This document shows positions 1-64,000 of a DNA stretch of 64,000 nt, piece after piece (the first letter of the stretch is position 1; each line of letters starts with the position of its first letter). Origin of the DNA: Bifidobacterium longum subsp. infantis ATCC 15697 = JCM 1222 = DSM 20088 (lineage in GTDB: Bacteria; Actinomycetota; Actinomycetes; Actinomycetales; Bifidobacteriaceae); NCBI RefSeq assembly GCF_000269965.1, contig NC_017219.1:1054001-1118000 (forward strand). The letters are read 5' to 3'. The notes below the pieces were generated by a model. It was not told the DNA's origin, did not search any database, and was given only the letters and a program-made list of their open reading frames with translations. A program made the translations under genes and the position numbers.

Positions 1-2807
1 ATGAATTCTCGCAGACCCGTGAACGACTGAACGCGCTCGCCCAGTTGGCCGAAGAGCGTAGCCGGTCACTCACCGGCCAGATCGTCACCAACTTCGGTGA
101 GGATCCCGGCATACTCGTCAAACGAGCCGAGGAACTGGAGTCTCAGGCCGCGGCACAAACCAAGGCCGTGGCCGATGCGCGCATCGCACTTGACAAGGCC
201 ACCGAGGAACGCGCCGACGACGAGAAGAAGCTTGCCTCAGTCCGCCAGACCTTGACAGAACTGCGCAAAACCGCACAGGAGCGCGATGCACAAATCGCCC
301 GACTGCGCGAACTCATCGCCCGTGAGGAATCCGCCGTGCAACTGGCGACCAGCCGCGCCAAGGATTATGCCTCCCAACGCGACTTGCTGACTTCCCAGCG
401 CGACGATGCCCAGCAACAGCTGGACGCATTGCGCAGCGAAGCAGACTCCATTGCCGACGATGACGGTGCCGCATTGGACGCCGCGCGTGCAACGCTCGCC
501 GAATGCCGCGAACGACTGAACGAACTCGCCGATAAGCAGCGCGAGATACAGTCCAAGATCATCTCGCTCAAATCCAAGGCCGATGCGCTTGCCGACACGC
601 TAGGCAGCCGCAATGCCTCCGGATCATTGGAACGCGACACGGACGTGGCCTCGCTTGGCCGACTCACCGACTTCATCCATGTGGCCGAAGGCTGGGAAGA
701 AGCTGTGGCCCACGCGCTCGACCAGTATGCCAGCGCCATCGTGGTACCCGAGGCAGGCAACATGTTGCACGCCCTCGAACGCGCTCGGGAAGATAAGCTC
801 GGCAAAGCCGTGGTGCTGACCGCGAGCATTGCCGGCGATCCCGTCACAGAGCCAGGCACGGAGTCGGAGGAGAGTAGCGCCGAGAACACGGCGGCCGCCC
901 CGCAATCGGGCAACGCGCTGGCAGCATTCGTCACCGCGAACCCGGATGCCGAGAACCAGGCGCAGGCCGAAGCTGTCGTGCACACCGTGCGTCTCCTGCT
1001 GGCTGATGTAGCCATGGCCGGCACCGCCGACGAAGCACAGCACATCGTGGCATCCGGCGAAGCCATGCGGGCCGTCACCAAGAACGGCGAGACCTTCACA
1101 CACGGCGTGGCGGCGGTCGGCGGCTCTTCCATCTCTCAATCGGACCTGTCTCTGGCCGCCCGTCGAGACAAAGCATTGGCACAGGTCAAACAGTTGGCCG
1201 CCCAAGACGGCGGAATGGCTGAGCAAGTGGCCGAGGCCAAAGCCAAACGCGATGAAGCGGCCCGACTCGTCGACCAGGAATCCGCCAAACGCACCGAAGC
1301 CCGGCTCAAAGCCCAACAGGCGGAGAAATCTCTGAAATCCGCCACAGACCGCGTCGCATCGTTCACCCGTCAGCTCGAGCAGCTGGATAGGAAAATCACC
1401 GAGACCCAAGAGAATCGCAACGAGCATCAGCTCAGGCTCGACGATCTCAATCGCGCTTTGGCATCGGCCCAGCAATCCACAGCGGAACATGCCGATTTCG
1501 ACGAACTTGATGAACGTGAACGCACGCTGGAGCGCGAACTGAACCTGACTCGCGAGCATGAGGTCGCCGCGAAAATCGCGTGGACCGAAGCAAGCCGCCA
1601 AGGGGAGTCACTGAGCCGGCAGGCCGGGCTGCTGCGGGACAACGCCAGAGAAGCCGCTGAACGCCGCGCCCGCATCGAGGCGTTGAACGATCGCAGACGC
1701 GAGCAGGCCTCACACCTGCAAGGCGTGGCCGATGACGCGCGAGCAGTGGCCGCCATGGTGGAACATACGCTGCATGACGTGGCCGCCAAACGAGACGAGC
1801 TGCAGGCCGCCGCCTCCAGCCATGACGAGGAACTCAAGGCCCTGCGCGCGCAGCGCAACCAGATCGAGCCCAAGGTCACCGATCTGACCGGGCGCGAACA
1901 TGCCTTGGATGTAAACCGCGAACGGTTGGCCGCCGAATCCGGGCAGCTCATGCAAAAAGTGTCCGACGAACTCGGTCTCACTTTGGAGGAATTGGTTAGT
2001 GGTTACGGCCCCGAACAGCCGGTGCCCGTGCTGGATGATGAGGGCAACCCTGTGCCGTTGGATGAGACGGAAGCTGAGGCTGGGACCGAAGAGGGAGAAA
2101 CCGGGGGAGAGGCCGGCACCAACGGCGATTCCGCCCTCTTTAAGACCGTGCCGTATAACCGTCAGGAGCAGAAGAAGCGTCTCGATAAGGCTCGCCGCGA
2201 TCTGGCCGCACTCGGTAAGATCAACCCTTTGGCCACCGAGGAATTCGAAGCGCTTGAGGAGCGGAACAAGTATCTCAATGATCAGCGCAACGATGTGGTC
2301 AAATCACGTGACGATTTGATGCAGCTCATCAAGGATCTCGATTCCACGATGGTCCAGGTGTTCAAATCCGCGTTCGACGATACCGCCGAGGCGTTCGAGC
2401 AGATGTTCGCCACGCTGTTCCCAGGCGGCACCGGACGACTGCGCCTGGAAAACCCGGAAGACATGCTCACCACCGGCGTACTGGTCGAGGCCAGCCCGGC
2501 CGGCAAGCGCGTCAAACAGCTGAGCCTCCTGTCCGGCGGCGAACGTTCGCTGACCGCGCTGGCGCTGCTGTTCGCGATTTTCACCGCCCGCCCCAGCCCA
2601 TTCTATGTGATGGACGAGGTCGAGGCCGCGTTGGACGACGTGAACCTGACCCGTTTGATTAATGCGTTCAATGAGCTACGCGCCCATGCGCAGCTCATCA
2701 TCATTACGCACCAGCAACGCACCATGTCGATTGCCGACGCGCTTTACGGCGTAACCATGAGAGCCGATGGCGTAACAGCCGTGGTGAGTCAAAAACTCGA
2801 ACGATAA
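1..2807 (+). CDS. smc: Chromosome segregation protein SMC (5'-truncated by window edge)
   Basis: SMC ATPase that dimerises and, with ScpA and ScpB (both encoded at 16874-18517), forms the condensin that organises the nucleoid. The frame is open from base 3, so the N-terminal Walker A head lies outside the window. Visible are a long coiled coil, the hinge (about 630-1170), the return coil, the ABC signature LSGGERS near 2527 and the Walker B segment FYVMDEVEAALDD near 2601. Two low-complexity acidic inserts stand out: one inside the hinge (about 840-960) and one just before the C-terminal head (about 2030-2140). The gene ends at TAA 2805-2807, followed by a hairpin terminator. Confidence 0.97.
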   Translation, partial: EFSQTRERLNALAQLAEERSRSLTGQIVTNFGEDPGILVKRAEELESQAAAQTKAVADARIALDKATEERADDEKKLASVRQTLTELRKTAQERDAQIARLRELIAREESAVQLATSRAKDYASQRDLLTSQRDDAQQQLDALRSEADSIADDDGAALDAARATLAECRERLNELADKQREIQSKIISLKSKADALADTLGSRNASGSLERDTDVASLGRLTDFIHVAEGWEEAVAHALDQYASAIVVPEAGNMLHALERAREDKLGKAVVLTASIAGDPVTEPGTESEESSAENTAAAPQSGNALAAFVTANPDAENQAQAEAVVHTVRLLLADVAMAGTADEAQHIVASGEAMRAVTKNGETFTHGVAAVGGSSISQSDLSLAARRDKALAQVKQLAAQDGGMAEQVAEAKAKRDEAARLVDQESAKRTEARLKAQQAEKSLKSATDRVASFTRQLEQLDRKITETQENRNEHQLRLDDLNRALASAQQSTAEHADFDELDERERTLERELNLTREHEVAAKIAWTEASRQGESLSRQAGLLRDNAREAAERRARIEALNDRRREQASHLQGVADDARAVAAMVEHTLHDVAAKRDELQAAASSHDEELKALRAQRNQIEPKVTDLTGREHALDVNRERLAAESGQLMQKVSDELGLTLEELVSGYGPEQPVPVLDDEGNPVPLDETEAEAGTEEGETGGEAGTNGDSALFKTVPYNRQEQKKRLDKARRDLAALGKINPLATEEFEALEERNKYLNDQRNDVVKSRDDLMQLIKDLDSTMVQVFKSAFDDTAEAFEQMFATLFPGGTGRLRLENPEDMLTTGVLVEASPAGKRVKQLSLLSGGERSLTALALLFAIFTARPSPFYVMDEVEAALDDVNLTRLINAFNELRAHAQLIIITHQQRTMSIADALYGVTMRADGVTAVVSQKLER

Positions 2808-2849
2808 ACGAATGGTTCCCGCTGGCAGGAACTGGTACCACAGGTGACA

Positions 2850-2879
2850 GAGGGCGGTCCATATCGAAAGACCGCCCTC
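2850..2879 (+). terminator. Hairpin terminator after smc
   Basis: A 10-bp perfect stem, GAGGGCGGTC paired with GACCGCCCTC, with a 10-nt loop lies 43 bp after the smc stop. It sits between convergent smc and the femAB-like gene, so it may serve both directions. No long U tract follows. Confidence 0.6.
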
Positions 2880-2918
2880 AGTCTCGCTTCGTTCGACAGC
2901 TCCCGCCAGCGGGAGCGG
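2873..2918 (-). repeat. Dispersed palindromic repeat, divergent copy
   Basis: Reads CCCTCAGTC, then a short variable inverted segment, then GACAGCTCCC on the plus strand. This is the reverse orientation of the repeat at 49718-49770. The last part folds as CTCCCGC/GCGGGAG. It lies just downstream of the femAB-like stop codon. Confidence 0.55.
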
Positions 2919-2925
2919 GGCGGTA

Positions 2926-3921
2926 TTAGCGCAATGCCTTGCGCACGCCCTGTACAGTCTGCAGCGTCTTGTAGAAGACCTTCTTGATGGGTACGTCGCG
3001 GGCGGGGGCCACCGGGGTGATTTCCTCGGTGAACTTGCACTTGAACTCGTTAAGGCCCTTGAGAGACGGCGCGAAGTCGGAGCCAATGCCCATGAGATCG
3101 TATTCAGTAATACCCTGCGAGCCTAGGATGCAGCATTCGGAATACAGCAGCTTGTCGGTCACATGCAGACGCATAACCTCGTTGCGCATGCCGGCATAGT
3201 AGCGCACCGCATGTGTGCCGTTCACGGTGACAATCGACCATGCCACCACACGGTCTTCAATACGTGCGGCGAACACACGGCAATGGTCGGCACCCAACGC
3301 GCCGATCATATCGGAATAGTCGCTCATCGGAGCAGGCGTGAATCCATCGCGCTGGCCGGTCTCGACCATCACATCGTAATATTCGGAGAAATCGGCCAGC
3401 GCCTTATCCGTCTCATCGGCAACCTCGGCCGGGCACTCGCGCAGAGACTTGCGCACGTCACGGCGTCCACGACGCTTCATCCGAGCCAGAATCTCATCAT
3501 CGCCACCGGTGACGTCGATGATCACGGTCTGGTCGTACGGCACTGTGGAGAGCACCTTCTCCGTACCATCGGCGAACCAGGTGTCGATACGCAGGAACGC
3601 GATGTTCTTGTCGGCCTTCTTGACGGTGTCCATGATGGCGTCGACGACCTCGCGCTCCTCAGCCTCGGTGGGCTTGGCGACCCACGCCGGCCCATGCATC
3701 GAGCGCAGATAATGATAACCGTGCGTCTCAAAATCGATAAAGGAGATCACGGCGACCAATTCACCATCACGCTTGATCAGATAATCGCCCCATGGTGTGC
3801 GTCCGTCGATATCCGCCTGAAAACCAGACCAAACCTTGGTCTGTTCGATAGGCAACGTGATGCCGGCCTTCTCGGCTTCGGCTTCCAGTGTGGCTCCGTC
3901 AACTTTCTCCAACGTGATCAT
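2926..3921 (-). CDS. FemABX-type peptidoglycan bridge aminoacyltransferase
   Basis: 331-aa protein of the FemABX family, which transfers amino acids from aminoacyl-tRNA to the side chain of lipid II in the cytoplasm. The sequence fits two GNAT-like halves: an aromatic N-terminal region with RSMHGPAW, a basic central stretch RRGRRDVRKSLRE, and a C-terminal half with VRYYAGMRNE and a GIxxYDLMG-like motif typical of the family. The closing basic tail KKVFYKTLQ is also typical. It lies downstream of murE on the same strand, which fits interpeptide-bridge synthesis on the lysine/ornithine residue that MurE adds. Which amino acid it adds cannot be read from sequence. Start ATG 3921; the ribosome site AAAGGA is rather distant. 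Confidence 0.85.
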   Translation of the reverse strand: MITLEKVDGATLEAEAEKAGITLPIEQTKVWSGFQADIDGRTPWGDYLIKRDGELVAVISFIDFETHGYHYLRSMHGPAWVAKPTEAEEREVVDAIMDTVKKADKNIAFLRIDTWFADGTEKVLSTVPYDQTVIIDVTGGDDEILARMKRRGRRDVRKSLRECPAEVADETDKALADFSEYYDVMVETGQRDGFTPAPMSDYSDMIGALGADHCRVFAARIEDRVVAWSIVTVNGTHAVRYYAGMRNEVMRLHVTDKLLYSECCILGSQGITEYDLMGIGSDFAPSLKGLNEFKCKFTEEITPVAPARDVPIKKVFYKTLQTVQGVRKALR

Positions 3922-4000
3922 TACGATTCAGCTATCCTTTTTCGTTCGTATCCGTATGTCGTGTTTCTGGTTTGGTCGTATTGCGCGTGATCTGATGTGG

Positions 4001-4032
4001 GCCAATCGGGATCCGATCAGGATCTGATTGGC
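4001..4032 (-). terminator. Hairpin between murE and the femAB-like gene
   Basis: GCCAATC pairs with GATTGGC around an inner ATCC/GGAT pairing. It lies immediately downstream of murE in the 121-bp gap before the femAB-like gene on the minus strand. It could be a terminator or attenuator; no U-run is obvious. Confidence 0.4.
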
Positions 4033-4042
4033 CGGAATCCCG

Positions 4043-5596
4043 TCACAAGCCAAACATGCGTTCGACGACGTGATCGTCGCCGTCGAACGGCACATGCTTG
4101 TGATGGTCCTTGATCCAACGCTCGTTGCCCTTGCCGATAATCAGCAGGATGTTGAATCGGTCGGCGTGCGCACGGGCATCGTAAATGGCGTTGGTGATGG
4201 CCGTCGGACGGTCGGAAATCACCGTGGAGGCCACATCCTTGTTCGTGATGTAGCCTTGCATTTCCATGCAGATGTCGATGAACGGCTCGGTGTCCGTATC
4301 TTCGGCGGTGAAAATGAAGTTCGCGATACGGTTCTCGGCAGCCTCGACGATTTCCTTACGACGATCGTAGGCCTTGTTGCCGGCCGATCCGGTCACCAGC
4401 GTGATACGCGGGTTTTCCTCGCCCCAACGCTCGTAGACGAAGTCAAGCAGCGCGGTGACGGATGCGTAGTTGTGCGCATAATCGACGATGGCGAGCGTGT
4501 TCGACTGCGGATCGCGGAACTGTTCCATACGGCCGGCGATACGTACGGATTCGATGGCGTGCAGTGCGCCGGCGTCATCGAGCGATACGCCAGCCGCATG
4601 GGCGATGGCGATGGCCGCCGCCGCATTGAGGTAGTTGAAGTCGCCATCGATGGACAGATGGTAGTCGCCAAGGGTCTGATCTCCGTCGGCGATGTGGAAG
4701 GAGGCGTGCGCCGTGTCGGCGGGCCAGGCGACGACGTCCGCACTGGTGCCGGCATTATCCGCGTCATGCAGGGCGAAGGTGGTTGCGCCGATGCCGGCTG
4801 CCGCCGCGTCCTCCCGCAACAGATCGGCGTGCAGACTGTCCGCGCCGAGTACCAGCGACTTCGCGTTGGCGATGATCTGGCGCTTGCAATACAGGTAATC
4901 CTCGAACGTGGGGTGTTCGATCGGACTGATGTGGTCGGGGGAGATGTTGAGGAACGCGGCCACATCGAAAGTCAGGCCATAGACGCGGTCCACCTTGTAC
5001 GCCTGGGAGGAGACCTCCATCACCAGATACTCCATGCCGTTATCGGCCGCCTCGCGCATCATGCGGAAGGCGTCCATCGATTCGGGCGTGGTCAGATCGG
5101 ACTCGACGTAGGTGTGGCCGTCAAGGCAATTATCGACCGAGGAGAACAATGCGGCCTTGCCACCGGAGACGGCGTTGATAAGCGCCTGCGTGAAGTACGA
5201 GGTGGTCGTCTTGCCCTTGGTGCCGGTGACGCCGATGACCGTGAGCTCGTTCTGCGGATATCCGTAGAACGCGGCGGACAGCAGGCTCATCGCCTTGCGT
5301 GCGTCGTTGACGATCAGGCCGGGGGCGGCGGTTGCGGCTGAGTACTCGGTTTCGGCCACGTATGCGGCCAGGCCGGCTTCGTCGATGCCGTTCAGATACT
5401 CGGCCTTGAATCGGCCCTTGCAGCACAGCAGGGTGCCCGGCGTGACCTTGCGGGTGTCGTAGGTGATGCCGGCGAACGGTTCATCCGTCGAAGCGATACG
5501 GGCCGGGTCGTCGGTCCAGACATCCCCTTGGATGATTTCACGCAGCAGATGGTGTTCCTTGAGCAGGTCAGCGGCCGAAGCCAAAGTCAAAGCCAT
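4043..5596 (-). CDS. murE: UDP-N-acetylmuramyl-tripeptide synthetase (MurE family)
   Basis: 517-aa cytoplasmic Mur ligase that adds the third amino acid to UDP-MurNAc-L-Ala-D-Glu. The P-loop GVTGTKGKTTTS is at residues 122-133. The central ligase domain contains TTPES, VMEVSSQA and ISPDH, and the C-terminal domain contains VDYAHN and GSAGNKAYDRR. The position where meso-diaminopimelate-specific enzymes have DNPR instead reads EDTD (in TAEDTDTEPF). This agrees with a lysine/ornithine-type substrate, as known for bifidobacterial peptidoglycan, rather than DAP. Start ATG 5596 has GGGAGAAA upstream. It is away from a dcw cluster and transcribed toward the femAB-like gene. Confidence 0.92.
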   Translation of the reverse strand: MALTLASAADLLKEHHLLREIIQGDVWTDDPARIASTDEPFAGITYDTRKVTPGTLLCCKGRFKAEYLNGIDEAGLAAYVAETEYSAATAAPGLIVNDARKAMSLLSAAFYGYPQNELTVIGVTGTKGKTTTSYFTQALINAVSGGKAALFSSVDNCLDGHTYVESDLTTPESMDAFRMMREAADNGMEYLVMEVSSQAYKVDRVYGLTFDVAAFLNISPDHISPIEHPTFEDYLYCKRQIIANAKSLVLGADSLHADLLREDAAAAGIGATTFALHDADNAGTSADVVAWPADTAHASFHIADGDQTLGDYHLSIDGDFNYLNAAAAIAIAHAAGVSLDDAGALHAIESVRIAGRMEQFRDPQSNTLAIVDYAHNYASVTALLDFVYERWGEENPRITLVTGSAGNKAYDRRKEIVEAAENRIANFIFTAEDTDTEPFIDICMEMQGYITNKDVASTVISDRPTAITNAIYDARAHADRFNILLIIGKGNERWIKDHHKHVPFDGDDHVVERMFGL

Positions 5597-5699
5597 AATT
5601 GTTTCTCCCTATTATCTAGCCGATACGCCATTCTACAGGTGGGGTGCAGCGTGTTGTGGCTCACACGTCATCGACCACGATATGGGCACATGATTTGAT

Positions 5700-5713
5700 T
5701 AGAATGGTGAACC
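5700..5713 (+). promoter_or_regulatory. -10 box and very short leader of the ECF sigma gene
   Basis: TAGAAT at 5700-5705 ends 8 nt before the GTG start codon at 5714, and no Shine-Dalgarno lies between. The transcript would start at or next to the start codon (leaderless). Confidence 0.5.
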
Positions 5714-6523
5714 GTGACGACAAGCGAAGCAACTACGCAATCCGGGCAGTCGGCCGGATCGGGCGAGTCCATGGCAGCCAAGCGCGCCAGATTCGAGCAG
5801 CTCGCCATGCCCGCCGTCAATGCACTGTACCGGCAGGCGATGAGGCTGACCAACAATCCCGATGACGCGCAGGATCTGGTCCAGGACACCTTCGAACGCG
5901 GGTTCAAGGCCTTCGACTCATTCCAGCCGGGCTCCAACTTCGAGGCGTGGATGACCACCATCGAGCGCAATGCCTACTTCAACCAGTATGCCAAGGCCAA
6001 GCGGCGCCCGCAGCGTGCCAACGACTCCACTGGCGAATACGACGATTGGGACATCTACGATGCCGCCGAACATACGTCGGAGGGGCTCAAGTCCGCTGAA
6101 GAGGAATATTTGGACGCCTTCGCGCCCGAGGAAATCATGGCCGCGCTCGCCAAACTCTCGCCGGAACGCCGGCAGGTGTTCATCGACGCCGCCATCGACG
6201 GCAAGTCCTACCAGCAGGTGGCCGATGAGCAGGGCGTGAAAATCGGCACGGTAATGAGCCGCCTGAATCGCGCCCGCACGCAACTCAAGCGTGAGCTCGC
6301 CTCGTATGCGAAAGAGCGCGGGTACGTGACTGGTTCGTCGGCTGGTTCACCATCCGCGAAGTTGAGCGAAAACGTTGGTCGAATCGCCGATTCCGGCCAT
6401 AATGAAAGTAGTGGACAAACTGTTGGCAGCAATGGCGACACGCAAGCCGTAGTGAGACATAGTCATGCGACTCACGCCCACACGCCACAACAGTCAAGCA
6501 AGCTTTCGGGAAAGGAGATCTGA
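5714..6523 (+). CDS. sigH: ECF RNA polymerase sigma factor, SigH/SigR-like
   Basis: 269-aa sigma-70 family ECF factor. Region 2 is visible around ALYRQAMRLTNNPDDAQDLVQ and GSNFEAWMTTIERN. Region 4 is LSPERRQVFIDAAIDGKSYQ with the helix-turn-helix IGTVMSRLNRART. SigH/SigR factors of actinobacteria direct the thiol-oxidative and heat stress response. The next gene, overlapping by one base, looks like its zinc-type anti-sigma factor. A C-terminal hydrophilic tail of about 65 residues containing RHSHATHAH goes beyond the usual family length. GTG start, probably leaderless. Confidence 0.88.
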   Translation: MTTSEATTQSGQSAGSGESMAAKRARFEQLAMPAVNALYRQAMRLTNNPDDAQDLVQDTFERGFKAFDSFQPGSNFEAWMTTIERNAYFNQYAKAKRRPQRANDSTGEYDDWDIYDAAEHTSEGLKSAEEEYLDAFAPEEIMAALAKLSPERRQVFIDAAIDGKSYQQVADEQGVKIGTVMSRLNRARTQLKRELASYAKERGYVTGSSAGSPSAKLSENVGRIADSGHNESSGQTVGSNGDTQAVVRHSHATHAHTPQQSSKLSGKEI

Positions 6524-6843
6524 TGAACGATCAGCCGGTAGAGCGTACTCGCCATATCTCCATAACCCGTACGGCGGCCGATGGCACGGTAAGCCAGACC
6601 GAAGTGCATATCACGGCGGTGCATCATCGTTCAGTAGATACCGGCTCGGCCGCTGCGTCGGTCCAGACAGACGTGCATATCGTTACGGAGGGCGACTGTT
6701 TTGACCCCCGTACCTGCTGCGACGAGCGTGAACAGGCGTTGATTGCCGCGTTGCGTGCCTACTTGCGCCCGGATGTGGCGCCCGAATGTCTGATGGCCCG
6801 GCTCAAGGCCACGCTTGATCACTGCTGCGGCGAAGATAAGTAA
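6523..6843 (+). CDS. Cysteine-rich anti-sigma factor, RsrA/RshA-like (divergent)
   Basis: 106-aa protein translationally coupled to the sigma gene (TGATG overlap, AAAGGAG upstream). The C-terminal half has Cys at 59, 65, 66, 89, 101 and 102 and His100, resembling the order of metal ligands in RsrA-type zinc anti-sigma factors. The canonical H-x3-C-x2-C is not present as such; the ending DHCC replaces it. The first roughly 55 residues are Thr/His/Val-rich and unlike the family. By position it should hold SigH inactive under reducing conditions; the redox-switch role is inferred. Confidence 0.7.
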   Translation: MNDQPVERTRHISITRTAADGTVSQTEVHITAVHHRSVDTGSAAASVQTDVHIVTEGDCFDPRTCCDEREQALIAALRAYLRPDVAPECLMARLKATLDHCCGEDK

Positions 6844-6855
6844 CGACATATACAA

Positions 6856-6890
6856 CAAGGCCCGTCTGATGTATCATCAGACGGGCCTTG
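6856..6890. terminator. Bidirectional terminator
   Basis: A 16-bp perfect stem (from CAAGGCCCGTCTGATG) with a 3-nt loop lies between the convergent anti-sigma gene and bL37. Confidence 0.8.
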
Positions 6891-6915
6891 AGCGTTCTAT
6901 AAGAAACGCGAAGAA

Positions 6916-6990
6916 TCAGGCGTTAGGACGCTTGCCGTGGTTGGCGGCCTTCTTACGACGATCCTTGCGCTTACGTCCGCGCATGCCCAT
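6916..6990 (-). CDS. 50S ribosomal protein bL37 (24 aa)
   Basis: A 24-codon gene, easily missed. The translation starts MGMRGRKRKDRRKK and ends ANHGKRPNA, the signature of the tiny actinobacterial large-subunit protein bL37 found in mycobacterial ribosome structures. It is extremely basic. AAGGAG lies 6-7 nt before ATG 6990 on the minus strand, which selects this start over the internal ATG at 6984. It is convergent with the sigma/anti-sigma pair and separated from it by a strong terminator. The product would contact rRNA; its specific role is not known to me. Confidence 0.85.
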   Translation of the reverse strand: MGMRGRKRKDRRKKAANHGKRPNA

Positions 6991-7108
6991 GATGGACTCC
7001 TTTGCTGCAGTAAAAAAATAAGCCTTCGGAATTATGCCACATAAGTACGACGTGATGCAACACGGGTGTCCATGTGGCGATGATCGTCAGGCTTGGTTAT
7101 TCGGTTTT

Positions 7109-8053
7109 TCAGATTTGTTCGGCGTGGAAGGTGACCACGGTGGTGTAGTCATCGCCCGGCTCGAGCACAACCAGATCCTTGCCGGTGCGGAAGGCGTCGG
7201 CGTAGGCGGTCATCGGTTCGACGGCCACGCCGGCCTGACGAGCCTTCTCGCCGATTTCGTTGCCGGTGCACACCTGCCAGGAGTTGATGGTCTTGTCGCC
7301 GGTCAGCGTGACCTTGATGCCGTCGGGGCGGGTGAACACGGCGGAAGTGCTGCCATCTTCACCGCGGTTGGTGATATCGGTCCAGGCATCGTCGAAGCCA
7401 CGTCCCTCCAGCGTGGGGTTATCGCGCAGGTCGAAGATGCCGGAAACCGGCTCTTCACCGGTGGGCAGCAGGTGTTCGTCTACGGTCACGTGGGTATCGC
7501 AGTGCAGCTCAAGACGGCAGGACTCGTTGTCGGCGGTAATGGCCTGACCGGTGGCGTGCTTGCCGTTTGCCAGCCACGGGTGGATGCCAAATGCCCATGG
7601 GGCCTTCACGCTGTCGTTGTTGTGCACGGTGAAGGTTTCCGTGAGACCGTTCTCGTCAAGTGCATAAGTGGCGGTGATGGTGATATCAAACGGGTAGCCG
7701 GCGATGTCGGGGGAGCGCCAGGAGAGCGTCACATGTGACTCCTGCAAATCAACGAGCTCCCACATGTAGCGGTAGGCGTAGCCGTGCAGGGAGGATTGGC
7801 GGTCGAACTCGTCGATCGGCATCTGGTAGTCTTCGCCATCGAAAGAATACTGACCATTGGTCACGCGGTTCGGGTACGGTGCCAGCACCCAGCCGTTGCA
7901 GCAGGGGATGACCTTGTTCGGGTCGAAGGGGACGATGAGGTCTTCGCCGCGCCACTTCAGCTCGCGCAGGCTGGCACCCATTTCGGTGACGACGGCACCC
8001 CATTCGCCGGCCGAGATGACATATTGGTTACCAGTGCGAGGCTTCAAAGCCAT
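7109..8053 (-). CDS. Aldose 1-epimerase family protein (copy 1)
   Basis: 314-aa GalM-fold mutarotase that interconverts alpha and beta anomers of aldoses in the cytoplasm. Family landmarks are GASLRELKWRG, APYPNRVTNGQYSF, the catalytic-site segment LHGYAYRYMW, the second histidine in FGIHPWLANG, and the C-terminal acid in VAVEPMTAYADAF. Start ATG 8053 (MALKPRTGNQ) is chosen because AAGGAG lies 9 nt upstream; a longer open frame to 8167 runs into the intergenic terminator. A paralogue follows at 8178. A LacI-type operator sits just upstream, suggesting sugar control. Confidence 0.9.
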   Translation of the reverse strand: MALKPRTGNQYVISAGEWGAVVTEMGASLRELKWRGEDLIVPFDPNKVIPCCNGWVLAPYPNRVTNGQYSFDGEDYQMPIDEFDRQSSLHGYAYRYMWELVDLQESHVTLSWRSPDIAGYPFDITITATYALDENGLTETFTVHNNDSVKAPWAFGIHPWLANGKHATGQAITADNESCRLELHCDTHVTVDEHLLPTGEEPVSGIFDLRDNPTLEGRGFDDAWTDITNRGEDGSTSAVFTRPDGIKVTLTGDKTINSWQVCTGNEIGEKARQAGVAVEPMTAYADAFRTGKDLVVLEPGDDYTTVVTFHAEQI

Positions 8054-8076
8054 AGTGCACACTCCTTGGTGAAACA

Positions 8077-8096
8077 GATTGTTACCGCTCACAATC
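8077..8096. promoter_or_regulatory. LacI-family operator candidate upstream of epimerase 1
   Basis: GATTGTTACCGCTCACAATC is a 20-bp imperfect palindrome with the CG centre typical of LacI-family sites, 24 bp before the start codon of the epimerase. It resembles the perfect site before gap at 12256. Confidence 0.6.
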
Positions 8097-8141
8097 GTAT
8101 CGCACAAGTCCCAAGACGCGGCGGCACATAAGGATAAATAA

Positions 8142-8167
8142 TTGGCTCCCCTCTGGCGGGGAGCCAA
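8142..8167. terminator. Hairpin (half-copy of dispersed repeat) between the epimerases
   Basis: TTGGCTCCCC pairs with GGGGAGCCAA around a 6-nt loop, a 10-bp perfect stem. It sits directly after the stop of epimerase 2 and before the promoter of epimerase 1. It belongs to the GGGGAGC repeat family described at 49718. Confidence 0.65.
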
Positions 8168-8177
8168 CGTAACGGAA

Positions 8178-9134
8178 CTACTTCTGGGCTACTTCGTAGC
8201 GGACCACAGTGGTGTAGTCGCCGTTGGGGGCGAGCGTCACCAAGTGGTCACCAGTGCGGAAGGCATTGGCCGGGGCGGTCATCGGTTCGACGGCGATACC
8301 ATACGGATGCTCGGAGAACGGCGCGCCAGTGGCGGTGTAGCACTGCCAAGCATTGATCGTCTCATCGCCAATGAGCTTCACTTCAATACCGTCCGGGCGG
8401 GTGAATGTGGTGGTGGTCGTACCATCGGCGGCACGCTCCACGTCGACCCAGGCATCATCAAAGGCGCGGCCTTCGAGCGTCGGGCCATCGTTCAGGTCGT
8501 AGATGCCGGTAACCGGTTCGGTGCCGGTGGGAATCAGCGCCTCGTTCACCGTCACATGACTGTCGGCCTTAATCTGCAGGTGGCAGGCGGCGGAGTCGGC
8601 ATCGCGTTCGGCGACAGTCGCGCCCTGCTTGCCGTTGGCCAGCCACGGATGCAGGCCGAGAGCCCACGGTGCCGGCTCGTCGCCATCATTGCGGGCATTG
8701 ACGGTCACGGTCATGCCGTTGTCGCCGAGTTCGTAGGTGACGGTCACGGTCACATCGAACGGGTATCCGTCCAGGTTGGGGAAGCGCAGCGAAAGCGTCA
8801 CGGCGCTATCGGTCAACGATTCAAGCTTCCACATGTAGTGGTAGGCGTATCCGTGGTTCGCATTGTTGCGCGGTGCGGGATGATATTCGTTAACCGGCGC
8901 GCAGTAATGCTTGCCATCGAAATCGTATTCGCCGTTTTCGATGCGATTCGGCCACGGGGCCAGCACATAGCCGTTACAGGTGGGGGTCAGGTCGTTGACG
9001 CCGAACGGGCAGAAAATTTCCTTGCCTTGATAATCGAATCGGCGAATCTTGGCACCGAGTTCGCAGATGACGGCGGAATAATCGCCATAGTGAATCGAAT
9101 ACTGATTTCCGGTGCGTGGTGTTTTACTCGTCAT
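8178..9134 (-). CDS. Aldose 1-epimerase family protein (copy 2)
   Basis: 318-aa paralogue of the preceding gene, with the same landmarks: GAKIRRFDYQGKE, APWPNRIENGEYDF, NHGYAYHYMW, LGLHPWLANG and VAVEPMTAPANAF. The pair probably arose by tandem duplication and then diverged through most of the sequence. Start ATG 9134 has GGGAG about 9 nt upstream. It is transcribed divergently from ispH. The substrate (glucose, galactose or a sugar phosphate) cannot be told from sequence. Confidence 0.88.
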   Translation of the reverse strand: MTSKTPRTGNQYSIHYGDYSAVICELGAKIRRFDYQGKEIFCPFGVNDLTPTCNGYVLAPWPNRIENGEYDFDGKHYCAPVNEYHPAPRNNANHGYAYHYMWKLESLTDSAVTLSLRFPNLDGYPFDVTVTVTYELGDNGMTVTVNARNDGDEPAPWALGLHPWLANGKQGATVAERDADSAACHLQIKADSHVTVNEALIPTGTEPVTGIYDLNDGPTLEGRAFDDAWVDVERAADGTTTTTFTRPDGIEVKLIGDETINAWQCYTATGAPFSEHPYGIAVEPMTAPANAFRTGDHLVTLAPNGDYTTVVRYEVAQK

Positions 9135-9424
9135 GGAATCACTCCCGTAGTGAGGTTGGTGAGCCGGTAGCTCCTGCTATCGCTGGCTCCAGTCTAGCGC
9201 GTCTCCTCTATCGAGGCGGGGATTGGCGATAGCCGGCATATAATAAACAATTCGTACAGACACGGTAGCAATACGTGGAGTGACGAGTCTCACACCATCA
9301 TGCGAGAAGCACGTGGATTCCTTGGAAACCGGTGATTCGTGGGAGACACGGAATAGTTGTGACGGCAGATTCCTGTAATCCCTGCCTTACACTGGAAAAC
9401 ACTATTGACGTTCAGGAGGTTCCG
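9135..9424. promoter_or_regulatory. Divergent promoter region, epimerase 2 / ispH
   Basis: 290 bp with no gene. TATAAT at 9239-9244 is a good -10 candidate toward ispH; I do not see a convincing -35 at standard spacing. The rest shows no feature I can name. Confidence 0.35.
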
Positions 9425-10417
9425 ATGACCAAAAGCGTTGTGCTCGCTGATCCGCGAGGCTTCTGCGCGGGTGTGGACCGTGCGATTCTTACCGTACAGA
9501 CCATTCTCAAAGCCGCGGAGGCTTCCGGAAAGCGGACGCGCGAGGATGGGCTGCCCCCGGTATATGTGCGCCGGCAGATCGTGCACAACAAGCATGTGGT
9601 CGAGGACTTGGCCGGGCAAGGCGCGGTGTTCGTCCAGGAATTGGCGGAGATTCCGGATGCTGCTGCCCAAGCGGGTATTCCGGTGGTGTTTTCCGCCCAT
9701 GGCGTATCTCCGGTAGTGAAGGCGGAAGCCGAACGTCGTGGCATGCATGTGGTGGATGCCACCTGCCCTCTGGTGGGTAAGGTGCACCGTGAGGTGCTGC
9801 GTTTCGTGCGCAAGGGGTATGAAATCGTCTATATCGGGCACAAGGGCCACGATGAAGCAGTCGGCGTGGTGGGGGAGAACCCCGAACATGTGCACTTGAT
9901 CGAGCATGAATCGGATGTCGATTCGTTGGATTTTGCGCCCGACACCAAGTTGGTGCTGCTCTCGCAGACCACGTTGAGCGTGGATGAGACCGCCGGCACC
10001 ATTGCCGCGCTGAAGGCCAAGTTCCCGTGGATTCAAGAGCCGCCGAGTTCGGATATCTGCTATGCCACGTCGAATCGTCAGGCTGCGGTCAAACTGGTGG
10101 CCCAGCAGTCCGATTGCGTGGTGATTGTCGGATCGGCCAACTCCTCGAATTCCGTGCGACTGATGGAGGTGGCGCAGGAGGGCTTGGGGAAGCGCGGCAA
10201 AGCGTATCGCGTGGATGATGCCAGCGAGCTTGATCCGGCGTGGTTCGTCGGACTGGAGTCCGTGGGTATCTCCTCAGGTGCCTCCGTGCCGGACGAACTG
10301 GTGTCCGGTGTGATTGACGCTCTGCAAAACTTGGGTTTCACCGGTATGAAGTCCATCGAAACCATCAAAGAAAACATGCACTTCGTGTTGCCGGCGGAGT
10401 TGCGTAGGAAGAAATAG
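9425..10417 (+). CDS. ispH: 4-hydroxy-3-methylbut-2-enyl diphosphate reductase
   Basis: 330-aa IspH/LytB, the last enzyme of the MEP isoprenoid pathway, which reduces HMBPP to IPP and DMAPP with a [4Fe-4S] cluster. The three cluster cysteines are visible: Cys14 (RGFCAGVDRA), Cys114 (VDATCPLVGKVH) and Cys212 (SDICYATSNRQ). Substrate-binding motifs FSAHGVS and SQTTLSVDET are also present. ATG 9425 is preceded by AGGAGGT. An upstream extension of the frame to 9332 lacks a ribosome site and is outside the family domain. Confidence 0.96.
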   Translation: MTKSVVLADPRGFCAGVDRAILTVQTILKAAEASGKRTREDGLPPVYVRRQIVHNKHVVEDLAGQGAVFVQELAEIPDAAAQAGIPVVFSAHGVSPVVKAEAERRGMHVVDATCPLVGKVHREVLRFVRKGYEIVYIGHKGHDEAVGVVGENPEHVHLIEHESDVDSLDFAPDTKLVLLSQTTLSVDETAGTIAALKAKFPWIQEPPSSDICYATSNRQAAVKLVAQQSDCVVIVGSANSSNSVRLMEVAQEGLGKRGKAYRVDDASELDPAWFVGLESVGISSGASVPDELVSGVIDALQNLGFTGMKSIETIKENMHFVLPAELRRKK

Positions 10418-10423
10418 TCATCC

Positions 10424-10450
10424 TTGGCTCCCCTCACCGAGGGAAGCCAA
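10424..10450. terminator. Bidirectional hairpin (repeat-family copy) after ispH
   Basis: TTGGCTCCCCT pairs with AGGGAAGCCAA (10 of 11 pairs). It lies between convergent ispH and ybaK and is one of the GGCTCCCCTC repeat family. Confidence 0.65.
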
Positions 10451-10456
10451 GAACGG

Positions 10457-10966
10457 TCACCACGTGCCGATTGGTGCGGCAATGGCGTTCATCACCTTCA
10501 GCAGGTCCTGCGGGTTCACCCCCACGGACAGTCCGCGTTTGCCGCCGGAGACCAGAATCTGGTCGAATTGCAGGGCGCTTTCATCCAACACAGTCTTATG
10601 ACGTGTCTTCTGGCCTAACGGCGAGATGCCACCTACCACATAGCCGGATTCACGCATCGCGACCTTGGGATCGGCCATAGAGGCCTTCTTGGCACCTACG
10701 GCTGCGGCCAATGCCTTCAGGTCCATATGTCCGCTGACTGGTACCACGCCTACCACACGCTCCGAACCGGTGTCCGCCATTAGGGTTTTGAACACCTGAT
10801 GCTCGTCGAAGCCGAGCTTGGTGGCCGCTTCCACGCCGTAGCCGTCATCCATATGGTCGTTGGAGTGCTCGTATTCGTATACGTGGAATTCCACGCCCGC
10901 CTTCTCCAGTTGGACTGTCGCCGGAGTGGAACCCACGCCCTTATCATGCTTGCTTTTCTTTGCCAT
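10457..10966 (-). CDS. ybaK: Cys-tRNA(Pro)/aminoacyl-tRNA deacylase, YbaK/EbsC family
   Basis: 169-aa single-domain YbaK-type editing protein that hydrolyses mischarged Cys-tRNA(Pro) in trans. Recognised by STPATVQLEKAGVEFHVYEYEH at the N-terminal side, the lysine in EHQVFKTLMAD, the block VVPVSGHMDLKALAAAVGAKKA and YVVGGISPLGQK. The start MAKKSKHD at 10966 is preferred; a GTG further upstream at 10999 overlaps the gap terminator. The ribosome site is weak. Exact tRNA specificity is inferred from the family. Confidence 0.88.
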   Translation of the reverse strand: MAKKSKHDKGVGSTPATVQLEKAGVEFHVYEYEHSNDHMDDGYGVEAATKLGFDEHQVFKTLMADTGSERVVGVVPVSGHMDLKALAAAVGAKKASMADPKVAMRESGYVVGGISPLGQKTRHKTVLDESALQFDQILVSGGKRGLSVGVNPQDLLKVMNAIAAPIGTW

Positions 10967-10986
10967 GATTACCGTTCTACTACGAA

Positions 10987-11013
10987 GAGACCCCCGCACA
11001 AGGCGGGGGTCTC
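10987..11013 (-). terminator. Terminator of gap
   Basis: GAGACCCCCGC pairs with GCGGGGGTCTC, an 11-bp perfect stem with a 5-nt loop, 47 bp downstream of the gap stop on the minus strand. Confidence 0.75.
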
Positions 11014-11059
11014 ACAGCTTAGTTCTCAAACGAACCGTAGCGGCCTAGACCGCAGTGGT

Positions 11060-12118
11060 TCACTCGGAGATCTCAGCGAAGTACAGCAGGGTACGGATCA
11101 TGTTGGAGGTGAAGCCGTACTCGTTGTCGTAGAAGGACACGGTGCGAGCCAGGGTCACGCCGTCAATGGTGTTGACGTCGGTCTGGGTCGGGTCGAACAC
11201 GCCACCGTGGGTGTCGCCGAGAATGTCGGAGGAGACGATGCCCTCATCGTTGTAGCCGTAGTACTCGGTGTCGGAGAAGGCAGCCTTGAAGGCTTCGTTG
11301 ATCTCGTCGGCGGTGGTCTCGGTGTTCAGCACGGTGGTCAGCTCGGTGACGGAGCCGTCCGGGACCTGGACGCGCTGGGCGTGGCCCTGCAGCTTGCCGT
11401 TCACGGACGGAACGACCTTGCCGATGGCCTTGGCAGCGCCGGTGGAGTGGGCGATGGTGTTGATGGCGGCGGCGCGCAGGTTGCGGCCGGTCTTGGTGCC
11501 ACGCGGGCCATCGAGCAGCATCTGGGTGCCGGTGTAGGCGTGGATGGTGGTCATGAAGCCGGCCTTGATGCCGAACTTCTCGTCCAGCAGCTTGACCATG
11601 GCGGCCATGGAGTTGGTGGTGCAGGAGCCGGCGGAGACGATCACGTCGGAAGCCTTGAGGATGTCGTGGTTCACGCCGAACACAACGGTCGGGGTGGTGT
11701 CATCCTTGGCCGGGGCGGAGATCAGGACCTTCTTGGCGCCAGCGTTGATGTGAGCCTGGGACTTCTCGGCGGAGGTGTAGAAGCCGGTGCACTCGAGCAC
11801 GTACTCGACACCGTCGTTCTTGACCCACGGAATGTTGTTGGCGTCCTTCTCGGCGTAGACCTTGTATTCCTTGCCGTCGACGATGATGGAGTCTTCGGTG
11901 GCCTTGACGTCAACCGGAGTGCCATCGTCATGACGGAAGGTGCCGTGGGTGCTGTCGTACTTCAGCAGGTAAGCCAGGGTAGCCGGGGTGGTCAGATCGT
12001 TGATGGCGGCAACTTCAATGTCACCAGCCTGGCCGCCGCGAGCCTGCAGCTCGAAGATGCGACGGAAGGCGAGACGACCAATGCGACCGAAGCCGTTGAT
12101 ACCAATCTTAACTGTCAT
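11060..12118 (-). CDS. gap: Glyceraldehyde-3-phosphate dehydrogenase, type I
   Basis: 352-aa NAD-dependent GAPDH, converting glyceraldehyde 3-phosphate to 1,3-bisphosphoglycerate. This is a central step downstream of the bifid shunt. The Rossmann motif INGFGRIGR is at residues 7-15 and catalytic Cys166 is in SAGSCTTNS, followed by [13 protein letters not shown] 12118 is preceded by GGGAGAA; the open frame before it has no support. Codon use is strongly biased, as expected for a very highly expressed gene. A perfect LacI-type operator lies 138-153 bp upstream of the start. Confidence 0.97.
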
Positions 12119-12255
12119 GTAATTCTCCCTTGTAGGGTGGCCTTGGCGCGCTTTGGCACACCGGGCCATTGTTTACCAACAGTTGCTACTGTAATGCCGA
12201 CTCTGTACACATGGCAACGTTTCAGCGTGCGTTTTGGGCAAAAATGCCGTATTTT

Positions 12256-12271
12256 TTGTGAGCGCTCACAA
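12256..12271. promoter_or_regulatory. Perfect LacI-type operator upstream of gap
   Basis: TTGTGAGCGCTCACAA is a 16-bp perfect palindrome, identical to the core of the symmetric ideal lac operator. In the gap direction a possible promoter (TTGCCA, 18-bp spacer, TACAGT) lies downstream of it. The operator is therefore upstream of -35, a position compatible with activation. Global LacI-type regulators of central carbon genes (AraQ, MalR1) are known in bifidobacteria. Confidence 0.7.
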
Positions 12272-12357
12272 TTCGGATTGCCCGCAACCGGCATGTGATT
12301 TTCCTCTCCTTTGGAGGAATGTCTTGAATCATCACGAGCAAGCGCACGATACACGAG

Positions 12358-13083
12358 TCAGCGAACCAGCAGCTTGGACACTGCGGTGTCCAGCTCGCCG
12401 ATATCGCCGCCAAATTCGTGAAATCGGCTCACCTGAGGCAATGCCACCTCGATGGGGAAAGTGACGATCAGTGTGCCGTGTTCCACGCTGATGGCCGCGT
12501 CCACGCCGTCGCGGAACTCGTTGCTGACGCCTTGCACCACCGTATTGGTCAGCGTGCCGTTCTTGAGCTCGTATTTCAGCCCCGGTTCGTTCACGCCAAG
12601 CGAAACATCGGAGTGGGAGAACGCCGACACCATACGGCCGTCCTCGGGCACTGGATGCGCGGGGAACGAAAGCCTGCCATCGGTGATGGCCGTGACGATG
12701 AGCCCGTCACCATACAGGTACCCGCTTGCCCCATGCCGGGCCAATAATGCCATCAGTTGAATGCCGGAAATCGTATGGTCAATGCGGCCGCCCAAACCGC
12801 CATAGACATGGAATTCGCGGCAACCCGCCGACCAACCGACCTTCAGCGCGGAAAGCATGTCCGGGTCGTCCTTCAACGCGGGCAGCGCGATGGTGCGCAC
12901 ATCAGTGCGAGGCGGCCGGCCCTCCAGCGAATCGAAATCGCCCACCACCACATCGGGCACGATGCCCAACTCGCGCGTATGGTCGAGCCCGCCATCGGCC
13001 GCCACCACATACGCGCCGGCCGGCACCACGGGCGTGCCCGCATAGTATTCGCCCGCACCAAAAATCACGCATACCTGAGCCAT
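12358..13083 (-). CDS. thiN: Thiamine pyrophosphokinase
   Basis: 241-aa thiamine diphosphokinase, transferring pyrophosphate from ATP to thiamine to make the cofactor ThDP, which phosphoketolase needs. Characteristic motifs are VVAADGGLDH, the PDVVVGDFDSL acidic active-site block, DMLSALK, the EFHVYGGLGGRIDHTISG block, and GVSNEFRDG near the C-terminus. Start ATG 13083 is used; a GTG 9 bp upstream is possible. The ribosome site is weak. Transcribed away from infC. Confidence 0.92.
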   Translation of the reverse strand: MAQVCVIFGAGEYYAGTPVVPAGAYVVAADGGLDHTRELGIVPDVVVGDFDSLEGRPPRTDVRTIALPALKDDPDMLSALKVGWSAGCREFHVYGGLGGRIDHTISGIQLMALLARHGASGYLYGDGLIVTAITDGRLSFPAHPVPEDGRMVSAFSHSDVSLGVNEPGLKYELKNGTLTNTVVQGVSNEFRDGVDAAISVEHGTLIVTFPIEVALPQVSRFHEFGGDIGELDTAVSKLLVR

Positions 13084-13405
13084 GATGCCCACTGTAGCCG
13101 GTATCCACCCACCGACACACGGGCCGCGAATGTCCGGGCGTGTGGTAGGATTCCTATTTGGCTTGAGAAATCAAGAAAGCGGGGCAACCCCACCTGGAAG
13201 CCTTTCAAGGCCTCGGGTTCAAGGCAAACAGCCTAGCGATTGCGATATACAACGCGCAATCAGGAATGACGCAAAGAACTGATATGTGTCTGCAGAAGCT
13301 GAGCGCATATTGGCGCTGGTTTTGGCTTGCCATGAACCCAAAGCATTGAACAGGACTCCAGCAAAGGACCTCGCCACGGAATTAAAGTAGAGGATTGGAG
13401 TCATC
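13084..13405 (+). promoter_or_regulatory. Structured 5' leader of infC-rpmI-rplT
   Basis: 322 bp between divergent thiN and infC. TAGGAT at 13146-13151 is a possible -10 box, giving a leader of about 245 nt. Hairpins seen: CTTGA-GAAA-TCAAG (13162-13175), GGGG-caa-CCCC near 13181, GATTGCG/CGCAATC near 13237-13261 and AGCGC/GCGCT near 13302-13317. A 21-codon Trp-rich ORF lies at 13284-13349. Leaders of IF3-L35-L20 operons are commonly regulatory; the mechanism here is unknown. Confidence 0.5.
13284..13349 (+). CDS. Candidate Trp-rich leader peptide upstream of infC
   Basis: ATG-to-TGA ORF of 21 codons whose middle reads AYWRWFWLAM: three tryptophans and two other aromatics within six residues. 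It has only a weak purine-rich ribosome site (AAAGAA). It overlaps the AGCGC/GCGCT hairpin and ends 56 nt before the infC start. It may be chance; the composition is unusual enough to record. Confidence 0.3.
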   Translation: MCLQKLSAYWRWFWLAMNPKH

Positions 13406-14116
13406 ATCAGCGACGAACCACGTATTAACGACGAGATTCGCGTCCCGCAGGTACGCCTGATCGGCCCGAAGGGCGAGCAGGTGGGCGTCATCGCGACTTC
13501 CGTCGCGCTGAACCTGGCCAAGGAGGCAAACCTCGATCTCGTCGAGGTGGCCCCGAACGCGAAGCCTCCGGTCGCCAAGCTCATTGATTACGGCAAGTTC
13601 AAGTACAACGAGAAGATCAAGGCTCGTGAGGCTCGCCGCAACCAGAGCACCGCGGAAATCAAGGAGATTCGTTTCCGCCTGAAGATCGACGACCACGATT
13701 TCGACGTGAAGAAGGGCCATGTGACCCGTTTCCTTAACGGAGGCGACAAGGTCAAGGTCACCATCATGTTGCGCGGTCGTGAGATCTCCCGCCCGATTGG
13801 TGGCGTGGAACTGCTGCAGCGTTTGGCCGACGATGTCGAGGAATACGGCACCGTCGAGTCCAAGCCGAAGCAGGAGGGCCGCAACATCATCATGACCCTT
13901 GCGCCGAAGGGCAAGAAGGTCCACACCCAGTCCGAGCAGCGTCGTCGTGGCGCCGAGTCCCGCGCCGAGCGTCAGGCTCGCCAGGCGGCTCGTCTCGCGG
14001 CCAAGCAGGAGTCTCAGGCTCAGGCCGCGGCCGACGCGCAGTCCGCGATTTCTCAGAAGACTTCCGACAAGAAGCAAACCAGCAAGGAGGGCAGCAATGC
14101 CGAAGATGAAAACTAA
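13406..14116 (+). CDS. infC: Translation initiation factor IF-3 (non-AUG start)
   Basis: About 236 aa. The conserved N-terminal segment [17 protein letters not shown] begins at 13409, and the in-frame stop TAG at 13388 leaves no ATG, GTG or TTG before it. Initiation must use ATC (13406 or 13403) or ATT (13394). GGAG at 13397-13400 is 5 nt from ATC 13406. Rare AUU/AUC starts are known for infC (E. coli uses AUU), where IF-3 autoregulates by rejecting its own start. Domains: IF3-N, then IF3-C with [18 protein letters not shown] charged tail of about 60 residues rich in Arg/Ala/Gln extends the protein. The end overlaps rpmI by 20 bp. Confidence 0.93.
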
Positions 14117-14291
14117 TTCCGCCGCTTCCAAGCGCGCCAAGATCACCGGCACCGGCAAGGTGAAGCATGTCGGTTCCGCCATGCGCCACAACCTCGAGCA
14201 CAAGTCCGCTCGCAAGCGCCGTGAACTGTCCGCCGACGATGTGCTGCGCGGCGGCCAGGCCAAGAAGCTGCACCAGCTTCTGCAGAAGTGA
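14097..14291 (+). CDS. rpmI: 50S ribosomal protein L35 (bL35)
   Basis: 64 aa, the normal length of bL35. It starts [20 protein letters not shown] and contains [24 protein letters not shown] and the closing LHQLLQK. ATG 14097 lies inside the last codons of infC in another frame, with AAGGAGG upstream, so translation is coupled to infC. Standard infC-rpmI-rplT order. Confidence 0.97.
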
Positions 14292-14343
14292 ACATAGGGC
14301 TTACCCGGAAATAATAAGACTTTAGAAAGCTGAGGAATAGATT

Positions 14344-14727
14344 ATGGCACGTGTCAAGCGCGCAGTGAACGCCCACAAGAAGCGTCGCGTTGTTCTCGAG
14401 AGGGCTTCCGGCTACCGTGGCCAGCGCTCCCGCCTGTACCGCAAGGCCAAGGAACAGCTGCTGCACTCCTTTAACTACAACTTCCGCGACCGCAAGGCTC
14501 GCAAGGGCGATTTCCGCAAGCTGTGGATCCAGCGCATCAACGCTGCCGTCCGCGCTGAGGGCATCACCTACAACCGCTTCATCCAGGGCCTGCGTCTCGC
14601 CGGCATCGAGCTGGATCGTCGCGCTCTGGCTGAGATTGCCGTCTCCGACCCGAACACCTTCAAGACCATCGTGGACGCCGCCAAGGCCGCCCTGCCTGAG
14701 GACGTCAACGCTCCGGTTGAGGCCTGA
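14344..14727 (+). CDS. rplT: 50S ribosomal protein L20 (bL20)
   Basis: 127-aa bL20, an early assembly protein of the large subunit that binds 23S rRNA. Family signatures are [50 protein letters not shown] and NRFIQGL. In other bacteria L20 represses this operon by binding the leader. It follows rpmI by 52 bp, with GAGGAA before ATG 14344. Confidence 0.98.
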
Positions 14728-14753
14728 TTGCTTGAAGTCGTGACTTCACACTA

Positions 14754-14779
14754 GAAACCCCGCTTCCGAGCGGGGTTTC
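14754..14779 (+). terminator. Terminator of the infC operon
   Basis: GAAACCCCGC pairs with GCGGGGTTTC around a 6-nt loop, followed by a T-rich stretch. Just upstream TGAAGTC/GACTTCA forms a second small palindrome. Confidence 0.85.
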
Positions 14780-14787
14780 CTATTATC

Positions 14788-14830
14788 AGTCCCCTCTGAC
14801 GAGGGGGCTCTCGCGCAGCGGGTGGGGGAG
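14788..14830 (+). repeat. Dispersed palindromic repeat; supplies the xerD ribosome site
   Basis: A divergent full copy: AGTCCCCTCTGACGAGGGGG, then a short inverted CGCGCAGCG segment, then GGGTGGGGGAG. The final GGGGGAG at 14824-14830 lies 11 nt before the xerD start and is the only Shine-Dalgarno-like sequence there. Confidence 0.55.
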
Positions 14831-14841
14831 AGAACAAACTC

Positions 14842-15768
14842 ATGACCAACGGATTCACCAGACTCACCGAGCAGTTCCTCGTCCACATCGGTGTGGAGCG
14901 AGGACTCGCCACGGCCACCGTCACCGCCTACGAATCCGACATCGCCAAATACATTGATTGGCTCGAAACCCGCGGCATCCACGAACCGGACGCCATAACC
15001 AAACAAGACGTCGAAGACTACATCGCCGCCCTTGACCAGGCGGGGGAGTCCGCCCGCTCCAAAGCCCGAAGACTGGCCTCGATCCACGAATTCCATCGCT
15101 TCGCGCTCGGTCAGCACGCGGTGACTGCCGACGTTTCTGCCGCAGTCAAGGCACCCAAAGGTGCCAGCACCCTGCCTGACGTACTCACCGTGGACGAGGT
15201 AACCCGTCTGCTCGACACGGCGGCAGTCGGCGGATCAACCGATCCGGTGGTATTGCGGGACAAGGCCCTGCTCGAATTCATGTACGCCACCGGCTGCCGC
15301 GTCTCGGAAGCCACCGGCACGAATCTGGACGATATCGACCTGGACGAGCACATCGCGCGACTCATGGGCAAGGGCTCCAAGCAGCGGCTTGTGCCATTGG
15401 GCAGCTACGCATGCCGGGCCATCACCGCATACCTCAATGCGGGGCGTGGCGAGCTGGAACGGCGCTCCAGCGCCAAGATTCCCGAGAGACGCGCACTGTT
15501 TCTCAACAAACGTGGCAAGCGCATCTCGCGGCAATCGGTATGGGAAATCGTCAAAGCAACCGGGGAACGGGCCGGCATCACCAAACCACTCCATCCGCAC
15601 ACCCTGCGTCATTCGTTCGCCACGCACCTGATTCAGGGTGGCGCGGACGTGCGTACCGTGCAGGAACTGTTGGGGCATGCCAGCGTGACCACCACGCAGA
15701 TCTACACGCATGTCAGTCCCGAAGCGCTTATCGAAACCTATCTCACCGCCCATCCTCGGGCGCGATGA
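14842..15768 (+). CDS. xerD: Site-specific tyrosine recombinase XerD
   Basis: 308-aa tyrosine recombinase that, with XerC (32104-33171), resolves chromosome dimers at dif near division. The N-terminal SAM-like core-binding domain covers about residues 1-95. Catalytic residues are visible: Arg153 (GCRVSE), Lys177 (GKGSK), His253 and Arg256 (HTLRHSFATH), His279 (LGHASV) and Tyr288 (TQIYTHV). Length and the position ahead of parA-scpA-scpB match actinobacterial XerD. FtsK, its activator, is encoded at 60363. Confidence 0.94.
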   Translation: MTNGFTRLTEQFLVHIGVERGLATATVTAYESDIAKYIDWLETRGIHEPDAITKQDVEDYIAALDQAGESARSKARRLASIHEFHRFALGQHAVTADVSAAVKAPKGASTLPDVLTVDEVTRLLDTAAVGGSTDPVVLRDKALLEFMYATGCRVSEATGTNLDDIDLDEHIARLMGKGSKQRLVPLGSYACRAITAYLNAGRGELERRSSAKIPERRALFLNKRGKRISRQSVWEIVKATGERAGITKPLHPHTLRHSFATHLIQGGADVRTVQELLGHASVTTTQIYTHVSPEALIETYLTAHPRAR

Positions 15769-15895
15769 CCGATGTCTGGCGAGGTGATGAGACGGGTTGT
15801 CCGCGATATGTCGAAGCAACGTGTTTGCGGCGATATTGGCGAACGGATAAGAGTACGCTGGTCAGGTGAGATCAGGATTCGACGGAGGTCCAGGC

Positions 15896-16855
15896 ATGGC
15901 AGATCGGCGTGGCGACCACGGGCAAGACGGCGCATTCCGTCAAGGCACGCTGCCCATGGACGAAGCGTATGTCGTTACACCACCCCGGAACATGGATATT
16001 GATAAGGTAGACAGTATGCCTACCGATTTGCTTGGACGTGAATACGAAACCTTCCCCGCACCCGAACCGCTGCAACAGCACGGTCCGGCGCGCGTCATTG
16101 CCATGTGCAACCAGAAGGGCGGCGTAGGTAAGACCACCAGCTCCATCAATATCGCCGGTGCGTTGGCCCAGTATGGCCGCCGCGTGCTTATCGTCGATTT
16201 CGATCCGCAGGGCGCCGCCACTGTGGGACTGGGCGTCAACGCGAATACCGTGGAGAACACGATTTACACCGCGCTGTTCGATATTTCCGTGGATCCACAT
16301 GATGTGGTGCAGCACACCGCATTCGAGAACATCGATGTGATTCCGGCGAACATCGATTTGTCCGCCGCCGAGGTCCAACTGGTCACCGAAGTGGGCCGAG
16401 AGCAGATCCTGAACAGCGTGCTGCGCAAGCTCAAGTCGGAATACGATCTCATCATCGTCGACTGCCAGCCATCGCTCGGCCTGCTCACCGTGAACGCGCT
16501 TGCCGCAGCTGATGGCGTGATCATTCCCGTGGCCGCCGAATTCTTCGCCTTGCGCGGTGTGGCCCTGCTGATGCAGTCCATCGAAAAAGTGCAGTCCCGC
16601 ATCAATCCCGCATTGGAAGTGGACGGCGTGCTCATCACCATGTACACCAAGACACTGCACTGCGAAGAGGTCTGCCAGCGCATTTACGAGGCGTTCAGCG
16701 AAAAGGTGTTCCACACGTTCATCTCCCGCTCCATCAAACTGCCCGATTCCACGGTTGCCGCCGCGCCCGTGGTGGTCTATGCACCTGAGCACAAGACATC
16801 AAAGGAATACCGTGAGGTGGCACGTGAGCTCATTGCTCGCGGCATCGTGGCGTAA
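15896..16855 (+). CDS. ParA-family chromosome partitioning ATPase (Soj-like)
   Basis: 319-aa ParA/MinD-type P-loop ATPase. The deviant Walker A CNQKGGVGKTT is near residue 75, Walker A' is VLIVDFDPQGAATVGLG and Walker B is YDLIIVDCQPSLGLLTVNAL. The first roughly 65 residues are a variable hydrophilic extension. ATG 15896 is used because GGAGG lies 8 nt upstream; a GTG at 15866 is also in frame. This is the copy that neighbours scpAB in actinobacteria, distinct from the parAB pair usually near the origin. Its partner and cargo are unknown. Confidence 0.9.
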   Translation: MADRRGDHGQDGAFRQGTLPMDEAYVVTPPRNMDIDKVDSMPTDLLGREYETFPAPEPLQQHGPARVIAMCNQKGGVGKTTSSINIAGALAQYGRRVLIVDFDPQGAATVGLGVNANTVENTIYTALFDISVDPHDVVQHTAFENIDVIPANIDLSAAEVQLVTEVGREQILNSVLRKLKSEYDLIIVDCQPSLGLLTVNALAAADGVIIPVAAEFFALRGVALLMQSIEKVQSRINPALEVDGVLITMYTKTLHCEEVCQRIYEAFSEKVFHTFISRSIKLPDSTVAAAPVVVYAPEHKTSKEYREVARELIARGIVA

Positions 16856-16873
16856 CGATTGTTTCGATAAACG

Positions 16874-17788
16874 ATGAATGAGACTTCCCTTTCTCGGATC
16901 CCCTCTCTGAGGGAAGCTGGCTCGCGTAGCGAGGCTGAGGGGAGCTCCGCGGAAGCCGAAATCAGCACGGAGGAATCCGCCACCTCCGGCTTCCAAGTCA
17001 ACCTCGAAGTCTATTCCGGTCCGTTCGATGCCTTGCTCGGCATGATCGCCAACAACAAACTCGAGCTGACCGAAGTTTCTCTCTCCTCGATCACCGAGGA
17101 ATTCCTGACATACGTGCGGGGGCTCGATTTCACGAAAAACATGGATGAGGCCAGCGCCTTTCTCGATATCGCCTCTATTCTGGTCGAGGCCAAAAGCGTG
17201 GCGATTCTGCCCGGCAGCGAAGACAGCCAGCACGATGAGCAAAGCCTTGAAGCACTGCGCGAACGCGATTTGCTGTTCGCCCGACTCCTCCAATACCGCG
17301 CCTACAAGCAGGCCGCAGGTGACTTCCGGGCGCGTATCGCCGCCAACTCCGGCCGATTCCCGCACCCGGCGGCCATGGACGAGGGCATTGCCGCCATGCT
17401 GCCTGAGCTGGTATGGACGCTGACCCCGCTCGAACTCGCCCAACTGGCCGCCCAGGTCATCGCCAACGCGCCCGCCTCCGAAGTATCGATTCACCAGCTG
17501 CACGTGCCGCTGGTCGATCTGCGGGCCCAATCGCTGGTGGTGCGCGACCGACTGATCGCGGCACTGGAATTCAAGGGAGACCAGTCGATGTCGTTCAGCG
17601 AATTGACCCGGGACTGCACTTCTCGTATTGAGGTGGTGGCTCGGTTCATGGCCGTGCTCGTGTTCTTCAAACAAGGTGTGCTGCAGTATCAGCAAGATGG
17701 TCCGTTTGCCGAACTGCATCTGAGGTGGGTGCCCGGCGTAGACGAAACGATGAGCGACGTGAACATTTCCGAAGGCGATTTTGCGTAA
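16874..17788 (+). CDS. scpA: Segregation and condensation protein A
   Basis: 304-aa kleisin subunit that bridges the SMC heads. The conserved N-terminal block FQVNLEVYSGPFDALLGMI starts at about residue 39, followed by ILVEAKSVAILP and a C-terminal winged helix (RIEVVARFMAVLVFFKQG). The first roughly 25 codons (SRIPSLREAGSRSEAEGSS) are encoded by a copy of the dispersed palindromic repeat, so this N-terminus is probably acquired and dispensable. No clear ribosome site precedes ATG 16874, so the start is uncertain. Confidence 0.9.
   Translation: MNETSLSRIPSLREAGSRSEAEGSSAEAEISTEESATSGFQVNLEVYSGPFDALLGMIANNKLELTEVSLSSITEEFLTYVRGLDFTKNMDEASAFLDIASILVEAKSVAILPGSEDSQHDEQSLEALRERDLLFARLLQYRAYKQAAGDFRARIAANSGRFPHPAAMDEGIAAMLPELVWTLTPLELAQLAAQVIANAPASEVSIHQLHVPLVDLRAQSLVVRDRLIAALEFKGDQSMSFSELTRDCTSRIEVVARFMAVLVFFKQGVLQYQQDGPFAELHLRWVPGVDETMSDVNISEGDFA
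16896..16948 (+). repeat. Dispersed palindromic repeat inside the 5' end of scpA
   Basis: GGATCCCCTCTCTGAGGGAA, then GCTGGCTCGCGTAGCGAGGC, then TGAGGGGAGC. It has the same two-hairpin architecture as the copies at 20824 and 49718 but lies within the coding frame of scpA. Confidence 0.65.
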
Positions 17789-17800
17789 GGACGGCGACTG

Positions 17801-18517
17801 GTGACTGAGCGGATTGACGCAACGAATGCAACCGAACACATGGCGGATACGGAATCGACGGCTGGATCCGCAAAGGCCGCGGTGAGGGGAGTGGAGGAGG
17901 CGCGTCCCCAATACGTGGATTTCACGGTAGACGTTTTTCCCGGCGGGCTGCCCGCATGTCTGGAAGCGATTCTGATGGTCTCCGACCAGCCGCAGACCGC
18001 CACCGAGCTGGCCCGTATTTTGGCATTGGACCGCAACACAGTCGAAGGGGCATTGCAAGCCCTGCACGATGACTATGAGGGCGATGAATCCCGTGGCATC
18101 CGCCCGCGCGGCTTCGAACTGCGCCGCACCGCTCGTGGCTGGCAGTTCGCCAGTCGCGCCGCGTTCGAGCCGGTCGTCTCATTATTCGTCACCGACGGCC
18201 AGACTGCGAGACTCAGTCAGGCCGCACTGGAGGCGCTTGCCATCGTGGCCTATCGCCAGCCCGTCACCCGAGCCCAAGTGGCCGCGATCCGCGGTGTCAA
18301 CTCCGATGGCGTGATTCGCTCGCTCACGGTACGCGGCCTTATCAAGGAAGACGGCGTGGACCCCGAATCCCGCGCGGCCCTTTTGGTCACCTCCGAGTTC
18401 TTCCTCGACCAAATGGGACTGAAGAGTCTCGACGAACTACCCTCCCTGGCGCCGTTCCTCCCGCCCGTCGCCGAAATGACACAGTCGAAATCGGAAGACG
18501 CGGACGTGATTTCGTAG
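17801..18517 (+). CDS. scpB: Segregation and condensation protein B
   Basis: 238-aa ScpB, a tandem winged-helix protein that dimerises and binds the ScpA kleisin. Domain cues: LPACLEAILMVSDQPQTATE (first winged helix), RGFELRRTARGWQFASR and LSQAALEALAIVAYRQPVTR with IRGVNSDGVIRSL (second winged helix), then GLIKEDGVDPESRAALLVTS. GTG start 17801 is 12 nt after scpA with AAGGA upstream. Completes the SMC-ScpAB complex with smc at 1-2807. Confidence 0.95.
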   Translation: MTERIDATNATEHMADTESTAGSAKAAVRGVEEARPQYVDFTVDVFPGGLPACLEAILMVSDQPQTATELARILALDRNTVEGALQALHDDYEGDESRGIRPRGFELRRTARGWQFASRAAFEPVVSLFVTDGQTARLSQAALEALAIVAYRQPVTRAQVAAIRGVNSDGVIRSLTVRGLIKEDGVDPESRAALLVTSEFFLDQMGLKSLDELPSLAPFLPPVAEMTQSKSEDADVIS

Positions 18518-18578
18518 CGATTGGGGCCCGCTACCTGACCAATATTCGTGCGCTAGACCATCCAATATGTGATTTATG

Positions 18579-18589
18579 GTCATTGTGAC
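18579..18589. promoter_or_regulatory. Candidate NrtR operator before nrtR-nadABC
   Basis: GTCATTGTGAC is a perfect GTCA-N3-TGAC palindrome within a larger AT-flanked symmetric segment. It is 60 bp before the nrtR start and just upstream of a TATGCT -10 candidate (18602-18607). Autoregulated NAD operons with NrtR usually carry one such site. Confidence 0.55.
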
Positions 18590-18648
18590 TATAAGTAGTG
18601 CTATGCTCTCAATGCAGGGAGAACAACCGGTATGGAAAGAGGCATGGC

Positions 18649-19476
18649 ATGGGATTCGGCAATGTGTCCGAGCGCCGCAGCGCACCGCCACAGGTCGGCG
18701 TGTCAGTGGTGATTCTGGCACTCGGCCCGAAAGGCGATACCGGCAACAGTGCCGCCGATTCCGGCAACGCCGCGAACTCGGCCCATTCCCGTCTCTGGTT
18801 GCCCTTGGTCAAGCGCGTCCGTCAGCCGTTCCTGGGCTGCTGGGCATTGCCCGGCGGCGACCTGCGCTCCGACCGGTCGTTGGAACAGTCTGCCTACGCG
18901 GCCCTCGAATCGACCACAGACCTGCACCCGCGATACCTCGAACAGCTGTACACCTTTGGAGGCCCGACCCGGTCTCATGGCGGATTACCCATGGTATCCG
19001 TCGTGTACTGGGCGCTCGTCGGCCAGACCGAGGCCGCGGGCTTCGAGGATGGTGACAACGTACGATGGTTCCCCGAAGACGAACTGCCCGAGCTGGCGTT
19101 CGACCATCGCCAGATCATCGACTACGCGCTGCTCCGCCTGCGCTCCAAAATCGAATACTCCGACGTGGCCACCCGACTGCTCGGCCCCACGTTCACCCTG
19201 CGCCAACTGCACGGCGTCTATGAGGCGATTGGCGGCGAAACCCTCGACTTGGCGAACTTCCGCCGCAAAATGCTTGCCTCGGGAGATCTTGAAGACACCG
19301 GGGAGAAGGTGCGCGAAGGCCGCCAACGACCGGCCACCGTCTACCGCTACATCCCCAAACGACTTGTCGAGAACGGTACGCCCCACGAATCCGATGGCGA
19401 CGACATCGTGGAACTGTCCAGACAAGGCGAGCGTGAAGACGCTCTCGACGCGCTGATCCCATCCGCGCGCATCTGA
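18649..19476 (+). CDS. nrtR: NrtR-type NAD biosynthesis regulator (Nudix-like plus winged helix)
   Basis: 275 aa. The N-terminal half is a Nudix fold (VGVSVVILALG, LGCWALPGGDLRSDRSLEQSA, YLEQLYTFGGPTR), with the catalytic Nudix box incomplete, as in regulators of this class. The C-terminal half is a winged helix (LGPTFTLRQLHGVYEAIGG, LANFRRKMLASGDLEDTGE). NrtR repressors sense ADP-ribose-type NAD turnover products. Position directly upstream of nadA-nadB-nadC supports the call. ATG 18649 is chosen because GGAAAGAGG precedes it. A Gly/Ala/Asn-rich insert follows the first strand. Confidence 0.88.
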   Translation: MGFGNVSERRSAPPQVGVSVVILALGPKGDTGNSAADSGNAANSAHSRLWLPLVKRVRQPFLGCWALPGGDLRSDRSLEQSAYAALESTTDLHPRYLEQLYTFGGPTRSHGGLPMVSVVYWALVGQTEAAGFEDGDNVRWFPEDELPELAFDHRQIIDYALLRLRSKIEYSDVATRLLGPTFTLRQLHGVYEAIGGETLDLANFRRKMLASGDLEDTGEKVREGRQRPATVYRYIPKRLVENGTPHESDGDDIVELSRQGEREDALDALIPSARI

Positions 19477-19484
19477 TTTTTCCC

Positions 19485-19505
19485 GCCGACCCGCTTCGGG
19501 CCGGC
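19485..19505 (+). terminator. Hairpin between nrtR and nadA
   Basis: GCCGACCCG pairs with CGGGCCGGC (one mismatch) around a 3-nt loop in the 59-bp gap. Without a downstream U-run it may act as an attenuator or mRNA-stability hairpin, not a full terminator. Confidence 0.4.
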
Positions 19506-19535
19506 ATCACAGACGTATATAGGAAAGGAACCGCT

Positions 19536-20816
19536 ATGACCGCACTATCCACTGCGCCGTCCGTTGACGAGATCATCGCCAAGCTGGGCGCGCAAAGCAC
19601 CTGCGATGCAGGACTGACCCAGGACCCATGGCACTTCGACACCACCACACCCAGCTACGGTCCCGGTGCCTCGATGCTCGACCGTCTGCCCGCCAACGCG
19701 CCGCGTCAGCAGGTGCTGCCGGACGAATACCGCAAGGCCTCCGACGAGGAGCTGCAGCAGCGCATCACCGACGCCAAGCAGCGTCTTGGCTCCAAACTGT
19801 TGATTCTGGGCCACTTCTACCAGCGTGACGAGATCATCAAGCACGCCGATTTCGTGGGCGACTCCTTCCAGCTGGCCAAGAACGCCACCGAACGCCCGGA
19901 CGCCGACCACATCGTGTTCTGCGGCGTGCACTTCATGGCCGAAACCGCCGACATCCTCTCCACGCCCGAACAGAGCGTGACCCTGCCCAACCTGTCCGCC
20001 GGCTGCTCGATGGCCGATATGGCCAACATCGACCAGGTCCAGGAATGCTGGGACCAGCTCGGCGAGATCTGCGGCACCCAGCCGGACTCCGATGGCTTGC
20101 AGCAGATCATCCCGGTCACCTACATGAACTCATCCGCCGCGCTGAAGGCGTTCTGCGGACGCAACGGCGGCATCGTATGCACCTCGTCCAATGCGCACGC
20201 CGTGCTGGAATGGGCGTTCGCCCGCGGCAAGCGCGTGCTGTTCTTCCCGGACCAGCATCTGGGCCGCAATACCGCCCGCGCGATGGGCATTCCGCTGAAC
20301 GAGATGCCGCTGTGGGATCCGTTCAAGGCACAGGGCGGCGCCGCCGATCCGGCCGACTACGCCCGCGCCAAGATGATTCTGTGGAAGGGCTTCTGCTCTG
20401 TGCACCAGCGCTTCACCGTCGAACAGGTCGAACGCGCCCGCAAGGCATACCCGGGCGTCAAGGTGATCGTGCACCCCGAGTGCTCGATGCAGGTGGTCGA
20501 CGCCGCCGACGGCACTGGCTCCACCGCGTACATCGTCAAGGAGATTGCCAACGCACCCGCCGGATCCGCCATCGCCGTGGGCACCGAAATCAACCTGGTG
20601 AACCGTCTGGCCGCGCAGTACCCGGACAAGACCGTGTTCTGCCTGGACCCCGTGGTCTGCCCCTGCTCCACGATGTACCGCATCCACCCGGCTTACCTGG
20701 CTTGGGCTTTGGAGAACCTCGAAGCCGGCAACGTGGTCAATCGCATCACCGTGGACGAAGACACCGCCCGCGAAGCCAAGGTGGCGCTGGAGCGCATGCT
20801 GCGCGTTCACCCGTGA
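19536..20816 (+). CDS. nadA: Quinolinate synthase A
   Basis: 426-aa NadA, condensing iminoaspartate with DHAP to quinolinate using a [4Fe-4S] cluster. Motifs: LLILGHFYQRDEI, VFCGVHFMAETADIL, LSAGCSMADM, VTYMNSSAALKAFCG, FFPDQHLGRNTA, VHPECSMQVVDAAD and VVCPCSTMYRIHPAYL, which together contain the cluster cysteines. A roughly 50-residue N-terminal extension is longer than in short archaeal forms but typical of actinobacteria. GGAAAGGAA precedes ATG 19536. First enzyme-coding gene of the nadABC-nifS run. Confidence 0.97.
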   Translation: MTALSTAPSVDEIIAKLGAQSTCDAGLTQDPWHFDTTTPSYGPGASMLDRLPANAPRQQVLPDEYRKASDEELQQRITDAKQRLGSKLLILGHFYQRDEIIKHADFVGDSFQLAKNATERPDADHIVFCGVHFMAETADILSTPEQSVTLPNLSAGCSMADMANIDQVQECWDQLGEICGTQPDSDGLQQIIPVTYMNSSAALKAFCGRNGGIVCTSSNAHAVLEWAFARGKRVLFFPDQHLGRNTARAMGIPLNEMPLWDPFKAQGGAADPADYARAKMILWKGFCSVHQRFTVEQVERARKAYPGVKVIVHPECSMQVVDAADGTGSTAYIVKEIANAPAGSAIAVGTEINLVNRLAAQYPDKTVFCLDPVVCPCSTMYRIHPAYLAWALENLEAGNVVNRITVDEDTAREAKVALERMLRVHP

Positions 20817-20823
20817 CATGCTT

Positions 20824-20875
20824 CTAGCTCCCCCTCCCTGAGGGGAGCTGTCACCGTAGGTGACTGAGGGGGAGC
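20824..20875 (+). repeat. Dispersed palindromic repeat between nadA and nadB
   Basis: TAGCTCCCCCTCCCTGAGGG, then GAGCTGTCACCGTAGGTGAC, then TGAGGGGGAGC. Outer and inner halves can each fold (GCTCCCC/GGGGAGC; GTCACC/GGTGAC). It lies within the operon, so it may tune relative expression. Confidence 0.75.
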
Positions 20876-20906
20876 GGATGACGCAAAAACAGAGGAAAGC
20901 AACACA

Positions 20907-22538
20907 ATGAGCAACACTGAAATCGTCGTCGTGGGCGCAGGCGTCGCCGGACTGTCCGCGGCACTGGCCGTGGCCGGCACCGGACACGACGTGACCTTGG
21001 TAACCAAGGCCGAACTGGTGGAATCGAACACCTATCATGCGCAGGGCGGCATCGCTGCGGCCATCTTCTCCGACGACGACCCGAAGCTGCACGCCGCCGA
21101 CACCATGGCCGCGGGCCACGGCCTGTGCGACCCGAAGGCCGTGGACATCCTCACCCGTGAGGGTGCGGAGCGCGTCCGCGAGTTCGCCGCGGCCGGCGTC
21201 CACTTCGACCGCGACGCGCAGGGACACATGCTGCGCGGCCTGGAAGCGGCTCATTCGCGCGCCCGCGTGGTGCATGCCGGGGGAGACGCCACCGGCAAAG
21301 TGCTCGAACTGGACGTCTCCGCCATGGTGCGCAAGAACCCGCGCATCCACATCATCGAGAACGCATTCCTCAAAGACCTCATCGTGCGGGACGGCCACAT
21401 CGCCGGCGTCCGCCTGCTGATCGACGGGCAGGACAAGGATCTGTCCGCCGACCGGGTGATCTTGGCCGCCGGTGGAGCAGGCCGTATGTACCCGTACACC
21501 ACCAATCCGCCGGTCGCCACCGCGGACGGCCTCGCCGCCGCATGGCGTGCGGGCGCCCAGGTCGCCGATCTGGAGTTCTACCAGTTCCATCCCACCGCCA
21601 TGGCCGTGGGCGAGCACTTCCTCGTCTCCGAAGCCGTGCGCGGCGAAGGCGCGGTGCTGCTGGACGAACACGGCCACCGGTACATGAGGGACATCGATCC
21701 GCGCGCCGAACTCGCACCGCGCGACGTCGTGGCCCGCGAGAACTTCCGCGTGATGCAGGCGCAAGGCGGCAAGCCCGTGATGCTCGACGTGTCGCCGATG
21801 ACCCGCGAGAACCCCGACCTGGCCAGCTTCCTGGCCCACCGATTCCCGACCATCGACGCCTATACGCGTTCGCTTGGCTTCGACTGGAGCAAGGAGCCGA
21901 TCCCGGTGGCGCCCGCCGCGCACTACTACATGGGAGGCATTCGCACCGATCTGAACGCCCGGACCTCCATCCCCGGCCTGTACGCGGCCGGCGAATGCGC
22001 CCGCACCGGTGTCATGGGCTCCAACCGCCTTGCCTCCAACTCGCTGCTCGAAGGACTTGTCTACGGACGCCGCGCCGGTCTTGCCGCCGTCGCGGACGGT
22101 GACGACGCGGTCTGGGCACCCGAACCGTTCCTGAACTCCGCCACCGGTGCCGTGTTCGACCATGCGCCGATCGCGCTGGCCGCTCCTGCCGCTACGGCTG
22201 CTGCTGACGATACCGCCGCCGACAAGGTCTGGGACCGTACCCGCATCCAGAACACCATGTGGCATGGCGTCGGCGTGCTGCGCGACGAGGCCGGACTGAA
22301 AACCGCCATCGCCGAACTCGGCCAAGGCCTCGCCGCCGCAAACGCCCAGGCTGATGTAAACGCCGATGGTGCTGCAAGCAGCGTTGAGGCTTTGGAGAAC
22401 CGCAACATGCTCACCGTAGGCTATGTGGCCGCCATCGCCGCGCTCGCCCGCACCGAGTCGAGAGGCGCCCACGCCCGCACCGACTACAGCGAGCCAGTCG
22501 ACAACTGGGCCCACTCCGTCGCCTACATCAAGGACTAA
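20907..22538 (+). CDS. nadB: L-aspartate oxidase
   Basis: 543-aa FAD enzyme oxidising L-aspartate to iminoaspartate for NadA. The dinucleotide fold VVGAGVAGLSAALAVAG is at the N-terminus, then NTYHAQGGIAA, the catalytic-domain block EFYQFHPTAMAV, GEGAVLLDEHGHRYM, and the FAD-binding C-terminal part GLYAAGECARTGVMGSNRLASNS. The C-terminal helical domain carries an Ala/Asp-rich insert around residues 425-440. AGAGGAAAG precedes the ATG. It ends 3 bp before nadC. Confidence 0.96.
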   Translation: MSNTEIVVVGAGVAGLSAALAVAGTGHDVTLVTKAELVESNTYHAQGGIAAAIFSDDDPKLHAADTMAAGHGLCDPKAVDILTREGAERVREFAAAGVHFDRDAQGHMLRGLEAAHSRARVVHAGGDATGKVLELDVSAMVRKNPRIHIIENAFLKDLIVRDGHIAGVRLLIDGQDKDLSADRVILAAGGAGRMYPYTTNPPVATADGLAAAWRAGAQVADLEFYQFHPTAMAVGEHFLVSEAVRGEGAVLLDEHGHRYMRDIDPRAELAPRDVVARENFRVMQAQGGKPVMLDVSPMTRENPDLASFLAHRFPTIDAYTRSLGFDWSKEPIPVAPAAHYYMGGIRTDLNARTSIPGLYAAGECARTGVMGSNRLASNSLLEGLVYGRRAGLAAVADGDDAVWAPEPFLNSATGAVFDHAPIALAAPAATAAADDTAADKVWDRTRIQNTMWHGVGVLRDEAGLKTAIAELGQGLAAANAQADVNADGAASSVEALENRNMLTVGYVAAIAALARTESRGAHARTDYSEPVDNWAHSVAYIKD

Positions 22539-22541
22539 CCC

Positions 22542-23435
22542 ATGCTCACATCACACATCATCCGCGTCGCCGTCGAAGCGGCGCTCGCCGAAGACGCGCC
22601 CTACGGCGACATCACCTGCGAGACCACCATCCCCGCGGACGAAACCGGCTCGGCCCACCTCACCGCACGCGAAAACGGCGTGATGAGCGGCATCGACGTG
22701 TTCGCCGCAGCCTTCGCCGCGCAGAACCCGGCCGTCACCGTCACCGCCGCCATCAAGGACGGCAAACGATTCCAGCGTGGCCAGGTACTCGCCACCGTGG
22801 AAGGTCCGGTACGCGACCTGCTCACCGCCGAGCGCATCGCCCTCAACTTCACCCAGCGCATGAGCGGCATCGCCACCATGACCGCCGCCTTCGTGGACGC
22901 GGTGAACGCCATCTACGGCGATGACTATGACGGACCCGTCACCCGGCCACGCCGCTACGAGCGCACCCGCATCGTCGATACGCGCAAAACCACGCCCGGC
23001 CTGCGCCCGTTCGAGAAATACGCCGTGGTCTGTGGCGGTGGCCACAACCATCGCTACGGACTGTCCGACGCGGTCATGATGAAGGACAACCATCTGGCGG
23101 CGCTCGCCGCGCGCGGCATCGACCTGGCCGGCGCGATCCGCCACGTGCGCGAACAGGTGGGCCACACCACGCATATCGAAGTGGAAGTCGACCGCCTTGA
23201 CCAGATTCCCGCCGTGCTCGCCGGCGGAGCGGACACCATCATGCTGGACAATTTCTCGCTCGACGACACCCGTCGCGGCGTGGAGCTCATCGACGGCAAG
23301 GCCATCGTGGAAGCCAGCGGCAACATGAGCCTGGAGCGAGTGCCAGCCGTGGCCGCCACCGGCGTGGACGTGATCTCCGTGGGTGCGCTCACCCACTCCG
23401 TGCGTAGCATCGACCTCGGATTGGATTGGAACTAG
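22542..23435 (+). CDS. nadC: Nicotinate-nucleotide diphosphorylase (carboxylating)
   Basis: 297-aa quinolinate phosphoribosyltransferase, making nicotinate mononucleotide. Signatures: EDAPYGDITCETTIP, TAERIALNFTQRMSGIAT, RIVDTRKTTPGLRPFEKYAV, GGGHNHRYGLSDAVMMKDNH, IEVEVDRLDQ, IMLDNF and EASGNMSLERV with VDVISVGALTHS. AAGGA precedes ATG 22542. Completes de novo synthesis from aspartate to NaMN. Confidence 0.97.
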   Translation: MLTSHIIRVAVEAALAEDAPYGDITCETTIPADETGSAHLTARENGVMSGIDVFAAAFAAQNPAVTVTAAIKDGKRFQRGQVLATVEGPVRDLLTAERIALNFTQRMSGIATMTAAFVDAVNAIYGDDYDGPVTRPRRYERTRIVDTRKTTPGLRPFEKYAVVCGGGHNHRYGLSDAVMMKDNHLAALAARGIDLAGAIRHVREQVGHTTHIEVEVDRLDQIPAVLAGGADTIMLDNFSLDDTRRGVELIDGKAIVEASGNMSLERVPAVAATGVDVISVGALTHSVRSIDLGLDWN

Positions 23436-23437
23436 TC

Positions 23438-24685
23438 ATGGCCGATACCCCCAACACGTCCAGCGAAGCCGGCGAACTGTACCTGGACGCCGCCGCCACC
23501 GAACCAGTGAGCCCGGCAGTCATCGAGGCCATGACCCCGTTCCTGACTGAGGCCTACGCCAATCCGGCCAGTGTGCACCAGCCTGGCAAAACCGCGGCCC
23601 GCGCGCTGGACGCGGCCCGCGCATCATTTGCCGCGGCATTGGGCGCCCGGCCGGATGACGTGATCTTCACCTCAGGCGGCACCGAATCGGACAATCTGGC
23701 CATCAAAGGCATTGCCATGGCCCGCATGCGCAAGCTGGGCCTGCGGCCGGTCTACGGACTCGACGAAACCGATGGCAAACAGCTGGCAAGCAGCCGCCCG
23801 CGCATTATCATTTCCGCTATCGAGCACCCGGCCGTGGCCCAATCGGCGGCATGGCTGCACGAATGGTTCGGTTTCGAAGTCGTGCGCATTCCCGTGGATG
23901 CGCAAGCACATCTCGATCTCGACGCACTTGAACGCGAGCTCGACGGCGAGGCCAGCGAACGTACCACGATGGTCTCCACCATACTTGCCAACAACGAGGT
24001 CGGCACCGTGGAACCCGTGGAGGAACTGGTCCGCATCGCCCATGCGCACGGCGTGCCCATCCATGTGGACGCCGTACAGGCCGCCGGCCAGATTCCGATT
24101 CGTTTTCGTGACTGGGATGTGGACGCTCTGTCCGTATCCGGACACAAATTCGGCACGCCCAAAGGTCTGGGCGCACTGCTGGTACGCGGCCGCACGCCCA
24201 TCGAACCGGTGCTGTCCGGCGGCGGGCAGGAACGCGGCCTGCGCTCCGGCACACAGAACGTGGCCGGTGCCGTGGCGCTCGCCATCGGACTCAATGAATC
24301 GAATGCGCGCATGCAGGCGCAGTACCGTGAATTGGTCGCGTCCCGAGACATGCTCATCGATGCGGTTCGCCGGGTCGTGCCCCGCGCCGACCTGACCGGC
24401 GACCCCGTGCGCCGTCTGCCCGGTCATGCCTCCTTCGTCTTTCCCGGCGTCACCGGCGAGGCGCTGCTCGTCGACCTGGACGCGCGTGGCATCGCTGCCT
24501 CATCCGGCTCGGCCTGCGCCATCGGGCGCCACGAGATTCCTGCCACGTTGCTGGCGATGGGCCTCGAACCGTCCGTCGCCAAATCGGCATTGCGCATGAC
24601 GTTCCGCAGGCCATTGGCCCGCGAGCAGATCGAACGGGTCAGCCTGGCCCTCGAAGAGTCCTATGCCGGCCTGACCCGGCGTTGA
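23438..24685 (+). CDS. nifS: Cysteine desulfurase, NifS/IscS family
   Basis: 415-aa PLP enzyme releasing sulfur from cysteine for Fe-S clusters. Visible: LYLDAAATEPVSP, TSGGTESDNLAIKG, IISAIEHPAV, STILANNEVGTVEPVEEL, the PLP lysine in SVSGHKFGTPKGLGALLVR, GGGQERGLRSGTQN, and the catalytic cysteine in SSGSACAIGRHEIP. It lies 2 bp after nadC, so it probably supplies the NadA cluster, as nifS does beside nad genes in Bacillus. ATG 23438 is chosen over an overlapping TTG at 23426. Confidence 0.93.
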   Translation: MADTPNTSSEAGELYLDAAATEPVSPAVIEAMTPFLTEAYANPASVHQPGKTAARALDAARASFAAALGARPDDVIFTSGGTESDNLAIKGIAMARMRKLGLRPVYGLDETDGKQLASSRPRIIISAIEHPAVAQSAAWLHEWFGFEVVRIPVDAQAHLDLDALERELDGEASERTTMVSTILANNEVGTVEPVEELVRIAHAHGVPIHVDAVQAAGQIPIRFRDWDVDALSVSGHKFGTPKGLGALLVRGRTPIEPVLSGGGQERGLRSGTQNVAGAVALAIGLNESNARMQAQYRELVASRDMLIDAVRRVVPRADLTGDPVRRLPGHASFVFPGVTGEALLVDLDARGIAASSGSACAIGRHEIPATLLAMGLEPSVAKSALRMTFRRPLAREQIERVSLALEESYAGLTRR

Positions 24686-24871
24686 CCCGGCACCGTCGGG
24701 TCCGGCCCGGACAATCCGCGGGGGAGCGCTCGCCGTGTGGTCAAGCCGTGCAAGTATCATCGTGACGGTTTGTGTGCAGGTATACATAACACCTCAGAGT
24801 AGATACTCAAGTACTCGAGAACGCAAGTACCGAACGATTACGCAAAAGAATCAGCATTAAGAGAGGTTTCG

Positions 24872-26803
24872 ATGGCGGTTCGTGGAGATATCCGTAATGT
24901 GGCGATTGTGGCTCACGTCGATCACGGCAAGACCACCCTGGTCAATGCCATGCTTCAGCAGTCGCACGTGTTTTCCGAGCGTGAGGAAGTGCCGGATCGT
25001 GTGATGGATTCCAACGATCTGGAACGCGAGAAGGGCATCACCATCCTCGCCAAGAACACGGCCGTGGAATACACCGGTCCGCTGGCCGCCAAGTACGGCC
25101 ACCCGGAGGGCATCACCCTCAACATCATCGACACCCCCGGCCACGCCGACTTCGGTGGCGAGGTCGAGCGCGGCATCTCCATGGTCGACGGCGTCGTGCT
25201 GCTCGTGGACGCCTCCGAAGGCCCGCTGCCGCAGACCCGATTCGTGCTGCGCAAGGCCCTGGAGGCCAAGTTGCCGGTCATCCTGTGCGTGAACAAGGTC
25301 GACCGCCCCGACGCCCGTATCGAAGAGGTCGTCGGCGAAACCTCCGACCTGCTGCTCGGCCTGGCCGACGACGTGCAGCACGAGGGCATCGACCTGAACC
25401 TCGACCAGCTGCTGGAGATGCCGGTCATCTACTGCGCCGCCAAGGCCGGCTACGCCTCCGTGAACCAGCCCGCCGACGGTGGCCTGCCAGACAACGACAA
25501 CCTCGAGCCGCTGTTTGAGGCCATCATCTCCACCATCCCGGCCCCCGAATACGAGGAAGGCGCCCCGCTGCAGGCTCACGTGGCCAACATCGATTCCTCC
25601 GACTTCCTCGGCCGACTCGGTCTGGTCCGTATCTACAACGGCACCCTTGAGAAGGGCAAGACCTACGGCCTGTCCCGTGTGGACGGCTCCCTCGAGAACT
25701 TCCGCGTCTCCGAACTGCTGCGCACGCAGGGCCTCGAGCGCACCCCGGTCGAGTCCGCGGGCCCCGGCGACATCGTGGCCGTTGCCGGCGTTAACGACAT
25801 CATGATCGGCGAGACCATCGTCGACCCCAACGACCCGAAGCCGCTGCCGCTCATCCATGTGGACGATCCGGCCATCTCCATGACCTTCGGCACCAACGAC
25901 TCCCCGCTGGCCGGCACCGAGGGCAAGGACCACAAGCTCACCGCCCGCATGATCAAGGATCGTCTGGACCGCGAGCTCATCGGCAACGTCTCCATCAAGG
26001 TGTTGCCCACCGACCGCCCCGACGCCTGGGAGGTCCAGGGCCGTGGCGAGCTGGCGCTGGCCGTGCTCGCCGAGCAGATGCGTCGCGAAGGCTACGAGCT
26101 GACCGTCGGCCGTCCGCAGGTGGTCACCAAGAAGATCGACGGCGTGGTCAACGAGCCGATGGAAAACACCACCATCGACGTGCCAGAAGAGTACATGGGC
26201 ACCGTCACCCAGCTCATGGCCGACCGCAAGGGACGCATGGATGGCATGACCAACCACGGCTCCGGCTGGGTCCGTCTGCAGTTCACCGTGCCGTCCCGTG
26301 GCCTGATCGGCTTCCGCACCGCGCTGCTCTCCGCCACTCGCGGCACCGGCATCTCCTCCTCCATCTCCGCCGGCTACGCGCCGTGGGCCGGCGCCATCAC
26401 CATCCGTCAGAACGGTTCCATGGTTTCCGACCGCAAGGGTATCGCCACCCCATACGCCATGCAGCGTCTGCAGGCCCGTGGCAACTTCTTCGTCGAACCG
26501 CAGTCCCCGGTGTACGAGGGCCAGGTCGTGGGCGTGAACAACAAGCCCGACGAGCTGGACGTGAACATCACGCTGGCCAAGCATATGACCAACATGCGTT
26601 CCTCCACCGCCGACGTGCTGGAGACCCTGACCCCGCCGATCAAGATGAGCCTTGAGGAGTCCCTGGACTTCGCCAACGAGGACGAGTGCGTGGAGGTCAC
26701 CCCGGAGTCCATCCGCGTGCGCAAGATCATCCTCGGCCGTGAGGACTGGTACAAGTGGCGCGCCAAGCAGCGCCGCCAGAACGCCGCGCAGCAGGGTAAG
26801 TAA
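24872..26803 (+). CDS. typA: Ribosome-associated translational GTPase TypA/BipA
   Basis: 643-aa elongation-factor-like GTPase involved in ribosome assembly and stress adaptation. G motifs: [15 protein letters not shown] (G1), [13 protein letters not shown] (G2), [14 protein letters not shown] (G3) and NKVDRPDAR (G4). Then domain II, EF-G-like domains III and V ([19 protein letters not shown]), and the BipA-specific C-terminal region ([16 protein letters not shown] segment and [13 protein letters not shown]). GAGAGG precedes ATG 24872. Single gene, with 186 bp of promoter region in front. Confidence 0.96.
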
Positions 26804-26832
26804 TCTGGTGCGGCTGTAGCCACCATTCTCTC

Positions 26833-26857
26833 TAGCTCCCCTCTCTGAGGGGAGCTA
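26833..26857 (+). repeat. Hairpin half-copy of the dispersed repeat after typA
   Basis: TAGCTCCCC/GGGGAGCTA, a 9-bp perfect stem around CTCTCTG, 30 bp after typA. Confidence 0.65.
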
Positions 26858-26875
26858 AGTTATAAGAGTTTACGG

Positions 26876-26911
26876 GTGGAAGGTTGGATGCTCAAACGTC
26901 CAACCTTCCAC
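26876..26911. terminator. Hairpin terminator between typA and MFS gene
   Basis: A 13-bp perfect stem, GTGGAAGGTTGGA with TCCAACCTTCCAC, and a 10-nt loop. Convergent genes on both sides make it a likely bidirectional barrier; no U tract. Confidence 0.6.
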
Positions 26912-26984
26912 GCCCATAGACCTCATAATAGAGGCCATTTCATAGCATCTATTTCACACTTAATTGATCTCATCGAGAGATGAG

Positions 26985-28391
26985 TCAACCCACCTGCTTT
27001 TTGTTATTGGTTGATGGAGATTTGATAAATAGGCGCATAATTATTACACCAACTGCACTTATCGAACCAACGATCCACCATCCTATCATGGAAAATGAAG
27101 AGCATAATGGTGTAGTAATATAAGGATATAAAATACCGAAAGCGCCGTCGATAAAATTACTTGACGCTTCGTATTCTCCTTGCTTTCCTTGACGACGTAA
27201 AGCGTATGATACCGTCCAAGCCGCGCCATTCATAGCAATTTCAGTCAACGCTAGCAGAGCAGTGATGACACAAAAAACGAAAATAGCAGCAATTTCGTAT
27301 CCATATTGAGATAGGAATAAAGAGACCGGAACCAATACTACTGCGAGTGACTGGATTAAAGCAGCACATTCGTAATCCTTAACACCTTCCAAGAAGGTTG
27401 CATTTTTACGCGTTAAAACGGTATGCAATATCGTGCCGGTGAGATTTACCATTGCCTTATGAACTCCAACTAAAACTGTTGGAAATGCAGTGAACTTTAC
27501 CAGCCATACTGGCATGCCAGTATTAAATGCGTACAAAGCCAATACGGGAATATTCATCAGGATACAGGTCATGATGAACCGGGAATCACGCATAGCACCT
27601 TGAGCATTAAGATGCAGCATTTTGAAATTGATATTACGAATAGAGTTAAAAGATTTACGTAACCAATAAAATGCATTGCGAACAGATTTATTCTCTGAAT
27701 GATCACGGATCCTAGGCAGTCGTAAAGCGCTTACCGACACTAAAAAACTGCTTATAGCATTTACAGCAATGGCAACGATGTACCAAGAACGCGTATTCCC
27801 CGACAATGCAAGCAAAGAACCAATCGTACCAAGAATCGTGCCAAGATAACCGTATGACGCAGTAACTGATCGTGTTGTAGCAATATCGTCGGACGGTGTA
27901 TACCGTACTATCAAAATGCTTCTAGCCGGATGATAGAATGAAGATGATAATCCGGACATCGCAAGTAAAATTGTGATCGCTGCAGGATCAGTAATAAAGC
28001 ATAACAAAGCCATGCACATGCCGAAGCAAATATTAGATGCACAAATAACAGATCGTGGTTCCAAACGATCGGTAATCGTACCGCAGCATGCAGAGCCGAT
28101 CATCATTCCCGCAGCCATTGCACATCCGCTCACGGTTAGCCATAACGTACTAAATTTCAAAATGCCAGTAACATATACCGACCACGTCGATACCATTGCA
28201 ACGGAACCTATGTTATTGAGCAGTGTATTGAAACACATAATACGTAATGCTGAATCCAACTCCGTAATACGCACGATGGCGATCTTATGTAAAAGATTAT
28301 TTAGATATACCATAAAAATGATTCTAAAACTCAAGAAATCGGATGAGGCATATTTGATGTTTGATTTAACGATGTCGTAAACATATTGCAT
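26985..28391 (-). CDS. MFS transporter in an AT-rich island
   Basis: 468-aa major facilitator permease with about 12 hydrophobic segments. N-terminal MFS cues are GMMIGSACCGTITDRLEPRS (the loop 2-3 motif G-x3-DR-x2) and the helix SGLSSSFYHPARSI. The gene is strikingly AT-rich, with A/T-ending codons, unlike every neighbour, which indicates recent horizontal transfer. It lies next to a chimeric IS remnant. The frame is open from ATG 28391; ATG 28313 is an alternative start, and neither has a good ribosome site. Substrate unknown; drug or macrolide-type efflux is only a guess from the subfamily feel. Confidence 0.78.
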   Translation of the reverse strand: MQYVYDIVKSNIKYASSDFLSFRIIFMVYLNNLLHKIAIVRITELDSALRIMCFNTLLNNIGSVAMVSTWSVYVTGILKFSTLWLTVSGCAMAAGMMIGSACCGTITDRLEPRSVICASNICFGMCMALLCFITDPAAITILLAMSGLSSSFYHPARSILIVRYTPSDDIATTRSVTASYGYLGTILGTIGSLLALSGNTRSWYIVAIAVNAISSFLVSVSALRLPRIRDHSENKSVRNAFYWLRKSFNSIRNINFKMLHLNAQGAMRDSRFIMTCILMNIPVLALYAFNTGMPVWLVKFTAFPTVLVGVHKAMVNLTGTILHTVLTRKNATFLEGVKDYECAALIQSLAVVLVPVSLFLSQYGYEIAAIFVFCVITALLALTEIAMNGAAWTVSYALRRQGKQGEYEASSNFIDGAFGILYPYITTPLCSSFSMIGWWIVGSISAVGVIIMRLFIKSPSTNNKKQVG

Positions 28392-28579
28392 TCATCACGG
28401 ACCCCAAACATTAGTGGAATACAGTGCTCCGAATAAGTACACCCTTCATGCTTGCATAGATAAGAAAATTACGTTACTTGCATCTCGCATTGTGAAGGTT
28501 AAGTCATCACAAACTACATAGTCACGCAAAGCCAGCACTCCTGACGAGCTGGAACAAACACCGGAGAACAAACCCGATA
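28392..28579. other. AT-rich flank of the acquired island
   Basis: 188 bp without a gene. It carries the AT-rich composition of the MFS gene and presumably its promoter, and turns GC-rich near 28560 where the chimeric remnant begins. I found no clear inverted repeats marking an element end. Confidence 0.35.
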
Positions 28580-29017
28580 ATGGCCGAGATCGGCCTGCCT
28601 GACCCCGAATACAGCGAACCCAACAACTTCATGGTCAAACTTGTCCTGCGCAACAACATTCGGCAGTGCGTACCCTACCTCAACGACACTGAGGGCATGA
28701 CCATCAGGAAGGTCATTGCGGAGCTCGGGTACCCGTCCGAGGGGGCGCTGGTGAAATGGGTTCGCGAGGATCCGCGCGACGCGGGCTGCACGCCGACGAG
28801 CGTGTACCAGTGGATGCACCGCTACCACAGCGAGGGGATACTGGGCCTGATGAACGCAAGAAACGCGCCGATGCCCGCTGAACCGATGCCCGGGTCCGGC
28901 GGAGACGGCGTGGAGGGGCTGCGCCGGCAGGTGGAGGCCCTGCGGTTGGAGAATGCGGTGATGAGGGAGACGATCAATGTTTTATTCCTCGCCAAGTCAT
29001 ATCCCCACCTATACTGA
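28580..29017 (+). pseudogene. Chimeric remnant: ATP-binding (RecG-like/AlbA) C-terminus joined to a truncated IS3-type OrfA
   Basis: The 145-codon frame is a fusion of unrelated pieces. Codons 1-30 (AEIGLPDPEYSEPNNFMVKL) match the C-terminal region of RecG-like/Schlafen AlbA-type ATP-binding proteins. From about codon 37 it reads as an IS3-family OrfA helix-turn-helix (GMTIRKVIAELGYPSEGALV) with SVYQWMHRYHSEGILGLMNA and the start of a leucine zipper (VEALRLENAVMRETI). The frame then stops, without OrfB. Probably a scar of IS insertion and decay, unlikely to be functional. Confidence 0.65.
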
Positions 29018-29022
29018 AACGC
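29010..29022 (+). promoter_or_regulatory. -10 box immediately before the 29023 gene
   Basis: TATACT at 29010-29015 is 7 nt before the ATG, and no Shine-Dalgarno is present: a leaderless-type start. Confidence 0.45.
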
Positions 29023-29469
29023 ATGACTGTGAAGAGCACTGCTGAACTGCGTCCGTGGTCGTATCGCCAGAACGCGCTGGTCAAATCGTTGATCACGATT
29101 GCGGCGGGCGTGGCTTCCGCCTTTGTGGGCACGTTCGCCCACCGTATGGGTGCAGAACTGAGTGTTCCGTATGGTCTGGTGCTGGCATTTCTGCTGATCG
29201 GCCTATCGACATGGTGCGCCCGTTCGCGCATGGGCGCGGTCGGACTGGCCCTGCACCTCATCGCCTCCTCGCTGACCGCATGGGGCATGGCACTGACCAC
29301 CACATCCGGCAAAGCGCTCATCGTCGCCGGATTCCAAGGCGACATGCCGTTCTTCTCCCAGCATGCCGGCTACATCTGGCTGTACGGCCTGATACTGGTC
29401 CAAGTCGTCCTGCTCATTCTTCCCGCCCGCTGGTTCGTTATTCCCACTCATTCTGAATCGCGCGCGTAA
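29023..29469 (+). CDS. Small four-helix membrane protein of unknown function
   Basis: 148 aa with four predicted membrane helices: SLITIAAGVASAFVGTF, VPYGLVLAFLLIGLSTW, VGLALHLIASSLTAWGMAL and IWLYGLILVQVVLLILP. Short polar ends with a basic N-terminus (Arg, Lys) suggest the N-terminus is inside. It resembles small conserved actinobacterial integral membrane proteins without assigned function. Normal host base composition, so it marks the end of the acquired island. Probably a leaderless transcript. Confidence 0.75.
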   Translation: MTVKSTAELRPWSYRQNALVKSLITIAAGVASAFVGTFAHRMGAELSVPYGLVLAFLLIGLSTWCARSRMGAVGLALHLIASSLTAWGMALTTTSGKALIVAGFQGDMPFFSQHAGYIWLYGLILVQVVLLILPARWFVIPTHSESRA

Positions 29470-29548
29470 CTATATATGGCGGCACATTTCCGGGAATGCG
29501 TCGCGTATCGGCGGGCGTAGGGGATTACGGCCGCTACCATAGAACCTT

Positions 29549-30526
29549 ATGGCACGCATGAAACTGTTTTACTTGGGCCCGGAAGGCACCTTCACCCATC
29601 AGGCGGCAATGACGGCCGCCGACCAGTTCGCCACACTCGGCGACTTCGACCTCACCGCCCTACCCGACGTGCCCGCGATCATGCAGGCCGTACAGTCGCG
29701 CCAAGGCTGGGGCGTCATCGCATGGGAAAACAACGTCGAAGGCTATGTGGTCCCGAATCTCGACGCGCTGATCGACGCCCCCGACGTGGCCGGCTTCGCC
29801 CGGATCAGTGTGGACGTGGCCTTCAACGCCTTCACCGTGCGCGGCCACAGCATCTGCGATTGCACCGGCAACCCCGTCAGCGCCCACCCGCACGGCCTGG
29901 CCCAATGCACCCGGTTCATCGCCGAACACCATTTGCAGCCCGAACCCGCATCCTCCAACGCCGCCGCCTGCCGCGACCTGAAGCCTGGCCGCGTGGCGCT
30001 CGGCCCCAGCATCTGCGGCGAACTCTACGATCTCGACACCCTCGCCGAACATGTGCAGGATTTCGATGGCGCGCACACCGAATTCCTTGTCATCGCCCCG
30101 CGTGATGTGGTCCAGGAATTCAACGCCCGCGCCCACCGCAATGACGCCGGCGACTTCGAAACCATCATCACCTTCATCCCGCTGGTCACCGGCCCTGGCG
30201 TGCTCGCCGACCTGCTGGACGTCCTGCGTGATGCGGGGCTGAACATGACCAGCTTCATCTCGCGCCCGATCAAAGGCCACGACGGAACCTACAGCTTCAT
30301 CGCCACCCTTGACGCTGCCCCCTGGGAGCCAAGATTCCGCACCGCACTGGAAGAGATCGCCGGACACGGCGACTGGGCAAAAACCTTGGCCGTCTACCCG
30401 CGCCGCGAACGCCCGAACCCGCCGGTCGACGCCTGGATGCTGCCCGAGGGCGGCGTCCACATCACCAATCGCGCGTCGGAAGGCTGGCAGTACGCCGAGG
30501 GAGCAAGGAAGGAACTGCTGTGGTAG
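29549..30526 (+). CDS. pheA: Prephenate dehydratase
   Basis: 325-aa enzyme converting prephenate to phenylpyruvate for phenylalanine. The N-terminal periplasmic-binding-like catalytic domain shows YLGPEGTFTHQAAM, VIAWENNVEGYVV, and RVALGPSICGELYDLDTLAE with the TEFLVIAPR segment. The ACT regulatory domain follows (about 205-285): GPGVLADLLDVLRDAGLNMTSFISRPIKGHDGTYSF, containing the ESRP-like phenylalanine-binding site in divergent form. A TAGAAC box lies 3 nt before ATG 29549; ATG 29558 is an alternative. It overlaps tyrA by 7 bp. Confidence 0.94.
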   Translation: MARMKLFYLGPEGTFTHQAAMTAADQFATLGDFDLTALPDVPAIMQAVQSRQGWGVIAWENNVEGYVVPNLDALIDAPDVAGFARISVDVAFNAFTVRGHSICDCTGNPVSAHPHGLAQCTRFIAEHHLQPEPASSNAAACRDLKPGRVALGPSICGELYDLDTLAEHVQDFDGAHTEFLVIAPRDVVQEFNARAHRNDAGDFETIITFIPLVTGPGVLADLLDVLRDAGLNMTSFISRPIKGHDGTYSFIATLDAAPWEPRFRTALEEIAGHGDWAKTLAVYPRRERPNPPVDAWMLPEGGVHITNRASEGWQYAEGARKELLW

Positions 30527-31584
30527 ACACAGTCGGAATCGTCGGACTCGGATTGATTGGCGGCTCGCTCGCACGCCGCCTGACCGAGCGCGGCGTACGC
30601 GTCATCGCGTGGAACCATCGCTCGCACCCCTACGCCCAGGCCGAAGCCGATGGCATTTTCTGCAAGAGCACGCTCTCCGAACTCATGGATGCCGAGCCGG
30701 ATGTGGTCGTGCTGTGCAATCCGCTCAAGGCGATGCCCTCAATCCTCGCCGCCCTAGCCCCGCTTATGGGCGACCATCCGAACACCACGCTCACCGACGT
30801 GGGCTCAGTCAAGGGCATGGTCCGCGATCAGGTCAAGGCTGCCGCGCTGGGGAAGTGCTACGTCGGTGCCCATCCGATGGCCGGCAACGAACTGTCCGGC
30901 TGGCAGGCCGCCGACCCGCATCTGTACGACGGGGCCCTATGGGCCATCACCGTGGACGAGTCCACGGACTACCGCCGCTTCCTCGACGTCGCCGCGATGA
31001 TTACCAAGGACGTCGGCAACCGCGTCATCGTCGTGGACGACGAGACGCATGACAAGGCCGCGGCGATGATCTCCCACATGCCGCATGTGGTGTCCACCGC
31101 GCTGATCAACGAACTGGTCGCCAACCCGGACCGCAACATCGCCGCCGCACTGGCTGCCGGCTGCTGGAGGGACATGACCCGCGTGTCCCTGACCGACCCG
31201 GACCGCACGCGCGCGATGGTCGAGGAAGACTCGCTGAACGTCGAAGTGCTGCTGCGCCGCATGGCGGCACGTCTGACCGATATGGCCGACCAACTGCACG
31301 CTGGTGCCGACGGCGAGCAGGATGTGATGGGATTCTTCGCCGAAGGCGACCCCTTCCGCCGGTACAAGGCCGCCGTGACGCGAGCCGGCATCACCGCTGC
31401 ACAAGCTGGTACGGCCACCGCGCAGCAAGCCGGCACAACTGCCGCCGGATTCCCGGAACGCGAGCTCGCCGTCCCCGAAGCCGGCTGGCAGCAGACCTTG
31501 CTGTTCTCCGCACGCCGGGGAGAAGCCATCACCGGTTTCATCCATCCGCGTCAGGCCATCGTCCAACTGCGCCCCGCCATGTAA
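30520..31584 (+). CDS. tyrA: Prephenate dehydrogenase
   Basis: 354-aa NAD(P)-dependent oxidative decarboxylase for tyrosine synthesis. The Rossmann motif VGIVGLGLIGGSLARRL is at the N-terminus. VLCNPLKAMP, LTDVGSVKG and GAHPMAGNELSGW mark the active site, and DDETHDKAAAMISHMPHVVS follows. GTG 30520 overlaps pheA, with AAGGAAGGA upstream. The C-terminal tail is Ala/Gly/Thr-rich, and its last codons are the first unit of an 18-bp tandem repeat. Confidence 0.95.
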   Translation: MVDTVGIVGLGLIGGSLARRLTERGVRVIAWNHRSHPYAQAEADGIFCKSTLSELMDAEPDVVVLCNPLKAMPSILAALAPLMGDHPNTTLTDVGSVKGMVRDQVKAAALGKCYVGAHPMAGNELSGWQAADPHLYDGALWAITVDESTDYRRFLDVAAMITKDVGNRVIVVDDETHDKAAAMISHMPHVVSTALINELVANPDRNIAAALAAGCWRDMTRVSLTDPDRTRAMVEEDSLNVEVLLRRMAARLTDMADQLHAGADGEQDVMGFFAEGDPFRRYKAAVTRAGITAAQAGTATAQQAGTTAAGFPERELAVPEAGWQQTLLFSARRGEAITGFIHPRQAIVQLRPAM

Positions 31585-31618
31585 CTGCGCCCCGCCATGT
31601 AACTGCGCCCCGCCATGC
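31565..31618 (+). repeat. Three tandem 18-bp repeats at the tyrA 3' end
   Basis: AACTGCGCCCCGCCATGT occurs at 31565-31582 and 31583-31600, with a third copy (last base C) at 31601-31618. The first copy is coding and the stop TAA (31582-31584) spans the junction of units 1 and 2, so copy-number change would not alter the protein. Confidence 0.9.
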
Positions 31619-31811
31619 AGCCCGTGTGCAGGTTCCCCTCGCCGCCCGTCACGAAGAAGGCTGCGCGAGGGGGATGAAGTTCCCGCTTGTTTTCGTGAGA
31701 AGACCGTGTGGCTCCGCTGTTCGAAAGACCCAAAGGAGTAAGGTAGTCTGTACCGTTTTTCGGGAAACGCATAGAAGTTGATGCGGCGGATGGTTAAGGG
31801 GATGATGACGT

Positions 31812-32069
31812 ATGACGTTACCAAGGCAGATTCCGGCCGGTGCCCGCGTGGTGGTGCGCATCACCGACGGCATTGACCCGGTCGACCACCGTATGAAGTT
31901 CCGCGACTATGTGGGGCATGTGGTTTCCTGGGATGGATACACGTTGGAGATGGTGCGTGACGCCGCCGCCAATGGTTCGCGCCCGGCCCAGAACGTGACC
32001 ATCCATCAGGAACAGATCGCCACATTGAAACCCGTGCCGGAGCGGCGTAACACGCCACCCCGGCCGTAA
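31812..32069 (+). CDS. Small conserved protein, possible SH3-like fold
   Basis: 85 aa, not assigned to a named family with confidence. The alternating beta pattern (ARVVVRITDG, DYVGHVVSWDGYTLEMVRD, VTIHQEQIATLKPVPER) resembles the small SH3-like beta domain found next to acetyltransferases in actinobacteria; the ending IATLKPVPER is typical. ATG 31812 has AAGGGG about 11 nt upstream. It lies 34 bp before xerC and is probably co-transcribed. Confidence 0.65.
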   Translation: MTLPRQIPAGARVVVRITDGIDPVDHRMKFRDYVGHVVSWDGYTLEMVRDAAANGSRPAQNVTIHQEQIATLKPVPERRNTPPRP

Positions 32070-32103
32070 CCCAAGGCCATAAAGAATTCGGAGGAGAACG
32101 AGA

Positions 32104-33171
32104 GTGTCATCTACGCAGTTCGACGGCGATATCGACTCCTTCGTCTCCTATCTGAAGTCCAACCGCGGCCTGTCAGCGAATACGCTCAAAGCGTATCGCG
32201 CGGATCTCACGGCATGCCTGCACCTGTTCGAGCTGCGCGGCGTGACCGATCTGAACGAGATCACGCTGGATGATCTGCGCAGCTGGATGGCGGTGGAATC
32301 GCGCGATCACGCCCGCAGCAGCATGGCCCGCAAAACCGTGGCCGTGCGCGGGTTCTTCGCGTGGGCCTATGAGCATGGGCTGACCGCCACCGACCCGGCC
32401 GCCACACTGATGACTCCCTCGATTCCCAGCACGCTGCCCGCGGTGCTCACCGAATCCCAGGCCGAGCAATTATTGGATGTCGCTGAACATGCCGTTGCAA
32501 CAAACCAGTACAAGGACGATGGGGGAGCGGCAGCCGCGTCCGGCAGCGGCAAGGCAGCTGGCAAGACAGCTGATAAGTCGGCCGATACCGTAAACCGCAG
32601 TGAGGCACCCGCCCGTGCAGACAAGCGCGACAACGCCCGAGTCACCGCCGAATCGCAGCGCAACGCCGCGATTCTCGAACTGCTGTATGCCACCGGCATC
32701 CGTGTCGCCGAACTGGTGTCGATGGATATCGCCGACATCGACTTCTCCAATCGCACCATCAAAGTCACCGGCAAAGGCAACAAGCAACGCGTGGTGCCGT
32801 TCGGACTACCCGCCCAGCGTGCGCTGGAGACTTGGCTGGAACAGGGGCGGCCGGTACTGGCCCGTACGGCAACGGATGCAGTCAAGTCCCGTGCTGCCAA
32901 CGCCCTGTTCCTCGGCGCACGAGGCGGCCGTATCGACCAACGCATAGCCCGTGACATCGTGCACAGAGCGGCCCGAGAGGCCGGCGTGCCGGACATCAGC
33001 CCCCATGCGTTGCGTCATTCCGCCGCCACGCACATACTGGACGGCGGTGCCGATTTGAGGGAGGTGCAGGAGATGCTCGGGCATTCCTCCTTGAAAACTA
33101 CACAACGCTATACGCACGTCTCCATCGAGCAGCTCAAGAACCGTTACGGACAGGCCTTTCCGCGGGCATGA
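32104..33171 (+). CDS. xerC: Site-specific tyrosine recombinase XerC
   Basis: 355-aa partner of XerD. Catalytic residues: Arg200 (ATGIRVAEL), Lys224 (GKGNK), His301 and Arg304 (HALRHSAATH), His327 (LGHSSLKTTQ) and Tyr336 (RYTHV). Residues about 137-184 are a low-complexity Ala/Gly/Lys/Asp insert between the core-binding and catalytic domains, which explains the extra length compared with about 300 residues. GTG 32104 has GGAGGA upstream. Resolves chromosome dimers at dif with XerD and FtsK. Confidence 0.93.
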   Translation: MSSTQFDGDIDSFVSYLKSNRGLSANTLKAYRADLTACLHLFELRGVTDLNEITLDDLRSWMAVESRDHARSSMARKTVAVRGFFAWAYEHGLTATDPAATLMTPSIPSTLPAVLTESQAEQLLDVAEHAVATNQYKDDGGAAAASGSGKAAGKTADKSADTVNRSEAPARADKRDNARVTAESQRNAAILELLYATGIRVAELVSMDIADIDFSNRTIKVTGKGNKQRVVPFGLPAQRALETWLEQGRPVLARTATDAVKSRAANALFLGARGGRIDQRIARDIVHRAAREAGVPDISPHALRHSAATHILDGGADLREVQEMLGHSSLKTTQRYTHVSIEQLKNRYGQAFPRA

Positions 33172-33237
33172 CCACTATGTGGACATTGGTTAACAAACTC
33201 AGCAAAGACTGAACCTAGCCGGCAAGAACCCCTGAAT

Positions 33238-33265
33238 TTTACATGGGTGTAACAAAAAATACACT
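33238..33265 (+). promoter_or_regulatory. Candidate sigma-70 promoter of oppA
   Basis: TTTACA (33238-33243), 16-bp spacer, TACACT (33260-33265). It predicts a leader of about 150 nt that contains the alternative-structure element. Confidence 0.5.
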
Positions 33266-33304
33266 GCTTGTCTCCCAAGTGCGCAAAAATGACAGGTAAT
33301 CAGC

Positions 33305-33389
33305 AACGGGGTTGGATTGTTCGAGACATCGTGAGATGCAAGTCTCACGGTGACGGGGAATCCAGCCCCGTTCGCATGAGGCGGGGCTG
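33305..33389 (+). ncRNA. Structured oppA leader with two mutually exclusive folds
   Basis: Fold 1: AACGGGGTTGGATT (33305-33318) pairs with AATCCAGCCCCGTT (33359-33372), 14 bp with one G-U, closing an inner hairpin CGTGAGA/TCTCACG (33330-33336 with 33343-33349). Fold 2: CAGCCCCG (33363-33370) pairs instead with CGGGGCTG (33382-33389). The two share 33363-33370 and cannot coexist. This is the layout of a riboswitch or protein-controlled leader, but I recognise no known class. oppA's AGGAG follows at 33412. Confidence 0.55.
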
Positions 33390-33424
33390 AGACGTCCTGC
33401 AACCTAATGAATAGGAGAAATCAT

Positions 33425-35065
33425 ATGAAGAAGAAAGCTCTTGCTTTCGCTGCCATGGCTTGCTCCGTGGCCATGCTGCTGAGCGCCTGCGGCGGCTCCA
33501 ACAGCAACGCTGCCTCCGGTAACACCGCTGGCTCCAACATCATCACTGCGTACAACTCCGAAGCGCAGAACCCGCTGATCCCGGGCAACACCAACGAAAC
33601 CGGCGGCAGCAAGCCGGTCGGTCTGCTGTTCTCCCAACTGGTCTCCTTCGACAAGGATGGCAAGGCTTCCAACGAAGTGGCTGAGTCCATCACCCCGAAC
33701 GCTGACGCCACCCAGTACACCATCAAGCTGAAGTCCGGCTGGAAGTTCACCGACGGCACTCCGGTAACCGCTGAGTCCTTCACCAAGGCCTGGTCCTACG
33801 TGGCCAACGCCAAGAACGCCCAGAAGTGCTCCTCCTTCTTCTCCGCCATCGCCGGCTATGACGATCTGCAGAAGGATGGCCTCAAGGGTGACGAGCAGCT
33901 CTCCGGCCTCAAGGTCGTGGACGACACCACCTTCACCGTTGACCTGAACCAGTCCGACTCCGTGTTCCCGATTAAGGTCGGCTACCCGGCCTTTGCCCCG
34001 CTGCCGGAATCCTTCTACAAGGACCCGAAGGCCTTCGGCGAGGCTCCTGTGGGCAACGGCCCGTACAAGTTCTCCAAGTGGGACCACAACAAGGAAATCG
34101 CCCTCGTCAAGAACCCTGACTACAAGGGCAACGAGGACGTCAAGAACGACGGCGTGACCTTCAAGGTCTACACCGACGACTCCGCCGCCTACCGCGACAT
34201 TCAGGCCGGCAACCTCGACGTGATGGAATCCGTCCCGGCCGCCTTCACCAAGACCTTCAAGACCGACAAGAAGGTCCAGGCTTACTCCGAGGCCGGCTCC
34301 GTCATCCAGACCTTCACCATCCCGTCCTCCCTTGACCACTTCAAGAACGACGAGGAAGGCCAGCTGCGTCGTCAGGCCATCTCCATGGCCATCAACCGTG
34401 ACCAGCTCATCGACAAGGTGCTCAACGGCAACGCCACCGCCGCCACCGAGTTCACCTCCCCGAAGACCCCGGGCTACTCCGACTCCCTCAAGGGTGCCGA
34501 CAACCTGAAGTTCAACGCCTCCAAGGCCAAGGAACTGTGGGCCAAGGCTGACGCCATCTCCAAGTACGACGGCCAGCTCACCTTCTCCTACAACGCCGAT
34601 GGTGGTGCCAAGCCGATTTACGACGCCGTCGTGAACCAGCTCAAGAACAACTTGGGCATCGACGCGGCCACCAACCCGATCCCGACCTTCCAGGAATTCC
34701 GTGACGCGATCACCAACCGTCAGATGAAGGGCGCCTTCCGTACCGGCTGGCAGCCTGACTACCCGTCCGCCGAGAACTACCTGTGGCAGCTGTACTCCAC
34801 CGCTGCTGCTGATGGTAACGGCTCCAACGATGGTGACTACAAGAACCCGGCCTTCGATGACCTGTGCAAGCAGGCTGCTGCCGCTTCCAGCACTGATGAC
34901 GCCAACAAGCTGTACCAGCAGGCTGAGGAAATCCTTCTCAACGACCTTCCGGCCATCCCGCTGTACTACTCCAACGCCTCCGGTGTGGCTTCCCTCAACG
35001 TGAAGTCCGGCTACGCCTTCGATTGGCAGAACCTCCCGACCTACACCGAGATGTCCAAGAAGTGA
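33425..35065 (+). CDS. oppA: Oligopeptide ABC transporter substrate-binding lipoprotein
   Basis: 546-aa extracytoplasmic SBP_bac_5 family lipoprotein. The signal peptide MKKKALAFAAMACSVAMLL ends in the lipobox LSAC with the acylated cysteine at residue 22. Family core: PNADATQYTIKLKSGWKFTDGTPV, VGNGPYKFSKWDHNKEIALVKNPDYKG, RRQAISMAINRDQLI and GWQPDYPSAENYLW. AGGAG lies 8 nt before ATG 33425. A strong terminator follows, so oppA is probably made in excess over the permease genes, as is usual. The codon bias is that of a highly expressed gene. Confidence 0.95.
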   Translation: MKKKALAFAAMACSVAMLLSACGGSNSNAASGNTAGSNIITAYNSEAQNPLIPGNTNETGGSKPVGLLFSQLVSFDKDGKASNEVAESITPNADATQYTIKLKSGWKFTDGTPVTAESFTKAWSYVANAKNAQKCSSFFSAIAGYDDLQKDGLKGDEQLSGLKVVDDTTFTVDLNQSDSVFPIKVGYPAFAPLPESFYKDPKAFGEAPVGNGPYKFSKWDHNKEIALVKNPDYKGNEDVKNDGVTFKVYTDDSAAYRDIQAGNLDVMESVPAAFTKTFKTDKKVQAYSEAGSVIQTFTIPSSLDHFKNDEEGQLRRQAISMAINRDQLIDKVLNGNATAATEFTSPKTPGYSDSLKGADNLKFNASKAKELWAKADAISKYDGQLTFSYNADGGAKPIYDAVVNQLKNNLGIDAATNPIPTFQEFRDAITNRQMKGAFRTGWQPDYPSAENYLWQLYSTAAADGNGSNDGDYKNPAFDDLCKQAAAASSTDDANKLYQQAEEILLNDLPAIPLYYSNASGVASLNVKSGYAFDWQNLPTYTEMSKK

Positions 35066-35106
35066 GTCTGACTCACTGAACGGATACCGTTAGGTAGTTC
35101 GGAAAT

Positions 35107-35138
35107 AAAGGGCGAGGATCGCAAGATCCCCGCCCTTT
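35107..35138 (+). terminator. Rho-independent terminator after oppA
   Basis: AAAGGGCGAGGATC pairs with GATCCCCGCCCTTT (one mismatch) with a GCAA tetraloop, followed by a T-run. Confidence 0.9.
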
Positions 35139-35365
35139 TTGTTGTGTGAGGGGTGCTTGCTCACGCCATCGGGAACCAAGTTAAAGTATCCACTATCCGA
35201 CCGCAACCATGGGCATATCCACCAACATTGCCCAATCTCAAACCTTGCGTTAACGCAAATTTACATATCACAGTCCGGGCATGCGGTAAACTGTCGGAGT
35301 ATTTATCGACCGGCGGGGGCGTACTATACCCTTTCTGGCCGGTCTAGGAAATAAGGAGCAACCGT
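35139..35365 (+). promoter_or_regulatory. oppB promoter region with long-range hairpin
   Basis: About 230 bp without a gene. GACCGGC (35308-35314) can pair with GCCGGTC (35338-35344), enclosing TACTAT, a possible -10 box at 35322-35327. AAGGAG precedes oppB. This gives oppBCDF its own promoter after the oppA terminator. Confidence 0.4.
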
Positions 35366-36292
35366 ATGGGTAAGTATCTTCTGCGACGCATTCTGCAGAT
35401 GATCCCCGTGGTTCTCGGTACGACACTTCTGGTCTATGCCCTTGTCTTCGCCCTGCCGGGCGACCCCGTCAAGGCCATGTTCGGAGACAAGCCCGTCAAT
35501 GAGGCCGTCGCAGCCCAGATCCGCGCAGAATACCATCTCGACCAGCCGTTCATCGTTCAGTACTTCATCTACCTGAAGAATGCACTGACCCTGAACTTCG
35601 GCGATACCTTCGCCGGACAGCCTGTTCTCGACGAAATCGCCCGCGCCTTCCCGGTCACCATCCGGCTCGGCCTGATGGCGTTCGTGTTCGAGGCGATCTT
35701 CGGCGTGGTCTTCGGCATCATCTCGGGCCTCAAGAAGGGCAAGTGGTACGACACCGTCATCCTGATCGTCTCCCTGCTGCTTATTTCCGTGCCGACCTTC
35801 GTCACCGGCTTCGTCATGCAGTATGTCTTTGGTATTCAGTGGACGATATTGCCGGTGACGGCAGGCGCAGACCCGGGCTTCATCGACCTGCTCATGCCGG
35901 CCATGGTGCTCGGATCGGTGTCGATGGCCTACATCATTCGATTGACTCGCTCCGAAATCTCCTCCAACATCGCCGAGGATTACGTGCGCACCGCACGTGC
36001 CAAAGGTATGTCGAACGGTCAGGTCATGCTGCGCCACGTACTGCGCAACTCCCTGATTCCGGTCGTCACCTACCTTGGTCAGGACATCGGCGCCCTGATG
36101 GGTGGTGCCATGATCACCGAGCAGATCTTCAACATCCACGGCATCGGCTTCCTCACCTACCAGTCCATTCTGAAGGGCGAGGCTAACCTGGTGGTGTCCA
36201 TCGTCACGTTGCTCATGCTGATCTTCGTGGTGTGCAACCTCGTCGTCGACCTGCTGTACGCGGCCCTCGATCCGCGTATCCGTTACGCGTGA
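35366..36292 (+). CDS. oppB: Oligopeptide ABC transporter permease OppB
   Basis: 308-aa inner-membrane permease with six helices. The N-terminus KYLLRRILQMIPVVLGTTLLVYALVFALPGDP is typical of DppB/OppB. The cytoplasmic EAA loop that contacts the ATPase is YVRTARAKGMSNGQVMLRHVLRNSLIPVVT, and the C-terminus ends ADPRIRY-like (ALDPRIRYA). AAGGAG before ATG 35366. Confidence 0.95.
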   Translation: MGKYLLRRILQMIPVVLGTTLLVYALVFALPGDPVKAMFGDKPVNEAVAAQIRAEYHLDQPFIVQYFIYLKNALTLNFGDTFAGQPVLDEIARAFPVTIRLGLMAFVFEAIFGVVFGIISGLKKGKWYDTVILIVSLLLISVPTFVTGFVMQYVFGIQWTILPVTAGADPGFIDLLMPAMVLGSVSMAYIIRLTRSEISSNIAEDYVRTARAKGMSNGQVMLRHVLRNSLIPVVTYLGQDIGALMGGAMITEQIFNIHGIGFLTYQSILKGEANLVVSIVTLLMLIFVVCNLVVDLLYAALDPRIRYA

Positions 36293-36312
36293 GCCGGGAG
36301 GAGTGAGCGATA

Positions 36313-37317
36313 ATGGCAAACGAAACCACTGAGAACGAACTCAACGAGACCGGCGAACCGGGAACCGAATACTTCATGGAAACCCTGCCTGGTCAAGACC
36401 GCTACGTGGCTCCAATCGAGGAGACCCCGTTGCAGGACATCGATTCCGTCGACGAATCTGCTCCGGCCACCAGCATGTGGGCCGACGCATGGCGCACCCT
36501 GCGCCGCAACCCGCTGTTCATCATCTCCGGGCTGCTGATTCTCTTCATCATCGTGGTGGCCATCGCCCCCGGGCTGTTCACCAAGCAGGACCCGAACGCT
36601 TGCGATCTGGGCAACTCCCTGAGCCCCTCCACCGCCGGCCACCCCTTCGGCTTCGACCTGCAAGGCTGCGACGTGTACACCCGCGTGATCTACGGCACGC
36701 GCACCTCGCTGTCCGTCGGCGTGCTCTCCACGCTGCTGGTCGTGATCGTCGGTACCCTGATCGGCGCCGTCGCCGGCTTCTTCGGCGGCTGGATTGATGC
36801 AGTGCTGAGCCGTATCACCGACATCTTCTTCGCGCTGCCTATGCTGCTTGGCGCCATCGTGGTGCTTCAGATGTTCAAGACCTCCAAGTCCATCTGGAAG
36901 ATCGTGCTGGTGCTGACGCTCTTCGGCTGGGTCGGCGTATGCCGTATCGCCCGAAGCGCCGTGCTGGAATCGAAGAACCTCGAATTCAACACCGCTTCCA
37001 CGGCCCTCGGCTCCACGCCTGCCAGAAACCTGTTCCGTCACATCTTGCCGAACTCCCTGGCCCCGATCATCGTCATCGCCACCACCTCGCTGGCCTCCTA
37101 CATCGTGGCCGAAGCCACGCTGAGCTTCCTCGGCGTCGGCCTGCCCACCACCACGGTGAGCTGGGGCGGCGACATCTCCAGCGCGCAGACCAACCTGCAG
37201 ACCGATCCGATGGTGCTGTTCTACCCGTCCGCCGCACTGGCCATCACCGTGCTTGCGTTCATCATGATGGGCGACGCCGTCAAGGACGCCCTCGACCCGA
37301 AGAGCCGAACGGCCTGA
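36313..37317 (+). CDS. oppC: Oligopeptide ABC transporter permease OppC
   Basis: 334-aa permease pairing with OppB. After a hydrophilic acidic N-terminal extension of about 55 residues, which is unusual, comes WRTLRRNPLFIISGLLILFIIVVAIAPGLF, typical of OppC. The helices and the EAA loop VLESKNLEFNTASTALGSTP-RNLFRHILPNSLAPIIV follow. GGAGGAG is 20 bp after oppB. Confidence 0.95.
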   Translation: MANETTENELNETGEPGTEYFMETLPGQDRYVAPIEETPLQDIDSVDESAPATSMWADAWRTLRRNPLFIISGLLILFIIVVAIAPGLFTKQDPNACDLGNSLSPSTAGHPFGFDLQGCDVYTRVIYGTRTSLSVGVLSTLLVVIVGTLIGAVAGFFGGWIDAVLSRITDIFFALPMLLGAIVVLQMFKTSKSIWKIVLVLTLFGWVGVCRIARSAVLESKNLEFNTASTALGSTPARNLFRHILPNSLAPIIVIATTSLASYIVAEATLSFLGVGLPTTTVSWGGDISSAQTNLQTDPMVLFYPSAALAITVLAFIMMGDAVKDALDPKSRTA

Positions 37318-37339
37318 GCAAGGGGAGTGGAGAAAGACA

Positions 37340-39349
37340 ATGACTGACAATACCAACGCCACGATGCTGGCCATGCAGAAAGAACATGGCCCGCTGCTGG
37401 AAGTCCGGAACCTGGCCATCGACTTCACCACCGACACCGGCAAGCCGGTGCATGCGGTGCGAGACGCCAACTTCACCGTCTATCCCGGCCAGTGGGTGGC
37501 CATCGTGGGTGAATCCGGATCCGGCAAATCCACCTCCGCCATGGCTGTGCTGGGTCTGCTGCCCGGCACCGGTCACGTGGTCAACGGCTCCATCAAGCTC
37601 GACGGCGAGGAAATCGCCGGCGCCAAGCAGAGCGAGTTCGACAAGCTGCGCGGCACCAAGATGGGTCTCGTGCCTCAGGACCCGATGAGCAACCTCAACC
37701 CGGTGTGGCGTATCGGCACCCAGGTCAAGGAGGCGCTGAAGGCCAACAACATGGACGTGGACCATGAGAAGCGCTCCGCCCTCGCCAAGGCTCTGGCCGG
37801 CGACGAGGTCGAAGTCAAGGGCAACGACGACGAGACCTTCCTCGGCGCCAAGGAACTGCCCGAGCTCATGACCGAGGCCAAGAAGGCTTTGACCGAAGCC
37901 GGCGTGTCCGGCGAGGACTTCGACAAGGTCGTCGCCCGCTTCACCAACGAATGGGTTCCGGGCTCCGAAACCCGTTGGCGCGTGGCCGACGACCTCATCA
38001 AGGCCGGCGTGGCCGATGATCAGGCTTGGTACCTGGCCAAGAAATACGTCATCGGCTCCACGATGGAAGACCGCATCGCGGGCCTCCTGTCGGAGGCCGG
38101 ACTGCCCGATGCGGCCACCCGCGCCCGCCAGTTCCCGCACGAATTCTCGGGCGGCATGCGCCAGCGCGCCCTCATCGCCATAGGCCTGGCCTGCAGACCC
38201 GACCTACTGATCGCTGACGAGCCGACCTCCGCCCTCGACGTGACCGTGCAGAAGCGCATCCTCGACCACCTGCACATGCTCACCGACTCGTTGGGCACCG
38301 CCGTGCTGTTCATCACCCATGATCTGGGTCTCGCCGCCGAGCGCGCCCAGCACATTGTCGTGATGTACAAGGGACAGGTCGTCGAATCCGGACCGTCCCT
38401 GGAAGTGCTCCAGCACCCGCAGCACCCGTACACCAAGCGACTCGTGGCCGCCGCCCCGTCGCTGGCCTCCCAGCGCATCTTCTCCGCCAAGGAGCGCGGT
38501 GAGAACGCGGACGCCCTGCTCGATCACCACATCGCCGGCGAAAGCACGCTTGAGAAGAGCGAGCACATCATCACCGTCGACCACTTGACCAAGGAATTCA
38601 AGCTGCCCCGCAAGAAGGAGATGTTCAAGGCCGTCGACGACGTGTCCTTCTCCGTCAAGCGCGGCACCACCCTGGCCATCGTGGGCGAATCCGGTTCCGG
38701 CAAGTCCACCGTGGCGAACATGGTGCTTCACCTCCTGAAGCCCACTTCCGGCAAGGTGTTCTACGAAGGCCGCGACACCTCCACGTTCAAGGCCAAGGAT
38801 CTGCTCGGTTTCCGCCGCCACGTGCAGCCGGTGTTCCAGAACCCCTACGGTTCGCTCGACCCGATGTACTCCATCTTCCGTTCCATCGAGGAGCCGCTGC
38901 GCATCCACAAGATCGGCGATTCCAAGTGGCGAGCCAACCGTGTCAAGGAACTGCTGGACATGGTCGAGATGCCGGCTTCCGTGATGGGCCGTTACCCGAA
39001 CGAGCTTTCCGGCGGCCAGCGTCAGCGCATCGCCATCGCGCGAGCCATGGCCCTGGACCCGGACGTGATCGTGTGCGATGAGGCCGTGTCCGCCCTCGAT
39101 GTGCTGGTGCAGGATCAGGTGCTGCGCCTGCTCAACGACCTGCAGGCCGAGAAGGGTCTGAGCTACCTGTTCATCACCCATGATCTGGCCGTGGTCCGCC
39201 AGATCGCCGACGAGGTTGTGGTGATGCAGCACGGCAAGCTCGTGGAGCACGCCACCACCGACGAGGTCTTCGACCACCCGCAGAAGCAGTACACCCGAGA
39301 CCTGCTCGACGCCATCCCCGGCGGCAAGCTCCAACTCGGTCTGGACTGA
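37340..39349 (+). CDS. oppDF: Fused oligopeptide ABC transporter ATPase OppD-OppF
   Basis: 669-aa protein with two ABC ATPase domains in one chain. Walker A GESGSGKST occurs at about residues 57 and 450; signatures are FSGGMRQRALIAIG (about 268) and LSGGQRQRIAIARAM (about 556); Walker B segments are LLIADEPTSALD and VIVCDEAVSALD. Each domain ends with the Opp-type YTKRLVAAAPSL or YTRDLLDAIPGG segment. Domain 1 carries an extra stretch of about 110 residues (about 134-247) between the Q-loop and the signature, absent from ordinary OppD. Energises peptide uptake with OppABC. Confidence 0.94.
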   Translation: MTDNTNATMLAMQKEHGPLLEVRNLAIDFTTDTGKPVHAVRDANFTVYPGQWVAIVGESGSGKSTSAMAVLGLLPGTGHVVNGSIKLDGEEIAGAKQSEFDKLRGTKMGLVPQDPMSNLNPVWRIGTQVKEALKANNMDVDHEKRSALAKALAGDEVEVKGNDDETFLGAKELPELMTEAKKALTEAGVSGEDFDKVVARFTNEWVPGSETRWRVADDLIKAGVADDQAWYLAKKYVIGSTMEDRIAGLLSEAGLPDAATRARQFPHEFSGGMRQRALIAIGLACRPDLLIADEPTSALDVTVQKRILDHLHMLTDSLGTAVLFITHDLGLAAERAQHIVVMYKGQVVESGPSLEVLQHPQHPYTKRLVAAAPSLASQRIFSAKERGENADALLDHHIAGESTLEKSEHIITVDHLTKEFKLPRKKEMFKAVDDVSFSVKRGTTLAIVGESGSGKSTVANMVLHLLKPTSGKVFYEGRDTSTFKAKDLLGFRRHVQPVFQNPYGSLDPMYSIFRSIEEPLRIHKIGDSKWRANRVKELLDMVEMPASVMGRYPNELSGGQRQRIAIARAMALDPDVIVCDEAVSALDVLVQDQVLRLLNDLQAEKGLSYLFITHDLAVVRQIADEVVVMQHGKLVEHATTDEVFDHPQKQYTRDLLDAIPGGKLQLGLD

Positions 39350-39371
39350 TAATCTGCGTTTGAGCGCATTG

Positions 39372-39407
39372 TATTGGGTTCTTTCCATCCGTGGAAAGAA
39401 CCCAATA
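39372..39407 (+). terminator. Terminator of the opp operon
   Basis: A 16-bp perfect stem (TATTGGGTTCTTTCCA and its complement) with tetraloop TCCG, 22 bp after the oppDF stop. Confidence 0.8.
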
Positions 39408-39438
39408 TTCGTATGTGCAGGTTTGCATGATGGTTCGC

Positions 39439-39650
39439 GTGGGACGAAAACGCAAAAATTGGTGTTTTCCCGATGTTGTCCCACAATTTGTGGGACAACA
39501 TCAACATCAATCGATAGACATGAGTGTTGTCCCACAGCAGATTTCTCACGAAGCCCGGAATTACGCCATTCTTAGTGTGGTCGATAATTACTCATGATGC
39601 GGGGTGTGGGACGGCCCGCGAAAATCGTCGATTTTCGGATGTTGTCCCAC
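39439..39650. repeat. Cluster of three GTGGGAC...GTCCCAC modules
   Basis: In the 309-bp gap between oppDF and xthA three modules begin with GTGGGAC and end with GTCCCAC: 39439-39484 (46 bp), 39490-39545 (56 bp) and 39606-39650 (45 bp). Modules 1 and 3 contain an inner GAAAA...TTTTC hairpin followed by GATGTTGTCCCAC. The junction of modules 1 and 2 is a 31-nt perfect palindrome (39472-39502; 15-bp arms, centre T87). Module 3 holds CGAAAATCGTCGATTTTCG. Function unknown: operator cluster, RNA hairpins or small mobile palindrome. Confidence 0.7.
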
Positions 39651-39658
39651 GGAATACG

Positions 39659-40519
39659 TCATACCTCGTATGTGATCGTGAGTGGGGCGTGATCGGACCA
39701 GCGTTTGTCATACGTGGGAGCCTTGTCGATGACGAATCCGCGTGCGGTCTCCGCCAACTCGGGCGTGGCGAACTGGTAGTCGATTCTCCAGCCGACATTG
39801 TTGTCGAAAGCGCGCCCTCGTTGGCTCCACCAGGTGTATGGCCCCTGAATGTCGCCGGCCAACGAACGCATCACATCCACGAACTCGTATTCGTCCAGCC
39901 ATTTGTCCACGTAGGCACGTTCTTCGGGCAGAAATCCGGCGTGCTTCTCATTGGCCTTGGCGTTCTTGATATCAAGCGGCGTGTGCGCGATGTTGAAATC
40001 GCCGCAGAGCACGGCCTGTTTGCCGCCATGCGCAGCCTCGTCCCGCAACGCTCCCATGCGCTTCAGCATCGTGTCCAGAAAACGGTACTTCTGTTCCATT
40101 TTGGTCGGATCGTCAGTGTTGCCGGCATGCACATATACGGATGCCACGGTGATCGCGTAGCCTTCAGGCGTTTTGACATCGGTTTCGATCCAACGCCCTG
40201 AATCCACATCCTCGCTCAGACCTGGCAGACCATATCGCTTGTCAAGCACTTCCAAGTCGGTGAGCAGTCCGACTCCCGCGCGGCCTTTCACCCGGCAGAC
40301 CTCGTTCATGGCATGGAGGTTGGCCGGTGCCTCGATCTTGCCGGCGGTGGCGTATTCGAAACCAAATTCATCGAAAATAGAATCGACATCGTCTTGAGGC
40401 GCGCGAACCTCCTGTATGCACCAGACATCCGGCGCATGCTTGCCGGCCCAATCCTCGATGCCCTTGCGTTTGGCCGCACGAATGCCGTTGACGTTAGACG
40501 TGGTAATGGTGATGGTCAT
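39659..40519 (-). CDS. xthA: Exodeoxyribonuclease III (AP endonuclease, XthA family)
   Basis: 286-aa EEP-fold nuclease of base excision repair that cleaves at abasic sites and degrades 3' ends. Motifs: TSNVNGIRAAKRKGIEDW, the metal-binding glutamate in DVWCIQEVRAPQ, RAGVGLLT, VASVYVHAG, VLCGDFNIAHTPLDIKN, GPYTWWSQRGRAF, WRIDYQFATPELA and the C-terminal catalytic SDHAPLTI. TAGTAT lies 6 nt before the ATG on the minus strand and no Shine-Dalgarno is seen, so it is probably leaderless. Confidence 0.94.
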   Translation of the reverse strand: MTITITTSNVNGIRAAKRKGIEDWAGKHAPDVWCIQEVRAPQDDVDSIFDEFGFEYATAGKIEAPANLHAMNEVCRVKGRAGVGLLTDLEVLDKRYGLPGLSEDVDSGRWIETDVKTPEGYAITVASVYVHAGNTDDPTKMEQKYRFLDTMLKRMGALRDEAAHGGKQAVLCGDFNIAHTPLDIKNAKANEKHAGFLPEERAYVDKWLDEYEFVDVMRSLAGDIQGPYTWWSQRGRAFDNNVGWRIDYQFATPELAETARGFVIDKAPTYDKRWSDHAPLTITYEV

Positions 40520-40643
40520 GCGGCCATACTATTTTGGCCTCCCTACGAATCGAACCGGACATCGGCGGCCGCGATGCTCAGCTTTCTCTAAGCCTGAGTG
40601 CTAGTGTTAGCAAGGTTGCAACCGTTATACGAAACGAGGAATC

Positions 40644-41489
40644 ATGGGACTGTTCGGATTCGGCAAGAAGAAGAGCAAGAAGGAAGCCGAGCCGGCCGTT
40701 GAGCCTGTCGATGAAGACAAGGTGGCCGCCGAGGCCGCAAACGCCGCAGCAAAGGCGGAAAGCGCTGAAACCGTATTGGCGGAGCCATCCAGCGAATACC
40801 AGGGCCGCGGAGAAGAGCGAGGCCCGTGGGACGTCAATGATGAGGACGTGCCCGATTATGACGATTATCTGGATCTCGGTGCCTACTACCTGCCCTTCCT
40901 CCAGGGCATTCAGCTGCGTATCAAGGCCAACCGCGCCACCCAGCAAGTGCTTGGCTCCACCATCACCTTCGGCTCCTCCAGCCTGGAGATCGAAGCCTTT
41001 GCCGCACCCAAGACCCTGGGACTGTGGGACGACGTTCGCGGTGACCTGCTTGAAGCCAACAAGGCCTCTTCTGAAGTGGACGGTGTGTTCGGCACCGAGC
41101 TGAAGCTGCCGGTCAATGTCAAGGGCGGCAAGACCGTGAACACGCGCATCGTTGGTGTGGACGGCCCGCGCTGGATGCTGCGTGGCATCTTCTCCGGCAA
41201 GGCTGCTATCGATCCGGACAGCCCGGAGACCGAGGCGCTGAACAAGTTCTTCGCCGGCATCGTCGTCGAGCGTGGCGAGGAGCCTTTGGCGCCGCGCGAT
41301 CTGATCCCGATGCATCCGCCGGTCGCCCCCGTCGAGCGCAAGGCCGCGGCCGAAGCCGGCGAGCAGAACGGCAAGGAACACTTCAAGGACATTCCGGACA
41401 ACAAGCCGAAGGGTCCGCTGAGCCAGGACCAGCAGACCGAAGTGAAGACCACGCTGTCTCGCGGCCCGATGTTCTCCGAAGTTCGCTGA
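40644..41489 (+). CDS. DUF3710 family protein
   Basis: 281-aa conserved actinobacterial protein of unknown function. A Lys-rich start (MGLFGFGKKKSKK) and an acidic linker are followed by the DUF3710 core: LDLGAYYLPFLQGIQLRIKA, TITFGSSSLEIEAFAAPKT, LWDDVRGDL and VGVDGPRWMLRGIFSGKAA. In actinobacteria it sits with DUF3159 and a TRAM methyltransferase, as here. GAGGAA precedes ATG 40644; the next gene follows after 15 bp. Confidence 0.88.
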   Translation: MGLFGFGKKKSKKEAEPAVEPVDEDKVAAEAANAAAKAESAETVLAEPSSEYQGRGEERGPWDVNDEDVPDYDDYLDLGAYYLPFLQGIQLRIKANRATQQVLGSTITFGSSSLEIEAFAAPKTLGLWDDVRGDLLEANKASSEVDGVFGTELKLPVNVKGGKTVNTRIVGVDGPRWMLRGIFSGKAAIDPDSPETEALNKFFAGIVVERGEEPLAPRDLIPMHPPVAPVERKAAAEAGEQNGKEHFKDIPDNKPKGPLSQDQQTEVKTTLSRGPMFSEVR

Positions 41490-41504
41490 TCTATAGGAAG
41501 AGAC

Positions 41505-42284
41505 TTGGCAAACAACAAACGCACCGGTTTGTCCGCGCTGGCCGACGCCGGCAATGACGGCGGGGACTTCTCCGTCATTGATGCCATCGGCGGCCCTCGC
41601 GGCGTCATCGAATCCATGCTGCCTGGCGTGGTGTTCGTCGTACTGTTCGTGGCCACGAGCAATCTGAATCTCACCATTGCGGTTTCGGCCGTGTTGGCGG
41701 TATTGCAGGTTATTGTGCGACTGATTCAGCGCCAGTCGGTAATGGGCGCGGTCTCTGGTCTGGTGGCGGTAGGCATCTGCCTGATTTGGGCATGGCAGAC
41801 TCATGAGGCCCGCAATTACTACATCTTCGGATTCATTACCAATGCCGGCTATGCCGCGTTGCTTGCCGTGTCGCTGATTGCGCGCGTGCCCGGACTGGGT
41901 TTGGTCGTCGAATTCATCCGTAGCCTGCCCACCGAGCATTTCAAGGCATGGTTCCATGACTGGATGGACGACAAGGCCCTGAAACGCGCCTATATGATTG
42001 TCACCGGCCTGTGGGTCGGTCTGTTCCTGCTGCGGCTGGTGGTGCAGGTGCCGCTGTATCTGACCAACCATGTGGCTGCACTCGGCGTGACCCGCCTGCT
42101 CATGGGCATTCCGTTCTGGGCATTGGCGATTTGGGTGAGTTACCTCATTATTGCCACGCCGATGCACCGGCATAAGGTCGCGGCTAAGAAGATACAGACT
42201 GAAGTCGCTGTTGATGCCGAATCCGAGGCAAACAATGCCGAACTCGAACCGAGCGCAACCGGAAAGGACGATGATGCAAGCTGA
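41505..42284 (+). CDS. DUF3159 family membrane protein
   Basis: 259-aa integral membrane protein of unknown function. Cues: the N-terminal DFSVIDAIGGPRGVIESMLPG block of DUF3159, then about five to six hydrophobic helices (VVFVVLFVATSNL, IAVSAVLAVLQVIVRLI, AVSGLVAVGICLIWAW, GLWVGLFLLRLVVQVPLYL). TTG start 41505 with AGGAAGAG upstream. Its 3' end overlaps the next gene by 14 bp, so translation is coupled. Confidence 0.88.
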   Translation: MANNKRTGLSALADAGNDGGDFSVIDAIGGPRGVIESMLPGVVFVVLFVATSNLNLTIAVSAVLAVLQVIVRLIQRQSVMGAVSGLVAVGICLIWAWQTHEARNYYIFGFITNAGYAALLAVSLIARVPGLGLVVEFIRSLPTEHFKAWFHDWMDDKALKRAYMIVTGLWVGLFLLRLVVQVPLYLTNHVAALGVTRLLMGIPFWALAIWVSYLIIATPMHRHKVAAKKIQTEVAVDAESEANNAELEPSATGKDDDAS

Positions 42285-43542
42285 AGTTCGTATCGAACGA
42301 TACGCCGACCAAGGCCGCTGCGTGGCCCATATCGACGGTCGTGTGGTGTTCGTCCGCTTCGCCTTGCCCGACGAACTCGTACGAGTCGAGCTTGACGAGC
42401 CCCACGACCGGGACGACCGGTTCTGGACCGGCGAAGTCGTCGAGGTTCTCGAGCCGTCTGAAGACCGAGTCACCCCGGCATGGCCACTTGCCGGTCCCTT
42501 GGCGATGGGCGGGGGAGTGGGCGGCGCGGATCTCGTGCACGTCTCTTTGCCCGGCCAGCTCAAGTGGAAGGCCATCACCGTCTCCGAACAGATGAGCCGA
42601 CTCGGCCATATCGACGTGGCCGTTCCCATCGAGCGCATGCCCGGCGACAAGGAAGCCGGCGGCCTCAATTGGCGTACCCGCATCGAAATGATTGCCGACG
42701 ACAACGGCATGCCATCCATGCGCCGGCGCGGCACACACAACCGCGTGGCCATCGACACCATGCCGCTTGCCACGCGCACGCTGCTGGACGTCGCCAAGCG
42801 CGAACACGTGTGGGAGGGCGGCTTTGAACCCGGCTCCCAGATTCGTCTTTCCGTGCCCGAACCGCGCGGCGAGATCGTCGATACCGCGGCAGCAGACGAC
42901 AATTACGCCGTACTTGTGGACGGCGAACTGCGCGCCGGCTCCCAGCTGCTCACCGAACAGGTGACTATCAACGGCACGACCTTCGACTATCAGGTTGACG
43001 TCAACGGTTTCTGGCAAGTGCATCGCCAAGCGCCGATCGCCCTCGGTACGCACGTGATCAACCTGGTCAACGGGCAGCTGCAGTCAGCGGCGGACGCCGT
43101 AATCTGGGATCTGTATTCCGGTTCCGGCCTGTTCACCCTGCCGCTGGCCACAATGACCGGTGAACGCACCCGCATGCTCAGCGTTGAAGGCGCGCGTGTG
43201 GCCGTCAAGAACGCTCAGCGCAACCTGCGCGCCATGAACCTGAACGATGTGGACGCCCGCGCGGGTGACGTTTCGCGCACGCTGGACCATGTGCCGGCGC
43301 ATCTGGCCAAACCGAATGTCGTAGTGCTTGATCCGCCGCGTGCCGGTGCTCGTGCCAAGGTCTGCCGCCAGATTGCCGCGGCCGGCGCATCCAGCGTGGT
43401 CTACATCGCCTGCGATCCCACCAGCCTCGCACGCGACACCGCGATACTCATCGGCGAAGGCTACGAACTCAAAGACATCCGTGCCTTTGACATCTACCCG
43501 ATGACCCACCACGTCGAGACGGTGGCACTGTTTACCCGCTGA
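42271..43542 (+). CDS. TRAM-domain RNA (uracil-C5) methyltransferase, TrmA/RumA family
   Basis: 423-aa SAM-dependent RNA methyltransferase. The N-terminal TRAM RNA-binding domain is EVRIERYADQGRCVAHIDGRVVFVRFALPDE. The catalytic part has the SAM motif IWDLYSGSGLFTLPLA, VLDPPRAGA and the nucleophilic cysteine region VVYIACDPTSLARD near residue 380, with the closing FDIYPMTHHVETVALF. Its target (tRNA U54 or rRNA) cannot be assigned. Start ATG 42271 or 42274; AAAGG is close. Confidence 0.9.
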   Translation: MMQAEVRIERYADQGRCVAHIDGRVVFVRFALPDELVRVELDEPHDRDDRFWTGEVVEVLEPSEDRVTPAWPLAGPLAMGGGVGGADLVHVSLPGQLKWKAITVSEQMSRLGHIDVAVPIERMPGDKEAGGLNWRTRIEMIADDNGMPSMRRRGTHNRVAIDTMPLATRTLLDVAKREHVWEGGFEPGSQIRLSVPEPRGEIVDTAAADDNYAVLVDGELRAGSQLLTEQVTINGTTFDYQVDVNGFWQVHRQAPIALGTHVINLVNGQLQSAADAVIWDLYSGSGLFTLPLATMTGERTRMLSVEGARVAVKNAQRNLRAMNLNDVDARAGDVSRTLDHVPAHLAKPNVVVLDPPRAGARAKVCRQIAAAGASSVVYIACDPTSLARDTAILIGEGYELKDIRAFDIYPMTHHVETVALFTR

Positions 43543-43553
43543 CAGGTGAGCAT

Positions 43554-44249
43554 ATGACACGACGAATTCTCGGATTGCTGGCCTGCATGGCGGCTGTGTT
43601 GTCCCTAGCTGCCTGCACGCCGGCCGGTAGGGCGGTCGGCGATACCCAAGACAGCATGCCGGAAGTCGCCCACGATTCCACACATCCCACGGATGTCACA
43701 GTCGGCTTTGTGGGCTCGACTGATACCGCCGCAGACAAGTCCGCCATCAATGCGCTGTCTGATGACAAACTCAATGTCTACTATGCCTCGCTCGAAACAT
43801 CCGCGAGCTCGGCAAACGCAACTGATGGCGTATCCGGTGAAACCGAATCTTCTGACGCCGGCAATACCAACGAAGACGGTGCCGATAGTACGGATGCTCA
43901 TACTGGCGTCGACAAGAATGCGGCCACCGCACAGCAGGGTGTTGCCGATTTCGTGGCTCGCGCGGTCAAAATCGTGATTATCAGCGGCATCGACGTTACC
44001 GACGCCAACCGGGAGAGCTGGAACCAGACGTTGACCAATGCGCGTGAAGCCGGTATTCCAGTCGCTTTCATTGATCCAAAGCATGCGCCCGAAGATGGAC
44101 TGCTGTACGCCGTCATCCTTCACCTCAACACCGGCAGTGCCGATTCTGGCGACACTGCCGATACCAAGCCAATGGCTATTACTGACGCCGTGCTCACCAT
44201 CACGCGCGACGAACCCCACGAACGCGAGATCAAAGTCACCGTCTCCTGA
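43554..44249 (+). CDS. Small lipoprotein with a reduced sugar-binding-protein-like core
   Basis: 231 aa. The signal peptide ends in the lipobox LAAC with Cys21, so it is membrane-anchored outside the cell. VTVGFVGSTDTAADKSAINAL and IVIISGIDVTDANRESWNQT with AREAGIPVAFIDP recall the first strands and ligand-facing loop of RbsB-type periplasmic proteins. The protein is far too short for that fold, and a Ser/Asp/Thr-rich low-complexity segment sits between. No transporter genes are adjacent. It may be a degenerate binding protein or a sensor; role unknown. Confidence 0.7.
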   Translation: MTRRILGLLACMAAVLSLAACTPAGRAVGDTQDSMPEVAHDSTHPTDVTVGFVGSTDTAADKSAINALSDDKLNVYYASLETSASSANATDGVSGETESSDAGNTNEDGADSTDAHTGVDKNAATAQQGVADFVARAVKIVIISGIDVTDANRESWNQTLTNAREAGIPVAFIDPKHAPEDGLLYAVILHLNTGSADSGDTADTKPMAITDAVLTITRDEPHEREIKVTVS

Positions 44250-44339
44250 GCCGAATCAGCCCCTTGAAGCTGAGAAAGCACCCTGAATCATCCCTGAGCC
44301 TTAGTGGATTGCGAAACAAGACGCGGTAAGCTGGGGAAT

Positions 44340-46889
<2,550 letters not shown>

Positions 46890-47009
46890 GACGGCGGCGC
46901 GATTGTCTCATACTTCAAGCCGACACGCCAGAGCCTCGGTAACGTGCCCGTACCATGTGTAGCGGATAATCAGCGGCATCATAAGCCGATTCATGATTTC
47001 GGAGGAAGC

Positions 47010-49709
47010 ATGTCCTTACGCGACGACCAGCTGGCTACCCTCAAGGCAGCCGGCAAGGACTTCGATTACTACAACATCGCCAATCTCGACGGCATCGATC
47101 ATCTGCCATACTCGCTGAAGGTACTGGTCGAGAATCTGGTGCGCAACATCGACGGTGCCAACATCACCGACGAGCACGTCAAGACCCTGCTCGACTGGGA
47201 TCCGAACGCCGAACCCAGCCACGAAATCCAGTTCACGCCGTCCCGCGTGATCATGCAGGACTTCACCGGCGTGCCCTGCATCGTGGACCTCGCCACCATG
47301 CGTGACGCGGTCAAGGACCTCGGCGGCGACCCGGAGGTCATCAACCCGCAGGTCCAGTCCGATATGGTCATCGACCACTCCGTGCAGATCGACAAGTACG
47401 GCATCGCCGACGCGGTCCAGCAAAACATGGACATCGAGTACCAGCGCAACGGCGAACGCTACCAGTTCCTGCGCTGGGGTCAGCAGGCATTCAAGAACTT
47501 CCGCGTGGTGCCGCCGGGAACCGGCATTATCCACCAGGTCAACATCGAATACTTGGCCAAGGTGGTCATGAGCAAGGCCGAGGCCAACGGCAACACGCTC
47601 GCCTACCTCGACTCCTGCGTGGGCACCGACTCGCACACCACCACCGAAAATGGTCTGGGCGTGCTCGGCTGGGGCGTCGGCGGCATTGAAGCCGAGGCCG
47701 CCATGCTCGGCCAGCCGATCTCCATGCTCGTGCCGTGCGTGGTCGGCTTCAAGCTCACCGGCTCCATCCCGGAGGGCGTTACCGCCACCGATGTGGTCCT
47801 GACCATCACCGACATGCTCCGCAAGCACGGCGTGGTCGGTAAGTTCGTGGAATTCTACGGCGAAGGCATCGCCTCCGTGCCGCTGGCCAACCGCGCCACC
47901 ATCGGCAACATGGGCCCCGAGTTCGGCTCCACCTGCGGCATCTTCCCGATTGACAATGTCACGCTCGACTACCTGCGCCTGACCGGCCGCTCCGAAGAGC
48001 AGGTCGCCCTGGTCGAAGCCTACGCCAAGGCCAACAAGCTGTGGGGCGACGCTTCCGACCCGGATTACGTGGAACCGCAGTACTCCGAATACGAGGAACT
48101 CGACCTCGGTACCGTGGTGCCGTCCATCGCTGGCCCGAAGCGCCCGCAGGACCGCATTCTGCTGTCCGAAGCCAAGAGCATGTTCGAGAAGACCGCCCCC
48201 GCCTACGAGACCGAGAAGACCGTCAAGGATCCGGTGGCCGTGTCCACCGACTTCCGTGGCGATTTCGACATCGAAAACGGCGACGTGGCCATCGCCTCGA
48301 TCACCTCATGCACCAACACCTCCAACCCGTCCGTGATGATCGCCGCCGGCCTGATCGCCCGCAACGCACATGCCAAGGGCCTTAAGCCCAAGCCCTGGGT
48401 CAAGACCTCGCTGGCTCCCGGCTCGCAGGTCGTGGCCGACTACCTGAAGGCCGCGGGGCTGCAGGACGACCTCGATGCACTCGGCTACCAGCTCGTCGGC
48501 TTCGGCTGCGCCACCTGCATCGGCAACTCCGGCCCGCTGCTGCCCGAGATTTCCGAGGCGATCAACGCCAACGACCTGACCGTCACCGCCGTGCTTTCCG
48601 GCAACCGCAACTTCGAAGGCCGCATCAGCCCGGACGTCAAGATGAACTACCTGGCCTCCCCGCCGCTGGTCATCGCCTACGCGCTCGCCGGCACGATGGA
48701 CTTCGACTTCGAGACCCAGCCGCTCGGCACCGACGCGGACGGCAACGACGTGTACTTGAAGGACATCTGGCCCACCAACTCCGAGGTGGCCGCCGTGGTC
48801 GACGGCAGCGTGAGCCGCGAGATGTTCCTCAAGGACTACGCCTCCGTGTTCGACGGCGACCACCGCTGGAAGGGCCTCGACGTGCCGGAAGGCGAGCTGT
48901 TCGCGTGGAACGACAAGTCCACCTATGTGCGCAAGCAGACCTTCTTCGACGGCATGAAGGCCACGCCGGACCCGGTCGCCGATATCCACGGCGCCCGTGT
49001 GCTGGCCCTCCTGGGCGACTCGGTCACCACCGACCACATCTCCCCGGCAGGCGCGTTCAAGGCCTCCAGCCCGGCCGGCAAGTACCTGACCGAGCGCGGC
49101 GTGGAGCCGAAGAACTTCAACTCTTACGGTTCTCGCCGAGGCAACCACGAGATCATGGTGCGCGGCACGTTCGGCAACATCCGTCTGCGCAACCAGCTGC
49201 TCGCCTCCGTGGGCGAGGAGGTGACGCCTGGCGGCTTCACCTACGACTTCCTCGCCAAGAAGCCGACCACGATCTTCGAAGCCTCCCGCGACTACATCGA
49301 CAACAAGGTGCCGCTCGTGGTGCTCGCCGGCAAGGAATACGGCACCGGCTCCTCGCGCGACTGGGCCGCCAAGGGCACGGTGATGCTCGGCGTCAAGGCC
49401 GTGATCACCGAAAGCTTCGAGCGCATCCACCGCTCCAACCTGATCGGCATGGGCGTGCTGCCGCTGCAGTTCCCGGCAGGCGAATCCTATGAGTCCCTGG
49501 GCCTCAACGGCACCGAGACCTACGATATCGCCGGCGTCGAGAAGCTCAACGAGGGCGTGACCCCCAAGACGGTCCACGTCACCGCCACCCACGAGGACGG
49601 CTCCAAGACCGAGTTCGACGCGGTGGTCCGCATCGACACGCCCGGTGAGGCCGACTACTACCGTAACGGCGGCATCCTCCAGTACGTGCTGCGCAACCTC
49701 ATGAAGTAA
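47010..49709 (+). CDS. acnA: Aconitate hydratase A
   Basis: 899-aa [4Fe-4S] enzyme isomerising citrate to isocitrate. In bifidobacteria, with their partial TCA cycle, it feeds 2-oxoglutarate and glutamate synthesis. Cluster cysteines are in [14 protein letters not shown] (about 434) and [14 protein letters not shown] (about 500 and 503). Swivel-domain landmarks are [33 protein letters not shown] and [22 protein letters not shown] is 5 nt before ATG 47010; the longer frame to 46944 has no ribosome site. Confidence 0.97.
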
Positions 49710-49717
49710 CCACCTTC

Positions 49718-49770
49718 TTGGCTCCCCTCTCTTGAGGGGAGCTGTCAGCGAAGCTGACTGAGGGGAGCAA
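49718..49770 (+). repeat. Dispersed palindromic repeat, best-preserved copy
   Basis: TTGGCTCCCCTCTCTTGAGG, then GGAGCTGTCAGCGAAGCTGA, then CTGAGGGGAGCAA. Two nested foldings are possible: GCTCCCCTC/GAGGGGAGC and GTCAGC/GCTGAC. I use it as the reference for the family in this window. Confidence 0.8.
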
Positions 49771-49800
49771 GGCCGGTATCCGCCAACGGATACCGGCCTT
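49769..49800 (+). terminator. Terminator of acnA
   Basis: AAGGCCGGTATCCG pairs with CGGATACCGGCCTT, a 14-bp perfect stem with loop CCAA and a following TT, placed right after the repeat. Confidence 0.85.
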
Positions 49801-49816
49801 TTCCATGCATGCCAAA

Positions 49817-49835
49817 ATGCTATACTGTATAGCAT
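49817..49835. promoter_or_regulatory. Palindromic operator/promoter of the toxin-antitoxin operon
   Basis: ATGCTATAC-T-GTATAGCAT, a perfect 9-bp inverted repeat that includes the -10 box TATACT (49821-49826). A site overlapping the promoter fits autorepression by the antitoxin. Confidence 0.75.
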
Positions 49836-49854
49836 CTTCGAGATGGAGGTTGCC

Positions 49855-50217
49855 ATGACCATGGTCCAAATGAACGTTCGCATTGATGCGAAACTGAAGA
49901 ACGAGGTCGAAGAAGTCCTCAAGGGCAAAGGCGTATCGGTGAGTGACGTAATCCGGTCGCTGTGGTTATACATCGCCGACCGCAAGGAAGTGCCGGCATT
50001 GGAAACGACCGCCGAAGAGCAAGCCCGCGAGGAGGAAAAGCAGCGCAAGCTGAAACTGATTCGAGAAGGCACCGGATACGTGCACAAGGAACTGGTCAAG
50101 GCCGGACTGATCTCAGAAGACACCGACCTCATGGAAGGCCTTACCTACAAGCAGTTCCGCGACAAAATGTACGACGAGCAACTTGATACGTATTACAACA
50201 TGAAGAGGGCCGATTGA
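49855..50217 (+). CDS. RelB/DinJ-family antitoxin
   Basis: 120 aa. The N-terminal ribbon-helix-helix reads VQMNVRIDAKLKNEVEEVLK with GVSVSDVIRSLWLYIADRKEVP, the RelB/DinJ pattern. The rest is a charged helical region expected to wrap the toxin. GGAGG lies 5 nt before ATG 49855, which selects it over ATG 49843. The stop overlaps the toxin start (TGATG). It should bind the palindrome at 49817-49835. Confidence 0.85.
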   Translation: MTMVQMNVRIDAKLKNEVEEVLKGKGVSVSDVIRSLWLYIADRKEVPALETTAEEQAREEEKQRKLKLIREGTGYVHKELVKAGLISEDTDLMEGLTYKQFRDKMYDEQLDTYYNMKRAD

Positions 50218-50708
50218 TGACCGACGTTTCCATGCAGCGTATTTTGCTTGATACCAATGTACTGTTGGACTATTTGCTCCATCGCGATGATCACGCCAAG
50301 ATGGCGGAAGCGGTTATGGAACTTGGCGCGAAGAACAACGTTACGTTGTTGTGCGCGTCATTGTCGCTGAAGGATATCGCATACCTATTATCATCGGCGA
50401 TTCGTAGGGAATTCAAACCGAATGAATCGGAAGTGGAGAATTTCACTCGCAACTTTCTGTCGTCACGGGTGCCATGGCGTTGTATCGAGCAGGTGAAGGA
50501 GATGTGTGACATTGTCGCTGTCGATGAGTCGACATGTGATAAGGCTTTTTCCCTGCAAAAACGGCATCGGGATTTTGAAGATGATCTGATCATCGTTGCC
50601 GCGCAACAATCCGGTGCCAACTGTGTGGTCACATCGGATGCCGAATTAATCAGTCATTTTCCCGAATATTGCAAAACACCGGCTGAAATCGTGGCGGCGC
50701 TGGAATAA
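50217..50708 (+). CDS. PIN-domain toxin (VapC-like ribonuclease)
   Basis: 163 aa. The PIN-domain acidic residues are visible: RILLDTNVLLDYLLHRD (first Asp), the LSLKDIAYLL Asp/Lys region, and HRDFEDDLIIVAAQQSGANCVVTSDAEL (final acidic cluster). Such toxins cut tRNA or mRNA until neutralised. Pairing a RelB-type antitoxin with a PIN toxin is a hybrid arrangement compared with the classic RelE or VapB partners. TTG 50214 is an alternative start. Confidence 0.87.
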   Translation: MTDVSMQRILLDTNVLLDYLLHRDDHAKMAEAVMELGAKNNVTLLCASLSLKDIAYLLSSAIRREFKPNESEVENFTRNFLSSRVPWRCIEQVKEMCDIVAVDESTCDKAFSLQKRHRDFEDDLIIVAAQQSGANCVVTSDAELISHFPEYCKTPAEIVAALE

Positions 50709-50716
50709 ATGAGCGT

Positions 50717-50743
50717 GTGGCTCCCCTCATGGAGGGGAGCCAC
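50717..50743. terminator. Bidirectional hairpin (repeat-family copy) after the toxin gene
   Basis: GTGGCTCCCCTC pairs perfectly with GAGGGGAGCCAC, loop ATG. It separates the convergent toxin and DUF262 genes. Confidence 0.75.
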
Positions 50744-50767
50744 CAATGATGTGCCGGCTACCGTAGC

Positions 50768-52873
50768 CTACTGCGCCTGTAGACGGAACTGCTTCCAGAT
50801 GTCGCTGAGCTTCTGACCGTTGCGCGTGCGCTTCCACACGTCCAGACCTCCGCCGCGACGTCCTCCGGCGGCGGCACGGGCCGCGGCGGTCGGAGTTGGA
50901 TATTCGGAGCCGTCATCCAGACGGAGACGACCGTTTTCGGTGACCGTGGCAAACCAGCGCTCGCCCTTGCGCGGCCGCTCCCACACCAGACGCTCGCCCG
51001 GCACCAGCAGACCAGCGTCAATCACCTGCCGGATCGTGACGCGCCGCGAACTATGAGACGGCCGTGGAGAGGTCTTCGACAACTCATCGACATTCTGCTT
51101 GGTCAGATCACGGGCGTCCTTGTCATACCGGATGCCCCAGTATTCCACGATGAGTCGGACCGACTCTTCCTGCCGCGCCTCCAGCAGGGCAGGTGTGCAG
51201 TCAGCGAAATCCTTCAACTGATTGGTCAGCGGGAAACGACGTGAATCCGCGCGCAACAGCATGCGGTCGCGACGTGCCGGATATTCACTCAACCTGTCCA
51301 ACTGATCCTCAGGGCCCTGCACCAGCGCCATATTGCCGAGTCGGTACATCCAGAAATCATGTTGATCCTGCGACCAGTCCGCAAACGATTTCGACCGTTC
51401 GATATCTAACGGCATAATCGGCAGCGCACTGAACCGGCGTGGTCGATCCAACTGCATGCCGGCCTTCTGCTCGTTGGCGCGAATCAGCAGCAGACGGACC
51501 AAATCGCCGTCACCCTGCATCTCGCCATGCAAACGGACCAATGCGCCTTCACGGTCGCCGTCCGAGACATGCAACCCGTTCACGCGCTGGACCAAATAGC
51601 CCTTGTCAAGATCACGGATGGCGGCGTTCGCATAACCGCGCCGCTCCAACGCTCCAGTGCGATTCAGCGTACGGATGCCCGTCACCTGTTCCAATGCGGT
51701 CAGAATTTCCAACAGCCGACGCTCGTCATGGGCACCCAACGATTCCAGCGTGGCCGTGGTTCTGTCGGTACGCGAGGCACGAACCACGAACGGCGACAAA
51801 TCGGCGTCGCCCAGCCCGCGATACGAATTGACCAACGCCCACATGGCCACGGGCTTCCACTCGTGGCTGCGGTAATCGTCCAATCCCTCAAGCCGGCTAC
51901 GCACCTCGGCGGGCAGTATGGTGTCGCTGGGGCGCGCGATGATCCGCCATGCCATCGCATAGGGTGCCAGTACTTGGTTGATGAACGTGGGCACTGTGCC
52001 TTTGTCGATGTACGGTTGCAGCACGTCGGCCAGGAAATCCTCGATGAGCTTGTCGGTGGCCGGCTTGTGCGTGAGCACGAGATGCAGATAGGCGAAGAAT
52101 TCCTCACAGTCATGCGGATCGTCGCCGATCGGGTCAATGATGTCATCCCAACGGGCTGCGTACACGTCAAGTTCGGCGGTCGACAGGCTGGCCGTGGCGC
52201 GCGCCTTGAACACGTCGGACGGGGTGAGCGGCAGGCCGCGCATGTTCATCACGTCGAAGATGCGATGCGCGCCGTCGAGATCGTCGGTGGTCACGATGAC
52301 GAGCGTCACCTCGTTGACCAGATACTGCGCGAATTGCTGGCGTTCGGATGCCGACCAATTGGAGATCTCGTCGTACGTCTTGCGGATGTTGGCGACGATG
52401 TTGCGTTGCGCAGCGGTCGCCAGATCGTCGTCGTTCATGTCGAACACGGATTCGAGGTTGTCCTCCTGCACGTGTTCGCGGAAGAACGCCGCGTCGCGCT
52501 CGCGCAACGTGAGGCGAGGCTCGGTGACGATGCCGCGCAGCTTGTCGCCGGGCTCCACCAGCAGCGCGTCGAGTTGGCGCATGAGGTCCGGGTCTCGCTC
52601 CAGATCGCGCAGCACGGCGATGATGATCGACAGGGATACCAGCCGCTGCTGCCCGTCGATCACGTCATAACGGTTGTCGCCCTCGCGCACCAGAATCAGC
52701 GAGCCGAGGAAGTACGGGGTACCGGGTGACTTGCAGGCGTCGTCCAAGTCGCTTACCAGTTGCAGGATGTTCTCGGCCTTCCATATGTAGGCCCGCTGGA
52801 ATGAGGGGATTGTGAACCGGAAATCCGGGGTGAACACTTTCCCGAGTGGTAGTTCCTTCGCGCTGATTGCCAT
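50768..52873 (-). CDS. DUF262 / degenerate DUF1524 / RAMA-domain protein (putative defence)
   Basis: 701 aa. DUF262 (GmrS-like, ParB-type fold) is at the N-terminus with IPSFQRAYIW (22-31) and the nucleotide-site motif DGQQR (73-77). The middle matches DUF1524 (GmrD-like HNH), retaining RLGNMALV near 511, but where the family has EHIxPQ this protein has ALPIMPLD near 483-490, and the later Asn is also missing, so the nuclease centre looks inactive. Residues about 612-701 match a RAMA domain (IRQVIDAGLLVPGERLVWER, ENGRL, GGGLDVW, NGQKLSDIW). GmrSD-type systems cut modified phage DNA. Start ATG 52873 has AAGGG upstream. Confidence 0.8.
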   Translation of the reverse strand: MAISAKELPLGKVFTPDFRFTIPSFQRAYIWKAENILQLVSDLDDACKSPGTPYFLGSLILVREGDNRYDVIDGQQRLVSLSIIIAVLRDLERDPDLMRQLDALLVEPGDKLRGIVTEPRLTLRERDAAFFREHVQEDNLESVFDMNDDDLATAAQRNIVANIRKTYDEISNWSASERQQFAQYLVNEVTLVIVTTDDLDGAHRIFDVMNMRGLPLTPSDVFKARATASLSTAELDVYAARWDDIIDPIGDDPHDCEEFFAYLHLVLTHKPATDKLIEDFLADVLQPYIDKGTVPTFINQVLAPYAMAWRIIARPSDTILPAEVRSRLEGLDDYRSHEWKPVAMWALVNSYRGLGDADLSPFVVRASRTDRTTATLESLGAHDERRLLEILTALEQVTGIRTLNRTGALERRGYANAAIRDLDKGYLVQRVNGLHVSDGDREGALVRLHGEMQGDGDLVRLLLIRANEQKAGMQLDRPRRFSALPIMPLDIERSKSFADWSQDQHDFWMYRLGNMALVQGPEDQLDRLSEYPARRDRMLLRADSRRFPLTNQLKDFADCTPALLEARQEESVRLIVEYWGIRYDKDARDLTKQNVDELSKTSPRPSHSSRRVTIRQVIDAGLLVPGERLVWERPRKGERWFATVTENGRLRLDDGSEYPTPTAAARAAAGGRRGGGLDVWKRTRNGQKLSDIWKQFRLQAQ

Positions 52874-52961
52874 GTCAATCCCTTCGTCGCCGGCCTTTGG
52901 ACGGTATGCCGACGTGCCGACTGTGCTCAAGCCTACCAGTGTTCGCCCGGCGGCGGGCGCA

Positions 52962-53603
52962 TCACGCCGGCTCGGGCACCGACCCCTCGTACAAGTAGAA
53001 CGAAGACGGGTTTTCTCCCGGCACGGATGCGGGCAGTGACTGCTCGCACACCTGCGTCAGGCCGCGATGTACATAGAATCCGACATCGCACGTGGTATCC
53101 GTGAATAGGAAGTACTGACGTATGCCGGCTGCGCGGAATGCGCTCATCATCGTCTCGAACATGCGCCGGCCCAGACCGTGACCGCGCGCCGCCGGATCAA
53201 GTACGAACAGCACCACTTCAGCCGAATACTCATGGCCAATGTTCGCCGCCTGCTTACGCAGTTGCCTATCGACATGAAGAGTCCCGAGAATCTCGCTCGC
53301 AGCTGCCATGCCGTCGTGGGCAAACGCCAGTTGCAATAGCTTGCGCAACGAATGACGCCGGTGCATGTTCAGCGGGCTGCGATGGTCGAGCTCGTCGATA
53401 CGCCCCACAATCAATGCGACGGGTTTATCTTCCAGCTCCGCGACAAAGGCCGTGGTCACACGTGCCAGACAGTTCTCCCAATCGGCCTCGGCTGCCAGCA
53501 AGCCGGTCCGCTCATCATATTCGGCGTACCAAGTGCGGCGCACCAGGTCGATCAGCGCCGGATAATCGTCTTTACGTAACGTTCGAATAATCGCTTCACT
53601 CAT
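52962..53603 (-). CDS. GNAT-family N-acetyltransferase
   Basis: 213 aa. The acetyl-CoA pyrophosphate loop is visible in FVLDPAARGHGLGRRMFETMM, preceded by the strand SAEVVLFVLD and followed by GIRQYFLFTDTTCDVGFYVHRGL, typical of GNAT enzymes. The N-terminus IRTLRKDDYPALIDLVRRTWYAE is also family-like. A longer middle segment with His/Arg-rich NMHRRHSLRKLL separates the halves. GGAGAAC precedes ATG 53603. Substrate unknown. Confidence 0.85.
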   Translation of the reverse strand: MSEAIIRTLRKDDYPALIDLVRRTWYAEYDERTGLLAAEADWENCLARVTTAFVAELEDKPVALIVGRIDELDHRSPLNMHRRHSLRKLLQLAFAHDGMAAASEILGTLHVDRQLRKQAANIGHEYSAEVVLFVLDPAARGHGLGRRMFETMMSAFRAAGIRQYFLFTDTTCDVGFYVHRGLTQVCEQSLPASVPGENPSSFYLYEGSVPEPA

Positions 53604-53643
53604 GTTCTCCATTATGACTGATATGGCTCGATAACCGGACGTG

Positions 53644-53787
53644 TTACAGTCGCGCCGGCAAATCGGCCCGCTCCACCAGCCTCGCCATCTGTACGCGGCC
53701 CATATTGAGCTTGTCCGCCGCGGAGGAGAGATGCGCCTTGGCCGTACGCTCCGAGATAAACATACGGGAGGCGATTCCGGCGTTGGG
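53644..53787 (-). pseudogene. Remnant of a LuxR-type response regulator (C-terminal HTH only)
   Basis: 47 codons on the minus strand ending at TAA: NAGIASRMFISERTAKAHLS, then SAADKLNMGR. This is the second half of a LuxR/NarL helix-turn-helix. An in-frame TAG lies immediately upstream (plus 53788-53790), and the sequence beyond is unrelated, so the receiver domain and first HTH helices are gone. Likely a deletion scar. Confidence 0.75.
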
Positions 53788-53956
53788 CTATGTGCTGCAA
53801 GACGATTCGCCGATTACGGTGCATGCCACGCGGATGGTGGAAACGCCCGTTACGCTTTGCGATGAGCAGAACGAGCCGATCGATCCTATTCATGGAATGT
53901 TCAGCTTTGTTCCTCTAAGATTGGTACTGGAACAAACGCTAAAGGAGCGATTATGA
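53705..53956 (+). CDS. Uncertain small ORF overlapping the BI-1 gene start
   Basis: 83 codons, ending in ATGA overlap with the next start, which suggests coupling. Its first roughly 28 codons are antisense to the LuxR remnant, so a real coding part, if any, begins near 53786 (ALGYVLQDDSPITVHATRMV and onward). I recognise no family. It may be the 3' end of a decayed gene rather than an intact one. Confidence 0.3.
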   Translation: MSLSAAEERCALAVRSEINIREAIPALGYVLQDDSPITVHATRMVETPVTLCDEQNEPIDPIHGMFSFVPLRLVLEQTLKERL

Positions 53957-54855
53957 CATTCGGTCAGCAGCCCCAGAACAACGGGCAATACAACCCGCAA
54001 TACAACACGCCTGATTACAACGCCGCCCAACAGTCTGGATATGGCCAGCAATACGCACAGTCCGGTTACGGCCAGAACTACTATGCCCAGCCGCAGGGTG
54101 CCCCCACCTACCAGTACGCGCCGCAGGATGCGGCCGGTGCCGGCGCGGGTGCCGCCACCATCAACACGACGATGATCTACAACTACGAGGAGGCCCGCCG
54201 CGTCTCCGTAGCCAAGGTGTACGGCGAGATGACCATTGGCATCCTCGTCACCGCCGTGGTCGCCGTGCTCGGCCAGATCACCGGAGCCTACTACAGCTTC
54301 CTCATGGCCACCGGCATGGTGGGCCTCATCGGCCTGTGCGTGGTGCAGATTGCCCTGGCCGTGGTGCTCGGCATGCGCGTCACCAAGATGAAGTCGGCCA
54401 CTGCGCGCGTCATGTTATATATGTACGCCGCATTGATGGGCTTCACCTTGAGCTCGATCTTCATGGTCTACGACCTCGGCTCGATCGGCGTGGCGCTCGG
54501 TGTCACCGCCGCGTTCTTCTTCGCTCTGACCATGTTCGGCATGACTACCAAGTTCGACATGCTCAAGGCCGGCCCGATCCTGATGATCGGCCTGATCGTG
54601 CTCATCATCTCGCAGATCGTGCTCGCCTTCGTGCAGGTCGACGGCATGACCAAGATCGTCTGCGCCATCGGCCTGATCCTGTTCGCCGGCATGGCCATCT
54701 ACGACGCGCAGTCCACGCGCGCGCTGCTGACCGAGTACGAGGCCCAGGGCCCGGAAATGGTCAAGAAGATCTCCATCCTGTGTGCCCTGAACCTGTACCT
54801 CGACTTCGTGAACATGTTCCTGTACATCCTGCAGCTGCTCGGCAACAGGGACTAG
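53953..54855 (+). CDS. Bax inhibitor-1/YccA family membrane protein
   Basis: 300 aa. About 75 N-terminal residues are rich in Gln, Asn, Tyr and Gly with repeated SGYGQ/YAQ elements (likely disordered), followed by seven membrane helices of the BI-1 fold: VYGEMTIGILVTAVVAVLGQ, MLYMYAALMGFTLSSIFMVY, AFFFALTMFGM, and the conserved end LFAGMAIYDAQSTRAL with ISILCALNLYLDFVNMFLYI. Family members are proposed cation (calcium) leak channels. AAAGGAG before ATG 53953. Confidence 0.92.
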   Translation: MTFGQQPQNNGQYNPQYNTPDYNAAQQSGYGQQYAQSGYGQNYYAQPQGAPTYQYAPQDAAGAGAGAATINTTMIYNYEEARRVSVAKVYGEMTIGILVTAVVAVLGQITGAYYSFLMATGMVGLIGLCVVQIALAVVLGMRVTKMKSATARVMLYMYAALMGFTLSSIFMVYDLGSIGVALGVTAAFFFALTMFGMTTKFDMLKAGPILMIGLIVLIISQIVLAFVQVDGMTKIVCAIGLILFAGMAIYDAQSTRALLTEYEAQGPEMVKKISILCALNLYLDFVNMFLYILQLLGNRD

Positions 54856-54905
54856 CCTCGCCAGCCGATTGGTGGGCGGCATGTAGCCTGCTCGTCAAAC
54901 GTCAC

Positions 54906-54935
54906 AGCCCGACCACATTGTGGCCGGGCTTTTTC
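54906..54935 (+). terminator. Rho-independent terminator after the BI-1 gene
   Basis: AGCCCGACCAC pairs with GTGGCCGGGCT (one mismatch), loop ATT, then TTTTT. Confidence 0.88.
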
Positions 54936-54970
54936 ATGTCTGTCACATTCGCACGTTAGGCTGTCTCCCC

Positions 54971-56011
54971 GTGAAAAGACGAGAACTCGTAGGCATGCTG
55001 AGCCTGTTGTTGACCGCGCTGATCTGGGGTTTTGCGTTCGTGGCGCAGGTCCAGGGCATGGATTTGATGTCGCCGATGTTCTTCAACGCCACGCGCTTCA
55101 CGCTGGGAGCACTGTCTTTGGTGCCGATTCTGCTGTGGCAGCGTGGCCGGGGGAGCGCGGATAAGGGCGATACAGCCGGGGTCGATGTCGTTGGGACCGA
55201 GGCATCCAGGGCCGTCTCCACAGATGCCGCATCGAACGGTGCATCCGACGTCGTTACCATCACCGGTGCCAAGCTGAATGCGAACAAGCCCGATTCGGCC
55301 GTGGCGCGATTGCTCGCCAACCCGGTGGTCATTTCCGTGATCTGCGGCATCGTGCTGTTCACCGCCAGCACCCTGCAGCAGTATGGCATTCTGTACGGCA
55401 AATCGGCCGGCCGTGCGGGATTCCTGACCGCCATGTACATCGTGATGGTGCCGTTGCTGGCCTACGTGTTCCTGCGCCGGCGCATCGGCATGCTGGTGTT
55501 CGTGGCCGTGGCGCTGTCCATCGCCGGCTTCTATCTGCTGTGCATCACCGATGGTTTCGGTTCGATCGGCCTGGCGGATATCCTGCTCGTGTTCACGGCC
55601 GTGCTGTTCGCCGTGCATATTCTGGTGATCGATACTTTGGGCGGCACCATGGACGCCATCAAGCTTTCATTCGGCCAGTTCTGCACCACCGCCGTGCTGA
55701 GCTGGGCGGGTTCGCTGATCGAAGGCTCGGTCGACTGGGCCGGCGCTGCCCATTCCTGGATTCCGATTCTGTACGCCGGCATCGGCTCGGTGGGCATCGC
55801 GTACACCTTGCAGGTGGTCGGCCAGCAATGGGTGCCACCGACGCGAGCCAGCCTGCTGATGAGCCTCGAATCGTTCTTCTCGGCGGTAGGCGGTGCGTTG
55901 CTTCTCGGTGAAGTGATGACCCCGCGCGGCAACCTCGGCTGCGCCCTCATCTTCCTCGGCACCCTGCTGGCCCAAGCGCCGGCCAGGCTGCCGAAGTGGC
56001 TGCAACGGTGA
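54971..56011 (+). CDS. EamA/DMT-family permease
   Basis: 346-aa transporter with ten membrane helices in two EamA repeats. Cues: LTALIWGFAFVAQVQGMDLMSP, FNATRFTLGALSLVP, SAGRAGFLTAMYIVMVPLLAYVFLRRR, and in repeat two AYTLQVVGQQWVPPTRASLLMSLESFF with GEVMTPRGNLGCALIFLGTLLA. A roughly 45-residue polar insert (Gly/Asp/Ala-rich) lies in the loop after helix 2. The start is GTG 54971, 8 nt after TAGGCT with no Shine-Dalgarno (leaderless-like). Metabolite exporter; substrate unknown. Confidence 0.87.
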   Translation: MKRRELVGMLSLLLTALIWGFAFVAQVQGMDLMSPMFFNATRFTLGALSLVPILLWQRGRGSADKGDTAGVDVVGTEASRAVSTDAASNGASDVVTITGAKLNANKPDSAVARLLANPVVISVICGIVLFTASTLQQYGILYGKSAGRAGFLTAMYIVMVPLLAYVFLRRRIGMLVFVAVALSIAGFYLLCITDGFGSIGLADILLVFTAVLFAVHILVIDTLGGTMDAIKLSFGQFCTTAVLSWAGSLIEGSVDWAGAAHSWIPILYAGIGSVGIAYTLQVVGQQWVPPTRASLLMSLESFFSAVGGALLLGEVMTPRGNLGCALIFLGTLLAQAPARLPKWLQR

Positions 56012-56043
56012 ATGAATCGGCCGCAGGCCGATTCCATAGCACC

Positions 56044-56886
56044 TCAGTCCGAGGTCTTAGGCGCTTCACCCACTTGCGGCGCGCCGTTGATGTCGCGGTG
56101 GATGTTCTGCATTTGCACTTCGACGTTCTGCAGCGAACGGGCGCAGTCGAGCAGTGTCTGTGAATGCTCGCTGAGCTTGTTGTCCGGCAAATCGGTCTTG
56201 TAGCGCAGCGCATGCTCCAGCGACGCCCAATAATCCATGGCGATGGTACGGAACTGCACCTCCACCGGCGTGTAATGCGCGCCCGAGGAGAGAAACACGG
56301 GCACCGCGTAGATTACGTGCAATGAACGATACCCGTTCTGTTTCGGGTTCTTGATGTAGTCCTTGACGCGCAGCACCTGAATATCGGACTGCGACGACAG
56401 ATAGTTGGACACGGAATACACGTCGTCGCGGTAATTACAGATCACGCGGATGCCGGCCACATCGAACAGATTGTCCTTAATCGAATTGACACTGATTGGC
56501 AGATCCTTGCGCTCCAGCTTGCCAATGATCGAACTCACCGACTTCAAACGGCGTTCCATATGATGTATAGGGTCATGGCTGAACCGCACCTGGAACTCGT
56601 CGTCGAGAATCTCCAGCTTGGTGCTGATCTCGTACATCGCGCCTTCATACACCTGCATGAGGTCAACGAATTTAACGACCTGTTCGGGAGTAAAGGTGCC
56701 TCCCGGAAGGTCCAACGCTTTGAGACGGGCTTGCAGATCGGAGGTTTTGAGTCGGCTATGTCGGTCAAGTATCACGTCCACCAATATACTCGGTGGATTC
56801 CAGCCAATCTGGATGTTAGCGGGGAATCTTTCCAAGAACCCATAATTTGACATCGTGACAACCAATGGCATACGTGACCGGAGCAT
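56044..56886 (-). CDS. Small alarmone synthetase (RelA/SpoT synthetase domain only)
   Basis: About 280 aa. The synthetase core is visible: HHMERRLKSVSSIIGKLERK, the block DNLFDVAGIRVICNYRDDVY, KDYIKNPKQNGYRSLHVIYA and PVEVQFRTIAMDYWASLEHALRYK. There is no HD hydrolase, TGS or ACT domain, so this is a RelQ/RelP-type enzyme making (p)ppGpp. The N-terminal start is uncertain: ATG 56886, 56871 or 56853, none with a clear ribosome site. Divergent from miaB with only 29 bp between starts. Confidence 0.9.
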   Translation of the reverse strand: MLRSRMPLVVTMSNYGFLERFPANIQIGWNPPSILVDVILDRHSRLKTSDLQARLKALDLPGGTFTPEQVVKFVDLMQVYEGAMYEISTKLEILDDEFQVRFSHDPIHHMERRLKSVSSIIGKLERKDLPISVNSIKDNLFDVAGIRVICNYRDDVYSVSNYLSSQSDIQVLRVKDYIKNPKQNGYRSLHVIYAVPVFLSSGAHYTPVEVQFRTIAMDYWASLEHALRYKTDLPDNKLSEHSQTLLDCARSLQNVEVQMQNIHRDINGAPQVGEAPKTSD

Positions 56887-56901
56887 GACGAACCCCGCCG
56901 A

Positions 56902-56915
56902 TAGAATCGGTCGTT
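56902..56915 (+). promoter_or_regulatory. -10 box directly before miaB
   Basis: TAGAAT at 56902-56907 ends 8 nt before ATG 56916 without a Shine-Dalgarno, again a leaderless arrangement. Confidence 0.5.
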
Positions 56916-58370
56916 ATGAATGAAGACATGATGACCGAGGCGGAGCGTGCCTCGATTGCAGCCGATGGAACCGATAGCTTGCTGGGGGAGCGTGGAAAGG
57001 GCGTATTCCATATCCACACGCTCGGCTGCCAGATGAACGTGCACGATTCCGAGCGCATCGCCGGCGTGCTGGAGGCCAATGGCTACGTGCCTGCAACCGA
57101 GGACCAGATCAATGACAATGACCTCGATCTGCTGGTGCTCAATACCTGTGCGGTACGCGAGAACGCAGCCGAACGCATGTATGGCACCATTGGCCGATTC
57201 AATCGCGTCAAACTGGTTCGGCCGAACCTGCAGATCGCCGTTGGCGGCTGCATGGCCCAGCTTGACCGCAAGAAGATCGCGGATACTGCGCCATGGGTTT
57301 CCGCGGTGTTCGGTACCAAGAACATCGAAGATCTGCCCAAGCTATTGGATCAGAATCGTGCGACCGGCAAGGCGCAGGTCCAGGTCACTGAACAATTGCG
57401 GCAGTTCCCGAGCCAGCTTCCCGCCGCCCGCGCCTCCCGCATCAGCTCGTGGGTGGCGATTTCCGTGGGCTGCAATAACACCTGCACGTTCTGCATCGTG
57501 CCCACCACGCGAGGCAAGGAAAAGGACCGCCGCCCCGGTGACATTCTTGATGAGATCCGCCAATGCGTGGCCGGCGGCGCCAAGGAGGTCACGCTTCTCG
57601 GCCAGAACGTGAACTCGTTTGGTTATGGCATCGGCGATCGATACGCTTTCAGCAAGCTGTTGCGTGCCTGCGGAACCATCGACGGTCTCGAACGTGTGCG
57701 CTTCACTTCGCCGCACCCGGCCGCCTTCACCGATGATGTGATTGCAGCCATGGCCGAAACGCCGAATATCATGCATCAACTGCACTTCCCGCTGCAGTCC
57801 GGTTCCGACCGCATCCTGCGCGCGATGCGCCGCTCCTACAGGTCCGCCAAGTTCCTCGATATCTTGGGCCGCATCCGCGAGGCCATGCCCGACGCACAGA
57901 TTTCCACCGATATCATCGTCGGATTCCCCGGCGAAACCGAGGAGGACTTCCAGCAGACCATGGACGTGGTGCGCCAGGCGCGCTTCTCCTCGGCGTTCAC
58001 GTTCATCTACTCGCCACGCCCCGGCACGCCGGCCGCCGCAATGGAACAGATTCCGCGCGACGTGGTGCAGGACCGGTTCGACCGACTGGTGGCGTTGCAG
58101 GAGCAGATCACCGAAGAGAACCTCGCCACATTCGAGGGCCGCGACGTCGAAGTGATGATCACCGGCAAACTCGGCAAGAAGGACACCGACACCCACCGTG
58201 TCACCGGCCGCGAGAAAACTGGCGTGCTGGTGCACATCGGCGTGCCTGAAGGCGAACCGGTACCTGAAATCGGCGATTTCGTCACGGTCACCGTCACACA
58301 CGCTGGCCGCCATAATCTGCTTGCCGACCCCGATGTGGCCGCTGGACAGACCTATTCCGTGCGGCACTGA
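56916..58370 (+). CDS. miaB: tRNA-2-methylthio-N6-dimethylallyladenosine synthase MiaB
   Basis: 484-aa radical-SAM methylthiotransferase modifying A37 of tRNAs reading UNN codons. The N-terminal UPF0004 domain holds the auxiliary-cluster cysteines ([31 protein letters not shown]). The radical-SAM CxxxCxxC is GCNNTCTFC (Cys186, 190, 193), and the TRAM domain is C-terminal ([19 protein letters not shown]). Followed after 10 bp by miaA, which makes its substrate. Confidence 0.96.
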
Positions 58371-58380
58371 GGGGGCGTAT

Positions 58381-59367
58381 ATGACGCAACGAGTCGTCTC
58401 CATCGTCGGTCCCACCGCGTCAGGCAAGACGGGGTTGGGCATCGCCATCGCCCGGCGTCTGGCCGAAGCGGGGGAGCGGGCCGAAATCGTGAACGCGGAC
58501 GCCTACCAGATGTACCGTGGCATGGATATCGGCACCGCCAAACCCACCGCCGAAGAACAGGCGGTCGTGTCGCACCATCTCATCGACATCATCGACCCCG
58601 AAGACACGATGAGCGTGGCCCGATTCCAGCAGCTTGCGCGCGAGACCATCGCCGACCTGCAATCACGTGGCATCCGGCCGATTCTCGTCGGCGGCTCCGG
58701 CTTGTACGCCAGAGCGGCCATCGATGACATCACCTTCCCCGGCACCGATCCCGACGTGCGCACACGTCTTGAGGAACGCGAGAAAACCGAGGGTGCCGGT
58801 GCTTTGTTCGACGAGCTGCGGGCCAAAGACCCCGAGGCCGCCGCGCGCATGGACCCGCGCAATCCACGCCGCACCATCCGTGCGCTGGAAGTCATCGAGC
58901 TTACCGGCAAACCGTATTCGGCCAGTCTGCCGCGCTACCGGTACGTGATTCCGTCCGTGCAGATCGGACTCGACCTGGATCGCCCGGATTTGGACCATCG
59001 CATCGATTTGCGCACCAAGCAGATGTATGACGATGGGTTCATCGAAGAAGTCGAACGGCTGCGCCCGCATCTGGGTGCCACCGCCGTACGCGCGCTCGGC
59101 TATCAGCAGATCATCGACCTGCTGGACGGCATCTGGGATGTGAACGACGCCTTCGCGGACATCGCACAGAAAACCAAGCGACTCGCCCGCAAACAGATGG
59201 GATGGTTCGGCCGTGACCCGCGCATCCACTGGCTGCAGGCCCTGAACCCGAAACTGGTCGACAACGCGATGGCCATTATCGCGCACGCCGACGCCGGCGA
59301 CTACGACTCGATCGACGCCCGAGCCGACGAATACACCCAGCATCATCTGGGGGATATCACGGCGTAG
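58381..59367 (+). CDS. miaA: tRNA dimethylallyltransferase MiaA
   Basis: 328-aa enzyme adding the dimethylallyl group from DMAPP to A37 of tRNA, the step before MiaB. P-loop [15 protein letters not shown] at the N-terminus, then [83 protein letters not shown] and [27 protein letters not shown] comes from the MEP pathway (ispH at 9425). ATG 58381 follows miaB closely; a longer frame from 58198 overlaps miaB and is rejected. Confidence 0.96.
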
Positions 59368-59400
59368 GAATCAGCCAAAGGCCGATGCAATCACCCGCAA

Positions 59401-60213
59401 TCAGTGTGCAGGCCCCTGATTCCAGCCGGCGATCAAGAACACGCGCGTCGGATTCGCCGGGCGTAGTATCGCGTCGAACATCGTCTCCAGTGCAGACGTG
59501 TCGCCCCGATATGCCGAGTGCTTGGCGGAGCGATACTCTTCGCGCGTCACTGAGCCCCAGTCGAGATCCCAGCCGGCGTCATGTGCCAAGCGTGAACCGA
59601 ATATACGCAGCACCATCGCATTGCCGCCACGGAACGGATGCAGATAACCGAGCTCATCATAAATAGAAGCAAACGCGTGAACGAACACGTCGCGATCCAA
59701 CGCATGCAGGTTGCGCTTGTCCGCCAACTCCATCGCGATGTTGTGCGCGCCGGTCTCAATGAGCCCAGCCGGGAAGAACGCCTCAGGATTCGCGGCCCGA
59801 GCCCGGTCGTTCGTCACCTCGCGTGTGGTGTTTGAGGTACGCAACTTGCCCGCATCCTCAAACACGCCTTCGAACAGCCCCTTATGAATGGCGGTCAACT
59901 CATCCAAGTCGCCAGACGGATTCCATCGACGTTCCGCCAACAATACGGTACGTGCGAACACCGCATCCGCGCGATCCGTGGCATGATCATCCAGACTGCC
60001 GGCAGCCAGACGATCCTTTCCGGCAGGGTCGGCGGCGGCGCGCAGACGCATGGCGGTCTGCTCGTCCGCCACGTCGATGAGATGGGTCACGGGCTCCAAG
60101 CCACGTTCGTAGGCAACCGCGGCGCGCATCGTTGCCTCGCCCGGCGTCATCGCTTCCAGTGCGCAGTTCTTGAGTGCAAATGCGACTGCGCTCGCACGCT
60201 CTGCGGGTGTCAT
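59401..60213 (-). CDS. Fic-domain protein with a fused VbhA-like antitoxin segment
   Basis: 270 aa. The Fic motif is HPFRGGNAMVLR with catalytic His192 and Arg203. The usual acidic residue before GN is Gly196, and GNGR reads GNAM, so AMP-transfer competence is doubtful. The N-terminal roughly 45 residues (AVAFALKNCALEAMTPGEAT) align by eye with VbhA, the separate antitoxin of Fic toxin VbhT; its inhibitory S-x3-E-G appears as N-C-A-L-E-A (16-21). Start ATG 60213 is selected because it begins this segment and TATCAT lies 7 nt before it. Confidence 0.78.
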   Translation of the reverse strand: MTPAERASAVAFALKNCALEAMTPGEATMRAAVAYERGLEPVTHLIDVADEQTAMRLRAAADPAGKDRLAAGSLDDHATDRADAVFARTVLLAERRWNPSGDLDELTAIHKGLFEGVFEDAGKLRTSNTTREVTNDRARAANPEAFFPAGLIETGAHNIAMELADKRNLHALDRDVFVHAFASIYDELGYLHPFRGGNAMVLRIFGSRLAHDAGWDLDWGSVTREEYRSAKHSAYRGDTSALETMFDAILRPANPTRVFLIAGWNQGPAH

Positions 60214-60346
60214 GCAACCCATGATAAGGCATATTCGCGCTCCAGCGGGGAATCGACTCGGACGAACCGCGGCGAATCGGCTGTCGGGATTCGTCAATCG
60301 ACCATATCGTCACGGTGTCGTCACCAACCATGCACCCCCGTACTAG

Positions 60347-60362
60347 TAGAATCAGACCCGAT
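60347..60362 (+). promoter_or_regulatory. -10 box directly before ftsK
   Basis: TAGAAT at 60347-60352 lies 10 nt before ATG 60363 and no Shine-Dalgarno is visible. Confidence 0.5.
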
Positions 60363-63272
60363 ATGGCACGAACAGCATCCTCCAACAGCACCAAACCCCG
60401 TAAATCCAAAGACAATGGGTCTACCCATGATGGCGAAACCAAGGTCCAGCCCGAGCTTGACCTCGAACCTGAGCCGTTGTGGAAGAAGATCCTGCTCGCG
60501 ATTCCGCGCGCGTTCGGCTCCGGCGTACGCGCCGTCACCGGCGTCGGCGAATACGACCCAGCCTACCGTCGTGACGGTTTGTGCTTCCTGCTGCTCGTGC
60601 TCGCCGTACTGTTCTGCGCGTCCGAATGGTTCCGTGTCAGCGGTCCATTCGGCCAGCTGCTTCACGCCATCGCGGCCGGTGTGCTTGGTCTGATGAGCGT
60701 CGTGCTGCCGGTGTTGCTCGCCGCCGTGGCCTTCCGACTCATGCGCAATTCCGGTAAAGGGTCCAATAACCCGCGTGTGGTCACCGGTTGGGTGCTGCTC
60801 ATGTGGTCGATCTGTTCGATCATCGACGTGGCGATCGCCGCCGACCACACCGGATTCGACATCACGATTCTGCAATCCGCCGGCGGCCTGTTCGGCTTCT
60901 TCCTCGGCTCACCGCTCGCCTGGGGCCTTTCCAACGTGTTCGCCATCATCATTTTCGTGGTCGTCGGCCTGTTCTCCTTGCTGATGATTACCGGCACCCA
61001 CGTCACCGATTTGCCGGAGGATGCGCGCAAAATCGCCGCTAAGATCCAGCGCAAACCGTATGTGCCGATGGGCCAGGAGACGGATGGGAGCGCCAGCCAG
61101 TTCCCCAACGAGGTCCGTGTGGGAGATACCACACTCGCCTTTGCCGACGGTGTTCCCTCGCATGACGGCGACGACGACGGCAACGACAACGATCAGGCCG
61201 GCGATGCACGGCCCAGCCTGTTCGCACGACTGTTCGGCCGCAAATCCAAGACCGAAGACGACAAAACCCTTGACAAGTATGCTGCCGACGATCCGTTCGA
61301 CCGTGCCGCCAGCCAGCATGGTGCCACCGACGAAACCCCGGTGGTCGATCCGATGACCGGCGAGATTACCGGTGCGCGAACCATTGCATCGTCTTCGTAC
61401 GACGGTCGTCCGCACCTATCCAGCCCTGCGCCTGCTGCCGATGCGGATGATGGCGACGCTTCCCGAACCCGCGTCATCACCAGTGGCCAGCCCGTCGCCA
61501 TGCCCGGTGGGGGAGCGGTAGACGATCCGTGGGCACCCAGTGCCGCCCAGGCCGGTACTGTCGCGCTCGCGGGGGCAGCCGGGGCGATGGGAGCAGTCGG
61601 AGCCGCCGGTGCCGCGGCCGCGGCAGCCGCGACCGGAGCCTACGCAGGCGCCGATGCGGATGGCAGCGGAGTCGGCCAGGGCGTGCCCAATACGGACGGA
61701 CAGCCGAATGCCGATGCCGGCAGCGACATCGACGACGATGCCAATAGGCCGTATCAGTTGCCCGACCTGAACCTGCTGACCAAAGGTCAGCCCCATGCGA
61801 TGCGTACCCCGGCCAACGATCGCGTGATTCGGGCATTGACTTCCACCTTCGAACAGTTCAACGTGGACGCCAAAGTCGTCGGCTTCCTGCGTGGCCCTTC
61901 GGTCACCCAATATGAGGTCGAGCTTGGCCCCGGCGTCAAGGTGGAGAAAGTCACCAACCTGCAGCGCAACATCGCCTACGCGGTGGCCAGTTCGGATGTG
62001 CGCATCCTTTCACCGATTCCAGGCAAGTCCGCCATCGGCATCGAAATCCCGAACGAGGATCGCGAAATCGTGCACTTGGGCGACGTATTGCGCTCCGACA
62101 AGGCCGTGGGCGACCCGAACCCGATGCTCTCCGGCATCGGCAAGGACGTCGAAGGCCACTTCGTGACCGCCGACCTGACCAAGATGCCGCACCTGCTGGT
62201 GGCAGGTGCCACCGGTTCCGGTAAGTCGAGTTTTATCAACTCGATGCTCACTTCGATCATCATGCGTGCCACGCCCGAACAGGTGCGTCTGATCATGGTG
62301 GACCCCAAGCGCGTGGAACTGTCCGCCTACGCAGGCATCCCGCACCTGCTGACCCCGATCATCACCGATCCGAAGAAAGCCGCACAGGCCCTCGAATGGG
62401 TGGTCAAGGAGATGGATGCACGCTACTCCGACCTCGAATTCTTCGGATTCCGCCACGTCAAGGACTTCAACGAGGCCGTGCGCGCCGGCAAGGTACATGC
62501 GCCCGCCGGCTCCCAGCGCAAGGTGGCCCCCTATCCGTACATCCTCGTGGTGGTCGACGAGATGGCCGACCTTATGATGGTGGCCAAGAACGATGTGGAA
62601 AGCTCCATCCAGCGCATCACCCAGCTGGCACGAGCCGCCGGTGTGCATCTGGTGCTCGCCACCCAGCGTCCGTCGGTGGACGTGGTCACCGGTCTGATCA
62701 AGGCCAACATTCCATCCCGACTGGCGTTCGCCACCTCGTCCGCCACCGATTCGCGAGTTATTCTCGACACGGTCGGTGCCGAGACCCTGATTGGCCAGGG
62801 CGATGCGTTGTTCCTGCCGATGGGTTCCGCCAAGCCGATTCGTGTGCAGGGCTCGTGGGTGTCCGAATCCGAGATTCGCAAGGCCGTGGAGTTCGTGCGC
62901 ACCCAGCGCAAGCCGAAGTATCGTGAGGACATCGAGCAGATGGCCAAGGAAGCCGAAAAGAAAGACAGCATGGAGCCGGACGAGCAGATCGGCGACGACA
63001 TGGACGTGCTGCTGCAGGCCGCCGAACTCGTGGTCACCAGCCAATTCGGCTCCACCTCGATGCTGCAGCGCAAGCTCAGGGTCGGCTTCGCCAAGGCCGG
63101 CCGACTCATGGACCTGCTCGAATCGCGTGGCGTGGTCGGGCCGTCCGAAGGCTCGAAGGCCCGCGAAGTGCTCGTCCAGCCGCAGGACCTGCCGCAGGTG
63201 CTCGCCTTCATCCGAGGCGAAACCAGCTCGCTTGAAGCCACCGCCCCGCAACAGCCCGAACTCGGCGAGTAA
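60363..63272 (+). CDS. ftsK: DNA translocase FtsK/SpoIIIE
   Basis: 969-aa septal DNA pump that clears chromosome ends and activates XerCD at dif. Four membrane helices lie in residues about 70-210 ([39 protein letters not shown]). A long linker follows, with an Ala/Gly-rich stretch near 400-435. The RecA-like motor has [16 protein letters not shown] near 615, [35 protein letters not shown] near 726 and [22 protein letters not shown]. The gamma winged helix is at about 888-960 ([20 protein letters not shown]). The frame upstream of ATG 60363 overlaps the promoter. Confidence 0.96.
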
Positions 63273-63283
63273 TTCACCCATCG

Positions 63284-63330
63284 ACCTTCCTCTGATGAGG
63301 GAGGTGTCCCCGAAGGGGCGGAGGGAGAGA
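63284..63330 (+). repeat. Dispersed palindromic repeat, divergent copy after ftsK
   Basis: ACCTTCCTCTGATGAGGGAG, then GTGTCCCCGAAGGGGCGGAG, then GGAG. The architecture is the same (outer CCTC/GAGG pairing, inner CCCC/GGGG hairpin, closing GAGGGAG) but the sequence has drifted. Confidence 0.5.
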
Positions 63331-63427
63331 AGCGCCGCCACGCGGCCATCAGCACGCAACCTGATTCCCGAATAATAGCAGTCAATATCCAGCCACCACT
63401 CACTCAAGGTAGGAGTATGGGGGTAAC

Positions 63428-64000
63428 GTGAACACTATGGATGAGAACACAATGGACAAGCAGTCATCGCCCAAATCATCGCTGTTCGACGGATGGAACG
63501 CGCCGCCGAACCTGGTCACCTACTCGCGCATCGTACTCGTGGTGATTTTCCTGACACTCGACATTCTCGCCGGCGCCTGGGGTGAGAGCAACCTGACCAT
63601 GCGCTGGGTCGCCGCGGTACTGTTCATCATCGCCGCGTCCACCGATAAGATCGACGGTTGGATGGCCCGCAAATACAATCAGGTCACCGAAATGGGCAAG
63701 CTCATGGATCCGATCGCGGACAAGCTGCTCACTTGCGGCGCAATGATTGTATGCTCCGCGTTCGGCGAGCTCGGCTGGTGGGTGACCATCCTGTTCCTGA
63801 TTCGCGAAATCGGTATCACCGTTATGCGCTTCTTCGTCATGGAGCGTCCGGGCGGCAAGGTCATCGCCGCCGCATGGCCCGGCAAGCTCAAGACCGTATT
63901 CCAGTGCGTGGGTCTGTCCATGCTGCTGCTGCCGTTCTGGTCATTGGGTAACGGACAGGCCACGCCGTTCTGGATGACCGCTTACTACTTCCTGACCTAC
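63428..64000 (+). CDS. pgsA: CDP-diacylglycerol-glycerol-3-phosphate 3-phosphatidyltransferase (3'-truncated by window edge)
   Basis: The 191 codons in the window belong to a CDP-alcohol phosphatidyltransferase, making phosphatidylglycerol phosphate in the membrane. The complete catalytic motif D-x2-DG-x2-AR-x8-G-x3-D-x3-D is visible in STDKIDGWMARKYNQ, EMGKLMDPIADK. The preceding NLVTYSRIVLVVIFLTLDI helix and following GWWVTILFLIREIGITVMRF are typical of PgsA. GTG 63428 or ATG 63437 may be the start. In actinobacteria pgsA follows ftsK and precedes cinA-recA, which would lie beyond the window. Confidence 0.92.
   Translation, partial: MNTMDENTMDKQSSPKSSLFDGWNAPPNLVTYSRIVLVVIFLTLDILAGAWGESNLTMRWVAAVLFIIAASTDKIDGWMARKYNQVTEMGKLMDPIADKLLTCGAMIVCSAFGELGWWVTILFLIREIGITVMRFFVMERPGGKVIAAAWPGKLKTVFQCVGLSMLLLPFWSLGNGQATPFWMTAYYFLTY

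Follow-up and report, generated by a model that had tools for sequence, protein, structure and literature searches.

Stem-loops at or near the 5′ end of an mRNA, before the ribosome site, occur in the leaders of Escherichia coli ompA and papA and of Bacillus subtilis aprE, three cases that we take from titles in the reference list of PMC3997798. According to passages of the same paper, RNase E of model bacteria acts preferentially on a 5′ monophosphate that is accessible rather than base-paired, and RppH of B. subtilis requires at least two unpaired 5′ nucleotides. ANTAR-target RNAs, which carry dual hexaloops with A1 and G4, have been reported in Actinobacteria including Bifidobacterium longum (excerpt of PMC8164766). 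The 5′ UTRs of highly transcribed B. breve genes have a mean length of ~100 nt (excerpt of PMC5746004).

Here, we analyzed the leader of oppA in a 64,000-nt stretch of the B. longum subsp. infantis ATCC 15697 genome (hereafter the window; positions are counted from its first letter). As in ompA, papA, and aprE, the leader has a stem-loop at or near what is probably the 5′ end of the mRNA, before the ribosome site. It differs from them in its two hairpins, the genus-wide covariation, the link to one gene, and a −10-like hexamer at a near-constant distance; its effect on stability is a proposal, and homology to those leaders is not expected. ANTAR-target RNAs likewise comprise two hairpins in a leader, but the oppA leader lacks the A1/G4 hexaloops.

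The oppA Locus

The genes and signals that frame the leader were as follows.

32104..33171, plus strand: upstream gene, read by us as a XerC/D-like tyrosine recombinase (Pfam Phage_integrase, 152 bits; Phage_int_SAM_1)
33413..33417, plus strand: ribosome-binding site AGGAG (alignment columns 225–229, each conserved in 67 to 70 of the 70 leaders)
33425..35065, plus strand: oppA, family-5 solute-binding lipoprotein (Pfam SBP_bac_5, 256.3 bits), with the start codon ATG at 33425
35107..35140, plus strand: terminator-like hairpin 3′ of oppA, GC stem plus U5 (sequence and fold)

OppB-, OppC-, and OppDF-like genes were found 3′ of oppA by Pfam search, and the hairpin at 35107–35140 lies in the 300 nt that separate oppA from oppB. 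This predicted hairpin suggests a separate oppA transcript, and expression of the binding protein may be separate from that of the permease genes. The B. infantis family-5 binding protein Blon_0922 was very abundant on every carbon source tested (excerpt of PMC3582569), and it is possibly identical with the oppA product of the window. An opp operon of B. lactis A6 was up 2.0–5.2-fold in stationary phase (excerpt of PMC8876546).

Fold of the Leader

Two hairpins made up most of the predicted structure.

33300..33379, plus strand: hairpin P1, 34 bp, −51.2 kcal/mol (folding, covariation, and RNAalifold); the length of its upper arm varies among species
33381..33400, plus strand: hairpin P2, 7 bp with a 6-nt loop; all eight modelled pairs have changes on both sides

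The region 33270–33430 had a minimum free energy (MFE) of −68.1 kcal/mol (z −5.45), and none of 200 shuffled sequences was as stable. Folded from 33298 to the base before the ATG, the leader reached −65.2 kcal/mol and consisted of P1, P2, and a weak hairpin of 4 bp that covers part of the ribosome site. The base of P1 extends to 33300–33302/33377–33379 (UCA/UGA) and has two one-nucleotide bulges on its 3′ side; P2 is formed by GCGGGGC (33381–33387) and GUCCUGC (33394–33400).

The initial annotation had proposed a structured leader 5′ of oppA, and this observation is real: the structure exceeds chance both in comparison with shuffled folds and in the covariation of P1 and P2. The 14-bp rod with one G-U that it placed at 33305–33318/33359–33372 was borne out, while the hairpin inside the rod, described there as 7 bp, had 11 bp in the MFE fold. 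Its second hairpin, an 8-bp match of 33363–33370 with 33382–33389, is present as sequence complementarity; the stable hairpin is the overlapping 7-bp P2 instead.

Conservation and Covariation

A DNA search with positions 33170–33434 gave matches in 30 of the 112 genus genomes. About half of these matches span little beyond the ribosome site and the first codons; the loci reach further upstream. Alignment A1 (MAFFT) contained 27 of the 30 loci (without L009, L019, and L022) and the window, and the scored model comprised 16 bp of the P1 base and 8 bp of P2, 24 pairs in all. In A1, 83.9% of the cells were paired vs. 77.5% in shuffles, and double-sided changes occurred at 14 of the 24 pairs. The covariation was 0.312, compared with 0.203 ± 0.011 in shuffles and at most 0.158 in slid registers. 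The number of further pair types was no higher than in shuffles (34 vs. 31.6; 76/500). Some of the P2 mismatches in A1 were alignment shifts by eye (L008, L010, and L011).

Alignment A2, with 73 rows, was fitted to the covariance model R1 and hence leans to the model. It included three antisense matches (L005, plus; L006, minus; L004, plus), which were kept for the pairing score and RNAalifold and excluded from the −10, U-run, all-pairs, and unpaired-column counts. Here 87.6% of the cells paired vs. 72.8% when shuffled, 19 of the 24 pairs changed on both sides, and the covariation reached 0.463 (shuffled, 0.206 ± 0.008; slid, at most 0.121). The structure that RNAalifold itself predicted from A2 had 16 pairs, all belonging to P1 or P2, 14 of them with double-sided changes. 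Among the held-out loci (41 rows with no row of the R1 loci and no L009, near-copies such as L022 and L061 being retained), 86.9% of the cells paired and 19 of the 24 pairs had double changes, in a fit that leans to the model as well.

In a weighted scan of all possible pairs (69 distinct rows, effective number 46.8), the top three helices were P2 (0.784), the P1 base (0.535 for P1), and the upper stem of P1. Six of the next 11 printed helices were shifted registers of P1. The best helices other than P1 and P2 joined the P1 3′ arm to the ribosome site (0.186) or to the P2 5′ arm (0.177).

The P1 stem-loop is thus conserved at the RNA level in Bifidobacterium. Its length ranged from ~15 bp in L023 to 34 bp in the window, and its loops differed among species, which indicated that the conserved feature is a stem at that place. 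The letters of the P1 base, UCAGCAA/UUYGCNUGA, were conserved more than pairing demands, and the two one-nucleotide bulges recurred in many leaders. Both features would suit a protein-operated leader, in which a regulator binds the P1 base or the P1–P2 junction and controls the translation or decay of oppA mRNA. However, one or both bulges were absent in L073 and L077, the bulged letters varied, the loops were unconserved, and the ANTAR type was excluded (see below); we regard such a regulator as quite unlikely.

Competing Pairing and Known RNA Families

The initial annotation interpreted the leader as a ligand switch with two exclusive states, P1 and the hairpin 33363–33370/33382–33389. The alternative hairpin pairs at all eight positions in the window and in L001, but it is not kept in relatives; in A1, 52.1% of its cells were paired. 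Its covariation (0.117) lay below the shuffled mean (0.145), and the register slid by +1 gave 0.187. Forcing the alternative fold cost 16 kcal/mol (−49.3 vs. −65.2 kcal/mol), and its probability was 0.0 at the one pair tested. Cross-pairing between P1 and P2 appeared in the all-pairs scan in another register only, as the eighth helix, far below P2 and P1. Prefix folds placed the competing strand at nt 85–92, whereas P1 was nearly complete at 80 nt, that is, before the competing strand is transcribed. The compensatory changes that the annotation had asked for therefore fail for the alternative hairpin and are present for P1 and P2, and the switch by exclusive pairing is not supported, its competing hairpin being much less stable and without covariation.

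A conserved unpaired core was sought among columns that were occupied in ≥80% of the 70 rows and in which a single letter made up ≥80%; only column 5 (A) and columns in 216–233 round the ribosome site were found. Loops without conserved residues are unlike a ligand-binding RNA. The annotation had recognized no known riboswitch class, and Rfam agreed, with no match at the gathering score for the window and 20 relatives. In positions 33100–33450, all three Rfam matches were sub-threshold. The best was freshwater-2 RNA (RF02980; 33330–33427), which scored 25.2 bits (E 0.066) and so fell short of the cut-off of 49.9. The ANTAR target was dismissed as well, since none of the 70 P1 loops and none of the 70 P2 loops had the A1/G4 hexaloop. 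Among the matches listed in open-licence PMC papers, no account of the oppA leader was recognized. Two exclusive conserved structures, an unpaired ligand core, and membership of a described class, the marks of a riboswitch, were all missing from the leader. The initial interpretation is consequently supported in part, for the conserved structured leader and not for the switch, which we consider extremely improbable.

Promoter, Start Site, and Upstream Motifs

Four elements were located between the recombinase gene and P1.

33237..33254, no strand assigned: TTTTACATGGGTGTAACA, which holds the −35 element of the initial annotation; possible operator (by eye)
33268..33272, no strand assigned: TTGTC motif, whose TGTC lies 16 nt 5′ of the start of the −10 hexamer (from the TGTC counts below)
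33285..33290, plus strand: probable −10 element AAAAAT (in relatives CACAAT, AACAAT, GACAAT, and similar), from its position
33297..33299, plus strand: predicted transcription start, perhaps A 33299, 7–9 nt after the −10 element; 60 of 70 leaders have this A (column 5)

The −10 hexamers were scored with our own weights, loosely after TATAAT, and a cut-off of 10. A hexamer scoring at least 10 was found within 23 nt 5′ of P1 in 55 of 63 distinct leaders, compared with 8 of 63 in a more distal upstream window of the same size, and its spacing to the GC pairs of P1 was 10–13 nt in 52 of 63. The eight leaders below the cut-off included the window (AAAAAT, 9.8) and its nearest relatives, L001 and L002. 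The −35 element of the window was also poor; in the short-P1 group L023–L029, a TTGCAT −35 element was plain by eye. The near-constant distance between the −10 hexamer and P1 suggested that P1 is probably at the 5′ end of the oppA transcript. Since the conserved −10 element lies directly 5′ of P1, the leader is probably ~127 nt long and not about 150 nt as first estimated. That estimate came from a promoter TTTACA-N16-TACACT, which does stand out in the window (9 of 12 matches; shuffles had 0.4 ± 0.8 such sites) but is not conserved: TTTACA was seen in 9 of the 30 leaders read, the window included, and TACACT in the window only. In L002, its counterpart was TACGCT at a spacer of 15.

TGTC lay precisely 16 nt 5′ of the −10 hexamer in 29 of 63 leaders; two control windows gave 3 of 63 and 2 of 63. 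Eighteen of the 29 had TTGTC and four had GACAAT (TGTC-N12-GACAAT); an exact palindrome with the −10 element was rare. Two leaders of another genus (L250 and L261) carried TTGTC-N11-GACAAT. The TGTC motif may be the operator of a regulator. By eye, TTTTACATGGGTGTAACA was nearly intact in L001–L007 and altered in L008–L011. On the reverse strand it reads GTTAC-N6-GTAAA, which resembles the GlnR box, whose consensus we took from an excerpt of PMC10704036. This predicted site possibly fits the presence of opp genes in the Streptomyces GlnR regulon, as given in the same excerpt.

Distribution and Link to oppA

At E ≤ 1, R1 had matches in 74 of the 112 genus genomes. At E ≤ 1.1e-5, it matched 52 places in 50 of the 112 Bifidobacterium genomes, and all 52 were directly 5′ of an OppA-like start (tblastn; L013 by eye). 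OppA-like proteins were found in 100 of the 112 genomes at E ≤ 1e-40, some of them surely paralogues. Forty further regions upstream of oppA, mostly from genomes without a strong R1 match, were collected, one of which (L140) precedes a tandem copy. Among the 38 that were read by eye, many had a divergent rod at the same position and in the same order, and some, e.g., L117, L134, and L140, had none. The Gardnerella-type leaders L118, L126, and L128–L131 had an AT-rich rod of ~95 nt that starts AUCAACGAAGA, with no clear P2.

Fold stability was calculated for 96 upstream regions with 60 shuffles each, some of the regions possibly being paralogues or having misplaced starts; 69 were at z −2 or lower, and 12 failed to reach −1. 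In a genome control, the oppA hairpin ranked sixth of 214 upstream regions, which came from a crude ORF caller, several of the higher-ranking ones looking like coding sequence.

Weak R1 matches were inspected at 14 loci. Five of them (L071, L075, L085, L087, and L093) precede oppA, and nine (L088, L090, L091, L092, and L094–L098; E 0.0017 to 0.064) do not, with no sign of a multi-gene regulon among the 14. One of the nine, L095 (G008:C1:1713377-1713488), is a very long hairpin directly 5′ of a gene read as a putative inorganic pyrophosphatase, which suggests that leaders of this type may also precede other genes. Outside the genus but within the family, a rod and a second hairpin in the same order were seen by eye in 4 of the 19 loci read, L243 and L245 in one genus and L250 and L261 in another. 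A match in a further genome of another genus (G139; E 5.3e-4) was far from that genome's best OppA match and was dropped.

A Proposed Protective 5′ Leader and Its Rivals

The leader seems to resemble a fixed protective cap more than a switch. We propose, with a probability of roughly 0.55, that P1 and P2 together serve the oppA mRNA as a static, protective 5′ leader. Transcription from the promoter directly 5′ of P1 would start at about A 33299, so that the first nucleotides of the message would be tied into P1 and about one to four 5′ nucleotides would be left unpaired. Enzymes that depend on a single-stranded 5′ terminus (RNase E/G, RNase J, and an RppH-type enzyme, which the host presumably has) would act poorly on such an end. 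P2 would act as spacer and insulator that keeps P1 apart from the ribosome site, the latter being in weak structure only. The expected outcome would be a long-lived oppA mRNA for a binding protein that the cell needs in large amounts. We base the shield on the covariation of P1 and P2, their link to oppA, the spacing of the −10-like hexamer, the 5′ UTR lengths and the work in model bacteria cited above, and on the RNase E/G and RNase J families, both of which were above the cut-off in four of four genomes checked.

Several observations speak against the shield. Three or four unpaired 5′ nucleotides would leave access for an RppH-type enzyme. The −10 and −35 elements of the window are weak, the P1-base letters are over-conserved, 12 of the 96 regions are above z −1, the Gardnerella-type rods are without clear P2, and the oppA hairpin is only sixth in the crude genome control. 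Two features are also left unexplained by it. Of 70 leaders, 23 contained U5–U7 in the 3′ arm of P1. Within the P1 base, a 5′-side G paired with U 64 times and the reverse six times, an asymmetry that could fit a purine-rich initially transcribed strand as well as selection for a terminator.

Both features speak for a promoter-proximal attenuator, the main rival to the shield: P1 would be an intrinsic terminator ~40–90 nt after the start, a protein or signal would permit readthrough, and the clade of the window would have lost the U-run or would use a pause. A GC stem with U6 was seen by eye in L250 and L261 as well. However, 26 of 70 leaders, including that of the window, had no run of more than two U, and the window, which reads CCCCGUUCGC, did not show a GC stem with a U-run. 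A pattern scan, in which the stem can swallow the U-run, detected no plus-strand terminator at P1 in the window, L018, or L025. Known intrinsic-terminator attenuators share the U-run of at least five with the 23 leaders; the oppA leader differs from them in that P1 is almost at the predicted start and no antiterminator is well supported, the best other helices (0.186 and 0.177) being nowhere near P1 and P2. On balance, attenuation at P1 appears unlikely. The U-runs of some leaders are terminator-like enough to raise another reading, that P1 terminates transcription of the recombinase gene upstream and that oppA has its start at another site. Against this, a conserved −10-like hexamer lies between the recombinase gene and P1, and P1 is accompanied by the conserved P2 and ribosome site, which makes the reading very improbable.

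Implications for Bifidobacterium

A switch would have been more surprising, and the evidence is against it. The protective leader makes a claim of its own, namely, that transcription start and hairpin must stay in register. A broader and rather doubtful idea is family-wide RNA control of peptide uptake, in which P1 at the transcript start would serve as a terminator or as a shield acted on by some factor, the first tens of nucleotides would determine the output of oppA, and promoter, fixed-distance TGTC, and hairpin would form one unit. If the protective reading is true, the leader might serve as a part for stable expression in bifidobacteria, and a 5′-end shield would be documented by covariation across a whole actinobacterial genus.
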